Positions 1-64,000 of a stretch of 64,000 bases of DNA are shown one piece after another. Within the stretch, counting starts at the first letter, position 1. Every line of letters starts with the position of its first letter. Made by a program: the position numbers and the translations under genes. The notes under the pieces are model-generated. The model searched no databases, was not told where the DNA came from, and saw nothing but the letters and a program-made list of their open reading frames with translations. Source of the DNA: Albidovulum sediminis (GTDB taxonomy: Bacteria; Pseudomonadota; Alphaproteobacteria; Rhodobacterales; Rhodobacteraceae); NCBI RefSeq assembly GCF_025380365.1, contig NZ_JAOCQF010000002.1, positions 514,846 through 578,845 on the forward strand, in the 5' to 3' direction.

Positions 1-5291
<5,291 letters not shown>

Positions 5292-5308
<17 letters not shown>

Positions 5309-6452
5309 CGAAGCTTCTCGGCGCGGGGTCAAGCACGACGATCTGGCCGTTGCGGATCTCGGCCACCGCAAGGGCGCGCTGGTTGGTTCCGTCGGACAGC
5401 AGCCGGAAGACGCCGTTCACCCCGGCAAATCCGGCCCCCTGGGTCAGCGCAGAGGCGGAGAGCGCATTGGGCGCGCCGCTGCGGGCCAGCGCGCCGATGG
5501 CGGCAACGCCGTCATAGGCAAGCCCCGCGACCGGCAGCGGGATCGACCCGTAGCGGGCGGTGAAGCGCGCCTGGAAGCTGGACGAGGGCCCGGGGTCAGG
5601 CAGCGCGAACCAGCCGCCCTGCAATCCCGAAAGCGTCAGGTTCGCCGGCGAGGTGTCCCAGCGGGTCAGCCCGATCAGCTTGATCGCAGTGGTGTCGAGC
5701 CCGCTTTCCGGAAGAAGCTGCGCCAGAAGCTGCAGCGCACCGCCGCTGTCGGCCGTCAGGAACACCGCGTTCGCGCCCGCCGCCTTGATGCGGGCGACGA
5801 TCTGCGGTGCGGCGGTGATGATGCCCTGCTGAGAGAACTCGTAGCTTGCCGTTCCCGCATGCGTCGCCGGGGACCGGGCGATGGCCGCCTCGATCGCCCG
5901 GCGGCCGGTGTCGCCCGCGGCGGTCTGCTCGTGCAGGACGAAGATCCGGTTGCGCCCCTGCGCCGCGGCGAAGCGGACCAGCCGTTCGGCTGTGTTGGGG
6001 AAGGTCTGGCCAAGGACAAAGACGTTGCCGCCCGCGATGTCGGTCACGTTCGAGAAGGCGAGCACGTTGACGCCCGATCCCGCCACGGCCTTGCCCGCGG
6101 CATTGGCCGATTCCGCATAGACCGGCCCGAGGATCACCGCGGCCCCTTCGCTGACCGCCCGTTGCGCCGCCGCCGCCGCGCCCGCGGCGTCCGAGCCGGT
6201 GCTGTAGACCCTCAGATCGACCGAGGCGCCTTCAAGGTCGGACGCTGCCATCTCGGCCGCTTGGCGCAGGTTCTGGGCCAGCACCTCGTCCGAGGCGTTG
6301 CCCGATCCGGACGGCACCAGAAGCCCGACCGGCACCGGCTTGCCCGGCGCCACCGAGCCGCCACCGGGCATCGGCCCGCAGGCTGCCAGCGGAAGAAGCG
6401 AGAGCGCCAGCCAGGCCATGGGCTTGCGGGCGAATCCTAAAACGGCGAACAT
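5292..6452 (-). CDS. LpoA/YraM-like lipoprotein, penicillin-binding protein activator family
   Basis: A 386-residue periplasmic-binding-fold protein (Peripla_BP_6 type). The N-terminus has a signal sequence with a lipobox (LLPLAAC), so it is a lipoprotein. The body has features of branched-chain amino acid receptor folds: VGLLVPSGSG near the start, ILGPVYAESA, a NVFVLGQTFP strand, and AYDGVAAIGAL near the end. Divergent from rsmI with yraN next, it matches the E. coli yraM(lpoA)/yraL(rsmI)/yraN order, which supports a role in activating peptidoglycan synthases rather than amino acid import. The N-terminal TPR domain of E. coli LpoA is absent. No transporter genes adjoin it. Confidence 0.85.
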
Positions 6453-6542
6453 GGAACCAACCTCATCCTGGCGCAGCCTGTCGTTGCGCCGACCCTATGC
6501 GTTTCGCGGGGTGAAGTAAACTTTGCAGCGGGCCCTGAAAGC

Positions 6543-7403
6543 ATGACCGGCGAAATCCAGAAACTTGCGCCGGGGCTCTATTTCGTCTCCACCCCCATCG
6601 GCGCTGCCCGCGACATCACGCTGCGCGCGCTCGACATTCTAGCCTCTGCCGACGTGATCGCGGCCGAGGACACGCGGACCCTTCGGCATCTGATGGAGAT
6701 CCACGGCATCCCGATTGCCGGCCGGCCGCTCGTCGCCTACCACGACCACAACGGAGAGGAGGCGCGCCCGCGGCTTCTGAAGGCGCTGGCAGAGGGCAAG
6801 TCGGTCGCCTACGCTTCCGAGGCGGGCACGCCGCTTGTCGCCGATCCCGGTTTTCAGCTGGGGCGCGCGGCGGCGGCGGCGGGGCATATGGTCACCGCGG
6901 CGCCGGGCGCGTCGGCCGTGCTCTGCGCGCTGACGGTCTCGGGCCTGCCAAGCGACCGCTTTCTCTTCGCGGGTTTCCCGCCATCGGCCGAAGGCGCCCG
7001 GCGACGCTGGCTGGCCGAGTTGGCCGCGACCCCGGCGACGCTGATCCTTTACGAGTCGCCGAGGCGCGTTGGCGATTTGTTAACCGAACTGGCCGCAGGA
7101 TTCGGGCAGGACCGGCAGGCCGTCGTCTGCCGCGAACTGACCAAGAAGTTCGAGGAGGTGCGGCGGGGGACGCTGGCGGAACTGGCCGCCGACTTCTCGG
7201 CCCGGACGGTCAAGGGCGAGGTCGTCGTACTGGTCGACCGCGCGCCCGAACGGGCGGTCGACGCCGCCGACATGGAGGCGATGCTGTGCGAGGCGATGAA
7301 GACGCTTTCGGTGAAGGACGCGGCCGCCATGGTGGCAGAGGCGCTGAAACTGCCGAAGCGCGACGTCTATCAGGCGGCGCTGAAACTGCCGCGCGACGGA
7401 TAA
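6543..7403 (+). CDS. rsmI: 16S rRNA (cytidine(1402)-2'-O)-methyltransferase
   Basis: Methylates the ribose of C1402 in the 16S rRNA decoding centre using SAM. 286 residues, normal for the family. Tetrapyrrole methylase-type fold: STPIGAARDITLRALDIL (usual TPIGN has Ala for Asn here), AAEDTRTLRHL, then SEAGTPLVADPGFQL, APGASAVLCALTVSGLP and YESPRRVGD, all standard RsmI blocks. A C-terminal HTH-like extension ends in repeated LKLP motifs. It begins 90 bp from the divergent lipoprotein gene and is followed by yraN and gshB on the same strand. Confidence 0.96.
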   Translation: MTGEIQKLAPGLYFVSTPIGAARDITLRALDILASADVIAAEDTRTLRHLMEIHGIPIAGRPLVAYHDHNGEEARPRLLKALAEGKSVAYASEAGTPLVADPGFQLGRAAAAAGHMVTAAPGASAVLCALTVSGLPSDRFLFAGFPPSAEGARRRWLAELAATPATLILYESPRRVGDLLTELAAGFGQDRQAVVCRELTKKFEEVRRGTLAELAADFSARTVKGEVVVLVDRAPERAVDAADMEAMLCEAMKTLSVKDAAAMVAEALKLPKRDVYQAALKLPRDG

Positions 7404-7753
7404 GGGGGCGCGTCGCGCATCTGGCGGGACACTCCGCCGAGGATCAGGTGGCGCGGCACTATTCGGCGGCCGGGGCGACCGTCGCGGCGCAGTGCTGGCG
7501 CGGCAGGGCCGGCGAGATCGACCTGATCGTGCGGGAAGGCGCCCGCGTGGTGTTCGTCGAGGTCAAGTGCTCGGAAACCACGGCGGGTGCGGCGCAGATG
7601 CTGCTTCCGCGCCAGATCGCCCGACTGTTCGCGGCCGCGCAGGAATTTGTCGCGGCGGAACCGGCCGGGCAGGACACCGAGATGCGCTTTGACGTGGCGC
7701 TTGTCGATGCCACAGGTCACATCGACGTGATCCGAAACGCGCTGGGCGCCTGA
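7286..7753 (+). CDS. yraN: YraN family protein (UPF0102, nuclease-like fold)
   Basis: Small protein of the UPF0102 family, with a restriction-endonuclease-like fold and unproven function. The body shows [30 protein letters not shown] and [10 protein letters not shown], which carry the E...D...E-x-K residues of a PD-(D/E)XK core. The start is unclear. The family match begins near codon 44 (RVAHLAG), but the only common start codon in frame is the GTG at 7286, 118 bp inside rsmI; between them there is only ATA or CTG. The first ~40 residues are therefore doubtful. It is translated right behind rsmI, as in E. coli. Confidence 0.88.
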
Positions 7754-7832
7754 CGCCGGGCGTTCGCGGGCGATTGCATCCCGCCGCCCCTTGCGCCATC
7801 ACTCCGCCAGACGCTTCGGAACGGGGGACGCC

Positions 7833-8780
7833 ATGGCTCTCAAGGTCGCAATCCAGATGGACCCGATCGGTCCCATCAACATCGACGCCGATTCCTCCTT
7901 CCGCATCGGGCTTGAGGCGCAGGAGCGGGGGCACACGCTTTTCTACTACACGCCCGACCGGCTTTCCTACCGCGAGGGGCGCATCCTGGCGCGCGGCTGG
8001 CCGCTGGCGCTCCGGCGCGAGAAGGGCAACCACTACTCGCTCGGGCCGGAAACCGAGGTCGACCTGGCCGACTGGGACGTGGTCTGGCTGCGCCAGGACC
8101 CGCCCTTCGACATGAGCTACATCACCAACACCCACCTGCTGGAGCGTCTGACGCCCGGCACGCTGGTCGTCAACGATCCCTTCTGGGTGCGCAATTGCCC
8201 CGAAAAGCTGCTGGTCCTCGACTTTCCGCACCTGACCCCGCCGACGCTCATCGCGCGCGACCTGGCGACGATCCGGTCGTTCAAGGCCGAGCACGGCGAC
8301 ATCATCCTGAAGCCGCTTTACGGCAACGGCGGCGCGGGCGTGTTCCGGCTGGACCCGAACGACCGCAACCTCGCCTCGCTGCACGAACTGTTCACCGGCA
8401 TCAACCGGGAGCCGTTGATCGCGCAGAAATACGTCCCCGCCGTGGTGAAGGGCGACAAGCGCATCATCCTTGTCGACGGCGTGCCGGTGGGCGCGATCAA
8501 CCGCGTCCCGGCCGAGGGGGAGACACGGTCGAACATGCATGTGGGCGGGCGGCCGGAGAAGGTGGGCCTCACTGACCGCGACCGGGAGATCTGCGACGCG
8601 ATCGGCCCGACCCTGCGGGAGAAGGGCCAGATCTTCGTTGGCATCGACGTGATCGGCGACTGGCTGACCGAAATCAACGTCACCTCGCCCACCGGCATCC
8701 AGGAGCTTGAGCGATTCGACGGCACCAACACCGCTGCGCTGATGTGGGACGCGATCGAGGCGCGGCGTTTGGCGCGCTGA
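7833..8780 (+). CDS. gshB: Glutathione synthetase
   Basis: Ligates gamma-glutamylcysteine and glycine with ATP, the last step of glutathione synthesis. 315 residues from the ATG at 7833, preceded by a GGGGGA ribosome site; an earlier ATG at 7791 is less likely because the family begins with the [10 protein letters not shown] segment. ATP-grasp motifs are present: [33 protein letters not shown], and the metal/ATP site [18 protein letters not shown] near the C-terminus. It is probably co-transcribed with rsmI and yraN. Confidence 0.97.
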
Positions 8781-8787
8781 GCGGCGG

Positions 8788-10302
8788 TCACAACGCCTTG
8801 GCGAGCGTCAGGCGATAGCTCACCGCCTCGGCCACATGCGGCTTGCCGACCGTCCCCGCCCCGTCAAGGTCGGCGATGGTGCGCGCCACGCGCAGCACCC
8901 GGTGATAGCCGCGCGCGGACAGGCCGAAGCGTTTGGCGACCTTGACCAGCAGGTCGCGCCCCTCGGCATCCGGCGCGGCGATCTCTTCCAGCAGCGCGCC
9001 CTCGGCCTCGGCGTTGACGCGCACGCCGGGATGGCCGCGGAAGCGGTCGGTCTGGCGCGCCCGCGCTGCTGACACTCGGATGGCAACAGCGGCGGAACTT
9101 TCCCCGCCCGCCGGCAGGTCGAGGTCGGAGAAGGCAACCGGCGGCACCTCGACGCGCAGGTCGATCCGGTCCATCAGCGGCCCGGACAGCCGGCCCAGGT
9201 ACTCCTCGCCGCAGCCGGGGCTTTTCGCGCAGGCGCGGGCCGGGTCCGACAGGTAGCCGCAGCGGCAGGGGTTGGCGGCGGCCACCATCAGGAACCGGCA
9301 GGGGTAGCGGACATGGGCATTGGCGCGGGCGACGACGACCTCGCCCGTCTCGATCGGCTGGCGCAGGGTTTCCAGGACGGGGCGGGGAAATTCCGGCAGT
9401 TCGTCCAGAAAGAGGACGCCGTTGTGCGCCAGGCTGATCTCGCCCGGCTTGGCACCCCGGCCCCCGCCGACGATGGCGGCCATCGAGGCGGTGTGATGCG
9501 GTTCTCGGAAGGGGCGGGTGCGGCTGATGCCGCCTTCGTCCAGCAGTCCGGCGAGCGAATGGATCATCGAGGTTTCCAGCGCCTCGACCGGCGAGAGCGG
9601 CGGCAGGATGCCGGGAATTCGCGCGGCCAGCATCGACTTGCCCGATCCGGGCGTGCCCACCATCAGCAGGTGATGCCGCCCCGCCGCCGCGATCTCGAGC
9701 GCGCGCTTGGCGCGTTCCTGTCCCTTCACGTCGCGCAGGTCGCGGGCGCCGGCCTCGGTGCGGACCTCGCCCGGGGTTGCGGGGGGGATCGGCGATTGCC
9801 CTGTGAAATGGCCCAGCACCTCGGCCAGCGAGGCCGCGGCGAAGACCGGCGTCGCGGACACCCAGGCCGCCTCGGGGCCGCAGGCCTTGGGGCAGAGAAG
9901 CCGCCGCTCCTCCTCGGCCGCGGCCATCGCTGCGGGAAGCGCCCCCGCGACCGCGACCAGCCGCCCATCGAGCGACAACTCGCCCAGCGACACCGTCGCC
10001 TCGGCGTCCTCGTGCGGGATGATGTCGATGGCGGCCAGAAGGGCGACCGCGATCGGCAGGTCGAAATGCGATCCTTCCTTCGGAAGATCGGCGGGCGAGA
10101 GGTTCACCGTGATCTTCTTCGACGGCAGCGCGATCGACATCGAGGTGAGCGCGGAGCGCACGCGGTCGCGCGCCTCGCTCACCGCCTTGTCGGCAAGGCC
10201 GACGATGGAAAAGGCGGGCAGACCGTTCGCCACCGCGCACTGGACCTCGACGATCCGCGCCTCAACCCCCTCGAAGGCCACCGTGAAGGTGCGCGCCACC
10301 AT
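8788..10302 (-). CDS. comM: YifB/ComM family Mg-chelatase-like AAA+ ATPase
   Basis: 504-residue AAA+ ATPase related to ComM, a hexameric helicase that promotes branch migration during natural transformation. The N-terminal Lon-protease-like (ChlI) domain has FSIVGLADKAVSEARDRVR and LSPADLPKEGSHFDLPIA. The ATPase core has Walker A GTPGSGKSMLAARI, Walker B NGVLFLDELPEF, and a C-terminal Mg-chelatase region with cysteines (NPCRCGYL, CAKSPGCGEEYL) and LSARGYHRVLRVARTIADL. It is convergent with gshB, with a 7-bp gap. No other competence genes are in the window. Confidence 0.95.
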   Translation of the reverse strand: MVARTFTVAFEGVEARIVEVQCAVANGLPAFSIVGLADKAVSEARDRVRSALTSMSIALPSKKITVNLSPADLPKEGSHFDLPIAVALLAAIDIIPHEDAEATVSLGELSLDGRLVAVAGALPAAMAAAEEERRLLCPKACGPEAAWVSATPVFAAASLAEVLGHFTGQSPIPPATPGEVRTEAGARDLRDVKGQERAKRALEIAAAGRHHLLMVGTPGSGKSMLAARIPGILPPLSPVEALETSMIHSLAGLLDEGGISRTRPFREPHHTASMAAIVGGGRGAKPGEISLAHNGVLFLDELPEFPRPVLETLRQPIETGEVVVARANAHVRYPCRFLMVAAANPCRCGYLSDPARACAKSPGCGEEYLGRLSGPLMDRIDLRVEVPPVAFSDLDLPAGGESSAAVAIRVSAARARQTDRFRGHPGVRVNAEAEGALLEEIAAPDAEGRDLLVKVAKRFGLSARGYHRVLRVARTIADLDGAGTVGKPHVAEAVSYRLTLAKAL

Positions 10303-10370
10303 CGCTGCCGTCTCCCGTTCCGAATTGGTTAACGGGTAGGAGCGGAGAGTTGAGGAAAGGTTAACGCGCC

Positions 10371-11243
10371 TCAGGCGGCGCGGGTCATTTCCATGAACGC
10401 GGGCCAGGCTTCAGGGTCGTGCATCGTCTTGTCGCGGCAGAAGGCATTGCAGAAGCCCCAGACGCGGCCGTCAAGGTGCAGGAAGTGGGTCACCGGCTTT
10501 CCGGAATAGGGGCAGGCGGCGTTGACCGAAGGGCCGTCGCAGGCCACCGCCGGAAGCACCACAGGGCCAGGCCAGGGACGCTCGGCATAGGGTTTGTAGT
10601 AGCTTGGCTGCACCAGGTTCTCGGCCTTGCCCATCGCGCGCCAGCGGCGGAAGGACGGGTCAGAAAGGTGCGCGTCGACATAGGCCTGCGCGGGGGCGGA
10701 CACCGGCAGGTTGTAGGTGGCGATCCGCGTGGCCACGGGGGCGAAGAAGGCGTCCGCCGCGGTGTAGCGACCGAACAGCCAGGGCCCGCCGGCACCGAAG
10801 CGGCTACGCGCGCGCGCCCAGATCGCCTCGATCCGCGCGAGGTCGGCCAGAACCTCGGCGCGCGGCGCGCTGTCGGCGTAGCTTTTCAGCAGGTTCATCG
10901 CACAGTCGCCCCTGAGCGCGGTGAAGCCCGCGTGCATCTCGGCCACCATGTAGCGCGCCATGATCCGCGCCGCCGGATCTTCGGGCCAGAGCCCCGCGTC
11001 GGGGTGGCGTTCGGCCAGCGTTTCGAGGATGGCGATGCTTTCGCCGATCACCTCGCCCTCGGGCGTACGCACCGCGGGAACCAGACGCGCGGGCGCGAAA
11101 TCCGCCAGCAGGCGCTGCACTTCGTCGGTGTAGAGAACGCAGATGCGGACCTTCACCGGGATTGCGAATTTCTCGAAGAAAAGCCAGCCCCTGAGCGACC
11201 AACTGGAATAGCTGCGGTCCCCGATGGCAAGTTCGTAGGTCAT
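10371..11243 (-). CDS. Glutathione S-transferase family protein with Cys-rich C-terminal tail
   Basis: 290 residues. The first ~215 form a GST: a thioredoxin-like N-domain (IGDRSYSSWSLRGWLFFEKF, with RLVPAVRTPEG and the GSH-binding GESIAILETLAE) and an all-helical C-domain (WLFGRYTAADAFFAPVATR). A separate tail follows with CPYSGKPVTHFLHLDG, GFCNAFCRDKT and DPEAWPAFM. This spacing of cysteines resembles a small YHS/TRASH-like metal-binding or redox module. Of the two nearby ATGs, 11243 has the better spacing from GGAG. It lies downstream of comM's start on the same strand; the substrate is unknown. Confidence 0.9.
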   Translation of the reverse strand: MTYELAIGDRSYSSWSLRGWLFFEKFAIPVKVRICVLYTDEVQRLLADFAPARLVPAVRTPEGEVIGESIAILETLAERHPDAGLWPEDPAARIMARYMVAEMHAGFTALRGDCAMNLLKSYADSAPRAEVLADLARIEAIWARARSRFGAGGPWLFGRYTAADAFFAPVATRIATYNLPVSAPAQAYVDAHLSDPSFRRWRAMGKAENLVQPSYYKPYAERPWPGPVVLPAVACDGPSVNAACPYSGKPVTHFLHLDGRVWGFCNAFCRDKTMHDPEAWPAFMEMTRAA

Positions 11244-11396
11244 CTGCATCTCCGTGTTTCGCGGCACCCTAGCGGCCGAAGGGCGTGCGCGCACGCGAGG
11301 ATTTGTGCGCCCTTCCATCACGGAAGGTGATGGATGCCCCGGCTTGTCATCCCGCGCCCCCGCGCCTAATCCTGATGCAGGCAAGGGAGAGGGCCG

Positions 11397-12599
11397 ATGC
11401 TGACGAGCAAGCGTATCCTTCTGGTGATCGGCGGCGGCATCGCGGCCTACAAGGCGCTCGACCTGATCCGGCGCCTGCGCGAGCGGGGCGCCTCGGTGAC
11501 GCCGGTCCTGACCCGGGCGGCGGAGGAGTTCGTGACGCCGCTGTCGGCCGGCGCGCTGGCGGGGGCGCAATGCTACCGCCACCTTTTCGACCTGACCGAC
11601 GAGGCGGAGATGGGCCATATCGAGTTGAGCCGCGCCGCCGATCTTGTGGTTGTCGCGCCGGCGACGGCGGACCTGATGGCGAAGATGGCGGGGGGGCATG
11701 CGGACGACCTCGCCTCCACCCTCCTGATGGCGACGGACAAGCGGGTGCTGGTGGCGCCGGCGATGAACGTGCGGATGTGGCTGCACCCCGCCAACCAACG
11801 CAACATCGCGGCGCTGAAGGGTGACGGCATCCTGTTCGCCGGTCCGAACGAAGGGGACATGGCCTGCGGCGAATACGGGCCGGGCCGCATGGCCGAACCG
11901 CTGGAGATCGTCGCGGCGGTCGAGGCCGCGCTGGGCGAGGGGCCGCTGAAGGGGCGGCATGTGGTGGTGACCTCGGGCCCCACGCATGAACCCATCGACC
12001 CGGTGCGCTACATCGCCAACCGGTCTTCGGGCGCGCAGGGGGCCGCGATCGCCGCGGCGCTGCGCGATCTGGGCGCGCGGGTCAGCTTCGTCACCGGGCC
12101 GGCCAGCGTCCCGCCGCCCGGCGGTGTCGGGGTGGTGCGGGTCGAGACCGCGCGCGAGATGCTGGAGGCGGTCGAGGCCGCGCTGCCCGCGGATGCCGCG
12201 GTCTTTGCGGCCGCGGTCGCCGACTGGCGGGTGGCCAATGCCGCCGGGTCGAAGATGAAGAAGGACGGATCGGGCCGCGCACCGGCGCTGGAGTTCGCGG
12301 AAAACCCCGACATCCTCGCCACCGTGGCGCGGATGGGGGCGGGGCGACCGGCGCTGGTGGTGGGCTTTGCCGCCGAGACCGACGATGTCGTGGCCCATGC
12401 GGCGACCAAGCGCGCGCGCAAGGGCTGTGACTGGATCGTGGCCAACGATGTCTCGGCCGCGACCGGCATCATGGGCGGGGCGGAGAACGCGGTGACGCTG
12501 ATCACCGCGGAGGGGGCAGAGGAGTGGCCGCGGCTTCCGAAGGACGAGGTGGCCCGGCGGCTGGCCGCGCGCATCGCCCGTGCACTTTGCGCGGGCTGA
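11397..12599 (+). CDS. coaBC: Bifunctional phosphopantothenoylcysteine decarboxylase/synthetase
   Basis: Makes 4'-phosphopantetheine for coenzyme A: CoaB couples cysteine to phosphopantothenate using CTP, CoaC decarboxylates the product with FMN. 400 residues. The N-terminal CoaC domain has [37 protein letters not shown], the substrate motif APAMNVRMW and the active-site Cys in [13 protein letters not shown]. The CoaB half has [23 protein letters not shown] and [21 protein letters not shown] lies just before 11397. It is followed by dut and moeB in the same direction. Confidence 0.97.
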
Positions 12600-12645
12600 G
12601 GCTGCGGAAGCCTCCGGCGGGAGTATTTGGGCCAGAATGAAGGGG
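12598..12645 (+). repeat. Intergenic hairpin-plus-tail element, copy 1
   Basis: Between coaBC and dut. A hairpin (GAGGCT at 12598-12603, AGCCTC at 12609-12614) is followed by a tail CGGCGGGAGTATTTGGGCCA ending in GAATGAAGGGG, whose AAGGGG serves as the ribosome site for dut. The same layout recurs at 27614-27690 between two ABC transporter genes. I recall similar tails between genes in many Rhodobacterales genomes, but this is from memory. Confidence 0.55.
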
Positions 12646-12651
12646 ACAGCG

Positions 12652-13119
12652 ATGGTTCCGGTGATCCGGGTTCTGCGCGAGGATTGGGCCGATCCATCGG
12701 TGCCGCTGCCGTCCTACGAGACGGCGGGGGCGGCCGGGGCGGACATCCGCGCGAACCTGCCGCCCGACCTGCGCGCCGGGGGCTTCACGCTGGCGCCGAT
12801 GCAGCGCGCGGTGGTGCCGACGGGGTTGCGCGTGGAGATCCCGGAGGGGTTCGAGGCGCAGATCCGTCCCCGCTCGGGCCTGGCGCTGAAGCACGGGATA
12901 TCGCTTCCCAATACGCCGGGCACCATCGACAGCGACTATCGCGGGCCGCTCGGGGTGCTGCTGATCAACTTCGGGGCTGCGCCCTTCGTGATCGGTCATG
13001 GCGCGCGGATCGCGCAGATGGTGGTGGCGCCGGTGGTCCGGGCGCGGTTCGAGACGGTGGAGGCGCTGGGCGACACCGCGCGCGGGGCGGGCGGCTTCGG
13101 ATCGACGGGGTCGGCATGA
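12652..13119 (+). CDS. dut: dUTP diphosphatase
   Basis: Hydrolyses dUTP to dUMP and pyrophosphate, keeping uracil out of DNA. 155 residues from the ATG at 12652, which follows AAGGGG by 6 nt; an ATG at 12637 would add MKGTA. All five trimeric dUTPase motifs are visible: [43 protein letters not shown] and the flexible C-terminal GAGGFGSTG arm. It is next to coaBC, as in many bacteria, and 10 bp before moeB. Confidence 0.97.
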
Positions 13120-13129
13120 GGGGGCGGGC

Positions 13130-14200
13130 ATGACGGTTCTTCTCCTCGCAGCGGCGCTGGTGGGGTTCGGCCTGGTCCTCAGGCTGCCCGCGCGGGTGGT
13201 CTGGGTCATGCTGGGCACGCTCTGGCTGTCGGTCCTGCTCCTGCATCTGGTTCTGCCGGAGGATCATGCGCTGACCCGCGCGCTGGGTGGCAGCTTTGCC
13301 CACTGGCTGGTGGGGGGCGGGGTGGTCGCGCTTGTCCTGCTTTACCGCAAGGGGCTCGCGGCCCTGCGCGGCCGGGCGCGGCCGGCGCCCGTTTCGGCCA
13401 TGCAGGGCGGGGCGGGCACGCAGGGCGGGCAGGGCACGTTCAGCCCGGCGGAGCTGGATCGCTACGCCCGCCACATCGTCCTGCGCGAGGTGGGCGGGCC
13501 GGGGCAGAAGCGGCTGAAGCAGGCGCGCGTCCTGGTGGTCGGGGCCGGCGGGCTGGGCTCCCCCGCGCTCCTCTATCTCGCCGCCGCCGGGGTGGGCACC
13601 ATCGGGGTGATCGACGACGACACGGTGTCAAGCTCGAACCTGCAGCGGCAGGTCATCCACACCGACGACCGCATCGGCATGCCCAAGGTCTTTTCGGCGG
13701 AAGCGGCGATGAAGGCGCTCAACCCCTTCATCGCGGTCCGGCCCTACAACCGCAGGCTGACCGGGGCCGAGGCGCCCGCGCTTTTTGCCGACTACGACCT
13801 GATCCTCGACGGGTCGGACAACTTCGACACCCGTTATCTGGTCAACGCCGCCGCCGTTCAGGCGGGTCGGCCGCTGATCTCGGCCGCGATCACGCAGTGG
13901 GAGGGGCAGATCTCGCTCTACGACCCCGCCCAAGGGGCGCCATGTTATGCCTGCGTCTTCCCCGAACGCCCCGCCGACGGGCTGGCGCCGGCCTGCGCGG
14001 TCGCCGGCGTGATGGGGGCGCTGCCGGGCGTCATGGGCGCGATGATGGCGGTCGAGGCGATCAAGGAGATCACAGGCGCAGGCGAGGGCTTGCGCGGGCG
14101 GATGCTCATCTACGACGCGCTGTTCGCCGAGGCGCGGGGGATCGCGCTGAGGCCGAACCCCGGCTGCACGGTCTGCGGCGGGCAGGCCGGGGCGGGGTGA
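13130..14200 (+). CDS. moeB: HesA/MoeB/ThiF family adenylyltransferase with N-terminal membrane helices
   Basis: E1-like enzyme that adenylates the C-terminal Gly of a ubiquitin-like sulfur carrier (MoaD or ThiS). 356 residues. The first ~80 form two to three hydrophobic helices (LLLAAALVGFGLVLRL, WVMLGTLWLSVLLLHLVL), which typical MoeB lacks; then a linker and the catalytic domain from about residue 105 (YARHIVLREVGGPGQKRL, VVGAGGLGSPALLYLAAAG, DDDTVSSSNLQRQ). Two CxxC pairs, CYAC and CTVC, would bind zinc. The start follows dut by 10 bp. The helices suggest membrane attachment, which I have seen in other Rhodobacteraceae MoeB proteins. Confidence 0.92.
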   Translation: MTVLLLAAALVGFGLVLRLPARVVWVMLGTLWLSVLLLHLVLPEDHALTRALGGSFAHWLVGGGVVALVLLYRKGLAALRGRARPAPVSAMQGGAGTQGGQGTFSPAELDRYARHIVLREVGGPGQKRLKQARVLVVGAGGLGSPALLYLAAAGVGTIGVIDDDTVSSSNLQRQVIHTDDRIGMPKVFSAEAAMKALNPFIAVRPYNRRLTGAEAPALFADYDLILDGSDNFDTRYLVNAAAVQAGRPLISAAITQWEGQISLYDPAQGAPCYACVFPERPADGLAPACAVAGVMGALPGVMGAMMAVEAIKEITGAGEGLRGRMLIYDALFAEARGIALRPNPGCTVCGGQAGAG

Positions 14201-14264
14201 CCCCGCGCCGCTCTGGCAATCCGCCGACAGCGACCCTAGCTTGCGCCTGACAAGGAGGCCCGAC

Positions 14265-16289
14265 ATGACCAATCCCCTGACCGCCCCGTGGACCGGGGAC
14301 TTTGCCCTGCCGCCCTTCGCGACCCTGCGGGACGCGGACTTCGCCCCGGCCTTCGAGGCGGCGCTGGCCGAGGCGCGGGCGGCGGTGGCGGCGATCGCGG
14401 AGAACGCCGAGGCGCCGACCTTCGCCAATACGGTCGAGGCGCTGGAGATGTCGCAGGAGACGCTGTCGCGCGTGGCGGGGGTCTTCTACAACCTCGTCGG
14501 CGCTGACAGCACATCTGAGCGCGAGGCGCTGCAAAGGGATCTCGCGCCGAAGATGGCGGCCTTTGCCTCCGAAGTGACGATGAACCCCGCGCTTTTCGCG
14601 CGTGTCGAAACGCTCTGGCAGGCCCGTGACGCGCTTGGGCTTTCGGAAGAGCGGGCGCGTGTGCTCGACCTCACCCGCCGCCGCTTCGTGCGCGCGGGGG
14701 CGACGCTCGAAGGGGACGCGCGCGACCGGATGAAGGCGGTGCGGGAACGGCTGGCGGTGCTGTCGACCGAGTTCACCCAGAACCTGCTGGCTGATGAGCG
14801 CGACTGGTTCATGCCGCTGGCGGAGGACGACCTCGAGGGGTTGCCGGATTTCGTCGTGGCTTCGGCCCGCGCGGCGGCGAAGGAGCGCGGGCAGGAAGGC
14901 TATGGTGTGACGCTCAGCCGGTCGCTGATCGTGCCGTTCCTGCAGTTCTCGCCGCGCCGGGCACTGAGGGAAAGGGCGTTCGAGGCCTGGGCGGCGCGCG
15001 GCGCGAACGGTGGCGCCACCGACAACCGCTCGCTCGCGGCGGAGATCCTGAAGCTGCGGGAGGAGCGGGCGCGGCTTCTGGGGTACGAGAGCTTCGCGGA
15101 CTACAAGCTTGAGACCGAGATGGCGAAAACGCCCGACCGCGTGCGAACGCTGCTGATGCGGGTCTGGGACCCGGCGCGGGCGAAGGCGATGGGGGATGCG
15201 GCCGTCCTGACCGCGATGATGCACGAGGACGGGATCAACGCCGCGCTCGAACCCTGGGACTGGCGCTATTACGCGGAACGGCGGCGGGCGCGGGACCATG
15301 CGATCGACGAGGCGTCGCTGAAGCCCTACCTCGCGCTGGACGCGATGATCGGCGCGGCCTTCGACTGCGCCACGCGCCTGTTCGGGCTGGCGTTCCGACC
15401 GCTCGACGTGCCGCTTTATCATCCCGACGCCCGCGCCTGGGAAGTGTCGCGCGACGGGCGCCACCTGGCGGTGTTCATCGGCGACTATTTCGCGCGGCCG
15501 TCCAAGCGGTCCGGGGCCTGGTGTTCGGCCTTCCGCCAGCAGCGCAAGCTGGGCGGCGAGGTGCGGCCGGTGGTCGTGAACGTGTGCAACTTCGCCCGGC
15601 CGTCCGACGGCGCGCCGGCGCTTTTGTCCTGGGACGACGCGCGGACGCTGTTCCACGAATTCGGCCACGCGCTGCACCAGATGCTGTCGGACGTGACGTT
15701 CGAAAGCATCTCCGGAACCTCGGTCGCGCGCGATTTCGTCGAACTGCCCAGCCAGCTTTACGAGCATTGGCTCGAAGTGCCCGAGGTGATCGAGCGGCAT
15801 GCGCGCCACGTTGCGACGGGGCAGCCGATGCCGCGCGACATGCTGGACCGGCTTATGGCCGCGCGCAACTTCGACCAGGGATTCGCGACCGTGGAATATG
15901 TCGCCTCGGCGCTGGTCGATCTGGCTTTTCACGAGGGGGCGGCACCCGACGATCCGATGGCGGCGCAAGCGGCGGAACTGGAGCGGATCGGGATGCCCGC
16001 CGCGATCCGGATGCGCCACGCGACGCCGCACTTCGCCCATGTCTTCGCGGGCGACGGCTATTCGGCCGGCTACTACAGCTACATGTGGTCCGAGGTGATG
16101 GACGCGGACGCCTTCGAGGCGTTCGAGGAGGCCGGCGATCCATTCGATCCGGAGACGGCGAATCGGCTGGAGAAATGGGTGCTGTCTGCGGGCGGCTCGC
16201 AGGAGGCGGAGGCCCTTTATACCGGCTTCCGCGGGCGAATGCCCGGCGTGGAGGCGCTGCTGCGCGGGCGAGGACTGGCAAAATCCTGA
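14265..16289 (+). CDS. M3 family oligopeptidase (Dcp/OpdA-like zinc peptidase)
   Basis: Cytoplasmic zinc oligopeptidase that cleaves short peptides. 674 residues from the ATG at 14265 after AAGGAGG. The zinc site is LFHEFGHALHQM (HExxH at about residue 464-468), with the distal glutamate expected in GTSVARDFVELPSQLYEHW. The YSAGYYSYMWSEVMDADAF block near the C-terminus is typical of the M3 family and completes the substrate pocket. Which of Dcp, OpdA or PrlC it corresponds to cannot be settled from sequence alone. Confidence 0.95.
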   Translation: MTNPLTAPWTGDFALPPFATLRDADFAPAFEAALAEARAAVAAIAENAEAPTFANTVEALEMSQETLSRVAGVFYNLVGADSTSEREALQRDLAPKMAAFASEVTMNPALFARVETLWQARDALGLSEERARVLDLTRRRFVRAGATLEGDARDRMKAVRERLAVLSTEFTQNLLADERDWFMPLAEDDLEGLPDFVVASARAAAKERGQEGYGVTLSRSLIVPFLQFSPRRALRERAFEAWAARGANGGATDNRSLAAEILKLREERARLLGYESFADYKLETEMAKTPDRVRTLLMRVWDPARAKAMGDAAVLTAMMHEDGINAALEPWDWRYYAERRRARDHAIDEASLKPYLALDAMIGAAFDCATRLFGLAFRPLDVPLYHPDARAWEVSRDGRHLAVFIGDYFARPSKRSGAWCSAFRQQRKLGGEVRPVVVNVCNFARPSDGAPALLSWDDARTLFHEFGHALHQMLSDVTFESISGTSVARDFVELPSQLYEHWLEVPEVIERHARHVATGQPMPRDMLDRLMAARNFDQGFATVEYVASALVDLAFHEGAAPDDPMAAQAAELERIGMPAAIRMRHATPHFAHVFAGDGYSAGYYSYMWSEVMDADAFEAFEEAGDPFDPETANRLEKWVLSAGGSQEAEALYTGFRGRMPGVEALLRGRGLAKS

Positions 16290-16496
16290 GGTTCTGGGTC
16301 TGATTGCTGCGATTTGTTCAACAGTCTGACTCTCAGATTTGTGACTATCTCCGGTTGCGTTCAAATGTGGCCGAAATACGGCAGCGTGTAATGCGTAGCC
16401 CTGATCTTGTGGAAATCGACGCGATTTCGTGTTTAGATAGACAGATAACGGTGGAATGCCGGCGGCTGGACATTCTTGAGGGAAGGTGGGCAGATC
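16290..16496. other. AT-richer intergenic region ahead of the CTERM gene
   Basis: About 200 bp with visibly lower GC than its surroundings and no credible gene. It must hold the promoter of the CTERM-tailed protein gene at 16497, but I cannot pick out clear -35/-10 elements. Confidence 0.5.
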
Positions 16497-16874
16497 ATGA
16501 AGACAGGCAGGCGTGTTCTTGCGGTGGCGGTGGTCGGTCTTCTGGCCGCGGGTCCGGCTGTGTCCGGGACGGTCGGCTTCAGCTCGGTACAACCGCGCAT
16601 CTTCGGATACGGCGCGACCCCTTCCACGGCATCGCAGCCCGTTCACAACATCCTTCTCGGCAAGCCGGCCATCGCAAGCCTGTTCGCGCTGATCTCCGGG
16701 CTCAAGCTCGACGCCGTCTCGGCCTCTGCCTTCCAGCGCTTCTCGGCGCTGAACGACAAGGGCACCGCTAGGCCGGGCAGCGAGGTTTCCGCAGTGCCGC
16801 TGCCGCCGGCAGTCGCCATGCTTCTGGCGGCACTGGCGGGTCTCTTCGCGCTGCGGCGCAAGCGGTCGGCCTGA
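16497..16874 (+). CDS. VPLP-CTERM sorting-domain protein, otherwise unknown
   Basis: A 125-residue secreted protein of unknown function. It starts with a Sec signal peptide (KTGRRVLAVAVVGLLAAGPA, cut near VSG) and ends with the tripartite exosortase signal VPLPPAVAMLLAALAGLFAL followed by RRKRSA: a VPLP motif, a helix and a basic tail. By family knowledge such tails are cut by an exosortase (often the VPLPA/PEP type) and the protein is moved to the cell surface or matrix. The middle ~70 residues have no recognised domain. No exosortase is in the window. An intrinsic terminator follows, so it is a single-gene unit. Confidence 0.8.
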   Translation: MKTGRRVLAVAVVGLLAAGPAVSGTVGFSSVQPRIFGYGATPSTASQPVHNILLGKPAIASLFALISGLKLDAVSASAFQRFSALNDKGTARPGSEVSAVPLPPAVAMLLAALAGLFALRRKRSA

Positions 16875-16897
16875 CAGCGGGACGCTGAATCGGATCA

Positions 16898-16924
16898 GGG
16901 CCGCGATTGCGGCCCTTTTTCTTT
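16898..16924 (+). terminator. Intrinsic terminator after the CTERM gene
   Basis: Perfect 7-bp stem GGGCCGC (16898-16904) / GCGGCCC (16909-16915), loop GATT, followed by TTTTTCTTTT. It lies 24 bp after the stop codon. Confidence 0.9.
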
Positions 16925-16950
16925 TCCTCGGGCGGTGACATGGTGCGCCC

Positions 16951-18030
16951 ATGTCGACGGATTTCCTCATCATCGGCGGCGGCATCGCGGGCGTTTCGGC
17001 GGCCGCGCGCCTGTCGCATCTGGGCTCGGTCGTGCTGGCCGAGGCCGAAAGCGCGCTGGCCTGGCATGCCTCGGGCCGGTCGGCCGCGCTCTATGAACCC
17101 GGTTACGGCACCGGGGCCGTCACCGATCTGACCCGCGCGAGCGGCCCCTACCTGGCTGAGGCGAACGGCGGGGTCCTGTCGCCCCGCGGTCTTCTCATGG
17201 TTGGTGGCGACGAGGGTGCGGCAGAGTTCGCGCGCGAAGCCGAGGCGATGGGCATGGCGCCGCTTTCGGTGGAGGAGGCGCGCGCAATCGTGCCGATCCT
17301 GTCGCCCGACCGGGTAACCATGGCCGCGCATTCCGACGCCGCGCGCGACATCGACACCGACCGCCTGATCCAGAACTTCCTGCGCGAGGCGCGCGGCAAC
17401 GGTGCGCGGATCGAAACCGGCGCGCGGGTCACGGCAATCTCGCGAACGGCGGGCGGCTGGCAGGCGGAAACGCCCAAGGGCCCGCTTTCGGGGCGCATTC
17501 TGGTGAACGCGGCAGGGGCCTGGGCGGACGGGATCGCGGCGATGGCCGGCGCCGCGCCGCTGGGCCTTCGCCCGTTCCGCCGGTCAATGGCGCGCATCCC
17601 GGCGCCGACCGGGCATGACGTTGCGCGCTGGCCGATGGTCTTCGGCGCGGGCGAAAGCTGGTACATGAAACCAGATGCCGGCGCGCTCATCGTCTCGCCC
17701 GCCGATGAGGACCTGATGGAGCCGCATGACGCCTGGGCCGACGACATGGTTCTGGCCGAGGGGCTGGCGCGCTATGAGGAATTCGTAACCGCCCCCGTCA
17801 CTCGGCTTCTCGCCTCCTGGGCGGGGCTTCGGACCTTCGCGCCCGACCGGGTGCTGGTGATCGGAAGGGATCCGCTGGTGCGGGATTTCTACTGGTTGGC
17901 GGGGCAGGGCGGCTACGGCTTCCAGACCAGCCCGGCGGCCAGCCGCCACCTTGCCGATCTGGTCGAGGGCTGCGCGCCCGAGATCGGCGCCACCGCGACC
18001 GCCGCCCTGTCCCCGTCCCGGTTTGCCTGA
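16951..18030 (+). CDS. FAD-dependent oxidoreductase (DAO/DadA type)
   Basis: A 359-residue flavoprotein of the D-amino acid oxidase/glycine oxidase fold. The N-terminus has the dinucleotide motif IIGGGIAGVSAAARL and a conserved ASGRSAALYEPGYG; near the C-terminus are WAGLRTFAPDRVLVIG and WLAGQGGYGFQTSPA, where the FAD-binding GxGxxG-like loop ends. It probably oxidises a D-amino acid or other secondary amine; the electron acceptor and substrate are unknown. Starts 27 bp after a terminator and is followed 2 bp later by a methyltransferase gene, so both are one transcript. Confidence 0.9.
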   Translation: MSTDFLIIGGGIAGVSAAARLSHLGSVVLAEAESALAWHASGRSAALYEPGYGTGAVTDLTRASGPYLAEANGGVLSPRGLLMVGGDEGAAEFAREAEAMGMAPLSVEEARAIVPILSPDRVTMAAHSDAARDIDTDRLIQNFLREARGNGARIETGARVTAISRTAGGWQAETPKGPLSGRILVNAAGAWADGIAAMAGAAPLGLRPFRRSMARIPAPTGHDVARWPMVFGAGESWYMKPDAGALIVSPADEDLMEPHDAWADDMVLAEGLARYEEFVTAPVTRLLASWAGLRTFAPDRVLVIGRDPLVRDFYWLAGQGGYGFQTSPAASRHLADLVEGCAPEIGATATAALSPSRFA

Positions 18031-18032
18031 CA

Positions 18033-18695
18033 ATGCCCCCACGCCCCTTGCACCTTGCCTACAGTTCCCCCGCCACCGACGGCGACGGCGACGACCGCCG
18101 GATCGCGGCGTCGGCAGAGCGTAACACCGCGCCAATCCTGGCCGTCCTTGGCCGCCACGCGCCGCGCCAGGGGCGCGCGCTGGAACTGGCGGCGGGCACG
18201 GGGCAGCATTCGGTCGCATTCGCCGAGGCCTTCCCCGGCCTGCACTGGCAGCCCTCGGACGGGGCGGCGGACGCGCTGGCCTCGATCGCGGCATGGCGCA
18301 GGGTGTCGGGCCTTGCGAACCTGGCGGAGCCGGTCCTTCTCGACATCGCCGAACCGGACTGGGGACTGCGGCATTCGGGCCAGGATCTGGTCTTTGTCGC
18401 CAACCTGCTGCACCTCATCAGCGAGGCGGAGGCCCTGTCGGTTCTTCACGGCATGGGACAGGCGCTTCAGCCGGGCGGCACCGCGATGGTCTACGGTCCC
18501 TTCCGCCGGAACGGCGCCCTGACGAGCGAGGGCGACCGGACCTTCGACGCTTCGTTGCGCAGGCAGGACGCCGACATCGGCTACAAGGACGAAGCCTGGG
18601 TCACCGGGATGGCGGCCGGGGCAGGGCTGACCCTGCGTGCGGCCGAGGACATGCCCGCCAACAACCTGTGCCTTGTCTTCGGCAAGGCGGGCTGA
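18033..18695 (+). CDS. DUF938 family SAM-dependent methyltransferase
   Basis: 220 residues. The N-terminus RRIAASAERNTAPILAVLGR and the SAM-binding motif LELAAGTGQHSVAFAEAFPG, followed by WQPSDGAADALASI, are typical of DUF938 class I methyltransferases. The substrate is not known for this family. The conserved GPFRRNGALTSE and the end AEDMPANNLCLVFGK agree with the family. It follows the FAD oxidoreductase by 2 bp, which suggests coupled translation, although no functional link is established. Confidence 0.9.
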   Translation: MPPRPLHLAYSSPATDGDGDDRRIAASAERNTAPILAVLGRHAPRQGRALELAAGTGQHSVAFAEAFPGLHWQPSDGAADALASIAAWRRVSGLANLAEPVLLDIAEPDWGLRHSGQDLVFVANLLHLISEAEALSVLHGMGQALQPGGTAMVYGPFRRNGALTSEGDRTFDASLRRQDADIGYKDEAWVTGMAAGAGLTLRAAEDMPANNLCLVFGKAG

Positions 18696-18724
18696 GGGTT
18701 TTTGTATTCCGGTTTCTGAATGAA

Positions 18725-18738
18725 TTGACCTTGATCAA
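18725..18738 (+). promoter_or_regulatory. FnrL/FNR box upstream of the AhpD-like gene
   Basis: TTGAC-CTTG-ATCAA matches the FNR palindrome TTGAT-N4-ATCAA at 9 of 10 positions. Its centre is about 59.5 bp before the ATG at 18791. A class II activated promoter (box at -41.5) would start transcription near 18773, leaving room for the AGGAG at 18780-18784. Confidence 0.7.
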
Positions 18739-18790
18739 GGCAGGCGTCCCCTGAACGTGGAACCGGAGATCCGGCAACTCAGGAGTTCCC

Positions 18791-19126
18791 ATGACCTACA
18801 AGCAGAAGATCGACGACATGCGCGCGGAGTTACGCGTGCTCAACCGGGCGGTCCCCGCCGCGATGGTCGGCTTTTCGACGCTGTCCAAGGCAGTCAAGGA
18901 CAACGGGCCGCTGAGCGTCAAGGAAAAGGAATATGTGGCGCTGGGCATGGCGGTTGCGCTGCGCTGCGAACCCTGCATCAACTTCCACGTCGAGGCCTTG
19001 ATGAAGGCCGGCGCCACGCGCGAGGAACTGGGCGACGTGCTGGCCATGGCGATCCAGATGGGCGGCGGCCCGGCCGTCATGTACGCCGGGCATGCGATTG
19101 CCTGCTGGGACGAACTCGCCGCCTGA
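18791..19126 (+). CDS. Carboxymuconolactone decarboxylase family (AhpD-like) protein
   Basis: 111-residue, probably oligomeric, redox protein. The motif CEPCINFHVEALMKAGATREEL has the C-x-x-C...H arrangement of AhpD-type peroxidase partners, not of true decarboxylases, so I expect a thiol redox or peroxide role. It ends with GGGPAVMYAGHAIACWDEL. A clear AGGAG precedes the ATG. The FnrL box upstream implies expression under low oxygen. It stands alone between a methyltransferase and a lysozyme gene. Confidence 0.92.
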   Translation: MTYKQKIDDMRAELRVLNRAVPAAMVGFSTLSKAVKDNGPLSVKEKEYVALGMAVALRCEPCINFHVEALMKAGATREELGDVLAMAIQMGGGPAVMYAGHAIACWDELAA

Positions 19127-19203
19127 CGGCGGCACGCCCGGTGACAATGCCGCCCTGAGGTTGTATGCTGCGGTCAAACGCGGACAACACGCGGGGCGTC
19201 AAC

Positions 19204-19971
19204 ATGCGGGCAGTGACCAGGATCGTTTCATCGGCCGTCCTTCTGGCGGCGCTTTCCGCCTGCGGGGGTGGCCATCCGCGCGGCATCCCGAGCCGGTTCG
19301 ACGACGTCGACCCCTACGCCTGGCGCCAGAACGCGCCCGACACCTACCCCGTGCACGGCATCGACGTGTCGCGCTGGCAGGGCCAGATCGACTGGCACCG
19401 GGTATCCGGGTCGGGCGTTGCCTTCGCCTTCATCAAGGCGACGGAGGGCGGCGATGTCGCCGACCCGCTGTTCGCCCATCACTGGCAGGGCGCCACCGCC
19501 GCGGGCATCCCCGCAGGGGCCTACCATTTCTATTATCACTGCCGGGGCGGGGCGGAGCAGGCGCTCTGGTTCCTTGAAAATGCCCCGCCGCGGGCGGGCA
19601 CGCTTCCTCCCGTGCTCGACATCGAATGGACGCAGTCCCGCAACTGCCCGCGCCGTCCCGACCCCGAGACGGTCCGGGCCGAGGCGCAGGCGTTTCTCGA
19701 CGTGGTCACCGCGGCCTGGGGCAAGCGGCCGGTGATCTACACGACGGTGGACTTCTGGACCGAGAACGAGATGTGGCGGCTGGGCGGCTATCCGTTCTGG
19801 CTGCGTTCGGTCGCGGGCCATCCGCAGGAAACCTATGGCCACCGGCACTGGACCTTCTGGCAGTACACCGGAACCGGAAGGGTTCCCGGCATCGCCAACG
19901 AGGTCGACCTGAACGCCTTCGCGGGAAGCGAGGCGGAGTGGCAGGCCTGGCTGGCCGCGGCCACGCTCTGA
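19204..19971 (+). CDS. Glycoside hydrolase family 25 lysozyme-like lipoprotein
   Basis: 255 residues. The signal peptide has a lipobox (LLAALSAC), so the protein should be lipid-anchored. The GH25 catalytic fold is evident: GIDVSRWQGQIDWHRV, FAFIKATEGGD, GAYHFYYHC, the acidic catalytic pair in PPVLDIEW, and FWQYTGTGRVPGI. It would cut the glycan strands of peptidoglycan (N-acetylmuramidase). The ATG at 19204 is chosen because it starts directly at the signal peptide; an in-frame ATG at 19165 adds 13 polar residues. Confidence 0.95.
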   Translation: MRAVTRIVSSAVLLAALSACGGGHPRGIPSRFDDVDPYAWRQNAPDTYPVHGIDVSRWQGQIDWHRVSGSGVAFAFIKATEGGDVADPLFAHHWQGATAAGIPAGAYHFYYHCRGGAEQALWFLENAPPRAGTLPPVLDIEWTQSRNCPRRPDPETVRAEAQAFLDVVTAAWGKRPVIYTTVDFWTENEMWRLGGYPFWLRSVAGHPQETYGHRHWTFWQYTGTGRVPGIANEVDLNAFAGSEAEWQAWLAAATL

Positions 19972-19976
19972 CGTGA

Positions 19977-20000
19977 AAGGGGCCGGTTGCCCGGCCCCTT
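19977..20000. terminator. Bidirectional terminator between convergent genes
   Basis: Perfect 10-bp stem AAGGGGCCGG / CCGGCCCCTT with loop TTGC, located between the lysozyme gene (+) and the GcvT-family gene (-). A short T-run follows on the minus strand. Confidence 0.8.
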
Positions 20001-20030
20001 CCCGATCGCTTCCGGACAGGTTCTGCCCGG

Positions 20031-22532
20031 TCAGCCGTTGACGCGGATACGCTCGTTCTTCGGGTCGAAGGGGCTGTCCTCGACCACCACCGCGTCCCAT
20101 TCCTGGCGCAGCATCCGGACCTTGAGCTTCGTGCCCACCGCGGCGAGGTCGGGGCGGACATAGCCCATGCCGATCTGCTTGCCGAAGGCGACCGACCAGC
20201 CGCCCGACGTCAGGCGACCGATCTTCTCGCCGTTCAGCAGCAGCGCCTCCTTGCCCCAGGGGTCGGTATCCGACGGCCCGTCGATCAGGAGCGTGACGCA
20301 CATGGCGCGAATACCGGTGTCGAGCATCGCCTGCTTGCCGTGGAAGTCCTTGGAAAGGTCGATGAAGCGGTCAAGGCCCGCTTCGGCCGGGGTGGCGTCG
20401 CGGCCCAGTTCGGTGCCGAAGGCGCGGTAGGATTTCTCCTGACGCAGCCAGTTCTGCGCGCGCGCGCCAACCAGTTTCATCCCGTGCTTCTCGCCCGCGG
20501 GGATCAGCAGGTCCCAGAGGTAGCGCTGCATCTCGATCGGGTGGTGAAGTTCCCAGCCAAGCTCGCCCGTGTAGGCCACGCGGATCGCGTTGACCGGGCA
20601 CATGCCCAGTTCGATCCGCCGCGCGGAGAGCCAGGGGAAGCGCTTGTTCGACAGCGCCGTTTCCGGATCGGCGTCCTTGATGATCTCCTTCAGGATGTCG
20701 CGCGACTTCGGCCCGGCGATCGCAAAGACGCCCCACTGGGTCGTCACGTCGTGGACGTCGACCCAGCCGCCGCCGTTGGCCATGAAGTCCTCGACCGATT
20801 TCTTCAGGAAATCGGCGTCATAGGCCGTCCACGCCCCGGCAGAGACGAGGTAATAGTCGTTCTCGCCGTTCCGGACGATGGTGTATTCGGTCCGCGTCGT
20901 GCCGGCGCCGGTCAGCGCATAGGTCAGGTTGATGCGGCCGATCGCGGGCAGCTTGTTGCAGGTGAACCAGTCGAGGAACGCGGTCGCACCCGGCCCGCGC
21001 ACGATGTGCTTGGTGAAGGCGGTCGCGTCGATCAGGCCGGCGGTTTCGCGGATGGCTTTCGCCTCGTCCACGGCATACTGCCACCACGCGCCACGGCGGA
21101 AGCTGCGGCTGTCATGGTCGAAGGTCGCGGGCGCGTCCTTTGGCCCGTAGTAGTTCGGCCGTTCCCAGCCGTTCACCTGGCCGAACTGCGCGCCAAGCGC
21201 CTTCTGCCGGTCGTAGACGGGCGCCGTGCGCAGCGGGCGGCAGGCCTCGCGCTCCTCATCCGGGTGATGCAGGATGAAGACGTGCTCATAGCACTCCTCG
21301 TTCTTGCGCGCCGCATATTCGGTCGTCATCCAGCCGCCGTAGCGCTTGGGATCGAGGCTGGCCATGTCGATCTCGGCCTCGCCCTCCACCATCATCTGCG
21401 CAAGATACTTGCCGGTGCCGCCCGCGGCGGTGATGCCGAAGGAAAAGCCCTCGGCCAGCCACATGTTCCTGAGGCCCGGCGCCGGGCCGACCAGCGGGTT
21501 GCCATCGGGCGTGTAGCAGATCGGGCCGTTGAAATCGTCCTTCAGGCCCACGGTCTCCGACGACGGAAGCCGGTGGATCATCGACATGTATTCTTCCTCG
21601 ATCCGCTCGAGGTCGAGCGGGAAGAGGTCGGCGCGGAATGTTTCCGGCACGTCGTAGAGGAAGCGCGCGGGGGCGTTGCGCTCATACGGGCCGAGGATCC
21701 AGCCGCCGCGCTCCTCGCGGACATACCACTTGGCGTCGGCGTCGCGCAGGACGGGGTGCTCCGGGTTGCCGGCGGCGCGCCACGCCTGAAGCGCGGGGTC
21801 GGGCTCGGTCACGATATACTGATGTTCGACCGGGATGGCGGGGATGCGGATCCCGAGAAGCCGGGCGGTGCGCTGGGCGTGGTTGCCGGTCGCGGTGACG
21901 ACATGTTCGGCGGTGATGACCACCTGTTCCTCGCCGGGGACGAGGTTGCCGCCCTTCTCGACCATCTTCGAGCAGGTCACCCGCCATTCCGAGCCGGTCC
22001 AGAAATAGCTGTCGACCTGCCACTTGCGCTCGATCGTGCAGCCGTGCTGGCGCGCGCCCTTGGCCATCGCCTGCGTCACGTCGGCGGGGTTGATGTAGCC
22101 GTCCTGCGGATGGAAAAGCGCGCCCTTCAGATCCTCGGTCCTGACCAGCGGCCAGCGGTCCTTGATCTGCGCCGGCGTCAGGAACTCGTGGTAGACGCCC
22201 GCGGTCTCGGCAACCGAGGAATAGAGCATGTACTCGTCCATCCGCGCGTCGGTCTGCGCCATGCGCAGGTTGCCGACGACCGCGAAGCCCGCGTTGAGGC
22301 CGGTCTCGGCCTCAAGGGTCTTGTAGAAGTCGACCGAGTACTTGTGGATATGGGTGGTCGCGTAGGACATGTTGAACAGCGGCAGCAGCCCCGCCGCGTG
22401 CCAGGTCGAGCCCGAGGTCAGCTCGTCCCGCTCCAGGAGCATCGTGTCCCATCCGGCCTTCGCAAGATGATAGGCGATCCCGCATCCGACGGCGCCGCCG
22501 CCGACGACAAGGGCTTTGACATGGGTTTTCAT
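20031..22532 (-). CDS. GcvT-family FAD enzyme (dimethylglycine/sarcosine dehydrogenase-like)
   Basis: 833 residues. The N-terminal half is a DAO-type FAD domain (VGGGAVGCGIAYHLAKAG) with GSTWHAAGLLP, whose His is the covalent FAD attachment site in dimethylglycine dehydrogenase. The C-terminal half (~430-833) is a GcvT/aminomethyltransferase domain that takes the released one-carbon unit to tetrahydrofolate (NGENDYYLVSAGAWTAYDAD, AYTGELGWELHHPIEMQRYL). By family it oxidatively N-demethylates dimethylglycine, sarcosine or a similar N-methyl compound. It sits next to a RutR-like regulator and a hydantoinase/carbamoylase operon, so the substrate may be an N-methylated hydantoin product. Confidence 0.9.
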   Translation of the reverse strand: MKTHVKALVVGGGAVGCGIAYHLAKAGWDTMLLERDELTSGSTWHAAGLLPLFNMSYATTHIHKYSVDFYKTLEAETGLNAGFAVVGNLRMAQTDARMDEYMLYSSVAETAGVYHEFLTPAQIKDRWPLVRTEDLKGALFHPQDGYINPADVTQAMAKGARQHGCTIERKWQVDSYFWTGSEWRVTCSKMVEKGGNLVPGEEQVVITAEHVVTATGNHAQRTARLLGIRIPAIPVEHQYIVTEPDPALQAWRAAGNPEHPVLRDADAKWYVREERGGWILGPYERNAPARFLYDVPETFRADLFPLDLERIEEEYMSMIHRLPSSETVGLKDDFNGPICYTPDGNPLVGPAPGLRNMWLAEGFSFGITAAGGTGKYLAQMMVEGEAEIDMASLDPKRYGGWMTTEYAARKNEECYEHVFILHHPDEEREACRPLRTAPVYDRQKALGAQFGQVNGWERPNYYGPKDAPATFDHDSRSFRRGAWWQYAVDEAKAIRETAGLIDATAFTKHIVRGPGATAFLDWFTCNKLPAIGRINLTYALTGAGTTRTEYTIVRNGENDYYLVSAGAWTAYDADFLKKSVEDFMANGGGWVDVHDVTTQWGVFAIAGPKSRDILKEIIKDADPETALSNKRFPWLSARRIELGMCPVNAIRVAYTGELGWELHHPIEMQRYLWDLLIPAGEKHGMKLVGARAQNWLRQEKSYRAFGTELGRDATPAEAGLDRFIDLSKDFHGKQAMLDTGIRAMCVTLLIDGPSDTDPWGKEALLLNGEKIGRLTSGGWSVAFGKQIGMGYVRPDLAAVGTKLKVRMLRQEWDAVVVEDSPFDPKNERIRVNG

Positions 22533-22546
22533 GGGCCGACTCCTCG

Positions 22547-22563
22547 GGTCATATGGTTGGACC
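22547..22563 (-). promoter_or_regulatory. Possible degenerate RutR-like operator upstream of the GcvT-family gene
   Basis: GGTCATATGGTTGGACC shares the CATATGG core with the strong operator at 23342-23357, but the flanking halves do not match the consensus. It lies 15 bp before the start of the GcvT-family gene, where a repressor would act. Confidence 0.3.
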
Positions 22564-22657
22564 CTATCTGCCAGAGGCGCGGTGATCGTGATAGGTCAGC
22601 CCGACGCTTGCTGGCGGAAAAGCGACACCGGCCACGGTCGCTTTCGGTGCGGCGCCC

Positions 22658-23290
22658 TCAGATCGCCCCGATCCCGCGCAGGATGATCGACTTGACGGTT
22701 TCCTTGGCGGCCTTCCACTGCCGGTCCGACAGCGGCCGGCCGCCGTTCAGCGTCTCGATCTGGTGGCCGAAGTCGGCGTAGTGCTGGGTCGTCGCCCAGA
22801 GCATGTAGAGCAGGTGGTGGGGGTCGATCGGCGCCATCTTGCCCTCGTCCACCCATTTCTGGATCAGCCGCGCCCGCCCCGCCGTCCATTCCCTGAGCGT
22901 CGTTTCCAGATAGTCCTGGATCACCGGCGCGCCGTGCATCACCTCGCTGGCCCAGACCTTCGATCCGAACGGATGGCTGCGCGAGATTTCCATCTTGGCG
23001 TCGACATAGGCGCCGATCGCCTCGACCGGGCCGGGCGCCTCGTCGAAGCTGTCGGCGGCGTGCAGCCAGATCTCGAAGATCTGCCGGACGACCTTGCGGT
23101 ACAGCTCCTCCTTGGTCGGGAAGTAGTAGTGCAGGTTGGCCTTGGGCAGCCCCGCCATGTCCGCGATCAGTTGCATCGTGGCACCACCGAACCCCGCCTC
23201 GGCAAAGACTTTTTCCGCCGCGGCAAGGATGCGCGCCTCGTTCTCCTGCCGGATCGCGCCGCGCTTGGTTATGCGTTCGCCTTCGGGCAT
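22658..23290 (-). CDS. RutR-like TetR family regulator
   Basis: 210 residues from the ATG at 23290. The N-terminal HTH reads MQLIADMAGLPKANLHYYFP-TKEELY. The C-terminal domain follows RutR closely in pattern: VVRQIFEIWL, EISRSHPFGSKVWASEVMHG, APIDPHHLLYMLWATTQHYADF. E. coli RutR senses uracil and controls pyrimidine breakdown; here the ligand may be uracil, a dihydropyrimidine or a hydantoin. It is divergent from the carbamoylase gene, with two RutR-box palindromes between them, so it should repress both itself and that operon. Confidence 0.9.
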   Translation of the reverse strand: MPEGERITKRGAIRQENEARILAAAEKVFAEAGFGGATMQLIADMAGLPKANLHYYFPTKEELYRKVVRQIFEIWLHAADSFDEAPGPVEAIGAYVDAKMEISRSHPFGSKVWASEVMHGAPVIQDYLETTLREWTAGRARLIQKWVDEGKMAPIDPHHLLYMLWATTQHYADFGHQIETLNGGRPLSDRQWKAAKETVKSIILRGIGAI

Positions 23291-23307
23291 CGGCTCCAAG
23301 ATTTTCG

Positions 23308-23323
23308 TTGACCACCTGGTCAG
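23308..23323. promoter_or_regulatory. RutR box 1 (autoregulatory operator)
   Basis: TTGACCACCTGGTCAG matches the E. coli RutR consensus TTGACCA-NN-TGGTCAA at 13 of 14 defined positions. It is 18 bp upstream of the regulator's ATG. Confidence 0.85.
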
Positions 23324-23341
23324 GTTGTGATGCTCTCGACC

Positions 23342-23357
23342 TTGACCATATGGTCAG
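23342..23357. promoter_or_regulatory. RutR box 2 (operator facing the carbamoylase operon)
   Basis: TTGACCATATGGTCAG, again 13 of 14 consensus positions. Its centre is 34 bp from box 1, close to three helical turns, so both dimers could bind the same face. It lies 58 bp before the carbamoylase start. Confidence 0.87.
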
Positions 23358-23415
23358 GAAGCGAGTCGCCGCAAGGGGCATCAAGACCCCGGAACGGCAT
23401 CCAAGGGAGATGAGA

Positions 23416-24666
23416 ATGGCGACACCCGGGGAAAACCTCCGCATCGATTCCGCGCGGCTGTGGGACAGCCTGATGGAGATGGCGCAGATCGGTCCGGGCA
23501 TCGCCGGCGGCAACAACCGCCAGACCCTGACCGACGCCGACAGCGAGGGGCGCCACCTTTTCCGGCGCTGGTGCGAGGCGGCGGGCATGACCATGGGTGT
23601 TGACACGATGGGCAACATGTTCGCCACCCGCGCGGGTGAGGATGCGGACGCCGCGCCTGTCTACATGGGCAGCCACCTCGACACCCAGCCGACGGGGGGC
23701 AAGTACGACGGGGTGCTGGGGGTTCTGGGCGCGCTCGAGGTGGTGCGCACGATGAACGACCTCGGCATCAGGACGAAGCATCCGATCGTCGTCGTCAACT
23801 GGACGAACGAGGAAGGCACGCGCTTTGCGCCCGCCATGCTCGCCTCCGGCGTCTTCGCGGGCGTGATCGCGCAGGATTATGCCTATGACCGCCGCGATGC
23901 GAAGGGCCTGCGTTTCGTCGACGAGCTGGAGCGGATCGGCTGGAAGGGCACCGAGAAGGTCGGCGCGCGCAAGATCCACGCGCTGTTCGAGTTGCATATC
24001 GAGCAGGGGCCGATCCTCGAGGCGGAAGGCAAGGAAATCGGCGTCGTCACCCATGGCCAGGGCCTGCGCTGGATCGAATGCACGGTGACCGGCAAGGGCC
24101 AGCATACCGGCTCGACGCCGATGTACCTGCGCCGCAACGCCGGGCGCGGGCTTGCGCGGGTGACCGAGCTTGTCCACGAGATCGCGATGAAGCGCCAGCC
24201 GAACGCCGTCGGCGCCATCGGCCACATCGACGTCTACCCCAACAGCCGCAACATCATCCCCGAGAAGGTCGTCTTCACCGTCGACTTCCGCAGCCACATC
24301 CTGTCCACGCTGGAGGAGATGGTGGCGGAGTTCAACGCCCGCGCGCCGGGCCTGTGCGCCGAGGTGGGCGTGAAGTTCTCGTCCCAGATCGTCGGCCAGT
24401 TCGACCCGCCCGCCTTTGATGCGGATTGCGTGAAGGCCGTCCGCGGCGCGGCCGAGAAGCTGGGCTACAGCCACATGGACATCGTCTCGGGCGCGGGGCA
24501 CGACGCCTGCTGGATCAACCGCGTCGCGCCGACCGCGATGATCATGTGCCCCTGCGTCGACGGGCTATCCCATAACGAGGCCGAGGAGATTTCGCCTGAG
24601 TGGGCGGCGGCGGGGACGGATGTGCTGCTCCACGCGGTGCTGGAGACGGCGGAGGTTGTGGGGTGA
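23416..24666 (+). CDS. hyuC: Zn-dependent N-carbamoyl amino acid hydrolase / beta-ureidopropionase
   Basis: Splits N-carbamoyl amino acids (such as N-carbamoyl-beta-alanine) into amino acid, CO2 and ammonia. 416 residues from the ATG at 23416, 6 nt after AAGGGAG. M20-type metal site: MGSHLDTQPTGGKYDGVLGV, NWTNEEGTRFAPAM, LFELHIEQGPILE and SGAGHDACWI near the end. It is the first gene of the operon under the two RutR boxes. Members act on beta-ureidopropionate, N-carbamoyl-L-amino acids or N-carbamoylsarcosine-like compounds, and sequence alone does not choose among these. Confidence 0.93.
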   Translation: MATPGENLRIDSARLWDSLMEMAQIGPGIAGGNNRQTLTDADSEGRHLFRRWCEAAGMTMGVDTMGNMFATRAGEDADAAPVYMGSHLDTQPTGGKYDGVLGVLGALEVVRTMNDLGIRTKHPIVVVNWTNEEGTRFAPAMLASGVFAGVIAQDYAYDRRDAKGLRFVDELERIGWKGTEKVGARKIHALFELHIEQGPILEAEGKEIGVVTHGQGLRWIECTVTGKGQHTGSTPMYLRRNAGRGLARVTELVHEIAMKRQPNAVGAIGHIDVYPNSRNIIPEKVVFTVDFRSHILSTLEEMVAEFNARAPGLCAEVGVKFSSQIVGQFDPPAFDADCVKAVRGAAEKLGYSHMDIVSGAGHDACWINRVAPTAMIMCPCVDGLSHNEAEEISPEWAAAGTDVLLHAVLETAEVVG

Positions 24667-24809
24667 CCACCTCCTTGCTCTCCTACTCGCTTGGCTTCGG
24701 GGGCTTCGGCGGCGGAGCAGGACGTGGCTTCGGGGGCTCACCTCTAATACCTTTGTCTATTGGTTCTGGCGGCTTCACCACGATCTCTGGTCTCCAATAT
24801 GGCAGATGA
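24663..24809 (+). CDS. Putative 48-residue Gly-rich small protein in a low-GC insert
   Basis: Starts at a GTG (24663) that overlaps the carbamoylase stop as GTGA, 7 nt after a good GGAGG (24651-24655). The product is SLLSYSLGFGGFGGGAGRG-rich, followed by SPLIPLSIGSGG, and then overlaps the next gene by 11 bp. No known family. The coupling signals favour translation, but such a Gly-rich frame could also be chance. Confidence 0.35.
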   Translation: MTTSLLSYSLGFGGFGGGAGRGFGGSPLIPLSIGSGGFTTISGLQYGR

Positions 24810-25311
24810 CAGCGAAAAGCTAATCCGTGAGGCTAACCGTCTCGCTGAACTCCAACTAACCTCTCAGGTAGAGGTTATGCTAGCTGCCGACCAGCGTGCA
24901 ACGACATTTGCTGGAATCATGATCGCCGCTGTAGCTGTGATAGCCCAAAGATATGAGTCTGATCACTCTTTCTGGCACGATGACCTTGGACTTGTTTTGC
25001 TTGGGCTTTCAGCGGGCTTGGCCGCTATTTCTGCCCGTTCGATCAAGGTGCATGTCGCAGGGAATGCTTTTTCGAACTTTGACGAAGATATTCAGAACAA
25101 GCGTGAGATTGGTCTTCTTTTGCGTGATTTGGGCAAAATCTATGACGATTGCTCGAAGTCGAACAAGATAAAACTGCGAAGCAACGCACGGCTTTTCAAT
25201 GCGGCTCTTTACTTAGGGATACTCGGGTTCGTCGTTACAATATGGCCGAGTATTTCTTCGTTGGTCACATCAGTCTTTGAAACGCTTGTGAACTTGAAAG
25301 GGGGTGCGTAA
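24799..25311 (+). CDS. Small membrane protein of unknown function in a low-GC insert
   Basis: 170 residues. A polar N-terminal helix (SEKLIREANRLAELQLTSQV) leads into AADQRATTFAGIMIAAVAVI and LGLVLLGLSAGLAAISAR, then a charged ~60-residue cytoplasmic stretch and a C-terminal membrane segment ALYLGILGFVVTIW. Three helices in all. The helix entry AADQRATTFAGI resembles the start of two-helix membrane effector domains (SLATT/PycTM type), which is a weak similarity only. Codon use is AT-richer than both neighbours (many ATA, TTA, AAA, CTT), indicating transfer. It ends in TAAATG, so the hydA start directly follows and the hydA ribosome site lies inside this gene. Confidence 0.75.
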   Translation: MADDSEKLIREANRLAELQLTSQVEVMLAADQRATTFAGIMIAAVAVIAQRYESDHSFWHDDLGLVLLGLSAGLAAISARSIKVHVAGNAFSNFDEDIQNKREIGLLLRDLGKIYDDCSKSNKIKLRSNARLFNAALYLGILGFVVTIWPSISSLVTSVFETLVNLKGGA

Positions 25312-26766
25312 ATGACCACAGTCATCAAAAACGGCACCGTTGTCACCGCCGATCTGACCTATCGGGCGGATGTGGCGGTCGAGGGCGGCAGGATCGTCGA
25401 GATCGGCCAGGGCCTCAGGGGCGACAGGGAGCTGGATGCGACCGGCTGCTATGTCATGCCGGGCGGGATCGACCCGCACACGCACCTGGAGATGCCCTTC
25501 ATGGGCACCTACTCGGCCGACGATTTCGAAAGCGGCACGCGGGCGGCGCTTGCGGGGGGGACGACCATGGTCGTCGACTTCGCGCTGCCGTCGCCGGGGC
25601 AGGGGCTGCACGATGCGCTGCAGATGTGGCACAACAAGTCCACGCGCGCGAACTGCGACTATTCCTACCACATGGCGGTGACCTGGTGGGGCGAGCAGGT
25701 CTTTGACGAGATGAAGAGCGTGATCGAGAAGGAGGGCATCACCACCTTCAAGCACTTCATGGCCTACAAGGGCGCCCTGATGGTCAACGACGACGAGATG
25801 TTCGCCTCGTTCAAGCGGCTGGCGGAGCTCGGCGGCATCGCGCTGGTTCATGCCGAGAATGGCGACGTGGTGGCCGAGTTGCAGCGCCGGCTTCTGGAGG
25901 AGGGCAACACCGGGCCCGAGGCGCATGCCTATTCCCGTCCGCCGCAGGTCGAGGGCGAGGCCACCAACCGCGCCATCATGATCGCCGACATGGCCGGCGT
26001 GCCGCTTTACGTCGTTCATACGAGCTGCGAGGAGGCGCATGAGGCGATCCGGCGTGCGCGGATGCAGGGGAAAAGGGTCTGGGGGGAGCCGCTGATCCAG
26101 CACCTGACGCTGGACGAGGGCGAATATTTCAACGCCGACTGGGACCATGCCGCGCGCCGCGTCATGTCGCCGCCCTTCCGCAACAAGAAGCATCAGGACA
26201 GCCTCTGGGCCGGGTTGCAGTCGGGGTCGCTTTCGGTTGTCGCCACCGACCACTGTGCCTTCACGACCGAGCAGAAGCGCTTCGGGGTGGGGGATTTCAC
26301 CCGGATCCCGAACGGCACCGGGGGCCTTGAGGACCGGATGCCGATGCTCTGGACCCATGGGGTCGCGACCGGGCGGTTGACGCCGAACGAGTTCGTGGCC
26401 GTCACCTCGACCAATATCGCCAAGATCCTGAACTGCTACCCGAGGAAGGGGGCGGTCCTGGTCGGCGCGGATGCCGACCTGGTGGTCTGGGACCCGGAGA
26501 AGGAGAAGGTGATCAGTGCCGCGTCGCAACAGTCGGCGATCGACTACAACGTCTTCGAAGGCCACCGGGTGAAAGGGCTGCCCCGCTACACGCTGACGCG
26601 CGGGCAGGTGGCGGTGAACGACGGCAAGGTCGAGACCCGCGAAGGACACGGCGAATTCGTCCGGCGCGAGGCGAATGCGCCGGTCAACCGGGCCCTGTCC
26701 ACCTGGAAGGACCTGACCGCGCCGCGCCCCGTGCAGCGGTCGGGCATTCCGGCGAGCGGGGTCTAG
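25312..26766 (+). CDS. hydA: Dihydropyrimidinase / D-hydantoinase
   Basis: Opens the ring of dihydrouracil, dihydrothymine or 5-substituted hydantoins to N-carbamoyl amino acids. 484 residues, normal length. Binuclear zinc site: DPHTHLEMPF (His56, His58), the carbamylated lysine in FKHFMAYKG (Lys153), LVHAENGD, YVVHTSCEEAHE and VATDHCAF. The product feeds the carbamoylase encoded upstream. It is followed after 0 bp by an ABC ATPase gene. Substrate specificity between pyrimidine and hydantoin is not readable here. Confidence 0.95.
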   Translation: MTTVIKNGTVVTADLTYRADVAVEGGRIVEIGQGLRGDRELDATGCYVMPGGIDPHTHLEMPFMGTYSADDFESGTRAALAGGTTMVVDFALPSPGQGLHDALQMWHNKSTRANCDYSYHMAVTWWGEQVFDEMKSVIEKEGITTFKHFMAYKGALMVNDDEMFASFKRLAELGGIALVHAENGDVVAELQRRLLEEGNTGPEAHAYSRPPQVEGEATNRAIMIADMAGVPLYVVHTSCEEAHEAIRRARMQGKRVWGEPLIQHLTLDEGEYFNADWDHAARRVMSPPFRNKKHQDSLWAGLQSGSLSVVATDHCAFTTEQKRFGVGDFTRIPNGTGGLEDRMPMLWTHGVATGRLTPNEFVAVTSTNIAKILNCYPRKGAVLVGADADLVVWDPEKEKVISAASQQSAIDYNVFEGHRVKGLPRYTLTRGQVAVNDGKVETREGHGEFVRREANAPVNRALSTWKDLTAPRPVQRSGIPASGV

Positions 26767-27564
26767 ATGAAGGATACCGCCACCACGGCGCCGGTGATCG
26801 AGGCGAAGGGACTGGGTCTGACGTTTCAGACGAGCGATGGCCCGGTCCATGCCCTGAAGGACGTGAGCCTTGCGATCGGAAAGGGTGAATTCGTCAGCTT
26901 CATCGGCCCCTCGGGCTGCGGCAAGACCACCTTCCTGCGCTGCATCGCCGCGCTGGAGCGTCCGACCGAGGGGGTGCTGACGGTCAACGGGATGTCGGCG
27001 GATGCCGCCCGGCAGGCACGGGCCTATGGCTATGTGTTCCAAGCGGCGGGGCTTTACCCGTGGCGCACGATTGCGGGAAATGTGAAACTTCCGCTGGAGA
27101 TCATGGGCTTTTCCAGGGAAGAGCAGGAGGAGCGTGTTCGAAAAGTACTCTCCCTCGTCGATCTGGAAGGGTTCGGGAAGAAGTTCCCCTGGCAGTTGTC
27201 GGGCGGCATGCAGCAGCGCGCCTCGATCGCCCGCGCGCTGGCCTTCGATGCCGACATCCTGCTGATGGACGAGCCTTTCGGCGCGCTGGACGAGATCGTG
27301 CGCGACCGGTTGAACGAGGAGTTGCTGAAGCTCTGGGCACGGACGCAGAAGACCATCGGCTTCGTCACCCATTCGATCCCCGAGGCGGTCTATCTCTCGA
27401 CGAAGATCGTGGTGATGAGCCCGCGGCCGGGGCGGATCACCGACGTTATCGAGAGCACGCTGCCGAAGGAGCGGCCGCTCGACATCCGCGACAGCCGCGA
27501 ATTCATCGAGATCGCGCACCGGGTGCGTGAAGGGCTCAGGGCGGGGCATGGCGATGAGGTGTGA
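26767..27564 (+). CDS. ABC transporter ATP-binding protein (NitT/TauT/SsuB class)
   Basis: 265-residue ATPase that powers the importer made with the next three genes. Walker A GPSGCGKTTFLRCIAALERP, Q-loop YVFQAAGLYPWRT, signature LSGGMQQRASIARAL, Walker B ILLMDEPFGALDE and switch His in VTHSIPEAV. Its start immediately follows the hydA stop (TAGATG). The cargo is inferred to be a pyrimidine- or hydantoin-like compound from the operon. Confidence 0.96.
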   Translation: MKDTATTAPVIEAKGLGLTFQTSDGPVHALKDVSLAIGKGEFVSFIGPSGCGKTTFLRCIAALERPTEGVLTVNGMSADAARQARAYGYVFQAAGLYPWRTIAGNVKLPLEIMGFSREEQEERVRKVLSLVDLEGFGKKFPWQLSGGMQQRASIARALAFDADILLMDEPFGALDEIVRDRLNEELLKLWARTQKTIGFVTHSIPEAVYLSTKIVVMSPRPGRITDVIESTLPKERPLDIRDSREFIEIAHRVREGLRAGHGDEV

Positions 27565-27613
27565 GCGGCGTCCGGTCCGGGCGCGGGACTGCCTGCAGCC
27601 GCCGAACGGACGC

Positions 27614-27690
27614 GGGGGGCCGTCTGCCCCCCGGTCGCCGGCGTGGCCGGCGACTCCCCCCGAGGATACTTCGGAAAAGAAGAAGGGGCG
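27614..27690 (+). repeat. Intergenic double hairpin-plus-tail element, copy 2
   Basis: Two perfect hairpins in a row: GGGGGGC/GCCCCCC (27614-27632, loop CGTCT) and GTCGCCGGC/GCCGGCGAC (27634-27654, loop GTG). They are followed by a tail CGAGGATACTTCGGAAAAGA then AGAAGGGG, which supplies the ribosome site of the next gene. The tail aligns with the one at 12615-12645. It may reduce or stabilise transcript between the ATPase and permease genes. Confidence 0.6.
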
Positions 27691-27696
27691 GGGCGC

Positions 27697-28560
27697 ATGA
27701 GGTCGGTCCTGCCCATTCTCGCCGTGCTCTTGGCCATCGTCGTGCTGTGGTACGGGGCGGCGATCTGGCTGAACAGCCAGTGGACTTACGATCAGGCGGG
27801 GCGCGCCGGGGTGGAGGTCAGCTTCGGCGAGGTCGTGGCCGACACGATGGTGCAGGAGCGCCCGGTCCTGCCCGCGCCGCATCAGGTGGCGGCGGGGCTG
27901 TGGGAAGGGGTGGCGGGGCAGAAGGTCACGTCGAAGCGGAGCCTCGTCTATCACGGCTGGATGACGCTGTCGGCCACGCTGGTGGGCTTTGCCATCGGCA
28001 CGGGCCTGGGCGTGCTGCTGGCGGTGGGCATCGTCCACAACAGGGCGATGGACATGTCGGTGATGCCCTGGGCCATCGCCAGCCAGACGATCCCGATCCT
28101 GGCCATCGCGCCGATGGTGATCGTGGTGCTGGCTTCGGTCGGGATCACCGGATTGCTGCCCAAGGCGGTGATTTCGGCCTACCTGTCGTTCTTTCCGGTC
28201 GTTGTCGGCATGGTCAAGGGGCTGAGGAGCCCCGACGGGATGCAGCTCGACCTGCTCAGGACCTATAACGCCAGCCCCATGGCCACGCTCTGGAAGCTGC
28301 GGCTGCCGGCCTCGATGCCCTATCTCTTCGCCTCGCTCAAGGTGTCGATGGCGGCCTCGCTTGTCGGCGCGATCGTCGGCGAACTGCCGGCGGGGGCGAC
28401 GTCGGGGCTGGGCGCGCGGCTTCTCTCGGGGAGCTATTACGGCCAGACGATCCAGATCTGGGCGGCGCTGTTTGCGGCCGCGATCCTTGCGGCGGGGCTG
28501 GTCATCATCATCGGCGGGATCGAGCGGGCGACCTTGCGGCGCATGGGGATGGGGCAATGA
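27697..28560 (+). CDS. ABC transporter permease (NitT/TauT class), first subunit
   Basis: 287 residues with an N-terminal helix (RSVLPILAVLLAIVVLWYGA), an ~80-residue periplasmic insert, then the permease core. The EAA-type loop is in LRSPDGMQLDLLRTYNASPM / LWKLRLPASMPYLFASLKV. The ATG at 27697 follows the AAGGGG tail; an in-frame GTG at 27643 would run through the repeat element. It overlaps the next permease gene by 4 bp (ATGA), so the two form a heterodimer. Confidence 0.93.
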   Translation: MRSVLPILAVLLAIVVLWYGAAIWLNSQWTYDQAGRAGVEVSFGEVVADTMVQERPVLPAPHQVAAGLWEGVAGQKVTSKRSLVYHGWMTLSATLVGFAIGTGLGVLLAVGIVHNRAMDMSVMPWAIASQTIPILAIAPMVIVVLASVGITGLLPKAVISAYLSFFPVVVGMVKGLRSPDGMQLDLLRTYNASPMATLWKLRLPASMPYLFASLKVSMAASLVGAIVGELPAGATSGLGARLLSGSYYGQTIQIWAALFAAAILAAGLVIIIGGIERATLRRMGMGQ

Positions 28561-29408
28561 TCTGGCTCTGGAGCGCGATCCTGTTCTGGCTGGCGGCCTG
28601 GGCCTTCAACGCCTGGGCGGCGCGCCAGCCCTTCGCGCGAACACGGGCCGGGCGGCTGGCGATACCGGCGCTCTTCGGCGCGACGCTTCTGGTCCTGTGG
28701 GAGGGGGTCGTGCGCGGGCTTGAGGTGCCGGGCGTGATCCTGCCCGCGCCTTCGGTCATCTGGGGCACGATCACCGCCTCGGTGCCGATCCTCTGGCAGG
28801 ATTTCGTGCAGACGATCCTGAAGGGTGGGCTTTCGGGCTATGTCATCGGTTGCGGGGCGGCGGTGCTGACCGCGATCGCCATCGACCGGAGCCCCTTTCT
28901 GCAGCGCGGCCTGCTGCCGGTCGGCAATTTCGTGGCGGCCCTGCCCATCGTGGGGATCGCGCCGATCCTTGTCATGTGGTTCGGGTTCGACTGGCAGTCG
29001 AAGGCGGCGGTCGTCGTCGTCATGGTTTTCTTCCCCGTCCTCGTGAACACCGTGGCCGGGCTGGCCGCGACCGACCGGATGCAGCGCGACCTGATGGCCA
29101 CCTATTCGGCCAGCTACTGGCAGACGCTGATGAAGCTGCGCCTGCCCGCGGCCATGCCCTTCATCTTCAACGGGCTGAAAATCGCGACGACGCTGGCGCT
29201 GATCGGGGCAATCGTTGCGGAGTTTTTCGGCTCTCCCATCAAGGGGATGGGGTTTCGCATCTCGACCGCCGTGGGACAGCTTGCGCTGGACATGGTTTGG
29301 GCGGAGATTGCCGTGGCGGCCCTCGCCGGTTCGGCATTCTACGGGCTTGTGGCGCTGATCGAGAAGGGCGTCACGTTCTGGCATCCGTCGCAGCGCGCGC
29401 GGAGCTGA
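28557..29408 (+). CDS. ABC transporter permease (NitT/TauT class), second subunit
   Basis: 283 residues, about six membrane helices. The EAA-type loop is in TDRMQRDLMATYSASYWQTL and LRLPAAMPFIFNGLKIATTL, the contact with the ATPase. Conserved VGIAPILVMWFG helix. Starts within the previous permease gene (ATGA overlap) and ends 18 bp before the substrate-binding protein gene. Confidence 0.93.
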   Translation: MIWLWSAILFWLAAWAFNAWAARQPFARTRAGRLAIPALFGATLLVLWEGVVRGLEVPGVILPAPSVIWGTITASVPILWQDFVQTILKGGLSGYVIGCGAAVLTAIAIDRSPFLQRGLLPVGNFVAALPIVGIAPILVMWFGFDWQSKAAVVVVMVFFPVLVNTVAGLAATDRMQRDLMATYSASYWQTLMKLRLPAAMPFIFNGLKIATTLALIGAIVAEFFGSPIKGMGFRISTAVGQLALDMVWAEIAVAALAGSAFYGLVALIEKGVTFWHPSQRARS

Positions 29409-29426
29409 CAACAGGGGAGCAAGGCA

Positions 29427-30410
29427 ATGATGAAATGGACGGTTTCGATGCTGGCGGCGGGGCTGATGGCCACCGCGGCGCAGGCGGCCGACGATGTGAC
29501 GCTGCAACTGAAATGGGTGACCCAGGCCCAGTTCGCGGGCTACTACGTCGCCAAGGACAAGGGCTTTTACGACGAGGAAGGGTTGAACGTCACGATCCTG
29601 CCGGGCGGGCCGGACATCGCGCCGACCCAGGTCGTTGCGGGTGGCGGGGCCGACGTGGTGATCGACTGGATGCCCTCGGCCCTGGCCGCGCGGGAAAAGG
29701 GGCTGCCGCTCGTCAACATCGCGCAGCCGTTCAAGTCCTCGGGCATGATGCTGACCTGCCTGAAGGAGACGGGAATCACCGCGCCGGAGGACTTCAAGGG
29801 CAAGACGCTGGGCGTCTGGTTCTTCGGCAACGAATACCCGTTCCTGTCGTGGATGGCCACGCTCGGCATCCCGACGACGGGCGGGGCCGACGGGGTGGAG
29901 GTGCTGAAGCAGGGCTTCAACGTCGATCCGCTGTTGCAGAAGCAGGCGGCCTGCATTTCGACCATGACCTACAACGAATACTGGCAGGTGATCGACGCCG
30001 GCATCAGCGCCGACGACCTCGTCACCTTCAAGTACCAGGACATGGGCGTGGCGACGATGGAGGACGGGCTTTACGTGCTTGAGGACAATCTCAAGGACCC
30101 GGCGTTCGAGGACAAGATGGTCCGCTTCGTGCGCGCCTCGATGAAGGGCTGGAAATACGCCGAGGAGAACCCGGACGAGGCCGCGATGATCGTGCTCGAC
30201 AACGATGAGACCGGCGCGCAGACCGAGGTGCACCAGAAGCGGATGATGGGCGAGGTCGCGAAGCTGACCGCGGGATCGAACGGCGCGCTGGACCCGGCCG
30301 ATTACGAGCGCACCGTCAACACGCTGCTCGCCGGTGGTTCGGACCCGGTGATCTCCAAGGCCCCCGAGGGCGCCTGGACGCACCAGATCACCGACAAGGC
30401 GCTGCAATAA
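29427..30410 (+). CDS. ABC transporter substrate-binding protein (NMT1/THI5-like)
   Basis: Periplasmic receptor of the importer. 327 residues with a Sec signal (MKWTVSMLAAGLMATAAQAA). The NMT1 fold begins LQLKWVTQAQFAGYYVAKDK and continues GLNVTILPGGPDIAP, TQVVAGGGADVVIDWMPSAL. Relatives bind thiamine/pyrimidine precursors, nitrate or sulfonates. With hydantoinase and carbamoylase in the operon, a pyrimidine- or hydantoin-like ligand is most likely. It closes the operon; a terminator follows. Confidence 0.94.
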   Translation: MMKWTVSMLAAGLMATAAQAADDVTLQLKWVTQAQFAGYYVAKDKGFYDEEGLNVTILPGGPDIAPTQVVAGGGADVVIDWMPSALAAREKGLPLVNIAQPFKSSGMMLTCLKETGITAPEDFKGKTLGVWFFGNEYPFLSWMATLGIPTTGGADGVEVLKQGFNVDPLLQKQAACISTMTYNEYWQVIDAGISADDLVTFKYQDMGVATMEDGLYVLEDNLKDPAFEDKMVRFVRASMKGWKYAEENPDEAAMIVLDNDETGAQTEVHQKRMMGEVAKLTAGSNGALDPADYERTVNTLLAGGSDPVISKAPEGAWTHQITDKALQ

Positions 30411-30431
30411 GGGCCAGCAGACGACATCCGG

Positions 30432-30468
30432 CGGCGCGGGGCAGAGACTGTCCCGCGCCGTTTTCTTT
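30432..30468 (+). terminator. Intrinsic terminator of the hydantoin operon
   Basis: Perfect 9-bp stem CGGCGCGGG (30432-30440) / CCCGCGCCG (30452-30460) with an 11-nt loop, then TTTTCTTT. It ends 7 bp before a convergent lipoprotein gene. Confidence 0.88.
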
Positions 30469-30474
30469 CAGGCG

Positions 30475-30750
30475 TTACGGGCAGCGGCGGACGTAGTAGG
30501 TGCCATCGCCGCGTGCATAGGCGCATTCATCCGTCGCCTCGTTGCGCGCGACAAGCGTTCCGATGGCCGCCCCTGCGAGGACGCCGAGGATGATCCAGTC
30601 ATCGTCATTGCTGAGCGCGTCGGCCGTCAGGCCGCCGATGGCTGCGCCGGCAAGTCCGCCAGCCACCATCCGGTCGCGCCGGTTCCAGTCCTCGCAGGCG
30701 GTCAGGAACACCAGTGCCGCCGTGGCTGCAAGCAGGATCGGTCTGTTCAT
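30475..30750 (-). CDS. Small glycine-zipper lipoprotein
   Basis: 91 residues. Signal peptide with lipobox VFLTAC, then a glycine-zipper stretch MVAGGLAGAAIGGLTADAL and VLAGAAIGTLVA, which suggests helix packing in a membrane. The end ECAYARGDGTYYVRRCP has two cysteines. RBS GGAAAGGAGGAGG precedes the ATG. Related proteins are annotated only as glycine zipper 2TM/YMGG-like; function unknown. Convergent with the transporter operon. Confidence 0.88.
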   Translation of the reverse strand: MNRPILLAATAALVFLTACEDWNRRDRMVAGGLAGAAIGGLTADALSNDDDWIILGVLAGAAIGTLVARNEATDECAYARGDGTYYVRRCP

Positions 30751-30906
30751 TTCCTCCTCCTTTCCGGGTGAATTTTGGGATTATACTCCAATTGCCGCCC
30801 ACCGACTTGATCTGGCGCATTGCCGAGAGCCGCGTATAAGCTGCAACCTGCTCATGGTGCCGGATCTTGAACCAGGGGCGCCGAAGGGTTTGAACGGGGG
30901 GATGCC

Positions 30907-31071
30907 ATGCATCGGAGTTGCGGAATGGGCGGGGTCTCGCGTACGGTGGCGGTCCTGGCATTGGTGCTGGGCGTCGCGGCTTGCAGCCGGGACAAGGTGG
31001 AACTGACCCAGTGCGAGGAAGGCGTGTCCGAGATCGCGCGCACCGCCGATGTGGCGCCGCCAAGCTGCTAG
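30907..31071 (+). CDS. Very small lipoprotein (54 residues)
   Basis: Reads MHRSCGMGGVSRTVAVLALV then LGVAACSRDK..., a signal peptide with lipobox GVAAC followed by a 28-residue mature part that has two more cysteines (QCEEG and the C-terminal PPSC). A GGGGGG run lies just before the ATG. A second ATG at 30925 is also possible. No family recognised; lipid-anchored in the envelope if real. The frame is clean and the lipobox is canonical. Confidence 0.7.
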   Translation: MHRSCGMGGVSRTVAVLALVLGVAACSRDKVELTQCEEGVSEIARTADVAPPSC

Positions 31072-31169
31072 GCCGTAAAGCCGCCCTCAAACACCTGTTC
31101 TTCAAGGAATACCCTGTTAAGATCGGGTGAGTGGCGTTAACAAGGGCGCCGGAATCCTGGGGGGTGGCC

Positions 31170-32480
31170 ATGCCGCGCGGGGCGCTGACGGGGTCGCGGG
31201 TGCGTGAGCGGCGAATGCTTGCGGGCCTCAAGCAGGCCGATCTCGCGCGGGCCGCGGGGATATCCTCGGCCTATCTCAACCTGATCGAGCACAACCGGCG
31301 GCGCGTCGGCCCGGAGATCCTGGCGCGTCTGGCCGACATTCTGGGCGTGGATGCCTCCGCGCTCGCCGAAGGCGCCGAAAGCGCGCTGTTCGAGGCGCTG
31401 CGCGAGGCGGCGGCGGGGGCGCTCGTCGCCGAGGCCCAGCCCGAGATCGAACGGATCGAGGAATTCGCCGGCCGCTTTCCGGGGTGGGCAGCACTTCTGG
31501 CGGCAAGCCAGCGGCGGCTTGGCAATCTGGAACGCACTGTCGAGGCGCTGACGGAGCGGATGGCGCACGATCCCCACCTGTCGGCCTCGCTGCACGAGGT
31601 GCTCTCGGCGGTCACCTCGGTCCGGTCCACCGCGGCAATCCTTGCGGAAACCGAGGATATCGCGCCCGAGTGGCGGGCGCTGTTCCATCGCAACCTCGGG
31701 GCGGACTCACTGCGCCTGTCGGAGGCAGCGGCAGCCCTTGTCGCCTATCTCGACGTGACCAAGGAGGTCGATACCGGCCCGTCCTCACCTCAGGAGGAGG
31801 TGGAGGCCTGGTTCGCGGCCAGGGGCTATCATGTCGCAGCCCTGGAAGGGGCTGCGGCGCCGTCGCCGGAAAGCCTGATCCAGGGCGCGGCGGAACTGGC
31901 GACGCTGCCCTCGCGCAGGCTGGCCACCGAAAGGCTCGAACAGTACCGCGCCGATGCGAAGGCGATGCCCTTGCGGGCCTTCCGCGCGGCGGTCGCGGCG
32001 CAGGGGCAGGAGCCCTCGGCGTTGGCGCGCATCTTCGGAACGGGCCTCGGCGCCGTGTTCCGCCGACTTGCAAGCCTGCCGCCTGAGGAGGGCGCGCGAC
32101 CGGTCGGCCTTGTCGTCTGCGATGCCGCCGGCGCCTTCACCTTCCGCAAGCCCGCACCCGGGTTTGCCCTGCCCAGGCACGGGGCGGCCTGCCCGCTCTG
32201 GCCGCTTTACGAGGCGCTGGCACGCCCCGGCGTGCCCTTGCGCGCGGTGATCGAGATGGCAGGCCGCGTGCCGCAGCGCTTCGAGGTCTTCGCGATCGGT
32301 GAACTGCGCCACCCGCAGGGCTTTGACGGTCCGACGGTTGCCGAGGCGGCGATGCTGGTGCTGCCGGCGGCCACCCAGCGATCGGATGCCGAGCGGCCCG
32401 TCGGATCCTCCTGCCGGGTCTGCCCGCGTCCCGCCTGCGCGGCCCGGCGCGAGCCCTCGATCCTGGCGGAAGGGGTCTGA
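31170..32480 (+). CDS. XRE-family regulator with DUF2083 (ScfR/RamB type)
   Basis: 436 residues. N-terminal XRE helix-turn-helix: GSRVRERRMLAGLKQADLAR-AAGISSAYLNLIEHNRRR. The long C-terminal part ends in a DUF2083 domain with the conserved Cys cluster GSSCRVCPRPACAARREPS, as in short-chain fatty acid/acyl-CoA-responsive regulators of this class (glyoxylate cycle, methylcitrate). The usual IrrE-like peptidase HExxH motif is missing from the middle part. The ATG at 31170 follows GGGGTGG. It precedes a small membrane protein gene and a histidine kinase gene. Confidence 0.88.
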   Translation: MPRGALTGSRVRERRMLAGLKQADLARAAGISSAYLNLIEHNRRRVGPEILARLADILGVDASALAEGAESALFEALREAAAGALVAEAQPEIERIEEFAGRFPGWAALLAASQRRLGNLERTVEALTERMAHDPHLSASLHEVLSAVTSVRSTAAILAETEDIAPEWRALFHRNLGADSLRLSEAAAALVAYLDVTKEVDTGPSSPQEEVEAWFAARGYHVAALEGAAAPSPESLIQGAAELATLPSRRLATERLEQYRADAKAMPLRAFRAAVAAQGQEPSALARIFGTGLGAVFRRLASLPPEEGARPVGLVVCDAAGAFTFRKPAPGFALPRHGAACPLWPLYEALARPGVPLRAVIEMAGRVPQRFEVFAIGELRHPQGFDGPTVAEAAMLVLPAATQRSDAERPVGSSCRVCPRPACAARREPSILAEGV

Positions 32481-32545
32481 GCGGTTTTCTTTGACAGGCC
32501 GGCCCCGCTGTCGCGATGATCCCGGCAACGGGAGGAAGGATCAGG

Positions 32546-32815
32546 ATGAGCCGCAAGCCGAGACCCCTGTTTCTGGAACGTCAGAACTACCGCCGCCGCC
32601 GCATGGCCGACGCCGCGCGCATCCTGCCGCTGCTGGGGTTTGTCCTGGTGCTGGTGCCGATCCTGTGGCTGCCGGCACAGACCGAAACGCCCGACACCGT
32701 CCGCGGCAGCATCTACCTCTTCGCGATCTGGTTCCTGCTCATCGCGGCAGCCTTCGTGCTGTCGCGCACGCTCAGGGACGAGGATGATCCGCGCGGGCCG
32801 GAGGACGAGGGCTGA
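32546..32815 (+). CDS. Small two-helix membrane protein upstream of the histidine kinase
   Basis: 89 residues: a basic N-terminus (RKPRPLFLERQNYRRRRM), helix 1 ILPLLGFVLVLVPILWLP, a short periplasmic loop, helix 2 GSIYLFAIWFLLIAAAFVLS and an acidic tail DEDDPRGPEDEG. RBS GGAGGAAGGA. Its stop overlaps the kinase start (TGATG), so they are made together. It is likely an accessory subunit of the symporter-linked kinase; no known family beyond that. Confidence 0.85.
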   Translation: MSRKPRPLFLERQNYRRRRMADAARILPLLGFVLVLVPILWLPAQTETPDTVRGSIYLFAIWFLLIAAAFVLSRTLRDEDDPRGPEDEG

Positions 32816-35508
32816 TGGTTCCGTTCAACATCCTCGTCGCGGTGTGCCTGATCTACGTGGGCATCCTGTTCCTGGTGGCCTGGGCGGCCGAGCGGCGCGC
32901 GGCGCGCGGAAGCGCGCGCTGGCTGCGCTCGCCCATGGTCTACACGCTGTCGCTGTCGATCTACTGTACCGCCTGGACCTTCTATGGCGCCGTCGGCTAT
33001 GCCGCGCGCTCGGGGCTGGAGTTCCTGACGATCTACCTCGGCCCGTCGCTGGTCATGGTGGGCTGGTGGTGGCTGGTGCGCAAGCTGGTCCGCATCGGCC
33101 GGACGCAACGCGTGACCTCGATCGCGGACCTGATCTCTTCGCGCTACGGCAAGTCGAACTTCCTCGGCGTGATCGTGACGCTGATCGCGGTGGTGGCCGC
33201 GACGCCCTACATCGCCCTTCAGTTGCAGTCGGTCACGCTGTCCTTCGCGGTCTTCGCGTCGGGCACCCCGGAAGGCTGGGCGATGCCCGGCCAGGGGGCG
33301 ACTGCCCTTTGGGTCGCGGGGGGGCTTGCGATCTTCACCATCCTCTTCGGGACGCGCAACCTGGACGCGAACGAACGTCATCACGGCGTCGTCATGGCGA
33401 TCGCGCTCGAGGCGGTGGTCAAGCTGGTGGCGTTGCTGGCGGTGGGGATCTTCGTCGTCTGGGGCGTGGCGGGAAGCTGGGCGGAGGTCTTCGCGCGCAT
33501 CGACGCCTCGCCCATCGCGGACTGGCCGCTGAAACCCGCGCGCTGGATCGGGCTGACGATGGTCTCGGCCGCCGCGGTCGTCACGCTGCCGCGGATGTTC
33601 CAGGTCATGGTGGTCGAGAACTCCGACGAGCGGCACCTGGCGACGGCGTCCTGGGCCTTTCCGCTCTATCTGCTGTTGATGAGCCTGTTCGTGGTGCCGA
33701 TCGCCGTCGTGGGCCTGTCGGTCCTGCCCGCCGGCGCCAATCCGGACCTTTTCGTCCTTACGCTGCCCTTGGCCTTCGATCAGGGCAAGCTGGCGATGCT
33801 GGCCTTCCTCGGCGGGTTCTCCTCGGCCACGTCCATGGTGATCGTCGCCGCAATCGCGCTGGCCACGATGGTCTCGAACCATGTCATCGTCCCGCTCTGG
33901 CTGGCCTTCCGGGAAGGCGGCGCGCGGGCGCCGGGCGACGTGCGGGGGCTTGTCCTGACATCGCGGCGCGTCTCCATCGCCGGTATCCTCGCGCTCGGCT
34001 ACACCTACTACAGCCTGTCGGGCGGGTCGGCGGCCCTGGCGGCCATTGGCCTGATCGCCTTTGTCGGCGTGGCGCAGATCCTGCCGGCAATGCTGGGGGC
34101 GGTCTTCTGGCGCGGCGCCACCGGGCGCGGTGCGGCGATGGGCCTGGTCACGGGATTTCTGGTCTGGATCTACACGCTCTACCTGCCCTCGTTCGGGGAA
34201 GAGGGCCTTCTGTCCCATGCCGTCCTGACCGAGGGGCCGTGGGGGGTGTCCTGGCTGCGCCCGCAGGCGCTTTTCGGGTCCGAGGCACTCGACCCGCTGC
34301 TGCATGCGGTCTTCTGGTCGCTTGGCCTGAACAGCCTTGCGTTTCTGGCGGGATCGCTCCTGACCTTTCCCACGCCCCTTGAGCGGCTTCAGGGCCTGGC
34401 CTTCGTGAACGTCTTCGACCAGGCGCAGGGGCAGGGCGGCTGGTCGCGCGGCGGGGTCGAGGCGGAGGACCTTCTGGCGATGTCGCAGGGCATTCTCGGC
34501 GCTGAGGAGGCGCAGGAATTCTTCCGCGCCGAGGCCGCGGGGCAGGGCCGGGTCGGCTTCCTTCCCGACACCACGCCCGACTTCATCGAGCGGCTCGAAC
34601 GGCGTCTGGCCGGTTCGGTGGGATCGGCCACCGCGCATGCGATGATCGCGCAGTTCGCGGTGGGGGCGGCGGTTTCGGCGCAGGACCTGATGGCGGTCGC
34701 CTCCGAGGCGCAGCAGATCATGGAGTATTCCGCCCAGCTCGAGGCGAAGTCCGAGGAACTGGCCCGCACCGCCCGCCAGCTCCGCGACGCCAACGAGAAG
34801 CTGACCGAGATCTCGGTCCAGAAGGACGCGTTCCTGAGCCAGATCAGCCATGAGTTGCGCACGCCCATGACTTCGATCCGAGCGTTCTCGGAAATCCTGA
34901 TGGATGAGGATCTTCCGCCCGAGATGCGGCGGAAATACGCGGGCATCATCCAGGACGAGGCGATCCGCCTGACCGGGCTGCTGAATGATCTGCTGGATCT
35001 GTCGGTGCTGGAAAACCGCAAGGTGCAGCTCAACATCCGCGCTGCCAACCTGCATGACCTGATCGACCGCGCGCTCCAGGCGGCGGGGTCGACACGGCCC
35101 GAACGGTCGTTCCTGATCCACCGAGACATCGCGGCCGAGCATCAGCCGGTGATCACCGACACCGACCGTCTGGTGCAGGTGTTCATCAACCTGATCTCGA
35201 ACGCCCGGAAGTATTGCGATGCGGAGCGCCCGGAACTGACGATCAAGGTGCGCCGCAAGGGCAGCCGGATCGAGATCGACTTCATCGACAACGGTGCGGG
35301 CATCCCGAAGAAGTCGCAAGGCCTCATCTTCGAGAAGTTCGCACGTCTGACCGACACCAGCCGTGCGGGCGGGGCCGGGCTGGGCCTGGCGATCTGCCGG
35401 GAGATCATGGTCAACCTCGGCGGCTCGGTCGCCTATCTGCCGGGGCAGGGCGGCGCCGCCTTCCGCGTCACGCTGCCCGTGCGCAAGAGCGTCGAGCAGG
35501 CCGCCTGA
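32815..35508 (+). CDS. Sodium/solute symporter-linked sensor histidine kinase
   Basis: 897 residues. The first ~530 form a sodium:solute symporter (SSSF) domain of about 12-13 helices (PMVYTLSLSIYCTAWTFYGA, GLEFLTIYLGPSLVMVGWWW). Then comes a coiled coil (ARTARQLRDANEKL) and a kinase: H-box FLSQISHELRTPMTSIRAF (His679), N-box VFINLISNARKYC, G1 DNGAGIPKK, F/G2 GGAGLGLAICREIM. No receiver domain. The layout resembles CbrA-type sensors, which link solute flux or carbon/nitrogen status to a response regulator. No regulator is adjacent, so its partner is encoded elsewhere. Confidence 0.94.
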   Translation: MVPFNILVAVCLIYVGILFLVAWAAERRAARGSARWLRSPMVYTLSLSIYCTAWTFYGAVGYAARSGLEFLTIYLGPSLVMVGWWWLVRKLVRIGRTQRVTSIADLISSRYGKSNFLGVIVTLIAVVAATPYIALQLQSVTLSFAVFASGTPEGWAMPGQGATALWVAGGLAIFTILFGTRNLDANERHHGVVMAIALEAVVKLVALLAVGIFVVWGVAGSWAEVFARIDASPIADWPLKPARWIGLTMVSAAAVVTLPRMFQVMVVENSDERHLATASWAFPLYLLLMSLFVVPIAVVGLSVLPAGANPDLFVLTLPLAFDQGKLAMLAFLGGFSSATSMVIVAAIALATMVSNHVIVPLWLAFREGGARAPGDVRGLVLTSRRVSIAGILALGYTYYSLSGGSAALAAIGLIAFVGVAQILPAMLGAVFWRGATGRGAAMGLVTGFLVWIYTLYLPSFGEEGLLSHAVLTEGPWGVSWLRPQALFGSEALDPLLHAVFWSLGLNSLAFLAGSLLTFPTPLERLQGLAFVNVFDQAQGQGGWSRGGVEAEDLLAMSQGILGAEEAQEFFRAEAAGQGRVGFLPDTTPDFIERLERRLAGSVGSATAHAMIAQFAVGAAVSAQDLMAVASEAQQIMEYSAQLEAKSEELARTARQLRDANEKLTEISVQKDAFLSQISHELRTPMTSIRAFSEILMDEDLPPEMRRKYAGIIQDEAIRLTGLLNDLLDLSVLENRKVQLNIRAANLHDLIDRALQAAGSTRPERSFLIHRDIAAEHQPVITDTDRLVQVFINLISNARKYCDAERPELTIKVRRKGSRIEIDFIDNGAGIPKKSQGLIFEKFARLTDTSRAGGAGLGLAICREIMVNLGGSVAYLPGQGGAAFRVTLPVRKSVEQAA

Positions 35509-35565
35509 GCCATGTCAATCATTTGCTAACCCTTCCTTGCGACACCTCTCTCAGGGGCGCGAGGC

Positions 35566-36621
35566 ATGGGCATGGCGGAGGTCGCGGCATCGGTTCTGCA
35601 GCGGAAGGTTGCGGCGGGGGGCGAAGGTACCGCCACGGCTGCGGCCGCACACGCGCTGGGGCAGGCGCTGGCACGGGCGGCGCACGGGCTTTTTGCCCTT
35701 CCGCTGCGCGTGCAGGCGCAGGCAGAGGCGGTGCGGTCGCTGGCCGAACTGCCGGAGATTCTTGAGGATCAGGCGCTGCTGGCGCTTCTGGACGGGCCGG
35801 GTGAGGCGATCGGGCTTTGTGCACTGGGTCCGGGGCTCTTGTCGGCGCTGATCGAGGTGCAGACGACGGGGCGCCTCGCCGCGGCGGCACCGGCCGCGCG
35901 CCGCCCGACGCGCACCGATGCGGCGATGATGGCGGGTTTCGTCGATGCGGCCCTTGCCGGATTGAGCGAGGAGGTCGCGGGAACCGAAGACGCGGTCTGG
36001 GCGGAAGGGTTCCACTATGCCTCCTGCCTCGACGATCCCCGGCCGCTGCCGCTCCTGCTCGAAGACGGGGCGATCCGGGTCTTGCGGCTCGGCCTGCTTC
36101 TGGGCGAGGGGGGTGAGCGGCAGGGGACGCTCCTTCTGGCCTTGCCGGCGGAGGGACGCGGCGCGCGCCACGCCGAGGCGGCCGGCCCCACGCCCGAGGC
36201 GCGTGACTGGTCCGCGCGGCTGGAACGCGCGCTATTGGCGGCCCCGGCCGAGGCGGAGGCGGTCCTTGCCCGCATCCGCGTGACGGCCGATGCCATGCTT
36301 GGCCTGCGGCCGGGCATGCTGCTGCCCGTTCCCGCCGACTGCGTCGCGCGCGTGTCGCTGGAGGTGGGCGGGGGCGGCGCTTTCGCACGCGGGCGGCTTG
36401 GGCGCTTCCGCGGGGCGCGGGCGTTGCGGATCGAGGAGGGGCTGGCGGGCGAACCACCCGGGCCCGCGATCGAATCGCGCCCCCTCGCGCCGCCGCTGGA
36501 AGGGCTGGGGACGGGGGGGCGCAGCGCAGATGCGGGCGCCGGCGCGGCCCGCCGCGCCGCAGCGCCCGCGCCCGGCGCGGCACCCTCCGGCCGGGCCTTC
36601 CCGACCCGTCAGGCGGGCTGA
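35566..36621 (+). CDS. FliM-like flagellar motor switch (SpoA domain) protein
   Basis: 351 residues. It begins VAASVLQRKVAAGGEG, then a variable middle, and near residues 245-305 a SpoA-type domain: LRPGMLLPVPADCVARVSLEVG, ARGRLGRFRGARALRIEE. The last ~45 residues are an Ala/Pro/Arg-rich tail. FliM/FliN-type proteins form the C-ring that controls rotation. No other flagellar gene is in the window, so this is an orphan. Identity as FliM-like rather than a secretion-system Q protein is an inference from the order and the Rhodobacteraceae setting. Confidence 0.65.
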   Translation: MGMAEVAASVLQRKVAAGGEGTATAAAAHALGQALARAAHGLFALPLRVQAQAEAVRSLAELPEILEDQALLALLDGPGEAIGLCALGPGLLSALIEVQTTGRLAAAAPAARRPTRTDAAMMAGFVDAALAGLSEEVAGTEDAVWAEGFHYASCLDDPRPLPLLLEDGAIRVLRLGLLLGEGGERQGTLLLALPAEGRGARHAEAAGPTPEARDWSARLERALLAAPAEAEAVLARIRVTADAMLGLRPGMLLPVPADCVARVSLEVGGGGAFARGRLGRFRGARALRIEEGLAGEPPGPAIESRPLAPPLEGLGTGGRSADAGAGAARRAAAPAPGAAPSGRAFPTRQAG

Positions 36622-36720
36622 CCCGGAAGGTCCGGTCGGGGCGCGGATGCGCGGTGGCGCCACGTGGCGATGTCGGAACCGGGTGCGGACAGCGCGACCG
36701 ACAGGCCGGCCGCGCGAGGT

Positions 36721-37146
36721 TCAGCGTTTGGCCAGATCGTCCAGACGGGCGCGGAACGGCTCGAGGTTGTAGCCCCACCTGGCGGCGCGGGCGATCAGTT
36801 CCTCGGTCGGGATCCTGCCGGCCTGGGTCATCGCCCAGGCGATGGAGGAGCGGTTGCCCGACGCGCAATAGGCGAAGACCGGCCCCGCCGTGTCGTCCTG
36901 CACGCGGGCCTGAACGGCGATGTTTTCCGGCGTGAAGGCGCCCGGAACAAGCGGGTTCTCGATGAATTCCATGCCCGCGGCCTCGACCGCGGCGCGCAGG
37001 TCGGCGGCGCGCAGGCCGTCGGGATTCTCGGCGTCGGGCCGGTTGCAGATCACCGCGGCAAAGCCGGCCGCGCGCAACGCGGGCACGTCCTCGGGCGTGA
37101 TCTGGGGCGAGACGGCATAAGCCGGGGTCAGGTGGCGGATATCCAT
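36721..37146 (-). CDS. TIGR01244/DUF442 family phosphatase-like sulfur transferase
   Basis: 141 residues, from the ATG at 37146 (MDIRHLTPAYAVSPQITPED). Fold of dual-specificity phosphatases/rhodaneses with the active loop VFAYCASGNRSSIAWA (C-x5-R; Cys is catalytic). This is the N-terminal domain of Blh in the BigR operon of Agrobacterium and Xylella, where it serves sulfide/persulfide detoxification. It follows two YeeE/YedE-type genes by 10 bp in the same direction, matching that operon. Confidence 0.88.
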   Translation of the reverse strand: MDIRHLTPAYAVSPQITPEDVPALRAAGFAAVICNRPDAENPDGLRAADLRAAVEAAGMEFIENPLVPGAFTPENIAVQARVQDDTAGPVFAYCASGNRSSIAWAMTQAGRIPTEELIARAARWGYNLEPFRARLDDLAKR

Positions 37147-37156
37147 GATCTTCTCC

Positions 37157-37588
37157 TCAGCCGGCGGCGAGTCGGTCGATCCGCACCCGCAGTACAGGTG
37201 CCGCGACCATACCCGCCAACATCGCCACAAGGAAGAGCAGCGCGTTCCAGCCGCCGAAGGTCAGGACGGCAATCGACGGGCCGGGGCAAAGTCCCGCCAA
37301 CCCCCAGCCAAGCCCGAAGGCGAGCGAACCGATGACAAGCCCGCGGTCGACATCGTGCAAGGGTGGTGGCGTCAGGCTGCCGCCGTAGACGGCCGTGCCG
37401 CGGCGCCCCGCCGCGCGCCAGGCGACGATCATCGGAAGGATGGCGCCGGCAAGCACGAAGGCCAGCGTCGGGTCCCACTGCCCGAAGATGTCGAGCCAGC
37501 CGATCACCCGCGCCGTGTCGGTCATGCCCGAGACGAGAAGACCGCTGCCGAAGAGACCGCCGCAGAGAAAGGCCGCGCCCAGACGCAT
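37157..37588 (-). CDS. DUF6691 family protein (second half of YeeE/YedE transporter)
   Basis: 143 residues with four or more membrane helices. GGLFGSGLLVSGMTDTARV and GLGWGLAGLCPGPSIAVLTF are the conserved loops of the second half of YeeE/YedE sulfur transporters; the Cys in GLCPGPS is the one thought to relay thiosulfate or persulfide. Start overlaps the first half's stop (TGATG), so the two proteins are coupled. Likely a sulfur-compound importer or exporter at the inner membrane. Confidence 0.88.
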   Translation of the reverse strand: MRLGAAFLCGGLFGSGLLVSGMTDTARVIGWLDIFGQWDPTLAFVLAGAILPMIVAWRAAGRRGTAVYGGSLTPPPLHDVDRGLVIGSLAFGLGWGLAGLCPGPSIAVLTFGGWNALLFLVAMLAGMVAAPVLRVRIDRLAAG

Positions 37589-38025
37589 CACGACACCCCG
37601 AGGAGATGGCGGAAGAGGACGACCGACACGCCGCCTCCGACCAGGTAGAAGACGGTGGCGACAAAGCCCCGGAACGACAGGCGCGAAAGCCCGCACACGC
37701 CGTGACCCGAGGTGCAGCCGTTGGCCAGACGAGTGCCCACCCCGACGAGAAGCCCTGCCGCAGCCAGGATCGCGGGGCTGGAGGTCAGATGCGTCTCGGG
37801 CCGCCCCAGAAAGTACCAGAGCCCCCCGGGCACCAGCACGAGGCCGGCCAGAAAGGCGATGTTTTCCACCGCGGCCCCCGCCCCCGCGCGCCATTCGCTG
37901 CCGTCGGCGAGGCCGCCGAGGATGCCCGAGGCCCCCAGGATCCTGCCGTTCAGAAGCAGATAGGCCGCAGCGGCGATGCCGATCATCAGCCCCCCGGCAA
38001 GCCCCCAGATCCAGTCTGCCTGCAT
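37588..38025 (-). CDS. YeeE/YedE family thiosulfate transporter, first half
   Basis: 145 residues, four to five helices. WGLAGGLMIGIAAAAYLLLN and the hallmark RLANGCTSGHGVCGLSRLS, with Cys in a GCTSGHG loop, mark the YeeE/YedE (DUF395) family. Paired with the DUF6691 gene it makes one split transporter. First gene of the three-gene sulfur unit (YeeE, DUF6691, TIGR01244); a promoter with an inverted repeat lies directly upstream. Confidence 0.92.
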   Translation of the reverse strand: MQADWIWGLAGGLMIGIAAAAYLLLNGRILGASGILGGLADGSEWRAGAGAAVENIAFLAGLVLVPGGLWYFLGRPETHLTSSPAILAAAGLLVGVGTRLANGCTSGHGVCGLSRLSFRGFVATVFYLVGGGVSVVLFRHLLGVS

Positions 38026-38067
38026 GTGAATTCTCCCTGTTTGCGCAACTGTTATGCCTTTGTCCGA

Positions 38068-38091
38068 ACGCATTGCAATGGGTGAATGCGT
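38068..38091 (-). promoter_or_regulatory. Inverted repeat, SqrR/BigR-like operator of the sulfur unit
   Basis: ACGCATT (38068-38074) and AATGCGT (38085-38091), perfect 7-bp arms 10 nt apart. Inside is ATTG-N8-GAAT, one base from the ATTC-N8-GAAT recalled for the persulfide sensor SqrR of Rhodobacter capsulatus. On the minus strand it overlaps a possible -35 (TTGCAA) of the YeeE gene. Confidence 0.55.
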
Positions 38092-38127
38092 AGGTGCCGG
38101 ACAGGTGATGGCGCCGGAGCGTGCGGA

Positions 38128-38141
38128 TTGACTTGCATCAA
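38128..38141 (+). promoter_or_regulatory. FnrL/FNR box upstream of the DksA-like gene
   Basis: TTGAC-TTGC-ATCAA, 9 of 10 consensus positions. Centre about 60.5 bp before the ATG at 38195, nearly the same distance as the box upstream of the AhpD-like gene; class II activation would start transcription near 38176. Confidence 0.72.
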
Positions 38142-38194
38142 TGTCGCGACTGTCGGAGCCTGAGTAACTGGGACAATGGACCAAGGAGACGCCG

Positions 38195-38518
38195 ATGAAA
38201 TCCGTCGCTACCCGCAAGGCAGAACTCGAATCGCGCCGCGCCGCGCTTCTGGCGCGCATCGCGGAGATCGGACAGGAGCTTGACGCCCACGAATCGAAGG
38301 ACTGGGAAGAGCTTGCCGTGGAGCGGGAGGGGGACGAGGTGCTCGAGGACCTGGGGCTCTCGGCGCAGCACGAGATGCGCATGATCGACGCCGCGCTGAA
38401 GCGGGTCGAGGAGGGCGAATACGGCTATTGCGTGAAATGCGGGGCCGAGATCGCCGAGGAACGCCTGGATGTGCTGCCGGCCACGCCCTTCTGCCGGGAT
38501 TGCGCGCCGCGCCGCTGA
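38195..38518 (+). CDS. TraR/DksA family protein
   Basis: 107 residues. A long coiled-coil N-terminal part (KSVATRKAELESRRAALLAR) and a C-terminal four-Cys zinc finger CVKCGAEIAEERL...FCRDC, typical of DksA-like proteins that bind the RNA polymerase secondary channel. Shorter than true DksA (~150), and it lacks the DxxDxA tip of DksA, so it is a paralogue of unknown effect. RBS AAGGAG. The FnrL box upstream predicts induction at low oxygen. Confidence 0.9.
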   Translation: MKSVATRKAELESRRAALLARIAEIGQELDAHESKDWEELAVEREGDEVLEDLGLSAQHEMRMIDAALKRVEEGEYGYCVKCGAEIAEERLDVLPATPFCRDCAPRR

Positions 38519-38649
38519 ACGCCCCAGCGCGCGATTGCGAAACGCTTGCACGACGCTAAGCTTTGTCCAAAGCGGCCGGGCCGCCGCGCGCAGGGTGACT
38601 GGATGCGCGCCGACGGAGCAGGTCCGGCAAGGGCGGAGCGTGAAGGGTC

Positions 38650-40728
38650 ATGACAGAGCGGGTGATCGCGGCGACGAGCGGGGGGATCGCGACCCTCCTG
38701 ATCGCGAATCCCCCCGTCAATGCGCTCTCGCGCGAGGTGCGTGCGGATCTGCTTGCGGCGATCGAGGCGGCCGAGGCGGACCCCGCCGTAATGGCGATCG
38801 TCCTCGCGGCCGACGGGCGCACCTGGTCGACCGGGATCGATCTGCGCGACCACGACCGCCCGCAGGAGGCCCCGACGCTGGCCGATCTTTGCGACGGGGT
38901 CGCGGGATGCCTGAAGCCTGTTGTGGCCGCGCTCTCCGGCGCTGTTCTGGGCGGCGGGCTGGAACTGGCGCTGGCAGCGCGCGCGCGCGTGGCCGCGCCC
39001 GACACGCGGCTCGGGCTGCCGGAGGTGGCCTTCGGGCTGTCGCCCGGCGGGGGGGCGACGCAGCGGTTGCCGCGTCTGGTGGGCGCGGGGGCGGCGCTGA
39101 CGATGCTGCTGTCCGGACAGGCGGTGACGGCAGAGCGCGCGGCCGCTCTCGGCCTTGTCGACGCCGTGGCGGACAATCCCCTGGCCGGCGCGCTGGCCCG
39201 GGCGCGGGACCTGGCGCTGGGCATGGCCCCCGCGGGGCGCCCGACCCCCACCGATGGCGTGCAGGAAGGCCGGGCGTTCCTCGCCGCCATCGACGCGGCA
39301 CGCAGCATTCCGCGCGCACCCGAACCCTCGGCACCCGGCCGGATCATCGATTGCGTCGAGGCTTCCCTGCTCCTGCCCGCGCACGAGGGCTTTGCCTATG
39401 AGCGCGTGGTGTACGAGGAACTGCGCGCGAGTGCAGTCTCGGCGGCGCTGCGCCATGTCCTCCGGGCAGAGCGGCGGCTGCCCATCCACCCGGACCTCGC
39501 CGGGATCGAGATCGTCCCGCGCCGCACCGTGGCGGTGGCCGGCGAGGGGGCGCTTGCGGCCGACCTGGCCTGCGACCTTCTGGGCCGCGGCCTGCGCGTG
39601 ACGCTGTTCGATGCCGATACCGAAGTGCTGACCCGGACCATTGGCCTTGTCGCGCTGGCCTATGAGCGCGAAGAGGCGCAGGGGCGCCGGACGGCGACCG
39701 CCCGACGCGAGGAATGGACGCGGCTCGACGGCGCGACCGAGGCGCGCGACCTCGACGGGATAGACATCATCCTGGACCTGTCGGAACTGGCCGGGCGAAA
39801 TGCGCGGACGCGGATGGCGGATTTCGGCCGTGTCGCCGCCGAGGGCGCGATCCTCGCCACCGCGGCGACCGGCCCCGACCTCGATGCCGCGATCTCGGTC
39901 TCCGGGCGTCCGCGCGCGGTGGTCGGGCTCAGGCCCGCCGGGCCCGCTTCGGACCGGCTGTTCGAACTGGCCGCCAGCCCGATCACCGACCGCGAGATCC
40001 TGGCGGCGACCTTGGCGCTGCTGCGCGGGGCGGGGCGGCGGGTGGTGCGCACGGGCCTGACCGACGGCAGCCTGGGTGAGCGGCTGACCGGCGCGCTGCG
40101 CTTTGCCGCTGACCGGCTGCTCGAGGAAGGCGCCACCCCCTATGCCATCGACGCGGCGATGATGGCGGACGGCTGGTCGGTCGGGCCCTATGCGGCGCTC
40201 GACCGGCAGGGATTGATCGCCGACCTCGAATGGCGCGCCCGCCTTGAGACCGAGGATGAACATCCGCTCGGCAATGCCGGGATCGGGCTGGCGCTGCTCG
40301 AACTCGGGCGCGGCGGCATCTCCACCGGCGCGGGCTACTACCGCTATGACGCGACCGGCGTCGGACGGCCGGACCCGGACGTTCTTGCGGTGCTGGTGCA
40401 GCAGCGCGGCGAGGCTGCGCGCCCGCTGCCCGAAGCGACGATTCGCGCGCGGCTGATGGCCGCATTGGCCAACGAGGGCGCCCGCCTGATCGTGGAAGGG
40501 GCCGCCCGGCGGCCATCGGACATTGATCTGGTGATGATCGCGGGCCACGGCCTGCCGCGCTGGGGGGGCGGCCCGATGCAGGTTGCGGACCGCGCGGGGC
40601 TGCTGTCGGTGCGCAACCAGCTCCGCACGCTAGCGCAGGGCGGGGACGAACGCTTCTGGCGCCCGGCCCCCATCTGGGACGAGATGATCCGGATCGGGAA
40701 GCGGTTCGACGACCTGAACGGGGCCTGA
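38650..40728 (+). CDS. FadJ-like enoyl-CoA hydratase with degenerate 3-hydroxyacyl-CoA dehydrogenase half
   Basis: 692 residues, the length of bifunctional beta-oxidation enzymes. The hydratase half looks active: the oxyanion loop is intact and both catalytic Glu are present (GGGLELALA and GLPEVAFG). The dehydrogenase half has the order of the family but not its key residues. The NAD loop is GEGALAADLA, the HFFNP motif with catalytic His is GLRPAGP (Arg428 for His, Gly431 for Asn), and the catalytic Asn in GxxxNR is Glu477 (GSLGERL). I infer a hydratase with a structural or non-catalytic second half. Stands alone. Confidence 0.88.
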   Translation: MTERVIAATSGGIATLLIANPPVNALSREVRADLLAAIEAAEADPAVMAIVLAADGRTWSTGIDLRDHDRPQEAPTLADLCDGVAGCLKPVVAALSGAVLGGGLELALAARARVAAPDTRLGLPEVAFGLSPGGGATQRLPRLVGAGAALTMLLSGQAVTAERAAALGLVDAVADNPLAGALARARDLALGMAPAGRPTPTDGVQEGRAFLAAIDAARSIPRAPEPSAPGRIIDCVEASLLLPAHEGFAYERVVYEELRASAVSAALRHVLRAERRLPIHPDLAGIEIVPRRTVAVAGEGALAADLACDLLGRGLRVTLFDADTEVLTRTIGLVALAYEREEAQGRRTATARREEWTRLDGATEARDLDGIDIILDLSELAGRNARTRMADFGRVAAEGAILATAATGPDLDAAISVSGRPRAVVGLRPAGPASDRLFELAASPITDREILAATLALLRGAGRRVVRTGLTDGSLGERLTGALRFAADRLLEEGATPYAIDAAMMADGWSVGPYAALDRQGLIADLEWRARLETEDEHPLGNAGIGLALLELGRGGISTGAGYYRYDATGVGRPDPDVLAVLVQQRGEAARPLPEATIRARLMAALANEGARLIVEGAARRPSDIDLVMIAGHGLPRWGGGPMQVADRAGLLSVRNQLRTLAQGGDERFWRPAPIWDEMIRIGKRFDDLNGA

Positions 40729-40733
40729 CGGGG

Positions 40734-40756
40734 GGCTGACGGGGCAGGCGTCAGCC
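40734..40756. terminator. Hairpin between convergent genes
   Basis: 8-bp stem GGCTGACG/CGTCAGCC with loop GGGCAGG; it overlaps the stop of the convergent gene at 40751. No T-run, so Rho-independent activity is doubtful. Confidence 0.45.
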
Positions 40757-40966
40757 GAGGGCGATGCCGATAACGACCATCATCAGGCCAAGCGCCGAAA
40801 GCAGGAGTGCTGCGAAGTTCCAGACGATGACCCGCTGCAGCTTCGCGCGCAGCGCGGTCTCGTCAAGCCCGGCGCGGCGCGCCTGCGACACGGCGACGAT
40901 GCAGCCGACCAGACCTGCCAGCCCCAGCAGCGTGACGCCCGCTCCGCCCCAGATCAGCCAGCCCAT
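40751..40966 (-). CDS. Small two-helix membrane protein
   Basis: 71 residues: GWLIWGGAGVTLLGLAGLVG as helix 1, a basic amphipathic loop (RRAGLDETALRAKLQRVIVW) and helix 2 FAALLLSALGLMMVVIGIAL. Similar hypothetical proteins are common in Rhodobacteraceae next to gapR-like genes. Function unknown. Confidence 0.85.
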   Translation of the reverse strand: MGWLIWGGAGVTLLGLAGLVGCIVAVSQARRAGLDETALRAKLQRVIVWNFAALLLSALGLMMVVIGIALG

Positions 40967-41110
40967 GCAAGCCCCCCTTCGCCCGTTGGTGACGCACTAG
41001 CGCGCGGCGGCGCCAACGGCAAGGCCACGCGCGCCCCGGACGCCCCGGCCCCCCTTGAAGCGCCTGCCGCGAGGCATTAGTCAAGACGCCTGTCCTAAGG
41101 GAGCCCAACG

Positions 41111-41371
41111 ATGAACCAGCCCGTGTCCGACGCCACCTACAACGTTGCCGCCGACGAACTCCGGCAGTTCATCGAACAGTACGAGCATCTCGAGGCCGAG
41201 AAGAAGGACATCGTCGAGCAGCAGAAGGAGATCATGGCCGAGGCGAAGGCGCGCGGCTATGACACCAAGGTGATGCGCAAGATCATCGCGCTGCGCAAGC
41301 GTGACCGCGACGACGTGGCCGAGGAAGAGGCGATTCTGGAGATGTACAAGGCCGCACTGGGCATGGGCTGA
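41111..41371 (+). CDS. gapR: GapR family (DUF2312) DNA-binding domain protein
   Basis: 86 residues, fully helical and charged: ADELRQFIEQYEHLEAEKKD, EIMAEAKARGYDTKVMRKII. This is the alphaproteobacterial DUF2312/UPF0335 family; GapR of Caulobacter is a nucleoid protein that encircles overtwisted DNA ahead of moving polymerases and helps replication. RBS AAGGGAG. Ends in a convergent arrangement with the next gene, with a 28-bp gap. Confidence 0.93.
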   Translation: MNQPVSDATYNVAADELRQFIEQYEHLEAEKKDIVEQQKEIMAEAKARGYDTKVMRKIIALRKRDRDDVAEEEAILEMYKAALGMG

Positions 41372-41399
41372 ACAAAGCCCCGCCCGCCTTGCGCCCCGC

Positions 41400-42272
41400 T
41401 CAGGGCCAGAGGAATTCCACCTGCGGCAGGCCGGCGATCGCCGCCACATCGCCCTCGTAATCTGCCGTCATCTGATCGACCAGCTGCTGGGTCCATCCGG
41501 GCACTTCGACTGCCTCATCGGATGCGCCTTCGCGCAGATGGCTGGCCAGCGCCTTTTCGGTAAGCGCGCGGCGCGTCTCGACGTCCGCCGGTGCGGACGC
41601 AAGGCGCGCGCGCAGGGCAGCCAGCCCTTCGGCGGTCAGGAGAGTGGACAGGAAATCATCCTCCCCCTCGATCGGCGTGGCGCGGTCAAGCCCGGCCATG
41701 CGCCTCAGCACCTCGGGCCAAACGAAGGCCAGATCCTCGTCGCACCACAGGACAAGCCGCGCATCTGGGACACGGTCGACGATGCGCTCGATCACCGTCT
41801 GCCAGCGCATTTCGAGCGGATGCGCCGCGCCGATGACGTCCTTGTAGGTCTGGCCCCGCTGCAGTCCGACCAGCGCGGGCACCAGCGTTGCCGGGTTGCG
41901 CAGGCCGATGTGAAACTCGCACCGCCCCTCGGCGAAGATGCGCGACAGGGCGGCGACGTTGCGCGCGGCGTTCGCGTATAGCCCGTCCTCGCCGATCGCG
42001 TGCATCGGGATCGACATCAGGAAGTCGTGGCTGAAGATCAGCCTTTCGGCCGGGGTGCCGTCCAGCAGATCCTCGATGATCATCTGGCCCGCGTCCTGGC
42101 CCAGCATCCCGCCGGACAGCGACTGCATCGCGCGGCGCAGGACCGGGCGGAACTGCGCGGGCGAAGGGACGGCGACACCACGCTCCACCAGAAGCCCGCG
42201 GTTCTTCAGGAGCGTCTTCAGAATCCGCCCTTCGTCGGTGCAATGCGCGCCGATGTGATAGATCACCCGCAT
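41400..42272 (-). CDS. Conserved hypothetical protein, possibly sulfotransferase-like
   Basis: 290 residues. The N-terminus MRVIYHIGAHCTDEGRILKT has the strand-loop-helix shape of a sulfotransferase P-loop (HIGAxKTGST), but the usual Lys/Ser-Thr residues are replaced by HCTDEG, so PAPS binding is uncertain. The rest (HDFLMSIPMHAIGEDGLYAN, LVLWCDEDLAFVWPEVLRR) has no motif I know. Similar proteins occur in Rhodobacteraceae. No neighbour points to a function. Confidence 0.75.
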   Translation of the reverse strand: MRVIYHIGAHCTDEGRILKTLLKNRGLLVERGVAVPSPAQFRPVLRRAMQSLSGGMLGQDAGQMIIEDLLDGTPAERLIFSHDFLMSIPMHAIGEDGLYANAARNVAALSRIFAEGRCEFHIGLRNPATLVPALVGLQRGQTYKDVIGAAHPLEMRWQTVIERIVDRVPDARLVLWCDEDLAFVWPEVLRRMAGLDRATPIEGEDDFLSTLLTAEGLAALRARLASAPADVETRRALTEKALASHLREGASDEAVEVPGWTQQLVDQMTADYEGDVAAIAGLPQVEFLWP

Positions 42273-42361
42273 GCCCGAAGGATCTCCGCCCGTGACTGCC
42301 CGCGGCGGACACTATACGGGCTTTCTGGACAGGAAAACCGGTTTCAGCTAACCCCGGCGCC

Positions 42362-44050
42362 ATGACCAGCCTGTCCGCCGATCCCGAAAACGCCCCGACC
42401 GCGCCCCGCAAGATCCGCGTGGCGGGCAGCGGGCTCTGGTCGCTGGCGGCCCTTGCCATAGCAGCACTCGTGCTGTTGCCGATCCTGTCGGTCGTGGCCA
42501 TCGCCTTCCGGCCGAGCGAGAACATCTGGCCGCACCTCATCTCCACCACCCTGCCGCGCTACCTGGGCAACACCGCCGTCCTGACGCTTGGCAGCGGGGC
42601 GCTTGCCGCGGCGGTGGGGACCGGGGCCGCCTGGCTGGTCACCATGTACCGCTTTCCCCTGTCGAGGCTTCTGGAGTGGCTGCTGCTGCTGCCGCTGGCG
42701 ATCCCCGCCTATGTCGGGGCTTACGTGCTGGTCGACTTCCTCGACTATTCGGGGCCGGTCCAGACCGCCCTGCGCGAGGCGATGGGCTGGACCTCGCCGC
42801 GCGACTACTGGTTCCCCGAGATCCGCTCTCGGACGATGGCGGTCGTGGTGCTGGCGGCGGCACTTTATCCCTATGTCTACATGATGGCCCGCGCCGCCTT
42901 CCGCGAACAGTCGGCGGGCAGTTACGAGGTCGCGCGTGCCCTTGGCGCGGGCCCCGCGGGCCTCTTCCTGCGCGTGGGCCTGCCGCTGGCCCGCCCGGCC
43001 ATTGCCGCGGGGGCCGCCATCGTGATGATGGAGACGGTGAACGACTTCGGCGTGGTCGATTTCTTCGGCGTGCAGACGCTGACGACGGGCATCTTCTCGG
43101 TCTGGCTCGAATCGCGGAATGCGGGCGGGGCGGCGCAGATCGCCTGCGTGCTGCTGACCGTCATCCTGGTCCTTGTCGCGCTGGAAAAGACGAGCCGGCG
43201 CCATTCGCGATACTACCACTCCGCCCGCCAGCCGCGCCCGGTCAACCGCGTGGCGCTGACGGGGGGCGCCGGATGGCTGGCGATGTTCCTGTGCCTCGTC
43301 CCCTTCGGGATGGGTTTTGTCCTTCCCCTTTCGGTCATCTCTGCCCATGCCGTGGCCAATCCGGAGGCCTGGGTCGGCAAGGGGCTGCTCAGGGCATTCC
43401 TGAACACGATGACGGTGGCGGGATCGGCGGCGGCGCTGACCGTCCTGGCGGCGATCGTCATGGTCTATGGCGTGCGCCTGACCGGGCGGCGGTTGCCGCG
43501 CCTGCTTCTGCCGGCCACCACCATCGGCTATGCCGCGCCGGGGGCAGTCCTGGCTGTCGGCATCCTCATCCCCATGGCGGCCTTCGACCATGCGCTGGCC
43601 GACCTCGTGCTGGCCCTGACGGGGACCGATCCGGGGCTTCTCGTCACCGGGACGGCGGCGGCGATCGTGCTCGCCTACGCCGTCCGCTTTTTCGCCATTG
43701 CGCAGGGCGCGCTCGACACCGCGTTCGGGCGCGTCTCGCCCTCGCTGCCGATGGCCGCGCGTTCGCTCGGTCGGACGACGGGCGGCGCCCTGCGCGAGGT
43801 CTACCTGCCTCTGATGCGCGGATCGGTGGGGACGGCGCTGCTGCTGGTCTTCGTCGACGGGGTCAAGGAACTGCCCGCGACGCTCTTGCTCCGGCCCTTC
43901 AACTTCGAGACGCTGGCCACCCGCGTGCACGAGAAGGCGAGCCTCGAGAACCTCGGCGACGCTTCCCCGCCCGCGCTTCTGGTGATGGCCGTCGGGCTTC
44001 TGGCCGTGGGCCTGATGGCGCGCGCCCAGCACCGCGGCACGGGGCGCTGA
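42362..44050 (+). CDS. Iron(III) ABC transporter permease, fused double domain (FbpB/AfuB-like)
   Basis: 562 residues with two six-helix permease domains in tandem, each with an EAA-type loop (SYEVARALGAGPAGLFLRVG and MAARSLGRTTGGALREVYLP), as in the SfuB/FbpB ferric-iron permeases. It would import periplasmic Fe(III). There is no binding protein or ATPase gene beside it, so those subunits must be encoded elsewhere. The start follows the divergent hypothetical gene by 89 bp; no clear Fur box seen. tRNA-Thr follows. Confidence 0.92.
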   Translation: MTSLSADPENAPTAPRKIRVAGSGLWSLAALAIAALVLLPILSVVAIAFRPSENIWPHLISTTLPRYLGNTAVLTLGSGALAAAVGTGAAWLVTMYRFPLSRLLEWLLLLPLAIPAYVGAYVLVDFLDYSGPVQTALREAMGWTSPRDYWFPEIRSRTMAVVVLAAALYPYVYMMARAAFREQSAGSYEVARALGAGPAGLFLRVGLPLARPAIAAGAAIVMMETVNDFGVVDFFGVQTLTTGIFSVWLESRNAGGAAQIACVLLTVILVLVALEKTSRRHSRYYHSARQPRPVNRVALTGGAGWLAMFLCLVPFGMGFVLPLSVISAHAVANPEAWVGKGLLRAFLNTMTVAGSAAALTVLAAIVMVYGVRLTGRRLPRLLLPATTIGYAAPGAVLAVGILIPMAAFDHALADLVLALTGTDPGLLVTGTAAAIVLAYAVRFFAIAQGALDTAFGRVSPSLPMAARSLGRTTGGALREVYLPLMRGSVGTALLLVFVDGVKELPATLLLRPFNFETLATRVHEKASLENLGDASPPALLVMAVGLLAVGLMARAQHRGTGR

Positions 44051-44097
44051 GCCTTCCCCTTGCGTGACGGGGCCAAGGCGTCTATCTCAACAGCCAT

Positions 44098-44173
44098 GCC
44101 CCTATAGCTCAGCTGGTAGAGCATCTGATTTGTAATCAGAGGGTCGGCGGTTCAAGTCCGTCTGGGGGCACCA
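44098..44173 (+). tRNA. tRNA-Thr (anticodon TGT)
   Basis: A 76-nt cloverleaf: acceptor GCCCCTA paired with TGGGGGC (one G-T pair), D-arm AGCTCAGCTGGTAGAGC, anticodon loop TTTGTAA closed by TCTGA/TCAGA, T-arm GGTTCAAGTCC and an encoded CCA. Anticodon TGT reads ACA/ACG threonine codons. It forms the left border of an island-like region. Confidence 0.98.
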
Positions 44174-44780
44174 GATTTCCCGCGAAACGCCGATGTTCCG
44201 CCCGCGCGCACCCCTGCGGCGGTCGCCCCGCCTGTCCGAAAATGGCTAATGCGTGCGGCTCAACAAATGCAGTATGCTGAAACTCCGGCGCGATGTAGCA
44301 TCGTGGCGGGACAGGCGATCCGCGCAACGGACGACGGGGTTCGGACAGGGGCGCGGTGTTGCATGGCCTGCGATCCGTCTGCGTTCGGCCGTGACCGCGA
44401 CGCGATGTGGCGCCGGAGAGGGGGAGAGAACCGCGGGGAGGCGGGTTCCTTTCCAGGCAGGCGAAGCGCACTCGACCTTGGGGCGCGCATCGGCATGGGC
44501 AATCCCGTGGGCGCGGCCGCCTTGCCGCGACGGCTCCGGGTCCGGGGTGCCCTTGCCGGCCCCTCAGCGGTCACCTGCGCATCGCGGGGGTCGGCCGGAG
44601 GATGGGAAGGACGGGGAAGATGGAAGCCAGGGTCCGCAGACTTCGGACAATTGCGAAACACACCCGCCGGGCGCCGATGCCCCGGAGCCGGCATCTTCCC
44701 GGCCAGCCTGTTCCGGCCGGAACCGCGGCCTGAAGCGCCGCCCGGACCAGATGAAGGCAGGGGGAGCGCGCGCCGTGGGA
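44174..44780. other. 607-bp region without a supported gene, downstream of tRNA-Thr
   Basis: Open frames cross it on both strands, including a frame continuous with the AraC gene from 44253, but their translations (Arg/Pro/Gly-rich) show no family and no ribosome site. It probably holds the AraC promoter and perhaps remains of an integration end. No integrase, direct repeat of the tRNA 3' end, or IS was found. Confidence 0.5.
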
Positions 44781-45824
44781 ATGCAGGTTCCGTTTATTTC
44801 GACACGAACGCTGATCGGACTGACAGAGCCGATCGAAAGGATCGTCGGCACGCGCGCGATGAAGCGCAGCCTCGGCGAGGCCGAGCTGCCGGAAGTCGCG
44901 CTTTACAGCCTGCGCCACCATATCCCGCATGCAAGCCAGCTTCTCTTCTTCGACTCGGTCTCGAAAGAGGCGGGCGAGGATATCGGGATCGCAATCGGGC
45001 GTCATGCCTCCATCGCGACCTTCGGCAAGTTCTCAGGCTATGTGACGGCCCCCGAAACGCTGCATGACGCCCTGCGGCTGGCCTGCGCGATGCTGCCCTT
45101 CAACTGCTCGTTCGACCGATCCACGGTCGAGTGCAAGGGCGAACTTGCGTATTTCAGATACTACGCGGCCCTGCGGGGGGCGCCGGGGTACCGGCATTAC
45201 GCCGTCCTGGCCGCGCGGATCATGCTGTCGATCGGAGAGCCCTATTTTTCCGGCGGGGCGGTCCTCACCCATGTCGAGTTCGACTTTCCCAAGCCGCCGA
45301 ACGCTGCCGATTACGAGGCGCTTTTCGGGTGCGAAGTCCGCTTCATGCAGCCGACGATGGCGTTGGTGATGCGCCGCGCCGCCCTGTCGAAAGGGCGCCG
45401 CGTCGCGCCGACACGGCTGGTCACGATGAAGGACATCGTGCTCGAGGTCACGTCGGGCCCGCCGCGGGACGTGTTCTCCTCGATCGAGGCCCTCGTCAGG
45501 CTGGGGGTCGATGAAGGCAACGTCGAGATGGAAAAGATTGCGGGCCAGCTTGGCTATGGAGAGCGCACGATGAGACGGAAGCTGGACGAGATCGGGATTT
45601 CCTACCGCGACCTCGTCCTGAAGACCCGCATGGACCGCGCGCGCGAACTGATCGCCGAGACGCAGATTCCGATCACCGAGATCGCCGTCATGCTGGGCTA
45701 TTCGGACGCCGCGCATTTCGGCCGGGCCTTCCGACGGATGACCGGAATGGCGCCGGGCGATGCAAGGCGCAGCGGCATCGGTCAGCAGTTCAGGATGCAC
45801 GGGCGCAACGAGCCGTTGCACTAG
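44781..45824 (+). CDS. AraC family regulator (OruR/ArgR-like N-terminal domain)
   Basis: 347 residues from the ATG at 44781. The N-terminal ~190 match the pattern of the arabinose-binding-like domain of OruR-type regulators (LGEAELPEVALYSLRHHIPH, FGKFSGYVTAPETLHDALRL). The C-terminal double HTH is clear: MEKIAGQLGYGERTMRRKLD and ITEIAVMLGYSDAAHFGRAF. Start is a choice between ATG 44751 and 44781, neither with a strong ribosome site. It is convergent with the formylglycine-generating enzyme gene and probably controls part of this sulfatase cluster; its ligand is unknown. Confidence 0.9.
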   Translation: MQVPFISTRTLIGLTEPIERIVGTRAMKRSLGEAELPEVALYSLRHHIPHASQLLFFDSVSKEAGEDIGIAIGRHASIATFGKFSGYVTAPETLHDALRLACAMLPFNCSFDRSTVECKGELAYFRYYAALRGAPGYRHYAVLAARIMLSIGEPYFSGGAVLTHVEFDFPKPPNAADYEALFGCEVRFMQPTMALVMRRAALSKGRRVAPTRLVTMKDIVLEVTSGPPRDVFSSIEALVRLGVDEGNVEMEKIAGQLGYGERTMRRKLDEIGISYRDLVLKTRMDRARELIAETQIPITEIAVMLGYSDAAHFGRAFRRMTGMAPGDARRSGIGQQFRMHGRNEPLH

Positions 45825-45842
45825 CCGGAGGCGAGTCCGCGA

Positions 45843-46808
45843 TCACGCCCGCAGGACGCAGCGGAAACCGACGTGGCAGGTCGTCGTGTCGACCGGATGC
45901 GCAAGCCGCGCGGCTGGGCGGTACCTCTGGCAATAGTTCGGCGCGCAGAGATGCGACCCGCCCTTGAGCACCTTGCGCGGGGTCTGCCGGTTCGGACCCG
46001 CGCTGCCCCCGCTCGTCTCTTCCGGCCCGCCGCGGGGGTTTCTGGCCACGCAGCAGGGCCGTTCGATCCTGGCGTGGTCCTGATACCAGTCGGCGGTCCA
46101 TTCCCAGACGTTGCCGATCATGTCGAACAGGCCGTATCCGTTTGCCGGAAAGGCACCAACGGGGGAGGTCCAGAGATAGCCATCCTCCATCGTGTTCACC
46201 CGCGGGAACTCTCCCTGCCAGGTGTTGGCCATGTGAACGCCGCCCGGCACCAGTTCGTCACCCCAGGCGAACTCGGCGCCGTTTAGGCCGCCGCGGGCGG
46301 CGAATTCCCATTCCGCCTCGGTGGGCAGGTCCTTGCCGGCCCAGGCCGCATAGGCGGCAACGTCCTCGAACGAGACATGCACCACCGGGTGGTCGGGAAG
46401 GTCGTCGATGGAACTGCCGGGCCCGCGCGGGTGGCGCCAGTCCGCGCCCGGCACATAGGCCCACCAGGAATAGGGCAGGCCCATGTTGACGGGCCGTTCC
46501 GGCATCTGTACGACGGCCGAGGCCGGAACCAGCAGTTCCGGCGCCGCGTCGGGATAGTCCGCAGGGTCGGCGGGCCGTTCGGCCAGGGTCACATGCCCGG
46601 TCGCTTCGACAAAGCGGGCGAATTCCCGGTTGGTGACGCAGGTACGGTCGATCCAGAACCCGTCGACGGACACCCGATGCGCCGGCGCCTCTTCGGGATA
46701 GTTGCGGTCGGATCCCATGAGAAAGGTCCCGCCCGGGATCCAGATCATACCCTCGCGCGCCTGCCGCGCCGGTTCGGCCAGGGATGAAGGTGCGGTCATG
46801 TCGTTCAC
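45843..46808 (-). CDS. Formylglycine-generating enzyme (sulfatase-maturing, SUMF1 family)
   Basis: Oxidises the active-site Cys of a sulfatase to formylglycine, using O2 and copper. 321 residues from the GTG at 46808, placed 6 nt after AGAGGA. Family motifs: MIWIPGGTFLMGSDRNYPEE, WIDRTCVTNREFARFV, DLPTEAEWEFAARGG, GNVWEWTADWY. The redox Cys pair is present in GGSHLCAPNYCQRYR (Cys288 and Cys293), so the enzyme should be active rather than a structural homologue. It is the partner of the Cys-type sulfatase encoded directly upstream, on the same strand. Confidence 0.95.
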   Translation of the reverse strand: MNDMTAPSSLAEPARQAREGMIWIPGGTFLMGSDRNYPEEAPAHRVSVDGFWIDRTCVTNREFARFVEATGHVTLAERPADPADYPDAAPELLVPASAVVQMPERPVNMGLPYSWWAYVPGADWRHPRGPGSSIDDLPDHPVVHVSFEDVAAYAAWAGKDLPTEAEWEFAARGGLNGAEFAWGDELVPGGVHMANTWQGEFPRVNTMEDGYLWTSPVGAFPANGYGLFDMIGNVWEWTADWYQDHARIERPCCVARNPRGGPEETSGGSAGPNRQTPRKVLKGGSHLCAPNYCQRYRPAARLAHPVDTTTCHVGFRCVLRA

Positions 46809-46842
46809 GTCGGGTCCTCTGCACCGCAAAGACGAATGGGAT

Positions 46843-46870
46843 CGCGCCAGCCGGGGTTTCGGCTGGCGCG
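46843..46870. promoter_or_regulatory. Hairpin between sulfatase and formylglycine enzyme genes
   Basis: 11-bp perfect stem CGCGCCAGCCG (46843-46853) / CGGCTGGCGCG (46860-46870), loop GGGTTT, in the 75-bp gap between the two genes. No T-run follows on the minus strand, so I read it as a transcript-stabilising or attenuating structure rather than a full terminator. Confidence 0.65.
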
Positions 46871-46883
46871 GGGGGCTTGGGCG

Positions 46884-48389
46884 TTAGTCGCCGATGGAGA
46901 ACAGCTCCTGCGTGTCCGCCATTTCCGGCGGCACGTAGTAGGTCAGGCGGATCGCCTCCCGGATCAGGAGTGGCGGCGCCATCTCCTTCGCCAGTTGGAC
47001 GATGCGGGCCTGAAGCTGGGTGACGACCTCGGGGTTCGCCTCGGCGATGTTGGTGCCTTCACCGGGGTCGGCCGACAGATCGAAAAGCTCGATCGAACCG
47101 GGCAGGGCCGCAACCCATACCAGTTTCATGTCGCCCTGGCGCACCGCGCCCGACAGCGGATCGATGTTGTAGACGATCTCCGTCCGCGGGGAAGCGGCCC
47201 CCTGGCTGAGCGTGGCCCACACGTCCATGCCGTCCAGCGGCTTTTCACCGTTCAGTTCGATTCCTGCAAGTCCGGCGATGGTGGGCAGCATGTCGACGAC
47301 ATGCATCATGCCGTTCACATTGCCCGGCTGGATCTTGCCCGGCCAGTTGGCGCAGGCGGCGACGCGGGTGCCGCCCTCATAGACCGTGCCCTTGCCGGCG
47401 CGGAAGGGTCCGTTGTCGGCGGGCATGTTGCCCTGCACCGGCGTGTCGCCCGAGAACATGCTGTCCCGGGTGCCGCCGTTGTCGCTGTGGAACACGATCA
47501 GGGTATTGTCGCGCATACCCTTTTCCTCCAGCGCCGCCACGACCTTGCCGACCTCGTCGTCGACAACAGCCATCATCGCTGCGAAGAGCCGGCGGTTCTC
47601 GTCCGGGATGTCGGCGAACCGGTCGATGTATTCCTGGGGCGCCTGCCACGGCGTGTGCGGCGCGGTGAAGGCGAGGTAGAGGAACAGCGGCGACGACGTG
47701 TCATGGTCGTTGATGACCCGCACCGCCTCGGCTCCGAACAGGGTGTTGTCGAAACCCTCTTCCTCGATCGGGGTGTTGTCGCGGTACCAGTCCGGAACGC
47801 CATGCGACGCATGTTCGAAATGGTCAATCTCGCCGACCGTCGCGCCATAGAAGGAATCGAACCCGCGCTGCGGCGGCAGGAACTCGACCTTGGCGTGGCC
47901 GATGTGCCATTTGCCGGACATCGCCGTCTTGTACCCGGCTTCCCTCAGGTATTCCGGAAGCAGCTTTTCATCGAGCGCCAGACCGTATTGGCCGGCCCCC
48001 GGGATAACCCCGATCTGGAGCCCGTAGCGCAGCGGATACCGGCCGGTCATCAGCGCGGCCCGCGTGGGCGTGCACATCGGCTGGGTGTAGAACTGTTCGA
48101 GCCGCGCGCCCTCAGCCGCCAGGGCGTCGAGGTTCGGCGTCTTGATGTCGGTCGCGCCGTTGAAGCCGACGTCGGCAAAACCCGCGTCATCGATGACGAT
48201 GTAGACGATGTTGGGTGCCGTTCCGTCGGCCGCCGCGGCGGGGTGGAACATGCCGTCCGCCAGAAAGCCTGCCGCGGCGCCCGCGCTCACGAAGCTTGCG
48301 CCTCCGATCAGGACCTGTCTGCGCGTGTGGCCTGACGCATCTTCCGGCAGAGGGACCCCCGTCTGGGGGCGAGAGTGAGCGTCGGTCAT
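46884..48389 (-). CDS. Tat-exported sulfatase (Cys type, arylsulfatase family)
   Basis: 501 residues from the ATG at 48389. Twin-arginine signal HTRRQVLIGGASFVSAGAAA with the Arg pair at 23-24. The sulfatase core has metal ligands VIDDAGFADVGFNG (Asp67, Asp68), the modified site CTPTRAALMTGRYP (Cys106 in C-x-P-x-R), GKWHIGH, APHTPW and FHSDNGG. It hydrolyses sulfate esters in the periplasm after Cys106 becomes formylglycine in the cytoplasm, where the neighbouring enzyme acts before Tat export. The natural substrate is unknown. Divergent from an AraC-type regulator. Confidence 0.95.
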   Translation of the reverse strand: MTDAHSRPQTGVPLPEDASGHTRRQVLIGGASFVSAGAAAGFLADGMFHPAAAADGTAPNIVYIVIDDAGFADVGFNGATDIKTPNLDALAAEGARLEQFYTQPMCTPTRAALMTGRYPLRYGLQIGVIPGAGQYGLALDEKLLPEYLREAGYKTAMSGKWHIGHAKVEFLPPQRGFDSFYGATVGEIDHFEHASHGVPDWYRDNTPIEEEGFDNTLFGAEAVRVINDHDTSSPLFLYLAFTAPHTPWQAPQEYIDRFADIPDENRRLFAAMMAVVDDEVGKVVAALEEKGMRDNTLIVFHSDNGGTRDSMFSGDTPVQGNMPADNGPFRAGKGTVYEGGTRVAACANWPGKIQPGNVNGMMHVVDMLPTIAGLAGIELNGEKPLDGMDVWATLSQGAASPRTEIVYNIDPLSGAVRQGDMKLVWVAALPGSIELFDLSADPGEGTNIAEANPEVVTQLQARIVQLAKEMAPPLLIREAIRLTYYVPPEMADTQELFSIGD

Positions 48390-48526
48390 CTGAGAGTCTC
48401 CGTTTCGTGCAAATCCTGGGGCTAAGCCCCCATTCAAATGAAATAGGCCCAAGTGTCAAAAATGGCTATGCAGTTTCTATCATAATCTGAGATAATGACC
48501 TGAATTCGGCATGTGGGAATCGGCGA

Positions 48527-49471
48527 ATGGACCGTGCTTCCTTCCTGGTTAGTCGGAGCTTCGCGGATGCGGAGGAGATGTCGCATGCGCTTCGCCATGT
48601 GAACGTCAGCGCCATTCAGATCGGAAAGGGCGCGTTCAAATCTCATCTCACGCAGATCGGCCTGCGGGATTGGAGCTTTCAGTATATCCGGTTTATTGCC
48701 GGAGAGGCGAGTTGCGAGGGCAATTCTTCGGCGGATCGCCATTCGATCATGGTGCCGATCGCGATCAAGGCGGGGTGCCGGTTGCTCGGGCAGAAACTGA
48801 CGCCGGCGCACATCGGCCTTTACGCCCCCGGCTCCGAGCATGCGGACAAGTCGTCAGCCGGACTGGCGGAATGCGTGCTGACGCTGCCCGAGGGTTTCCT
48901 GGCCCGCGCGGACCGGATGGGCGTGCGCATCGACCTGCCGAAGGCCGGGTCCGTGGTTCGCGACATCCCTGCCGAGCCTCTGGCGCGCCTGCGGTCCATA
49001 CTGACCGAGCTTTCTGATAGTATTAATTATTTACAAATAGATAAATGCGATTTGACGGCCCTGACCGACCAGCTTGACGAGGCGCTTCATGCCGCGCTGA
49101 CGCATCGTGGCGCTACCCCGTCGGCGGGAAGGCCGATGATTCCGAGGCCCGGCGTTCTGCGCAGGTTGCGCGATATCGTCGGCGACAACGACCATGACTC
49201 CCTCGACATCGCGGAGATCGCGGAGACGCTTGGCGTCAGCTATCCGACCTTGAACCGCATCTTCCTCGAATGGTTCGGCGTTGCGCCGAAGCGCTATTTC
49301 TATCTCAAGCGCATGCACAAGGTCAGATCGGCGCTGCGCAAAGGCGACTATCCGAGCGTGAGCGCCGCGGCGGTCGGCCTTGGGTTTATCGAGCTTGGAA
49401 GATTCTCGGTCGGATATCGCGCGCTTTTTGGCGAATCTCCTGCGGAAACCCGGGCAAGATCGCGGAATTGA
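48527..49471 (+). CDS. AraC family regulator (EutR-like)
   Basis: 314 residues. The N-terminal sensor region includes VNVSAIQIGKGAFKSHLTQI and PAHIGLYAPGSEH. The C-terminal HTH is LDIAEIAETLGVSYPTLNRI, then AAAVGLGFIELGRFSVGYRA. Divergent from the sulfatase gene, so likely its regulator. Codon use is uneven: around 49015-49055 there is a run of AT-rich codons (SINYLQIDKCDL) quite unlike the surroundings, and the flanking spacers are AT-rich, pointing to acquisition. Confidence 0.92.
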   Translation: MDRASFLVSRSFADAEEMSHALRHVNVSAIQIGKGAFKSHLTQIGLRDWSFQYIRFIAGEASCEGNSSADRHSIMVPIAIKAGCRLLGQKLTPAHIGLYAPGSEHADKSSAGLAECVLTLPEGFLARADRMGVRIDLPKAGSVVRDIPAEPLARLRSILTELSDSINYLQIDKCDLTALTDQLDEALHAALTHRGATPSAGRPMIPRPGVLRRLRDIVGDNDHDSLDIAEIAETLGVSYPTLNRIFLEWFGVAPKRYFYLKRMHKVRSALRKGDYPSVSAAAVGLGFIELGRFSVGYRALFGESPAETRARSRN

Positions 49472-49567
49472 TTACATATTAATAATGTTATTATGAAATC
49501 AATTAAAGCACAAATCAACCGATCAAATAATCGAAGAAAGAATTGTATTCCGGACGGAAGGCTGATT

Positions 49568-50680
49568 TCAGAATCTCTGCCCGACGCTGACGTAAAGAAG
49601 GCTTTCCCCCCGCTCATTCGCGGCAAGGTCGATGGCATAATCGAGCGGGAATGTTTTCGACAACCGATAGCGAATGCCGATCCCCGCAGCTGTCCGGTAG
49701 GACCCCGCCGCCGCCGCGCCGAGGTCCGGGCCGACCGCGCCGGCACCGGCAAAGACGACATATCCCAACCGCTTGTAAAGCTGCCCGCGATACTCCGCCT
49801 GGAACGACAGAAGGGCGTCGTCGATGAACTCGGTCGAGGAATAGCCGCGGAAGGAATCGGTCGCGCCCAGGGAGCAGGCATCGAAGAAGGGCGCGTCCGA
49901 GGTGGCCGAACACGCCGTGACGCGCCCGGCAAGGACGCCGTCGCCCAGGAGGGTCCGGTAGCCCGCGGCCTTGACCACGGCCTTCCAGTAATCCCGGTCG
50001 CCGGCGTTGAGGAATGTCCCGTAGGTCACCTCGCCCGAGACAAGCGCGCCGGTGGTCGGATACATGCTGTCGTCCCGGCTGTCCCAGGTCAGGAACAGCT
50101 TGCCCTTGGCAAGCTCCAGGTCCGCGTCGAGCGCGAGATCCGGGGGCAGCACGCCAAGGCGCGGCGACAGGACCGTGTTGGCATAGGACAGCCCGGCTCC
50201 GGCCGTGAGGTTGTCGCGGAAACCGTAGCCGAACTCGACTTCGACCGCGGAGACCGACTGGGTGATCGGCACCGGGGTGCCGGCGGCGTAGAGGTCGTAG
50301 TTCAGATCGGCATCGGCGCCGCGGACGGAGAAGTTCAGCTGGTCCGAGCGCAGCTTGGTGCCCAGGCCGAAGCCGTAGCCCCGGCTGTCGTTGCTGGTCT
50401 TGAACGCGCCAAGACCGACGAACGACGTGCCGGAGCCGGGATCGGCCTTGAACAGATAAGCCCCGCCCAGGGCAAGCCCGCTGCCCAGCGACGGGTTCTC
50501 GAACGGGATTGGGGCCAGCACGAAGGACCCGTTGCGCAGGCCGACCGTCTCGGCGGTGCCGAGATCGACCGGCCCGGTCGGCTCCGAAGGTTCGACCGGC
50601 TGTGCGCCGGCCTGCGCGAAGACAAGCGCGGCCAGGACCGCGAGGGCCCCGAGACGCAGGCCTTGTCCGGGCGCGCCCAT
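49568..50680 (-). CDS. Surface antigen (D15/BamA)-like outer-membrane beta-barrel without POTRA
   Basis: 370 residues from the ATG at 50680: Sec signal LRLGALAVLAALVFAQAGAQ, then about 20 residues and straight into a 12-16-strand barrel. FENPSLGSGLALGGAYLF, TWDSRDDSMYPTTG and DSFRGYSSTEF correspond to D15-type barrel motifs; the protein ends in VGQRF, a C-terminal Phe as in BAM substrates. POTRA domains are missing, so it is not an assembly factor like BamA/TamA but probably a pore or enzyme-linked barrel. Two bp after the next barrel gene, so one transcript. Confidence 0.85.
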   Translation of the reverse strand: MGAPGQGLRLGALAVLAALVFAQAGAQPVEPSEPTGPVDLGTAETVGLRNGSFVLAPIPFENPSLGSGLALGGAYLFKADPGSGTSFVGLGAFKTSNDSRGYGFGLGTKLRSDQLNFSVRGADADLNYDLYAAGTPVPITQSVSAVEVEFGYGFRDNLTAGAGLSYANTVLSPRLGVLPPDLALDADLELAKGKLFLTWDSRDDSMYPTTGALVSGEVTYGTFLNAGDRDYWKAVVKAAGYRTLLGDGVLAGRVTACSATSDAPFFDACSLGATDSFRGYSSTEFIDDALLSFQAEYRGQLYKRLGYVVFAGAGAVGPDLGAAAAGSYRTAAGIGIRYRLSKTFPLDYAIDLAANERGESLLYVSVGQRF

Positions 50681-50682
50681 CT

Positions 50683-51495
50683 TCAGAACCCGAAGCTGAC
50701 ACCCATCAGGGCGCCCTGCTGCTCGACATCGTAAAGGAAGTCGCCGTCGCTGCGGTCGACGCTCAGGTAGCGGTAGCCGCCGATCAGTTCGGTCCGGTCG
50801 CTGATCCGGTAACCGATGCCGGCGAAGATGTCGGAGGTGAAGTCGGACCCGCCGCCGCCGGCGAAGGCCCAGCCGGAGAAATAGGTCCGGTCGCTCAGGT
50901 CGGTCTTCCAGTTCACGCCGGCGATCGCATCGACCCAACTGTTGGAGACAGAGGCCGAAGCGGCGGGCAACGTCCCGGCGCTGAGGTTCAGATCGACGTT
51001 CACATCCCAGTAGCGAAGGCCGGCGCCGACGCGGACCTCGCTCGAGGCGCTTTTCGACACGACGTAATCGCCGCCAAGGGTGACGACGACGTTCCGGATA
51101 TCGGCGCTGGTGCCCCCGAACAGTCCGCCGGGCGTCTCGCCGCCAGCGCCGAGGTTGACGTACATGACATCGCCGAAGATGCCGTAGTTGTCCTTGCGGG
51201 CGCTGAACACCCCCATCAGACCGAAGTCGAGATTCTCGAGGATGTCGCTGAAGGAGGAGTCGACCTCGGCGTCAGGCAGGCCGGCGATGGTCGAGACGGT
51301 GCCCGACAGACCTGATCCCCAGAGATAGGGCGTGAAGCGCATCTCCCACCCCGACGCCGTGTCCTGCGCCGCGGCCCCATGGGCCGTCAGAAGCCCGAGC
51401 ACCAGAGCCGCCCGGCCAAGGCCGCTGCGCGATGGCTTTGCCAGCCGGAGCCACGCCGTCGCGATGCTGTCGTGCTGGCGGTTCGTCTTTTGCAT
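50683..51495 (-). CDS. Outer-membrane beta-barrel protein
   Basis: 270 residues with a long Sec signal (GRAALVLGLLTAHGAAAQ). Alternating pattern of a small barrel: WEMRFTPYLWGSGLSGTVST, FGDVMYVNLGAGG, VRVGAGLRYWDVNVDLNL, TELIGGYRYLSVD, ending in GVSFGF. Proteins starting like this are often annotated as porin-like outer-membrane proteins near sulfatases or D15 barrels. It is first in a two-gene unit with the D15-like barrel; together they could let substrate or product across the outer membrane. Confidence 0.85.
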   Translation of the reverse strand: MQKTNRQHDSIATAWLRLAKPSRSGLGRAALVLGLLTAHGAAAQDTASGWEMRFTPYLWGSGLSGTVSTIAGLPDAEVDSSFSDILENLDFGLMGVFSARKDNYGIFGDVMYVNLGAGGETPGGLFGGTSADIRNVVVTLGGDYVVSKSASSEVRVGAGLRYWDVNVDLNLSAGTLPAASASVSNSWVDAIAGVNWKTDLSDRTYFSGWAFAGGGGSDFTSDIFAGIGYRISDRTELIGGYRYLSVDRSDGDFLYDVEQQGALMGVSFGF

Positions 51496-52088
51496 GTCTC
51501 ATTCCCCTTCCGATACGTCTTGTCCCGCCGGGCCTGGCGGAACACGGGGCCCCGTCCGGCCCGATAATTCTTTCCGGCGCCCTGGTGCGCCGGGCGATGC
51601 CGCAGCCGGTTTTGGCCGGCGTGATGCGATGCGCGGGCGCCCGGACGCATCCCGGCCCGCCGATGCGCGGCCCGTGCGCAGGGCTGTCGCCCCTGCCGCC
51701 CGTGAACGCGTCCGAACCGCTTCCGACTTCGTGAAAGGCGCTCTCCCCAGCAACCTGAACTCGCAAGGCCGTGATACGCGCGGATCAGCGGGGGCATTGG
51801 CCATTTTCGGACAGTTGCGCGTGGTTTTCCGGACGCTACGGGCCTGCGCGCGCGCGTACGAGCGCCGGATGGGCGAAGGATCGTCCTTCGGGTGCGCGGT
51901 GCAGGGGTGGCCGCGGCGCTTCGTCCTGAAATGGCCTGCCCCCGCCCGTCGGCGCGAACGGGCTTTGACTCTTGCCCGACCGGGCGCTAGGGCGAAGGCT
52001 CGACCGGTGCAACGCGGCGCGGCAAGATGCCCGCAACGTCAGGGCCGGGCGACCGGCATGACCCCAGGGACCCAGATCAGGCAGACGG
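51496..52088. other. 593-bp divergent spacer between barrel and helicase genes
   Basis: No supported gene. It must carry the minus-strand promoter of the barrel unit and the helicase promoter. A possible plus-strand promoter is TTGACT at 51965-51970, 17 bp, TAGGGC at 51988-51993, which would leave a ~90-nt leader before the helicase gene. It marks the right end of the island-like region. Confidence 0.4.
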
Positions 52089-54125
52089 ATGACCCAGACA
52101 GAGATCGCCGCGCCTCTGGCCGCAGCGTTGAACGACCGAGGGTATGCGACCCTCACCTCCGTGCAGACGGCCGTGCTGGCCCCCGGTGCGCGGGGACGCG
52201 ACCTTCTGGTCTCCGCGCAGACCGGATCGGGCAAGACGGTCGCGTTCGGCATCGCCGTGGCGCCCGACCTGCTGGGGCCGGGGGATGTGCTTCCCCGGAG
52301 CGACGCCCCTCTGGCCCTCGTCATCGCGCCGACGCGCGAACTGGCGCTGCAGGTCGCCGCGGAACTCGGCTGGCTCTACGCGGCCGCCGGTGCCCGGATC
52401 GCAAGCTGCGTCGGCGGCATGGACTACCGCAGCGAACGGCGTTCGCTGGCGCAGGGGGCGCATATCGTCGTCGGTACGCCCGGGCGCCTGCGCGATCACA
52501 TCGAGCGCGGCAGCCTTGACCTGGCGCACCTGCGCGTCGCCGTGCTGGACGAGGCGGACGAGATGCTGGATCTCGGCTTCCGCGAGGATCTGGAGTTCAT
52601 CCTGGGCACGGCGCCGGAAGGCCGCCGCACCCTGATGTTCTCGGCCACCGTGCCCGCCGCCATCGAGAAGCTGGCGCGGGATTTCCAGCGCGATGCCCTG
52701 CGCGTCGCCGCCATGGGCGAGGCGCGCCAGCACGGCGACATCGCCTATCGGGCGTTGTCCGTGACCGCACGGGATCGCGAGAACGCGATCTTCAACCTCT
52801 TGCGGTTCTACGAGGCGCGGACGGCCATCGTCTTCTGCAAGACGCGGGCCAACGTGAACCACCTTCTGGCCCGTATGGGCAACCGCGGCTTCCGCGTCGT
52901 GGCGCTGTCGGGCGAGTTGTCGCAGCAGGAGCGCACCCACGCCCTGCAAGCCCTGCGCGACGGGCGTGCGCGGGTCTGCATCGCGACCGACGTCGCGGCG
53001 CGCGGCATCGACCTGCCGGGGCTGGAACTTGTCATCCACGCCGATCTGCCGACCAACCCGGACACGCTCCTGCACCGGTCGGGCCGGACCGGCCGTGCCG
53101 GCGCCAAGGGCGTTTCGGCGCTGATCGTCACGCCTGCGGACTACAAGAAGGCGCAGCGCCTGTTGCAGGGCGCGAAGGTGACCGCCGACTGGGGCAAGGC
53201 GCCGTCGGCTGACGATGTCCGGGCGCGCGACGACCTCCGCATGCTGGATCATCCGGCGCTGGGTGCGACGCTGGAGGACATGACCATCGCCCGCGATCTG
53301 CTGGCCCGGGTCGGCGCCGAACAGGTCGCCGCCGCCTTCGTCCAGTTGTGGCGCGAAGGCCGCCCGCCGCCCGAGGAACTGACCGAAACCGCCCCGCCCT
53401 CGGATGCGGCGCCGCGCGCCCCGCGCGAATTCGGGGCTTCGGTCTGGTTCGCGCTGTCGGTCGGGCATGCCGGCCGGGCAGAGGCGCGCTGGCTGCTGCC
53501 GAAGATCTGCGACGCGGGCGGGATCACCCGCGACGACATCGGCGCGATCCGCGTGCGCGAGCGGGAGACCTTCGTTCAGATCGCGACCGCGGCCGCGCCC
53601 CGCTTCGGCGAAACGACCGAGATCGAACCGGGGCTGGTGATGAACCGTCTTCAGGGGGAACCGACCGCGGAGCGCGGCTTCGCGGACCGCGCGGGGCAGA
53701 AGCCCGCGCGCCCGGGCCGGGATTTTTCCGCGAAGGCACGGCCCGCAACCGCCCCAAGGCCCGCGCCCGCCGCAAGGCCCGCGCCCGCCGCAAGGCCCGC
53801 GCCCGCCGCAAGGCCAGTGACGGACGACCGGCCTCCGCAGGCCGCGCCGCAGCAAGCACCCACCCCTGCCGCGCCCGAGGCGCCATCGGGCGGAAAGCAG
53901 CGCGTCAAACCCCGCTGGAGCGCCGAGCAGAAGGCATCGCGGCCAGTCAAGGCCGGCCCGGCGCCCGAAGCCGGCGACAGTCCCGCAAGGCCCGGACCCA
54001 AGACCGGACCCAAGACCGGGGGCAAGCCCGCGGGTGCCGGGGGCAAGCCCAAGGGCAAATACGCGCAGGCGCGCCGCCCGAAACCCGGCGAGGCACCTCC
54101 GCGTCGACCCAAGGGCAAGCGGTAA
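52089..54125 (+). CDS. DEAD-box RNA helicase, DbpA/CsdA-like
   Basis: 678 residues. Helicase core: Q-motif region GYATLTSVQTAVLAPG, SAQTGSGKTVAFGIA, APTRELALQ, LDEADEMLDLGF, FSATVPA, ATDVAARGIDLPG and HRSGRTGRAG. It is followed by a DbpA-type RNA-binding domain (RAEARWLLPKICDAGGITRD) and a 140-residue disordered tail rich in Pro, Ala, Lys, Arg, encoded partly by an 18-bp DNA repeat. It remodels RNA, probably in ribosome assembly or cold adaptation. RBS is not strong; 5' leader of about 90 nt is possible. Confidence 0.95.
   Translation: MTQTEIAAPLAAALNDRGYATLTSVQTAVLAPGARGRDLLVSAQTGSGKTVAFGIAVAPDLLGPGDVLPRSDAPLALVIAPTRELALQVAAELGWLYAAAGARIASCVGGMDYRSERRSLAQGAHIVVGTPGRLRDHIERGSLDLAHLRVAVLDEADEMLDLGFREDLEFILGTAPEGRRTLMFSATVPAAIEKLARDFQRDALRVAAMGEARQHGDIAYRALSVTARDRENAIFNLLRFYEARTAIVFCKTRANVNHLLARMGNRGFRVVALSGELSQQERTHALQALRDGRARVCIATDVAARGIDLPGLELVIHADLPTNPDTLLHRSGRTGRAGAKGVSALIVTPADYKKAQRLLQGAKVTADWGKAPSADDVRARDDLRMLDHPALGATLEDMTIARDLLARVGAEQVAAAFVQLWREGRPPPEELTETAPPSDAAPRAPREFGASVWFALSVGHAGRAEARWLLPKICDAGGITRDDIGAIRVRERETFVQIATAAAPRFGETTEIEPGLVMNRLQGEPTAERGFADRAGQKPARPGRDFSAKARPATAPRPAPAARPAPAARPAPAARPVTDDRPPQAAPQQAPTPAAPEAPSGGKQRVKPRWSAEQKASRPVKAGPAPEAGDSPARPGPKTGPKTGGKPAGAGGKPKGKYAQARRPKPGEAPPRRPKGKR
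53761..53814 (+). repeat. Three perfect 18-bp tandem units in the helicase tail
   Basis: CCGCGCCCGCCGCAAGGC three times without mismatch, encoding repeats of PAPAAR. Expected to vary in copy number between strains. Confidence 0.9.
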
Positions 54126-54229
54126 TTCCCCGCCGCGCCGGTTCCCCCGTTTCCTGCGCAACCCCTCTTGACTGGCGTGGTCGCAAGTATACGCTTGACC
54201 CACAGCTGGTGAGAAGCCGAGTGGCAAGC

Positions 54230-54278
54230 AGGCCCTGACTGCCGACCCCATGGTCGGCCGCAGGGCCTTTGGCGTTTT
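54230..54278 (+). terminator. Terminator-like leader hairpin upstream of amiC (candidate AmiR antitermination site)
   Basis: AGGCCCTG (54230-54237) pairs with CAGGGCCT (54261-54268), enclosing a second stem GCCGACC (54241-54247) / GGTCGGC (54252-54258) with loop CCAT. TTTGGCGTTTT follows. Upstream, 54180-54229 can fold into smaller hairpins (ACC...GGT and GCC...GGC inside GCTTG/CAAGC). The only ATG ahead of the amiC body sits in the loop, so this is best read as leader, not gene. Confidence 0.6.
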
Positions 54279-54288
54279 GGGGGATGCC

Positions 54289-55374
54289 TTGGGCAAGGAC
54301 AAGCGGCCGATAGAGGTGGGGTTGCTCTACTCCCGTTCGGGGGGCTATTCGCTCTTTTCCGAGGCGTGCCGTTCCGGCGCCCTGGCCGCGATGGCGCGCA
54401 TCAACGCCGATCCTGCCTACGACATGTGCCTGCTGCCGATCGAGCGCGACCCCGGTGGGGACGTCGACCTCTATGGCCCGCTGTGCGAGGATCTGCTGCG
54501 CAACACGCGCGCGCGCCATATCGTCGGCTGCGTCACCTCGTGGAGCCGGAAGGAGGTCATCCCGGTGCTGGAAAAGCACGGCGGGACGCTTTGGTACGCG
54601 CTGCCCTACGAGGGGTTCGAGGCCTCCGATCATGTCGTCTACACCCATGCCTGCCCCAATCAGCACCTCCTGCCGCTCCTGGACTGGGCGTTGCCCGCGC
54701 ACGGGGCCCGGGCCTACCTGACCGGATCGAACTACATCTGGGGATGGGAGATGAACCGCCTCGCGCGGGAGCGGATCACCGCAGCCGGCGGCGAGGTGCT
54801 GGGCGAACGCTGCCTTCCGCTCGGCTCCCGCGAGGTTGGGCGCATTCTCGAGGAAGTGCGCGCCACCCGCCCCGCCTTCATCCTGAACAACCTGGTCGGC
54901 CCGTCGTCCTACGAATTTCTGGCGCGGATGCACCGGCTGGCGTCCGAGGACGCCGATTTCTCGCCCGCGCGGTGTCCGATCCTGTCGTGCAACCTGACCG
55001 AGGCGGAACTGCCCGCGCTGGGTGCGGCCGCCGAAGGTCTGGTCTCCGCCGGGCCCTATTTCCGCACCGGCGGGGCAGGCGGCTTCGGGTCGTCGCTCGA
55101 GGCGGCGGCGCACGCCGCGGTCCTCGAACTTGCCCGGCTTCTCAACGGCCGGCCGGATGCCGAAACCGCAAGCCTCCCCGCGCTGCTGGAGAATGCACAA
55201 GGGCCGGCGATGATCGACCGCGCCACCCACCACACCTCGCTGCCGGTGGTGATCGCGCGGGTTCAGGACGGGATCTTCCGCACGGTGAAGGCGCTGCCCG
55301 CCGTGCCCGGCGACCCCTACCTTGCGCGCGCCCGCACCCCGGCGGCCGCCCCGATCCTCAGGGTGGTGTCATGA
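54289..55374 (+). CDS. amiC: AmiC-type amide-sensing periplasmic-fold protein (urea/amide receptor family)
   Basis: Cytoplasmic amide sensor that in Pseudomonas holds AmiR inactive until an amide binds. 361 residues from the TTG at 54289 (GGGGGA 4 nt before), giving KDKRPIEVGLLYSRSGGYSL, the usual AmiC N-terminus with no signal peptide. An ATG at 54250 would add 13 residues but lies in the loop of a strong hairpin. Family features: SRKEVIPVLEKHGGTLWYAL, YLTGSNYIWGWEMNRLAR, FFYxxYF-like GPYFRTGGAGGFGSSL. Overlaps amiR by 4 bp (ATGA). First gene of a seven-gene amide operon. Confidence 0.9.
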   Translation: MGKDKRPIEVGLLYSRSGGYSLFSEACRSGALAAMARINADPAYDMCLLPIERDPGGDVDLYGPLCEDLLRNTRARHIVGCVTSWSRKEVIPVLEKHGGTLWYALPYEGFEASDHVVYTHACPNQHLLPLLDWALPAHGARAYLTGSNYIWGWEMNRLARERITAAGGEVLGERCLPLGSREVGRILEEVRATRPAFILNNLVGPSSYEFLARMHRLASEDADFSPARCPILSCNLTEAELPALGAAAEGLVSAGPYFRTGGAGGFGSSLEAAAHAAVLELARLLNGRPDAETASLPALLENAQGPAMIDRATHHTSLPVVIARVQDGIFRTVKALPAVPGDPYLARARTPAAAPILRVVS

Positions 55375-55985
55375 GGCGCCCGATGCGCATCCAGAACCTT
55401 GGTGGCGCGACGGCCGTGATCCTGCATCGCCCGCACCCCACGGTGCAGGCGCTGGACCGGCAGTTGCGCGCGATCGGGCTGCAGGTGTCGCAGGCCTGGC
55501 CCGACCTCGGCCCCGCGGCGCTGGGCGCGGATTTCGTGTTCTTCGACGCCGACATGGGGCATGACGAACAGTTTCCCTGGGCGCCGGGGCAAAGCCCGAT
55601 GCCAATGGTCGCCCTGATAGGTTCGGAGGCGCCGGGGCGGATCGAATGGGCGCTGAGGGCGGGGGCGCATGCGCAGCTTCTCAAGCCCGTGGGCGACAAT
55701 GGCGCCTATTCCGCGCTCCTCATCGCGCGCGATGCCTTCGACGCGCAGCGGTCGCTTTCGGTCGAGATCGCCGACCTGCGCCGCCGGCTGGACGAACGTC
55801 AGACCGTCGTGCGCGCCGTCACCCTGCTGGCCGCCCATGGCGCCCGTGACGACGCCGCCGCCTACGGCCGGCTGCGCCAGATGGCGATGGCCTGGCGTGT
55901 CAGCCTCGAAGACGCGGCCGCCCGTGTGGTTGCCCGCCTGACCGCCGCCGAGGAGGAGGTCGATGACCGACGTGACCGCGGCTGA
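55371..55985 (+). CDS. amiR: AmiR-type ANTAR antiterminator
   Basis: 204 residues. N-terminal pseudo-receiver (TAVILHRPHPTVQALDRQLR ... LVALIGSEAPGRIEW) without the phosphorylated Asp signature of true receivers, then a coiled coil (LSVEIADLRRRLDERQTVVR) and a C-terminal ANTAR domain (LLAAHGARDDAAAYGRLRQM, AWRVSLEDAAARVVARL). ANTAR domains bind paired hairpins in nascent RNA and block terminators. AmiC next door would release it when an amide is bound. A terminator-like hairpin lies just ahead of amiC. Overlaps the following permease gene by 23 bp. Confidence 0.9.
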   Translation: MRRPMRIQNLGGATAVILHRPHPTVQALDRQLRAIGLQVSQAWPDLGPAALGADFVFFDADMGHDEQFPWAPGQSPMPMVALIGSEAPGRIEWALRAGAHAQLLKPVGDNGAYSALLIARDAFDAQRSLSVEIADLRRRLDERQTVVRAVTLLAAHGARDDAAAYGRLRQMAMAWRVSLEDAAARVVARLTAAEEEVDDRRDRG

Positions 55986-56850
55986 CCCCGCCCGCAGGCC
56001 GGCCTCGGCCCTGCGGCGCCTGATTCGGCGCCGGCTGGCGCTTCTCGGCGCGGTGCTGATCGTGCTGGCGGTGGCCGGGGCGGTGCTGGCCCCCTGGATC
56101 GCGCCCTTCGCGCCGGACGAACAGCTGTTCGACGGGCTGACACTGGAGGGCGCGCCGCTTCCGCCCGACGGGCGCTTCCTGTTCGGGACGGACCTGCTGG
56201 GCCGCGACCTCTTCACGCGCATCCTGTACGGCGCGCGCACCTCGCTGATCATCGGGATCGTGGCGAACGGGATGGCGCTTGTCATCGGGACGCTGGTCGG
56301 CATCACCGCGGGCTATTTCCGCGGCTGGATCGGCGCAGTGCTGATGCGCTTCACCGATCTGATGATGGCCTTTCCCGCGCTTCTCCTGGCGATCTGCCTT
56401 GCCGCGATCTTCCAGCCGTCGCTGTGGATCGTGGCGATGGTCATCGCGCTGGTGAACTGGGTGCAGGCGGCGCGCGTGATCTATACCGAGACCACCTCCC
56501 TTGCCGAACGCGACTTCATCGCGGCCGAGCGGACGCTGGGTGCGGGCACGGGGCGCATCCTGTTCCTGCACATCCTGCCCCATCTGGTGCCGACGATCAT
56601 CGTCTGGGGGACGCTCGGCATTTCCACCACCGTCCTGCTCGAGGCGACGCTGTCCTTCCTCGGTGTCGGCGTCCAGCCGCCCACGCCGAGCTGGGGCAAC
56701 ATCATCTTCGAGAACCAGACATGGTTCCAGACCGCGCCGTGGCTGGTGTTCATACCGGGTGCCGCGATCATCCTTCTGGCGCTGGCCTTCAACCTTGTGG
56801 GCGATGCGCTGCGCGAGGTGCTCGACCCGACGCAGAGGGGGCGCGACTGA
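55963..56850 (+). CDS. ABC transporter permease, oligopeptide type (DppC/OppC-like)
   Basis: 295 residues with an N-terminal helix (LALLGAVLIVLAVAGAVLAP), the DppC N-domain FLFGTDLLGRDLFTRILYGA, and the EAA loop around RDFIAAERTLGAGTGRILFL. Six helices. It comes before the DppB-like gene, the reverse of the usual B-C order. Starts inside amiR by 23 bp, so they are translated together. Confidence 0.94.
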   Translation: MTDVTAADPARRPASALRRLIRRRLALLGAVLIVLAVAGAVLAPWIAPFAPDEQLFDGLTLEGAPLPPDGRFLFGTDLLGRDLFTRILYGARTSLIIGIVANGMALVIGTLVGITAGYFRGWIGAVLMRFTDLMMAFPALLLAICLAAIFQPSLWIVAMVIALVNWVQAARVIYTETTSLAERDFIAAERTLGAGTGRILFLHILPHLVPTIIVWGTLGISTTVLLEATLSFLGVGVQPPTPSWGNIIFENQTWFQTAPWLVFIPGAAIILLALAFNLVGDALREVLDPTQRGRD

Positions 56851-56851
56851 G

Positions 56852-57772
56852 ATGCCCGCCTACGTCGTCCGCCGGCTGCTTGTCTCGGTCCTGATCCTCC
56901 TGGGGGTCAGCTTCATCACCTTTGTCCTGCTCTACGTCCTGCCGGCCGATCCGGTGCGCCAGATCGCAGGGCGGTCGGCCACCGCGGAAACGGTGGAGAA
57001 CATCCGAAGGGAGCTTGGGCTGGACCGCCCCTTCATTGTCCAGTACGGGCGCTACTTGCTGGGGCTGGTGCAGGGCGACCTCGGGCGCAGCTACCTGCAG
57101 AAGACCGAGGTGGCGGAACTGATCGCCTCTCGCCTGCCGGCGACGCTCCTGCTGATGCTGGGGGCGATCCTGGCGGAGCTTGCGCTGGGCCTGACGCTGG
57201 GGATCCTGGCCGCGCTCCGGCGCGGTACCATGCTGGACCAGACCCTGATGATGGCCAGCTTCGTCACCGTTTCGGCCCCGCAATTCGTCGTCGGCCTGCT
57301 GCTGCTCTACGTCTTCGCGGTCAAGCTGGGCTGGTTCCCGATCGGCGGCTACGGCACCTTTGCCCATCTGGTGCTTCCCGCCCTGACGCTGGGGATCCTG
57401 GGATCGGGCTGGTATTCCCGGATGATGCGGTCCTCGATGATCGAGGTGCTGCGCGCCGATTTCATCCGGACCGCCCGCGCCAAGGGCCTGACGCGCGCCC
57501 GCGTGATCCTGGTCCACGCGCTTCCCAACGCCGTCCTGCCGGTGATCGCCATGATCGGCATCGACATCGGCATCTTCATGGGCGGAATCGTCGTGGTCGA
57601 AAGCGTGTTCGGCTGGCCCGGCATCGGCCAGCTGGCCTGGCAGGCGATTCAGCGCGTGGATATTCCCATCATCATGGGCGTGACCCTGGTCTCGGCCCTT
57701 GCGATCATACTCGGCAACCTGCTGGCGGATCTGGTTGCCCCCTTCATCGACCCCCGCATCAAGCTCAAATGA
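56852..57772 (+). CDS. ABC transporter permease, oligopeptide type (DppB/OppB-like)
   Basis: 306 residues. DppB signature: N-terminal VVRRLLVSVLILLGVSFITF, then LPADPVRQIAG, ENIRRELGLDRPFIVQYGRY and the EAA loop RADFIRTARAKGLTRARVIL. It pairs with the DppC-like subunit encoded immediately upstream (gap 1 bp). Confidence 0.94.
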   Translation: MPAYVVRRLLVSVLILLGVSFITFVLLYVLPADPVRQIAGRSATAETVENIRRELGLDRPFIVQYGRYLLGLVQGDLGRSYLQKTEVAELIASRLPATLLLMLGAILAELALGLTLGILAALRRGTMLDQTLMMASFVTVSAPQFVVGLLLLYVFAVKLGWFPIGGYGTFAHLVLPALTLGILGSGWYSRMMRSSMIEVLRADFIRTARAKGLTRARVILVHALPNAVLPVIAMIGIDIGIFMGGIVVVESVFGWPGIGQLAWQAIQRVDIPIIMGVTLVSALAIILGNLLADLVAPFIDPRIKLK

Positions 57773-57791
57773 CCATCAGAGGAGAAGACGC

Positions 57792-59405
57792 ATGAAAAAA
57801 CTGCTTGTTTCCACCGCGCTGATGCTGTCGCTGGCGCTTCCCGCGCTGGCGCAGGACTACTCCCCCGATCCGAACGCCAAGCCCGGCGGCTCCATCATCG
57901 TCACCTACAAGGACGATGTGGCGACGCTCGACCCGGCCATCGGGTATGACTGGCAGAACTGGTCGATGATCAAGTCGCTGTTCGACGGGCTGATGGACTA
58001 TGTCCCCGGCACCACCACGCTGCGCCCGGGGCTGGCGGAAAGCCACGACGTCTCCGCCGATGGCTTGGTCTACACCTTCAAGCTGCGCCCCGGCGTCAAG
58101 TTCCACAACGGCCGCGAGTTGACGGCAGAGGATGTGAAATATTCGCTCGACCGCGTGACCAACCCGGCCACCCAGTCGCCGGGCGCGGGCTTCTTCGCCT
58201 CGATCGCGGGGTTCGAGAATGCGGGCGACGGCGGCCTCTCCGGGGTCGAGGTGGTCGATCCGCAGACCGTGAGGATCACCCTGACGCGCCCCGATGCGAC
58301 CTTCCTGCATGTCATGGCGCTCAACTTCTCCTTCGTGGTCCCGAAGGAGGTGGTCGAGGCCGAGGGGGCGGATTTCGGCAAGAAGCCGGTCGGCACCGGC
58401 GCCTTCAAGCTGACGGAATGGACGCTTGGCCAGCGGCTGGTGTTCGAGAAGAACCCCGACTACTGGGTCGCCGGCGTGCCTTACCTTGACAGTTTCACCG
58501 TCGAGGTGGGCCAGGAACCGGTGGTGGCGTTGCTGCGGCTCCAGAACGGCGAAGTGGATCTCCCGGGCGACGGCATACCGCCGGCGAAGTTCCAGGAGGT
58601 GATGGCCGATCCCGCGCAGGCCGAACGGGTCGTGCAGGGCGGGCAGCTGCACACCGGCTATGTCACCATGAACGTGACCCAGCCGCCCTTCGACAAGGTC
58701 GAGGTGCGCCGCGCCGTCAACATGGCGATCAACAAGGACCGCGTGGTGCAGATCATCAACGGCCGCGCGGTTCCCGCCAACCAGCCCCTGCCGCCCTCGA
58801 TGCCCGGCTACACGCAGGATTACGCGGGCTATGCCTATGACGTGGAAGGCGCGAAGAAGCTTCTGGCGGATGCCGGCTATCCCGACGGGTTCGAGACCGA
58901 GCTTTTCGTGATGAACACCGACCCGAACCCGCGCATCGCGCAGGCGATCCAGCAGGACCTGGCGGCGATCGGCATCAAGGCCGCGATCCAGTCCCTCGCG
59001 CAGGCCAACGTGATCGAGGCCGGCGGCGCCGGAACCGCGCCGATGATCTGGTCGGGCGGCATGGCCTGGATCGCCGACTTCCCCGATCCGTCCAACTTCT
59101 ACGGGCCGATCCTGGGTTGCGCCGGCGCGGCCGAAGGTGGCTGGAACTGGTCCAAGTACTGCAACGAGGCGCTGGATGCGAAGGCGGTCGAGGCCGACAG
59201 CATGTTCGACCCGGCCAAGTCCGGCGACCGGCTGAAGCTGTGGTCCGACATCTACATGGGGGTGATGGAGGACGCGCCCTGGGCGCCGGTCTTCAACGAG
59301 GAGCGCTACACCATGCGGTCCGAACGGATGGGCGGGGAAGATGCGCTCTACGTCGATCCGGTCTCGATCCCCGTCAACTACGACTACGTCTGGGTCAAAG
59401 AGTAA
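57792..59405 (+). CDS. ABC transporter substrate-binding protein, family 5 (DppA/OppA-like)
   Basis: 537 residues with a Sec signal (MKKLLVSTALMLSLALPALA) and the family 5 fold (DPAIGYDWQNWSMIKSLFDG, YTFKLRPGVKFHNGRELTAE, DVKYSLDRV). It delivers the ligand to the permeases; in this operon the ligand is probably an amide or short acylated compound. RBS AGAGGAGAAG is strong. Stop TAA overlaps the next start (TAATG). Confidence 0.95.
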   Translation: MKKLLVSTALMLSLALPALAQDYSPDPNAKPGGSIIVTYKDDVATLDPAIGYDWQNWSMIKSLFDGLMDYVPGTTTLRPGLAESHDVSADGLVYTFKLRPGVKFHNGRELTAEDVKYSLDRVTNPATQSPGAGFFASIAGFENAGDGGLSGVEVVDPQTVRITLTRPDATFLHVMALNFSFVVPKEVVEAEGADFGKKPVGTGAFKLTEWTLGQRLVFEKNPDYWVAGVPYLDSFTVEVGQEPVVALLRLQNGEVDLPGDGIPPAKFQEVMADPAQAERVVQGGQLHTGYVTMNVTQPPFDKVEVRRAVNMAINKDRVVQIINGRAVPANQPLPPSMPGYTQDYAGYAYDVEGAKKLLADAGYPDGFETELFVMNTDPNPRIAQAIQQDLAAIGIKAAIQSLAQANVIEAGGAGTAPMIWSGGMAWIADFPDPSNFYGPILGCAGAAEGGWNWSKYCNEALDAKAVEADSMFDPAKSGDRLKLWSDIYMGVMEDAPWAPVFNEERYTMRSERMGGEDALYVDPVSIPVNYDYVWVKE

Positions 59406-60360
59406 TGTGCAAGGCCTGCGACTACACCATCCACGGCGCGCAGCACCATTTCGGCTGGGACAACTCCCTGGCCCCGGCGCTGCGCGCCGAACCGGGATCG
59501 ACGATCCTGTTTCACTGTCATGATTCCTCGGCGGGCCAGCTTGGCCCGTCGTCTACTGTGTCCGACGTGCAGGCGCTGGATTTCGGCCGGATCAACCCGG
59601 TTTCCGGGCCGATCTTCGTCGAGGGCGCCCGCCCGGGCGACGCGCTGAAGGTGACGATCGAGGGCTTTACCCCGCAACCCTTCGACGGGCGCGGCTTTGG
59701 CTGGACGGCGAACATTCCGGGTTTCGGGCTGCTCGCCGACCAGTTCACCGACCCGGCGCTGACCGTCTGGGCCTACGACCCGGACAGCATGGCCCCCGCC
59801 CTCTGGGGCAAGGAGGCGCGGGTGCCGCTCAAGCCCTTCGCGGGCACGATCGGCAACGCGCCGGCCGCGGCGGGGCACCATTCCGTCGTGCCGCCGCGGC
59901 GGGTCGGCGGCAACCTCGACATTCGCGACCTTGCGGCGGGCACCGTGCTCTACCTGCCGGTCGAGGTAGAGGGCGCGCTCTTCAGCGTCGGCGACACCCA
60001 CGCCGCGCAGGGGGATGGCGAGGTCTGCGGCACCGCGATCGAAAGCCCGATGGACGTTGTGCTGACGCTGGACGTGGTGAAGGGCGCGGACCTGAAGACG
60101 CCGCGCTTTTCGACACCCGGCCCGGTCACGCGCCATCTGGACGCCAAGGGCTACGAGGTGACGACCGGCATCGGGCCGGACCTCATGTCCGCCGCGCGGG
60201 ATGCGGTGGCCAACATGGTCGACCTGCTTTGCGCGTCGCGCGGCATCGCGGCGGTGGATGCCTACATGCTCTGTTCGGTCTGCGGCGATCTTCGCATCTC
60301 GGAGATTGTCGACATGCCGAACTGGGTGGTCAGCTTCTACTTCCCGCGCTGCGTCTTCGA

Positions 60361-60364
<4 letters not shown>
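59405..60364 (+). CDS. fmdA: Acetamidase/formamidase
   Basis: Hydrolyses formamide or acetamide to the acid and ammonia. 319 residues. Family motifs: ILFHCHDSSAGQLGPSSTVS, GFGLLADQF, GTIGNAPAAAG, RRVGGNLDIRDLAAGTVLYL, and the metal/active site VGDTHAAQGDGEVCGTAIES. Begins on the stop of the binding protein gene and overlaps the ATPase gene by 4 bp. It is the enzyme of the operon and explains the presence of the AmiC/AmiR pair. Formamide versus acetamide cannot be told apart here. Confidence 0.94.
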
Positions 60365-62187
<1,823 letters not shown>

Positions 62188-62199
62188 GGGGGCTGCCCC

Positions 62200-63273
62200 T
62201 CAAGGCTCCGCGCCGATGATCCGCCTCGCCACCTGCCCTGCCGAGGCAAGGGCACCTTCCATCAACCCGCCCATGTCCGGCGCGATCTCGGTCGCGGCAA
62301 GGTGGAGCAGTCCGCCCCAGAGCCGGTCCAGCGCAGGGATCGGCCCGTATGCGGGGTGGCCCTGCGGCGGGATCTGGTCGGCCGTGGTCGCCGTCAGGGG
62401 ATCGAAGGCCCAGTCGCGCAGTTCCATCGACCGGGGGCTGCCCGCCGCAGGCCCGAAGATGCGCGCAAGCTGCTGCCGGGCGCTGTCGAGAATCTGATCG
62501 GTCCGGCCCGCGCGCTGCGCGGCAGGCACCCCGAGAAAGCCGAAAAGCGCGGCCGGTGCGCCATCGGCGCCCGAGGCATCGTGGATCTCGGCAAGCGGCC
62601 CGCGCCGGCTCATCGCGTCGCCCGACAGACCGGCCTCCCGCCAGAAGGGGCGGTCGTAGATGGCGACGCACTTGGCGTGCCCCGCCATCCAGGTCGGAAC
62701 GGACCGAAGCCTGCGCAGCACGTCGTCGGGCAGGGTCGGGGTGAGGTCGAGCCCGGCCACCAGCCGGGGCGGCATCGCCAGCACAACGTGGCGCGCCAGG
62801 CAGCGCCGCCCGTCCGCCAAGAGGATGCCGCGATCCCGCTCCACCGCCCAGACGTGGCTATCGGGGTGCAGACGTTCGGCCGGCAGGCGGGCCGCCATCG
62901 CCTCGGCCAGCGCGGTCATCCCGCCCTCGACCCGGAACGACCCTTCCATCGAGGCGAAGCCGGCGCCGCGATGGACCTTGCCATCCTGATCCTCGAGACA
63001 GACATCGCCCGCGGAGTGCTGCAGGAAGACACGCAGCCCGAGATCGGCGATCAGCCGGGCGATCAGCGGCTGGCCCGGCCAGAACCAGGACGGGCCGACG
63101 TCGACCCGATTGCCGGGTTCGCCGAAGGTCGCGACCCGGCCGCCGAAGCGGGGGCGCGCCTCGAAGAGGTGAAAGTCCTTGCCCGCGCGGTGCAGGTGCA
63201 GGGCCAGGCACAGCCCCGAAAGGCCGCCACCCGCGATGGCGACCTCGGCTTGCAGATCCTGCGTTCCGGCCAT
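62200..63273 (-). CDS. FAD-dependent amine oxidase-like protein
   Basis: 357 residues from the ATG at 63273. N-terminal dinucleotide motif VAIAGGGLSGLCLALHLHRA, FEARPRFGGRVATFGEPGNR and DVGPSWFWPGQP, the flavin monoamine oxidase layout, and a C-terminal FAD loop GGLLHLAATEIAPDMGGLME. Substrate unknown. Convergent with the amide operon (12-bp gap). Confidence 0.88.
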   Translation of the reverse strand: MAGTQDLQAEVAIAGGGLSGLCLALHLHRAGKDFHLFEARPRFGGRVATFGEPGNRVDVGPSWFWPGQPLIARLIADLGLRVFLQHSAGDVCLEDQDGKVHRGAGFASMEGSFRVEGGMTALAEAMAARLPAERLHPDSHVWAVERDRGILLADGRRCLARHVVLAMPPRLVAGLDLTPTLPDDVLRRLRSVPTWMAGHAKCVAIYDRPFWREAGLSGDAMSRRGPLAEIHDASGADGAPAALFGFLGVPAAQRAGRTDQILDSARQQLARIFGPAAGSPRSMELRDWAFDPLTATTADQIPPQGHPAYGPIPALDRLWGGLLHLAATEIAPDMGGLMEGALASAGQVARRIIGAEP

Positions 63274-63395
63274 TCCTGCTGTCTCCTGCCCGACGCGGCG
63301 CGCATGGCATGCAGGGAAGCTGGCCGCAAGGCCCGAATGCGACGCGTCCCGCAGCGTCAACCACGGGGCGCATCGCGGGGCGCATGGCGGGGCTG

Positions 63396-64000
63396 TCAGT
63401 GCTGGCTGTTTTCCGCGTTGTTGTGCTCCAGCGAGCCGCCGGGGGCGTCCTGATCGCCGTTGCCGAAGCCGTTGTTGCCCTGCGGGCCCTTGTCCTTGCC
63501 CGGCTTTTTCTTGGTGCCGCCGCTGTCTTGGCCGTCGGTGCCCTGACCGTCTGTTCCCTGCGGGCCCTGATCCGTCGGGGTCTCGGCGCCGCCATTGCCG
63601 CCGGTGTCGCCTTGCGGTTCGTCGCCGCCGGTGCCGCCCTGCGGCTGGTCACCGCCGGTGCCGCCGGCCTCCGGGTCCGTACCCGACCCCGACGGCTGAT
63701 TGTCGGACGACGGACCCTCGGCCGCGGAAGGCCGGGTTTCGTCGTCGGCGCTGCCGGACGCGGGCTCAGGCCGGACGCGGCCGCCGCGATCTGCTCCACC
63801 CTCGGCGAGGGTGAACGCGACGTCCTTGTCCGCGCCGGGCGTGGCCACGCTGATCACCACCCGGCGGTTGGCCGCCGAAGGCTGATCGGTGTCGACCACG
63901 GGTTTTTCCTCGCCCCAGGACACCAGCGCCTGCAGGCGGGCGGGATCGACGCCGCGCGCCACCAGGTAGGAGGCGACCGTCAGTGCGCGCCGCAGCGCCA
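63396..64000 (-). CDS. OmpA-like protein, C-terminal part with Gly/Gln-rich tail (cut by window edge)
   Basis: The reverse frame continues past the right edge. At the edge it reads ALRRALTVASYLVARGVDPA, RLQALVSWGEEKPV and ANRRVVISVATPG, the last third of an OmpA/MotB peptidoglycan-binding domain (D...R residues in NRRV). A tail of about 150 residues follows, acidic then rich in Gly, Gln, Asp and Thr with imperfect 27-bp units (GGTGGDQPQ, GGTGGDEPQ) and a Lys-rich KKKPGKDKGP. The N-terminus is outside the window. Probably an envelope protein anchored to peptidoglycan. Confidence 0.85.
   Translation of the reverse strand, partial: ALRRALTVASYLVARGVDPARLQALVSWGEEKPVVDTDQPSAANRRVVISVATPGADKDVAFTLAEGGADRGGRVRPEPASGSADDETRPSAAEGPSSDNQPSGSGTDPEAGGTGGDQPQGGTGGDEPQGDTGGNGGAETPTDQGPQGTDGQGTDGQDSGGTKKKPGKDKGPQGNNGFGNGDQDAPGGSLEHNNAENSQH

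What the first reader, a model, noticed from the sequence alone, without database searches (positions are those of the whole stretch)
54180..54290. Amide-controlled antitermination leader upstream of amiC
A nested hairpin (8 bp + 7 bp, perfect arms) followed by TTTGGCGTTTT stands directly ahead of the amiC ribosome site, and the only upstream ATG falls in its loop. The operon encodes AmiC and the ANTAR protein AmiR, whose known job is to stop termination when an amide is sensed. Smaller hairpins at 54193-54229 could be the AmiR target. A whole import-and-hydrolysis operon would then be switched by RNA, with the sensor pair inside the regulated unit.
Basis: partly seen in the sequence, partly recalled or inferred. 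Interest (0 to 1): 0.72.

Follow-up and report, generated by a model that had tools for sequence, protein, structure and literature searches.

The report
Reduced antitermination leader before amiC
A short RNA switch sits in front of an amide-sensing and amide-using operon in this bacterium and in about eighty relatives; it looks like the known AmiR-type switch, but only one of the two usual small hairpins is well kept and its loop carries different letters.

Summary
The terminator hairpin (54231-54267, U-rich tail to 54278) before amiC is real, and AmiR-controlled antitermination is well supported by comparison. Of 81 Rhodobacterales-type amiC loci (own genome plus the best 80 of 194 relatives found), 80 carry, ahead of amiC, a mini-hairpin GGC-N6-GCC (P2; window 54223-54234). 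In 78 of these 80 its 3' arm is also the base of a U-tract terminator, so the two folds exclude each other. AmiR follows AmiC in 80 of 80 named loci, seven genes keep their order in 71, and a homologue of the window's upstream helicase is seen in none. Textbook details fail. The loop is A1 (80/80), C4 (66/80), purine 5 (79/80); G4, the base EutV reads, occurs once. An adjacent first hairpin exists in 42 of 80 (shuffles 8.6%), is an A1/G4 hexaloop in one or two, and has no room in 16 whose predicted start lies 7-10 nt before P2. AmiR has Val/Ile for the G4-contacting lysine in 80 of 80 readable proteins; outside this set the lysine-G4 link is only a tendency. A conserved, reduced, re-lettered ANTAR leader: a new variant of a known kind. 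Nothing was tested at the bench.

The parts
54168..54195 (+). predicted sigma-70-type promoter: TTGACT, 16 nt, TACGCT
   Evidence: TTGAC lies at P2-80..-34 in 64 of 80 loci against 0-6 of 78-80 in ten control stretches; NANNNT at a 16-18 nt spacer in 64 of 80, both in 50 of 80; not listed by the consensus scan
54202..54204 (+). predicted transcription start (ACA; ACAT-like in relatives)
   Evidence: about 36 nt after the start of the -35 hexamer; A-N-A-T near +1 in 66 of 80 against 400 of 4000 background stretches. Inferred, not measured
54207..54219 (+). P1: small hairpin UGGU-GAGAA-GCCG (pentaloop)
   Evidence: -1.9 kcal/mol, just short of my -2.0 cut, so the window is counted among the 38 without P1; P1 columns paired in 75.0% of cells on 20 sequences, 3 of 4 pairs with changes on both sides; RNAalifold does not predict it
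54223..54234 (+). P2: GGC-AAGCAG-GCC, the likely AmiR target, exclusive with the terminator base
   Evidence: GGC-N6-GCC before amiC in 80 of 81 loci, loop starting with A in 80 of 80; C4 66/80, R5 79/80; compensated stem GCC-AAAUGA-GGC in L209
54231..54278 (+). intrinsic terminator: nested hairpin 54231-54267 and U-rich tail 54268-54278
   Evidence: in 78 of 80 loci all three bases of the 3' GCC of P2 pair in the terminator fold, mean of 80 folds -26.2 kcal/mol; RNAalifold finds it unaided on 20 sequences
54279..54291 (+). ribosome site GGGGGA and likely start codon TTG (54289) of amiC
   Evidence: alignment of starts with relatives by eye; positions
54289..55374 (+). amiC, Peripla_BP_5 amide-sensor homologue (P0001)
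   Evidence: P. aeruginosa AmiC 1pea E 4.5e-38; PF13433
55371..55985 (+). amiR: AmiR_N + ANTAR (P0002); Val150 where EutV has Lys149
   Evidence: PF21332, PF03861; AmiR 1qo0_D E 1.9e-7; residue mapping
55963..57772 (+). two oligopeptide-type ABC permeases (55963-56850, 56855-57772)
   Evidence: PF00528
57789..59405 (+). solute-binding protein, SBP_bac_5
   Evidence: PF00496
59402..60364 (+). acetamidase/formamidase FmdA_AmdA
   Evidence: PF03069
60361..62187 (+). double ABC ATPase
   Evidence: PF00005, two stretches

Best explanation
The stretch 54202-54278 is the 5' leader of the amiC-amiR-ABC-fmdA operon and works as an AmiR-controlled transcription antitermination switch. Without inducer, AmiC holds AmiR and the nascent RNA folds the nested terminator before amiC. 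With inducer, AmiR is freed and captures the small hairpin P2 as it emerges; because the GCC arm of P2 is also the U-proximal base of the terminator, the terminator loses its basal pairs and polymerase reads on. Sensor and antiterminator lie inside the unit, so induction feeds itself. Shown by comparison: leader, terminator, shared arm, co-conservation with AmiC-AmiR. Inferred: start site, termination, AmiR binding, inducer. The variant part: the conserved target is in essence one hexaloop, with A1-N-N-C4-R5-N6 letters instead of A1/G4, read by an AmiR without the G4-contacting lysine.
For: P2 before amiC in 80 of 81 loci. Its GCC arm pairs in the terminator fold in 78 of 80. GGCANNYRNGCC at the leader in 71 of 80 against 53 other occurrences in 945,530 bases. 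Covariation on 20 sequences that I chose as alike: 16 named pairs, 90.0% of cells paired against 28.8-44.5% when slid, 8 pairs with changes on both sides against a shuffled mean of 3.3. AmiR follows AmiC in 80 of 80 named loci; seven-gene order in 71 of 80; DbpA homologue in 0 of 80. One ANTAR gene in the genome; a leader pattern gives 3 hits in the genome, of which by eye only this one has the terminator hairpin, and 2 in the reversed control. P2 costs the window's terminator about 9 kcal/mol (-28.1 to -18.8). Precedent: P. aeruginosa AmiC-AmiR and EutV (PMC3369931, passages and section 10 part 1; PMC8934654, passages and section 21). Four outgroup loci without the lysine also have an A1 hexaloop on a terminator base (L014, L015, L016/L224, L116/L209).
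Against: The window's U-tract is interrupted and one search listed neither terminator nor promoter. The leader from +1 is not unusually stable (z -1.19), and 54202-54240 alone prefers another fold (z +0.93, 171 of 200 shuffles as good), so P2 needs help to form. P2 pairs never vary inside the 80 loci, so its pairing rests on outgroups and on the shared arm. NasR K347, the equivalent of the missing lysine, matters for RNA binding (even K347R about tenfold weaker, PMC7496416 passages). For eutP, loss of the first hairpin abolished induction (PMC3369931 passages), which speaks against one-loop control. My scan saw no leader in 5 of 9 further AmiR lineages without the lysine (G028, G087, G246, G387, G421) nor near K149 AmiRs in L212, L244, L248. 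Nothing is experimental.
Confidence: 0.8

Rival explanations
1. Classical dual-hexaloop ANTAR leader (two A1/G4 hexaloops).
For: P2 overlaps the terminator and starts with A; 42 of 80 loci have an adjacent first hairpin; true A1/G4 dual leaders occur near lysine-bearing AmiR genes elsewhere, by eye in L250 (P1 AACGAC, P2 AACGGA) and L251 (P1 AGUGGU, P2 AACGAA).
Against: G4 in P2 in 1 of 80; an A1/G4 first hexaloop is possible in any register in 2 of 80, L070 and L081; 16 loci leave 7-10 nt before P2.
Confidence: 0.1
2. The hairpin is the terminator of the upstream helicase gene and amiC has its own unregulated expression.
For: The helicase gene ends at 54125, about 100 bases upstream, on the same strand.
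Against: A promoter-like TTGAC lies just before P2 in 64 of 80; a DbpA homologue is present in 0 of 80 loci, 8 of which hold under 2 kb upstream; the terminator base carries P2 in 78 of 80.
Confidence: 0.04
3. AmiR binds the leader but acts on translation rather than termination.
For: ANTAR RNAs near ribosome sites exist elsewhere (PMC3369931, section 10 part 1); the fold from +1 pairs part of GGGGGA in a small hairpin after the terminator.
Against: The terminator base coincides with P2 in 78 of 80; the ribosome site lies outside the conserved structure.
Confidence: 0.06
4. AmiR of this clade has lost RNA reading (lysine lost) and the leader is a constitutive partial terminator or answers to another factor.
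For: Val/Ile replaces the lysine in 80 of 80 readable AmiRs, one of 81 being cut; the equivalent NasR lysine matters.
Against: Other residues that contact RNA in EutV stay: R142 80, Y/F164 80, R168 79, M172 80 of 80; A1 stays in 80 of 80 P2s.
Confidence: 0.06

Closest known systems
Pseudomonas aeruginosa ami operon (AmiC-AmiR, amiE leader)
   Same: Homologous AmiC and AmiR; terminator leader bound by AmiR; regulators within the regulated operon (the last from recall)
   Different: Leader stands before amiC, not amiE; enzyme is FmdA-type; ABC transporter genes follow; A1/G4 dual loops are reported for amiE (PMC3369931 passages), here C4 and a degenerate first hairpin
EutV and NasR target RNAs (dual hexaloop)
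   Same: Short stem, hexaloop starting with A, C-G closing pair, 3' arm shared with the terminator
   Different: G4 absent; one well-kept hexaloop; AmiR lacks the lysine that contacts G4 in EutV
amiC-amiR-ABC-amiE operon on a Klebsiella plasmid (PMC13209695, passages)
   Same: amiC, amiR and a four-gene ABC transporter in one amidase operon
   Different: Enzyme is AmiE; the passages seen mention antitermination by AmiR but the word leader does not occur in the text
NmPAL, a receptor that binds small single RNA hairpins (PMC11381354, passages; its LOV-ANTAR make from PMC8934654 and recall)
   Same: Single-hairpin recognition
   Different: Engineered translational control with aptamers, not a natural terminator leader
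Actinobacterial ANTAR RNAs (PMC8164766, passages)
   Same: ANTAR targets with looser A1/G4 conservation (over 50%)
   Different: Still dual stem-loops; only few upstream of a terminator

Membership tests
ANTAR dual-hexaloop antitermination RNA | ANTAR protein gene linked to the leader | tested here: met
   AmiR follows AmiC in 80 of 80 named loci; single ANTAR gene in the own genome
ANTAR dual-hexaloop antitermination RNA | P2 hexaloop hairpin whose 3' arm is the terminator base | tested here: met
   78 of 80
ANTAR dual-hexaloop antitermination RNA | A at loop position 1 | tested here: met
   80 of 80 P2 loops (pattern not requiring A)
ANTAR dual-hexaloop antitermination RNA | G at loop position 4 | tested here: not met
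   window C4; G4 in 1 of 80, C4 in 66 of 80
ANTAR dual-hexaloop antitermination RNA | First hairpin P1 with an A1/G4 hexaloop | tested here: not met
   window pentaloop GAGAA; adjacent P1 in 42 of 80, 12 of them hexaloops, one A1/G4 as scored (L070), a second (L081) in another register
ANTAR dual-hexaloop antitermination RNA | Linker between the hairpins (5-12 nt in E. faecalis eut; 2-25 nt in actinobacteria) | tested here: inconclusive
   3 nt between P1 and P2 in the window; the 42 were found with gaps of 1-4 nt by design
ANTAR dual-hexaloop antitermination RNA | Binding by the cognate ANTAR protein and antitermination | not testable with these tools
   needs in vitro transcription or a binding assay
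AmiC-AmiR regulatory pair | AmiC and AmiR homologues next to each other | tested here: met
   1pea E 4.5e-38, 1qo0_D E 1.9e-7, PF21332 + PF03861
AmiC-AmiR regulatory pair | Induction by small amides through AmiC | not testable with these tools
   ligand unknown
Described Rfam cis-regulatory family | Gathering-score match at the leader | tested here: not met
   window: only a tRNA; 10 other loci (9 of the 80 and L020): only a TPP riboswitch in L066

The most novel reading that the evidence does not exclude
Rhodobacterales AmiR antiterminates on a single natural hexaloop with a changed code (A1-N-N-C4-R5-N6), made possible by loss of the lysine that reads G4; in 16 of 80 loci the predicted RNA starts 7-10 nt before this hairpin, so no first hairpin exists and one loop does the whole job.
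Probability: 0.4. Interest if true: 0.7.

Novelty: new variant of a known kind. Interest (0 to 1): 0.55.

Why it matters
How an ANTAR dimer uses two hexaloops is unsettled: the 2012 work (PMC3369931) has a dimer on a pair of loops, the 2022 structure (PMC8934654) shows that a dimer cannot hold both loops of one RNA at once and proposes successive binding, and NasR binds one hairpin at about 12 uM against about 1 uM for two (PMC7496416). A clade whose leaders keep one loop well, some with seemingly no room for a second, is a ready natural test. It would also show that ANTAR loop letters can change along with a contact residue. That matters for searches too: a model that requires two A1/G4 loops would miss these leaders, and no Rfam family matched them in the loci scanned.

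Tried and rejected
(1) A strict coupling 'lysine lost = G4 lost'. Near lysine-bearing AmiR genes the scans gave 13 distinct A1 hexaloops on terminator bases: G4 in 8, C4 in 0, purine 5 in 10 (AGGGTC, AGGGCA, AAGGAT, AACGAA, AATGGT, ATGGGC, ATGGAA, AACGGA with G4; AACAAA, AAATAG, AACAAG, AAGAAG, AATACG without, recounted in 78). Four leaders of other lineages with Val or Leu: G4 in 2, C4 in 0, purine 5 in 4 (ATCGGA, AATGGT, AATTGC, AAATGA). L247 has Gln and the loop AAAAAA and is in neither list. So G4 goes with lysine as a tendency, and C4 marks the Rhodobacterales operon, not lysine loss as such. Several of the 13 may be chance: hexaloop hits numbered 33, 20, 14 and 32 in the four sets scanned, other loop lengths 12 to 28. 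(2) Leader as terminator of the upstream gene: rejected by synteny. (3) Leader-peptide attenuation or riboswitch: little room between predicted +1 and terminator; no Rfam match. (4) NasT-type loci as controls: in 20 loci with 161 terminators the scan listed 3 A1 hexaloops, no more than other loop lengths gave, so they do not serve as a comparison. (5) A regulon in the own genome: 3 pattern hits, two without a terminator hairpin by eye. In 61 relatives the broad pattern hit 30 genomes, often near its reversed control; I did not follow the hits away from amiC. (6) No covariance model was built; patterns, a script and RNAalifold served instead. (7) Upstream listings of the reverse-strand outgroup loci were in contig orientation and so wrong; later scans used both strands.

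Dropped rows and limits: one search kept the best 80 of 194 relatives; these 80 loci come from 79 genomes (L069 and L090 share one), and 78 of the 80 P2 leaders are distinct. L102 (no P2) is left out of loop counts; L033's AmiR is cut and left out of residue counts; L002-L013 come from the genome search that overlaps the named set and were not counted; G214 (loop ATTCGC) was seen later and is in no count. Of the 16 short leaders all 16 have TTGAC but only 8 have a NANNNT -10 at 16-18 nt, so their start sites are less sure; this and L081 made me lower the novel reading from 0.45 to 0.4.

Full report
Where it is. A DEAD-box helicase gene (52089-54125) is followed on the same strand by amiC, amiR, two permeases, a solute-binding protein, an FmdA-type amidase and a double ABC ATPase. 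AmiC matches P. aeruginosa AmiC (1pea, E 4.5e-38); AmiR matches 1qo0_D (E 1.9e-7) and holds AmiR_N plus ANTAR domains.

Observation. The nested hairpin is there: GGCCCTG/CAGGGCC 54231-54267 around GCCGACC/GGTCGGC 54241-54258, then TTTGGCGTTTT to 54278 and GGGGGA. The wider stretch folds better than all 200 shuffles (z -2.76); the part from the predicted start does not stand out (z -1.19), and the first 39 bases alone prefer a fold other than P1/P2. A consensus scan listed neither this terminator nor the promoter proposed here. The ATG in the loop is probably not the start: relatives L032 and L037 begin at GTG/ATG codons that align with TTG 54289 (by eye).

Comparison set. A scan of named genomes found 194 AmiC relatives and kept the best 80, at 55-83% identity, from 79 genomes; with the own genome that makes 81 loci. 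A search of the 170 bases upstream for GGC-N6-GCC, with no demand on the loop, found it in 81; in 80 it is a hit before amiC, in L102 only an unrelated one far upstream. In those 80 the loop starts with A every time; position 4 is C in 66, A in 7, T in 6, G in 1; position 5 is a purine in 79. GGCANNYRNGCC is at the leader in 71 of 80 and occurs 53 more times in the 945,530 bases of these loci. The right arm GCC is fully paired, as the base of a U-tract terminator, in 78 of 80 folds (mean -26.2 kcal/mol; L060 and L099 fail). On 20 sequences that I chose as alike, RNAalifold finds the same terminator unaided, though not P1 or P2; for 16 named pairs 90.0% of cells are paired against 28.8-44.5% when slid, with 8 pairs changed on both sides against a shuffled mean of 3.3. 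The P2 pairs never vary in the 80; a compensated stem (GCC-AAAUGA-GGC, the terminator base being GGCC/GGCC) appears in L209.

Operon. In the 80 named loci AmiR follows AmiC in 80, and the seven genes are in the same order in 71; seven of the other nine run into the end of the held DNA and in two the best ABC hit lies elsewhere. No DbpA homologue was found in any of the 80, 8 of which hold less than 2 kb upstream. So the leader belongs to the operon. The own genome has one ANTAR gene and one convincing copy of the leader (3 hits, two false by eye; 2 in the reversed control).

Promoter and first hairpin. TTGAC stands 34-80 bases before P2 in 64 of 80, against 0-6 of 78-80 in ten control stretches; an A-N-A-T word is near the predicted start in 66 of 80 against 10% background. 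From that start to P2 there are 7-10 nt in 16 of 80 loci, so no hairpin fits if the start is right; all 16 have TTGAC, 8 also a recognisable -10. In 42 of 80 a hairpin of -2 kcal/mol or better ends 1-4 nt before P2, against 8.6% of shuffles; the window's own (-1.9) falls just below. Its loop is 5 nt in 26, 6 in 12, 4 in 3, 7 in 1; one of the 12 hexaloops is A1/G4 (L070), and L081 can form one in another register.

Protein side. In the EutV structure G4 is called the only base-specific contact (PMC8934654 passages), made with Arg142, Lys149, Glu160 and Tyr164 (section 21). Profile alignment with EutV (6ww6) and NasR (4akk) fixes the numbering. Of 81 AmiRs 80 are readable: position 149 is Val in 79 and Ile in 1; R142 80, E/D160 80, Y/F164 80, R168 79, M172 80. 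P. aeruginosa AmiR has Lys. In NasR the equivalent K347 changed even to Arg binds about tenfold worse (PMC7496416 passages). Outside this set G4 goes with lysine as a tendency: 8 of 13 A1 hexaloops near lysine-bearing AmiRs, 2 of 4 in other Val/Leu lineages, none C4 in either. So I claim a changed loop and a changed contact residue in the same clade, not a proven cause.

Mechanism. Shown by comparison: leader, terminator, shared arm, AmiC-AmiR linkage. Inferred: start site, termination, release of AmiR by AmiC on inducer (described for P. aeruginosa in PMC3369931), capture of P2, loss of the terminator base (computed cost about 9 kcal/mol), read-through and positive feedback. Against a one-loop reading: deleting the first hairpin abolished eutP induction, and both hairpins were needed for good binding by EutV and NasR (PMC3369931, PMC7496416 passages). 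The inducer is open: the AmiC letters near the presumed pocket differ from P. aeruginosa, and the permeases are of the oligopeptide type.

Known or new. The kind is known: ANTAR antitermination by AmiC-AmiR. Full-text searches listed no paper whose title or abstract start speaks of this Rhodobacterales leader or of an A1/C4 single-loop ANTAR leader. One listed paper, PMC13209695, describes amiC-amiR operons with an ABC transporter; I saw passages, and the word leader does not occur in it. The other listed papers were opened only where cited. The supplements of PMC3369931, which hold many predicted hits, could not be read. Dual A1/G4 loops are described as the rule (PMC3369931, PMC8164766, PMC7496416). 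I therefore call it a new variant of a known kind.

Noticed in passing
L215 complement of about 5130-5190: In G033 (same family) a leader of the same make (P2 GGC-AACAAA-GCC on a strong terminator) stands before a divergent cluster with two proteins that resemble tubulin (Pfam hits below cut-off) and a CbbQ-type AAA protein, next to a carbon-nitrogen hydrolase gene, an ATPase-like ORF (by eye), amiC and amiR; possibly a second target of that AmiR.
   Followed up: partly
L250 3784, 8419, 8538: Three terminator-linked A1 hexaloops in one locus with a lysine-bearing AmiR, two of them with an A1/G4 first hairpin by eye (AACGAG, AACGAC): perhaps a small ANTAR regulon.
   Followed up: partly
L240-L243, L245, L246, L249: Another AmiR group has Val, Thr or Ile at the Lys149 position and Thr at Met172; the scan listed no A1 hexaloop there.
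   Followed up: no
L102: One locus keeps the operon but has no P2 before amiC; the sequence upstream of the terminator looks replaced.
   Followed up: no
window 54289-55374: In the AmiC alignment P. aeruginosa YPTPYEGF reads YALPYEGF here; I recall Thr106 as a ligand contact, so the inducer may differ from acetamide.
   Followed up: no
L066 2396-2501: TPP riboswitch (RF00059), unrelated to the finding.
   Followed up: no
G028 C49 15211-15729: AmiC homologue with a stop codon inside and a divergent AmiR nearby; possibly a decaying operon.
   Followed up: no
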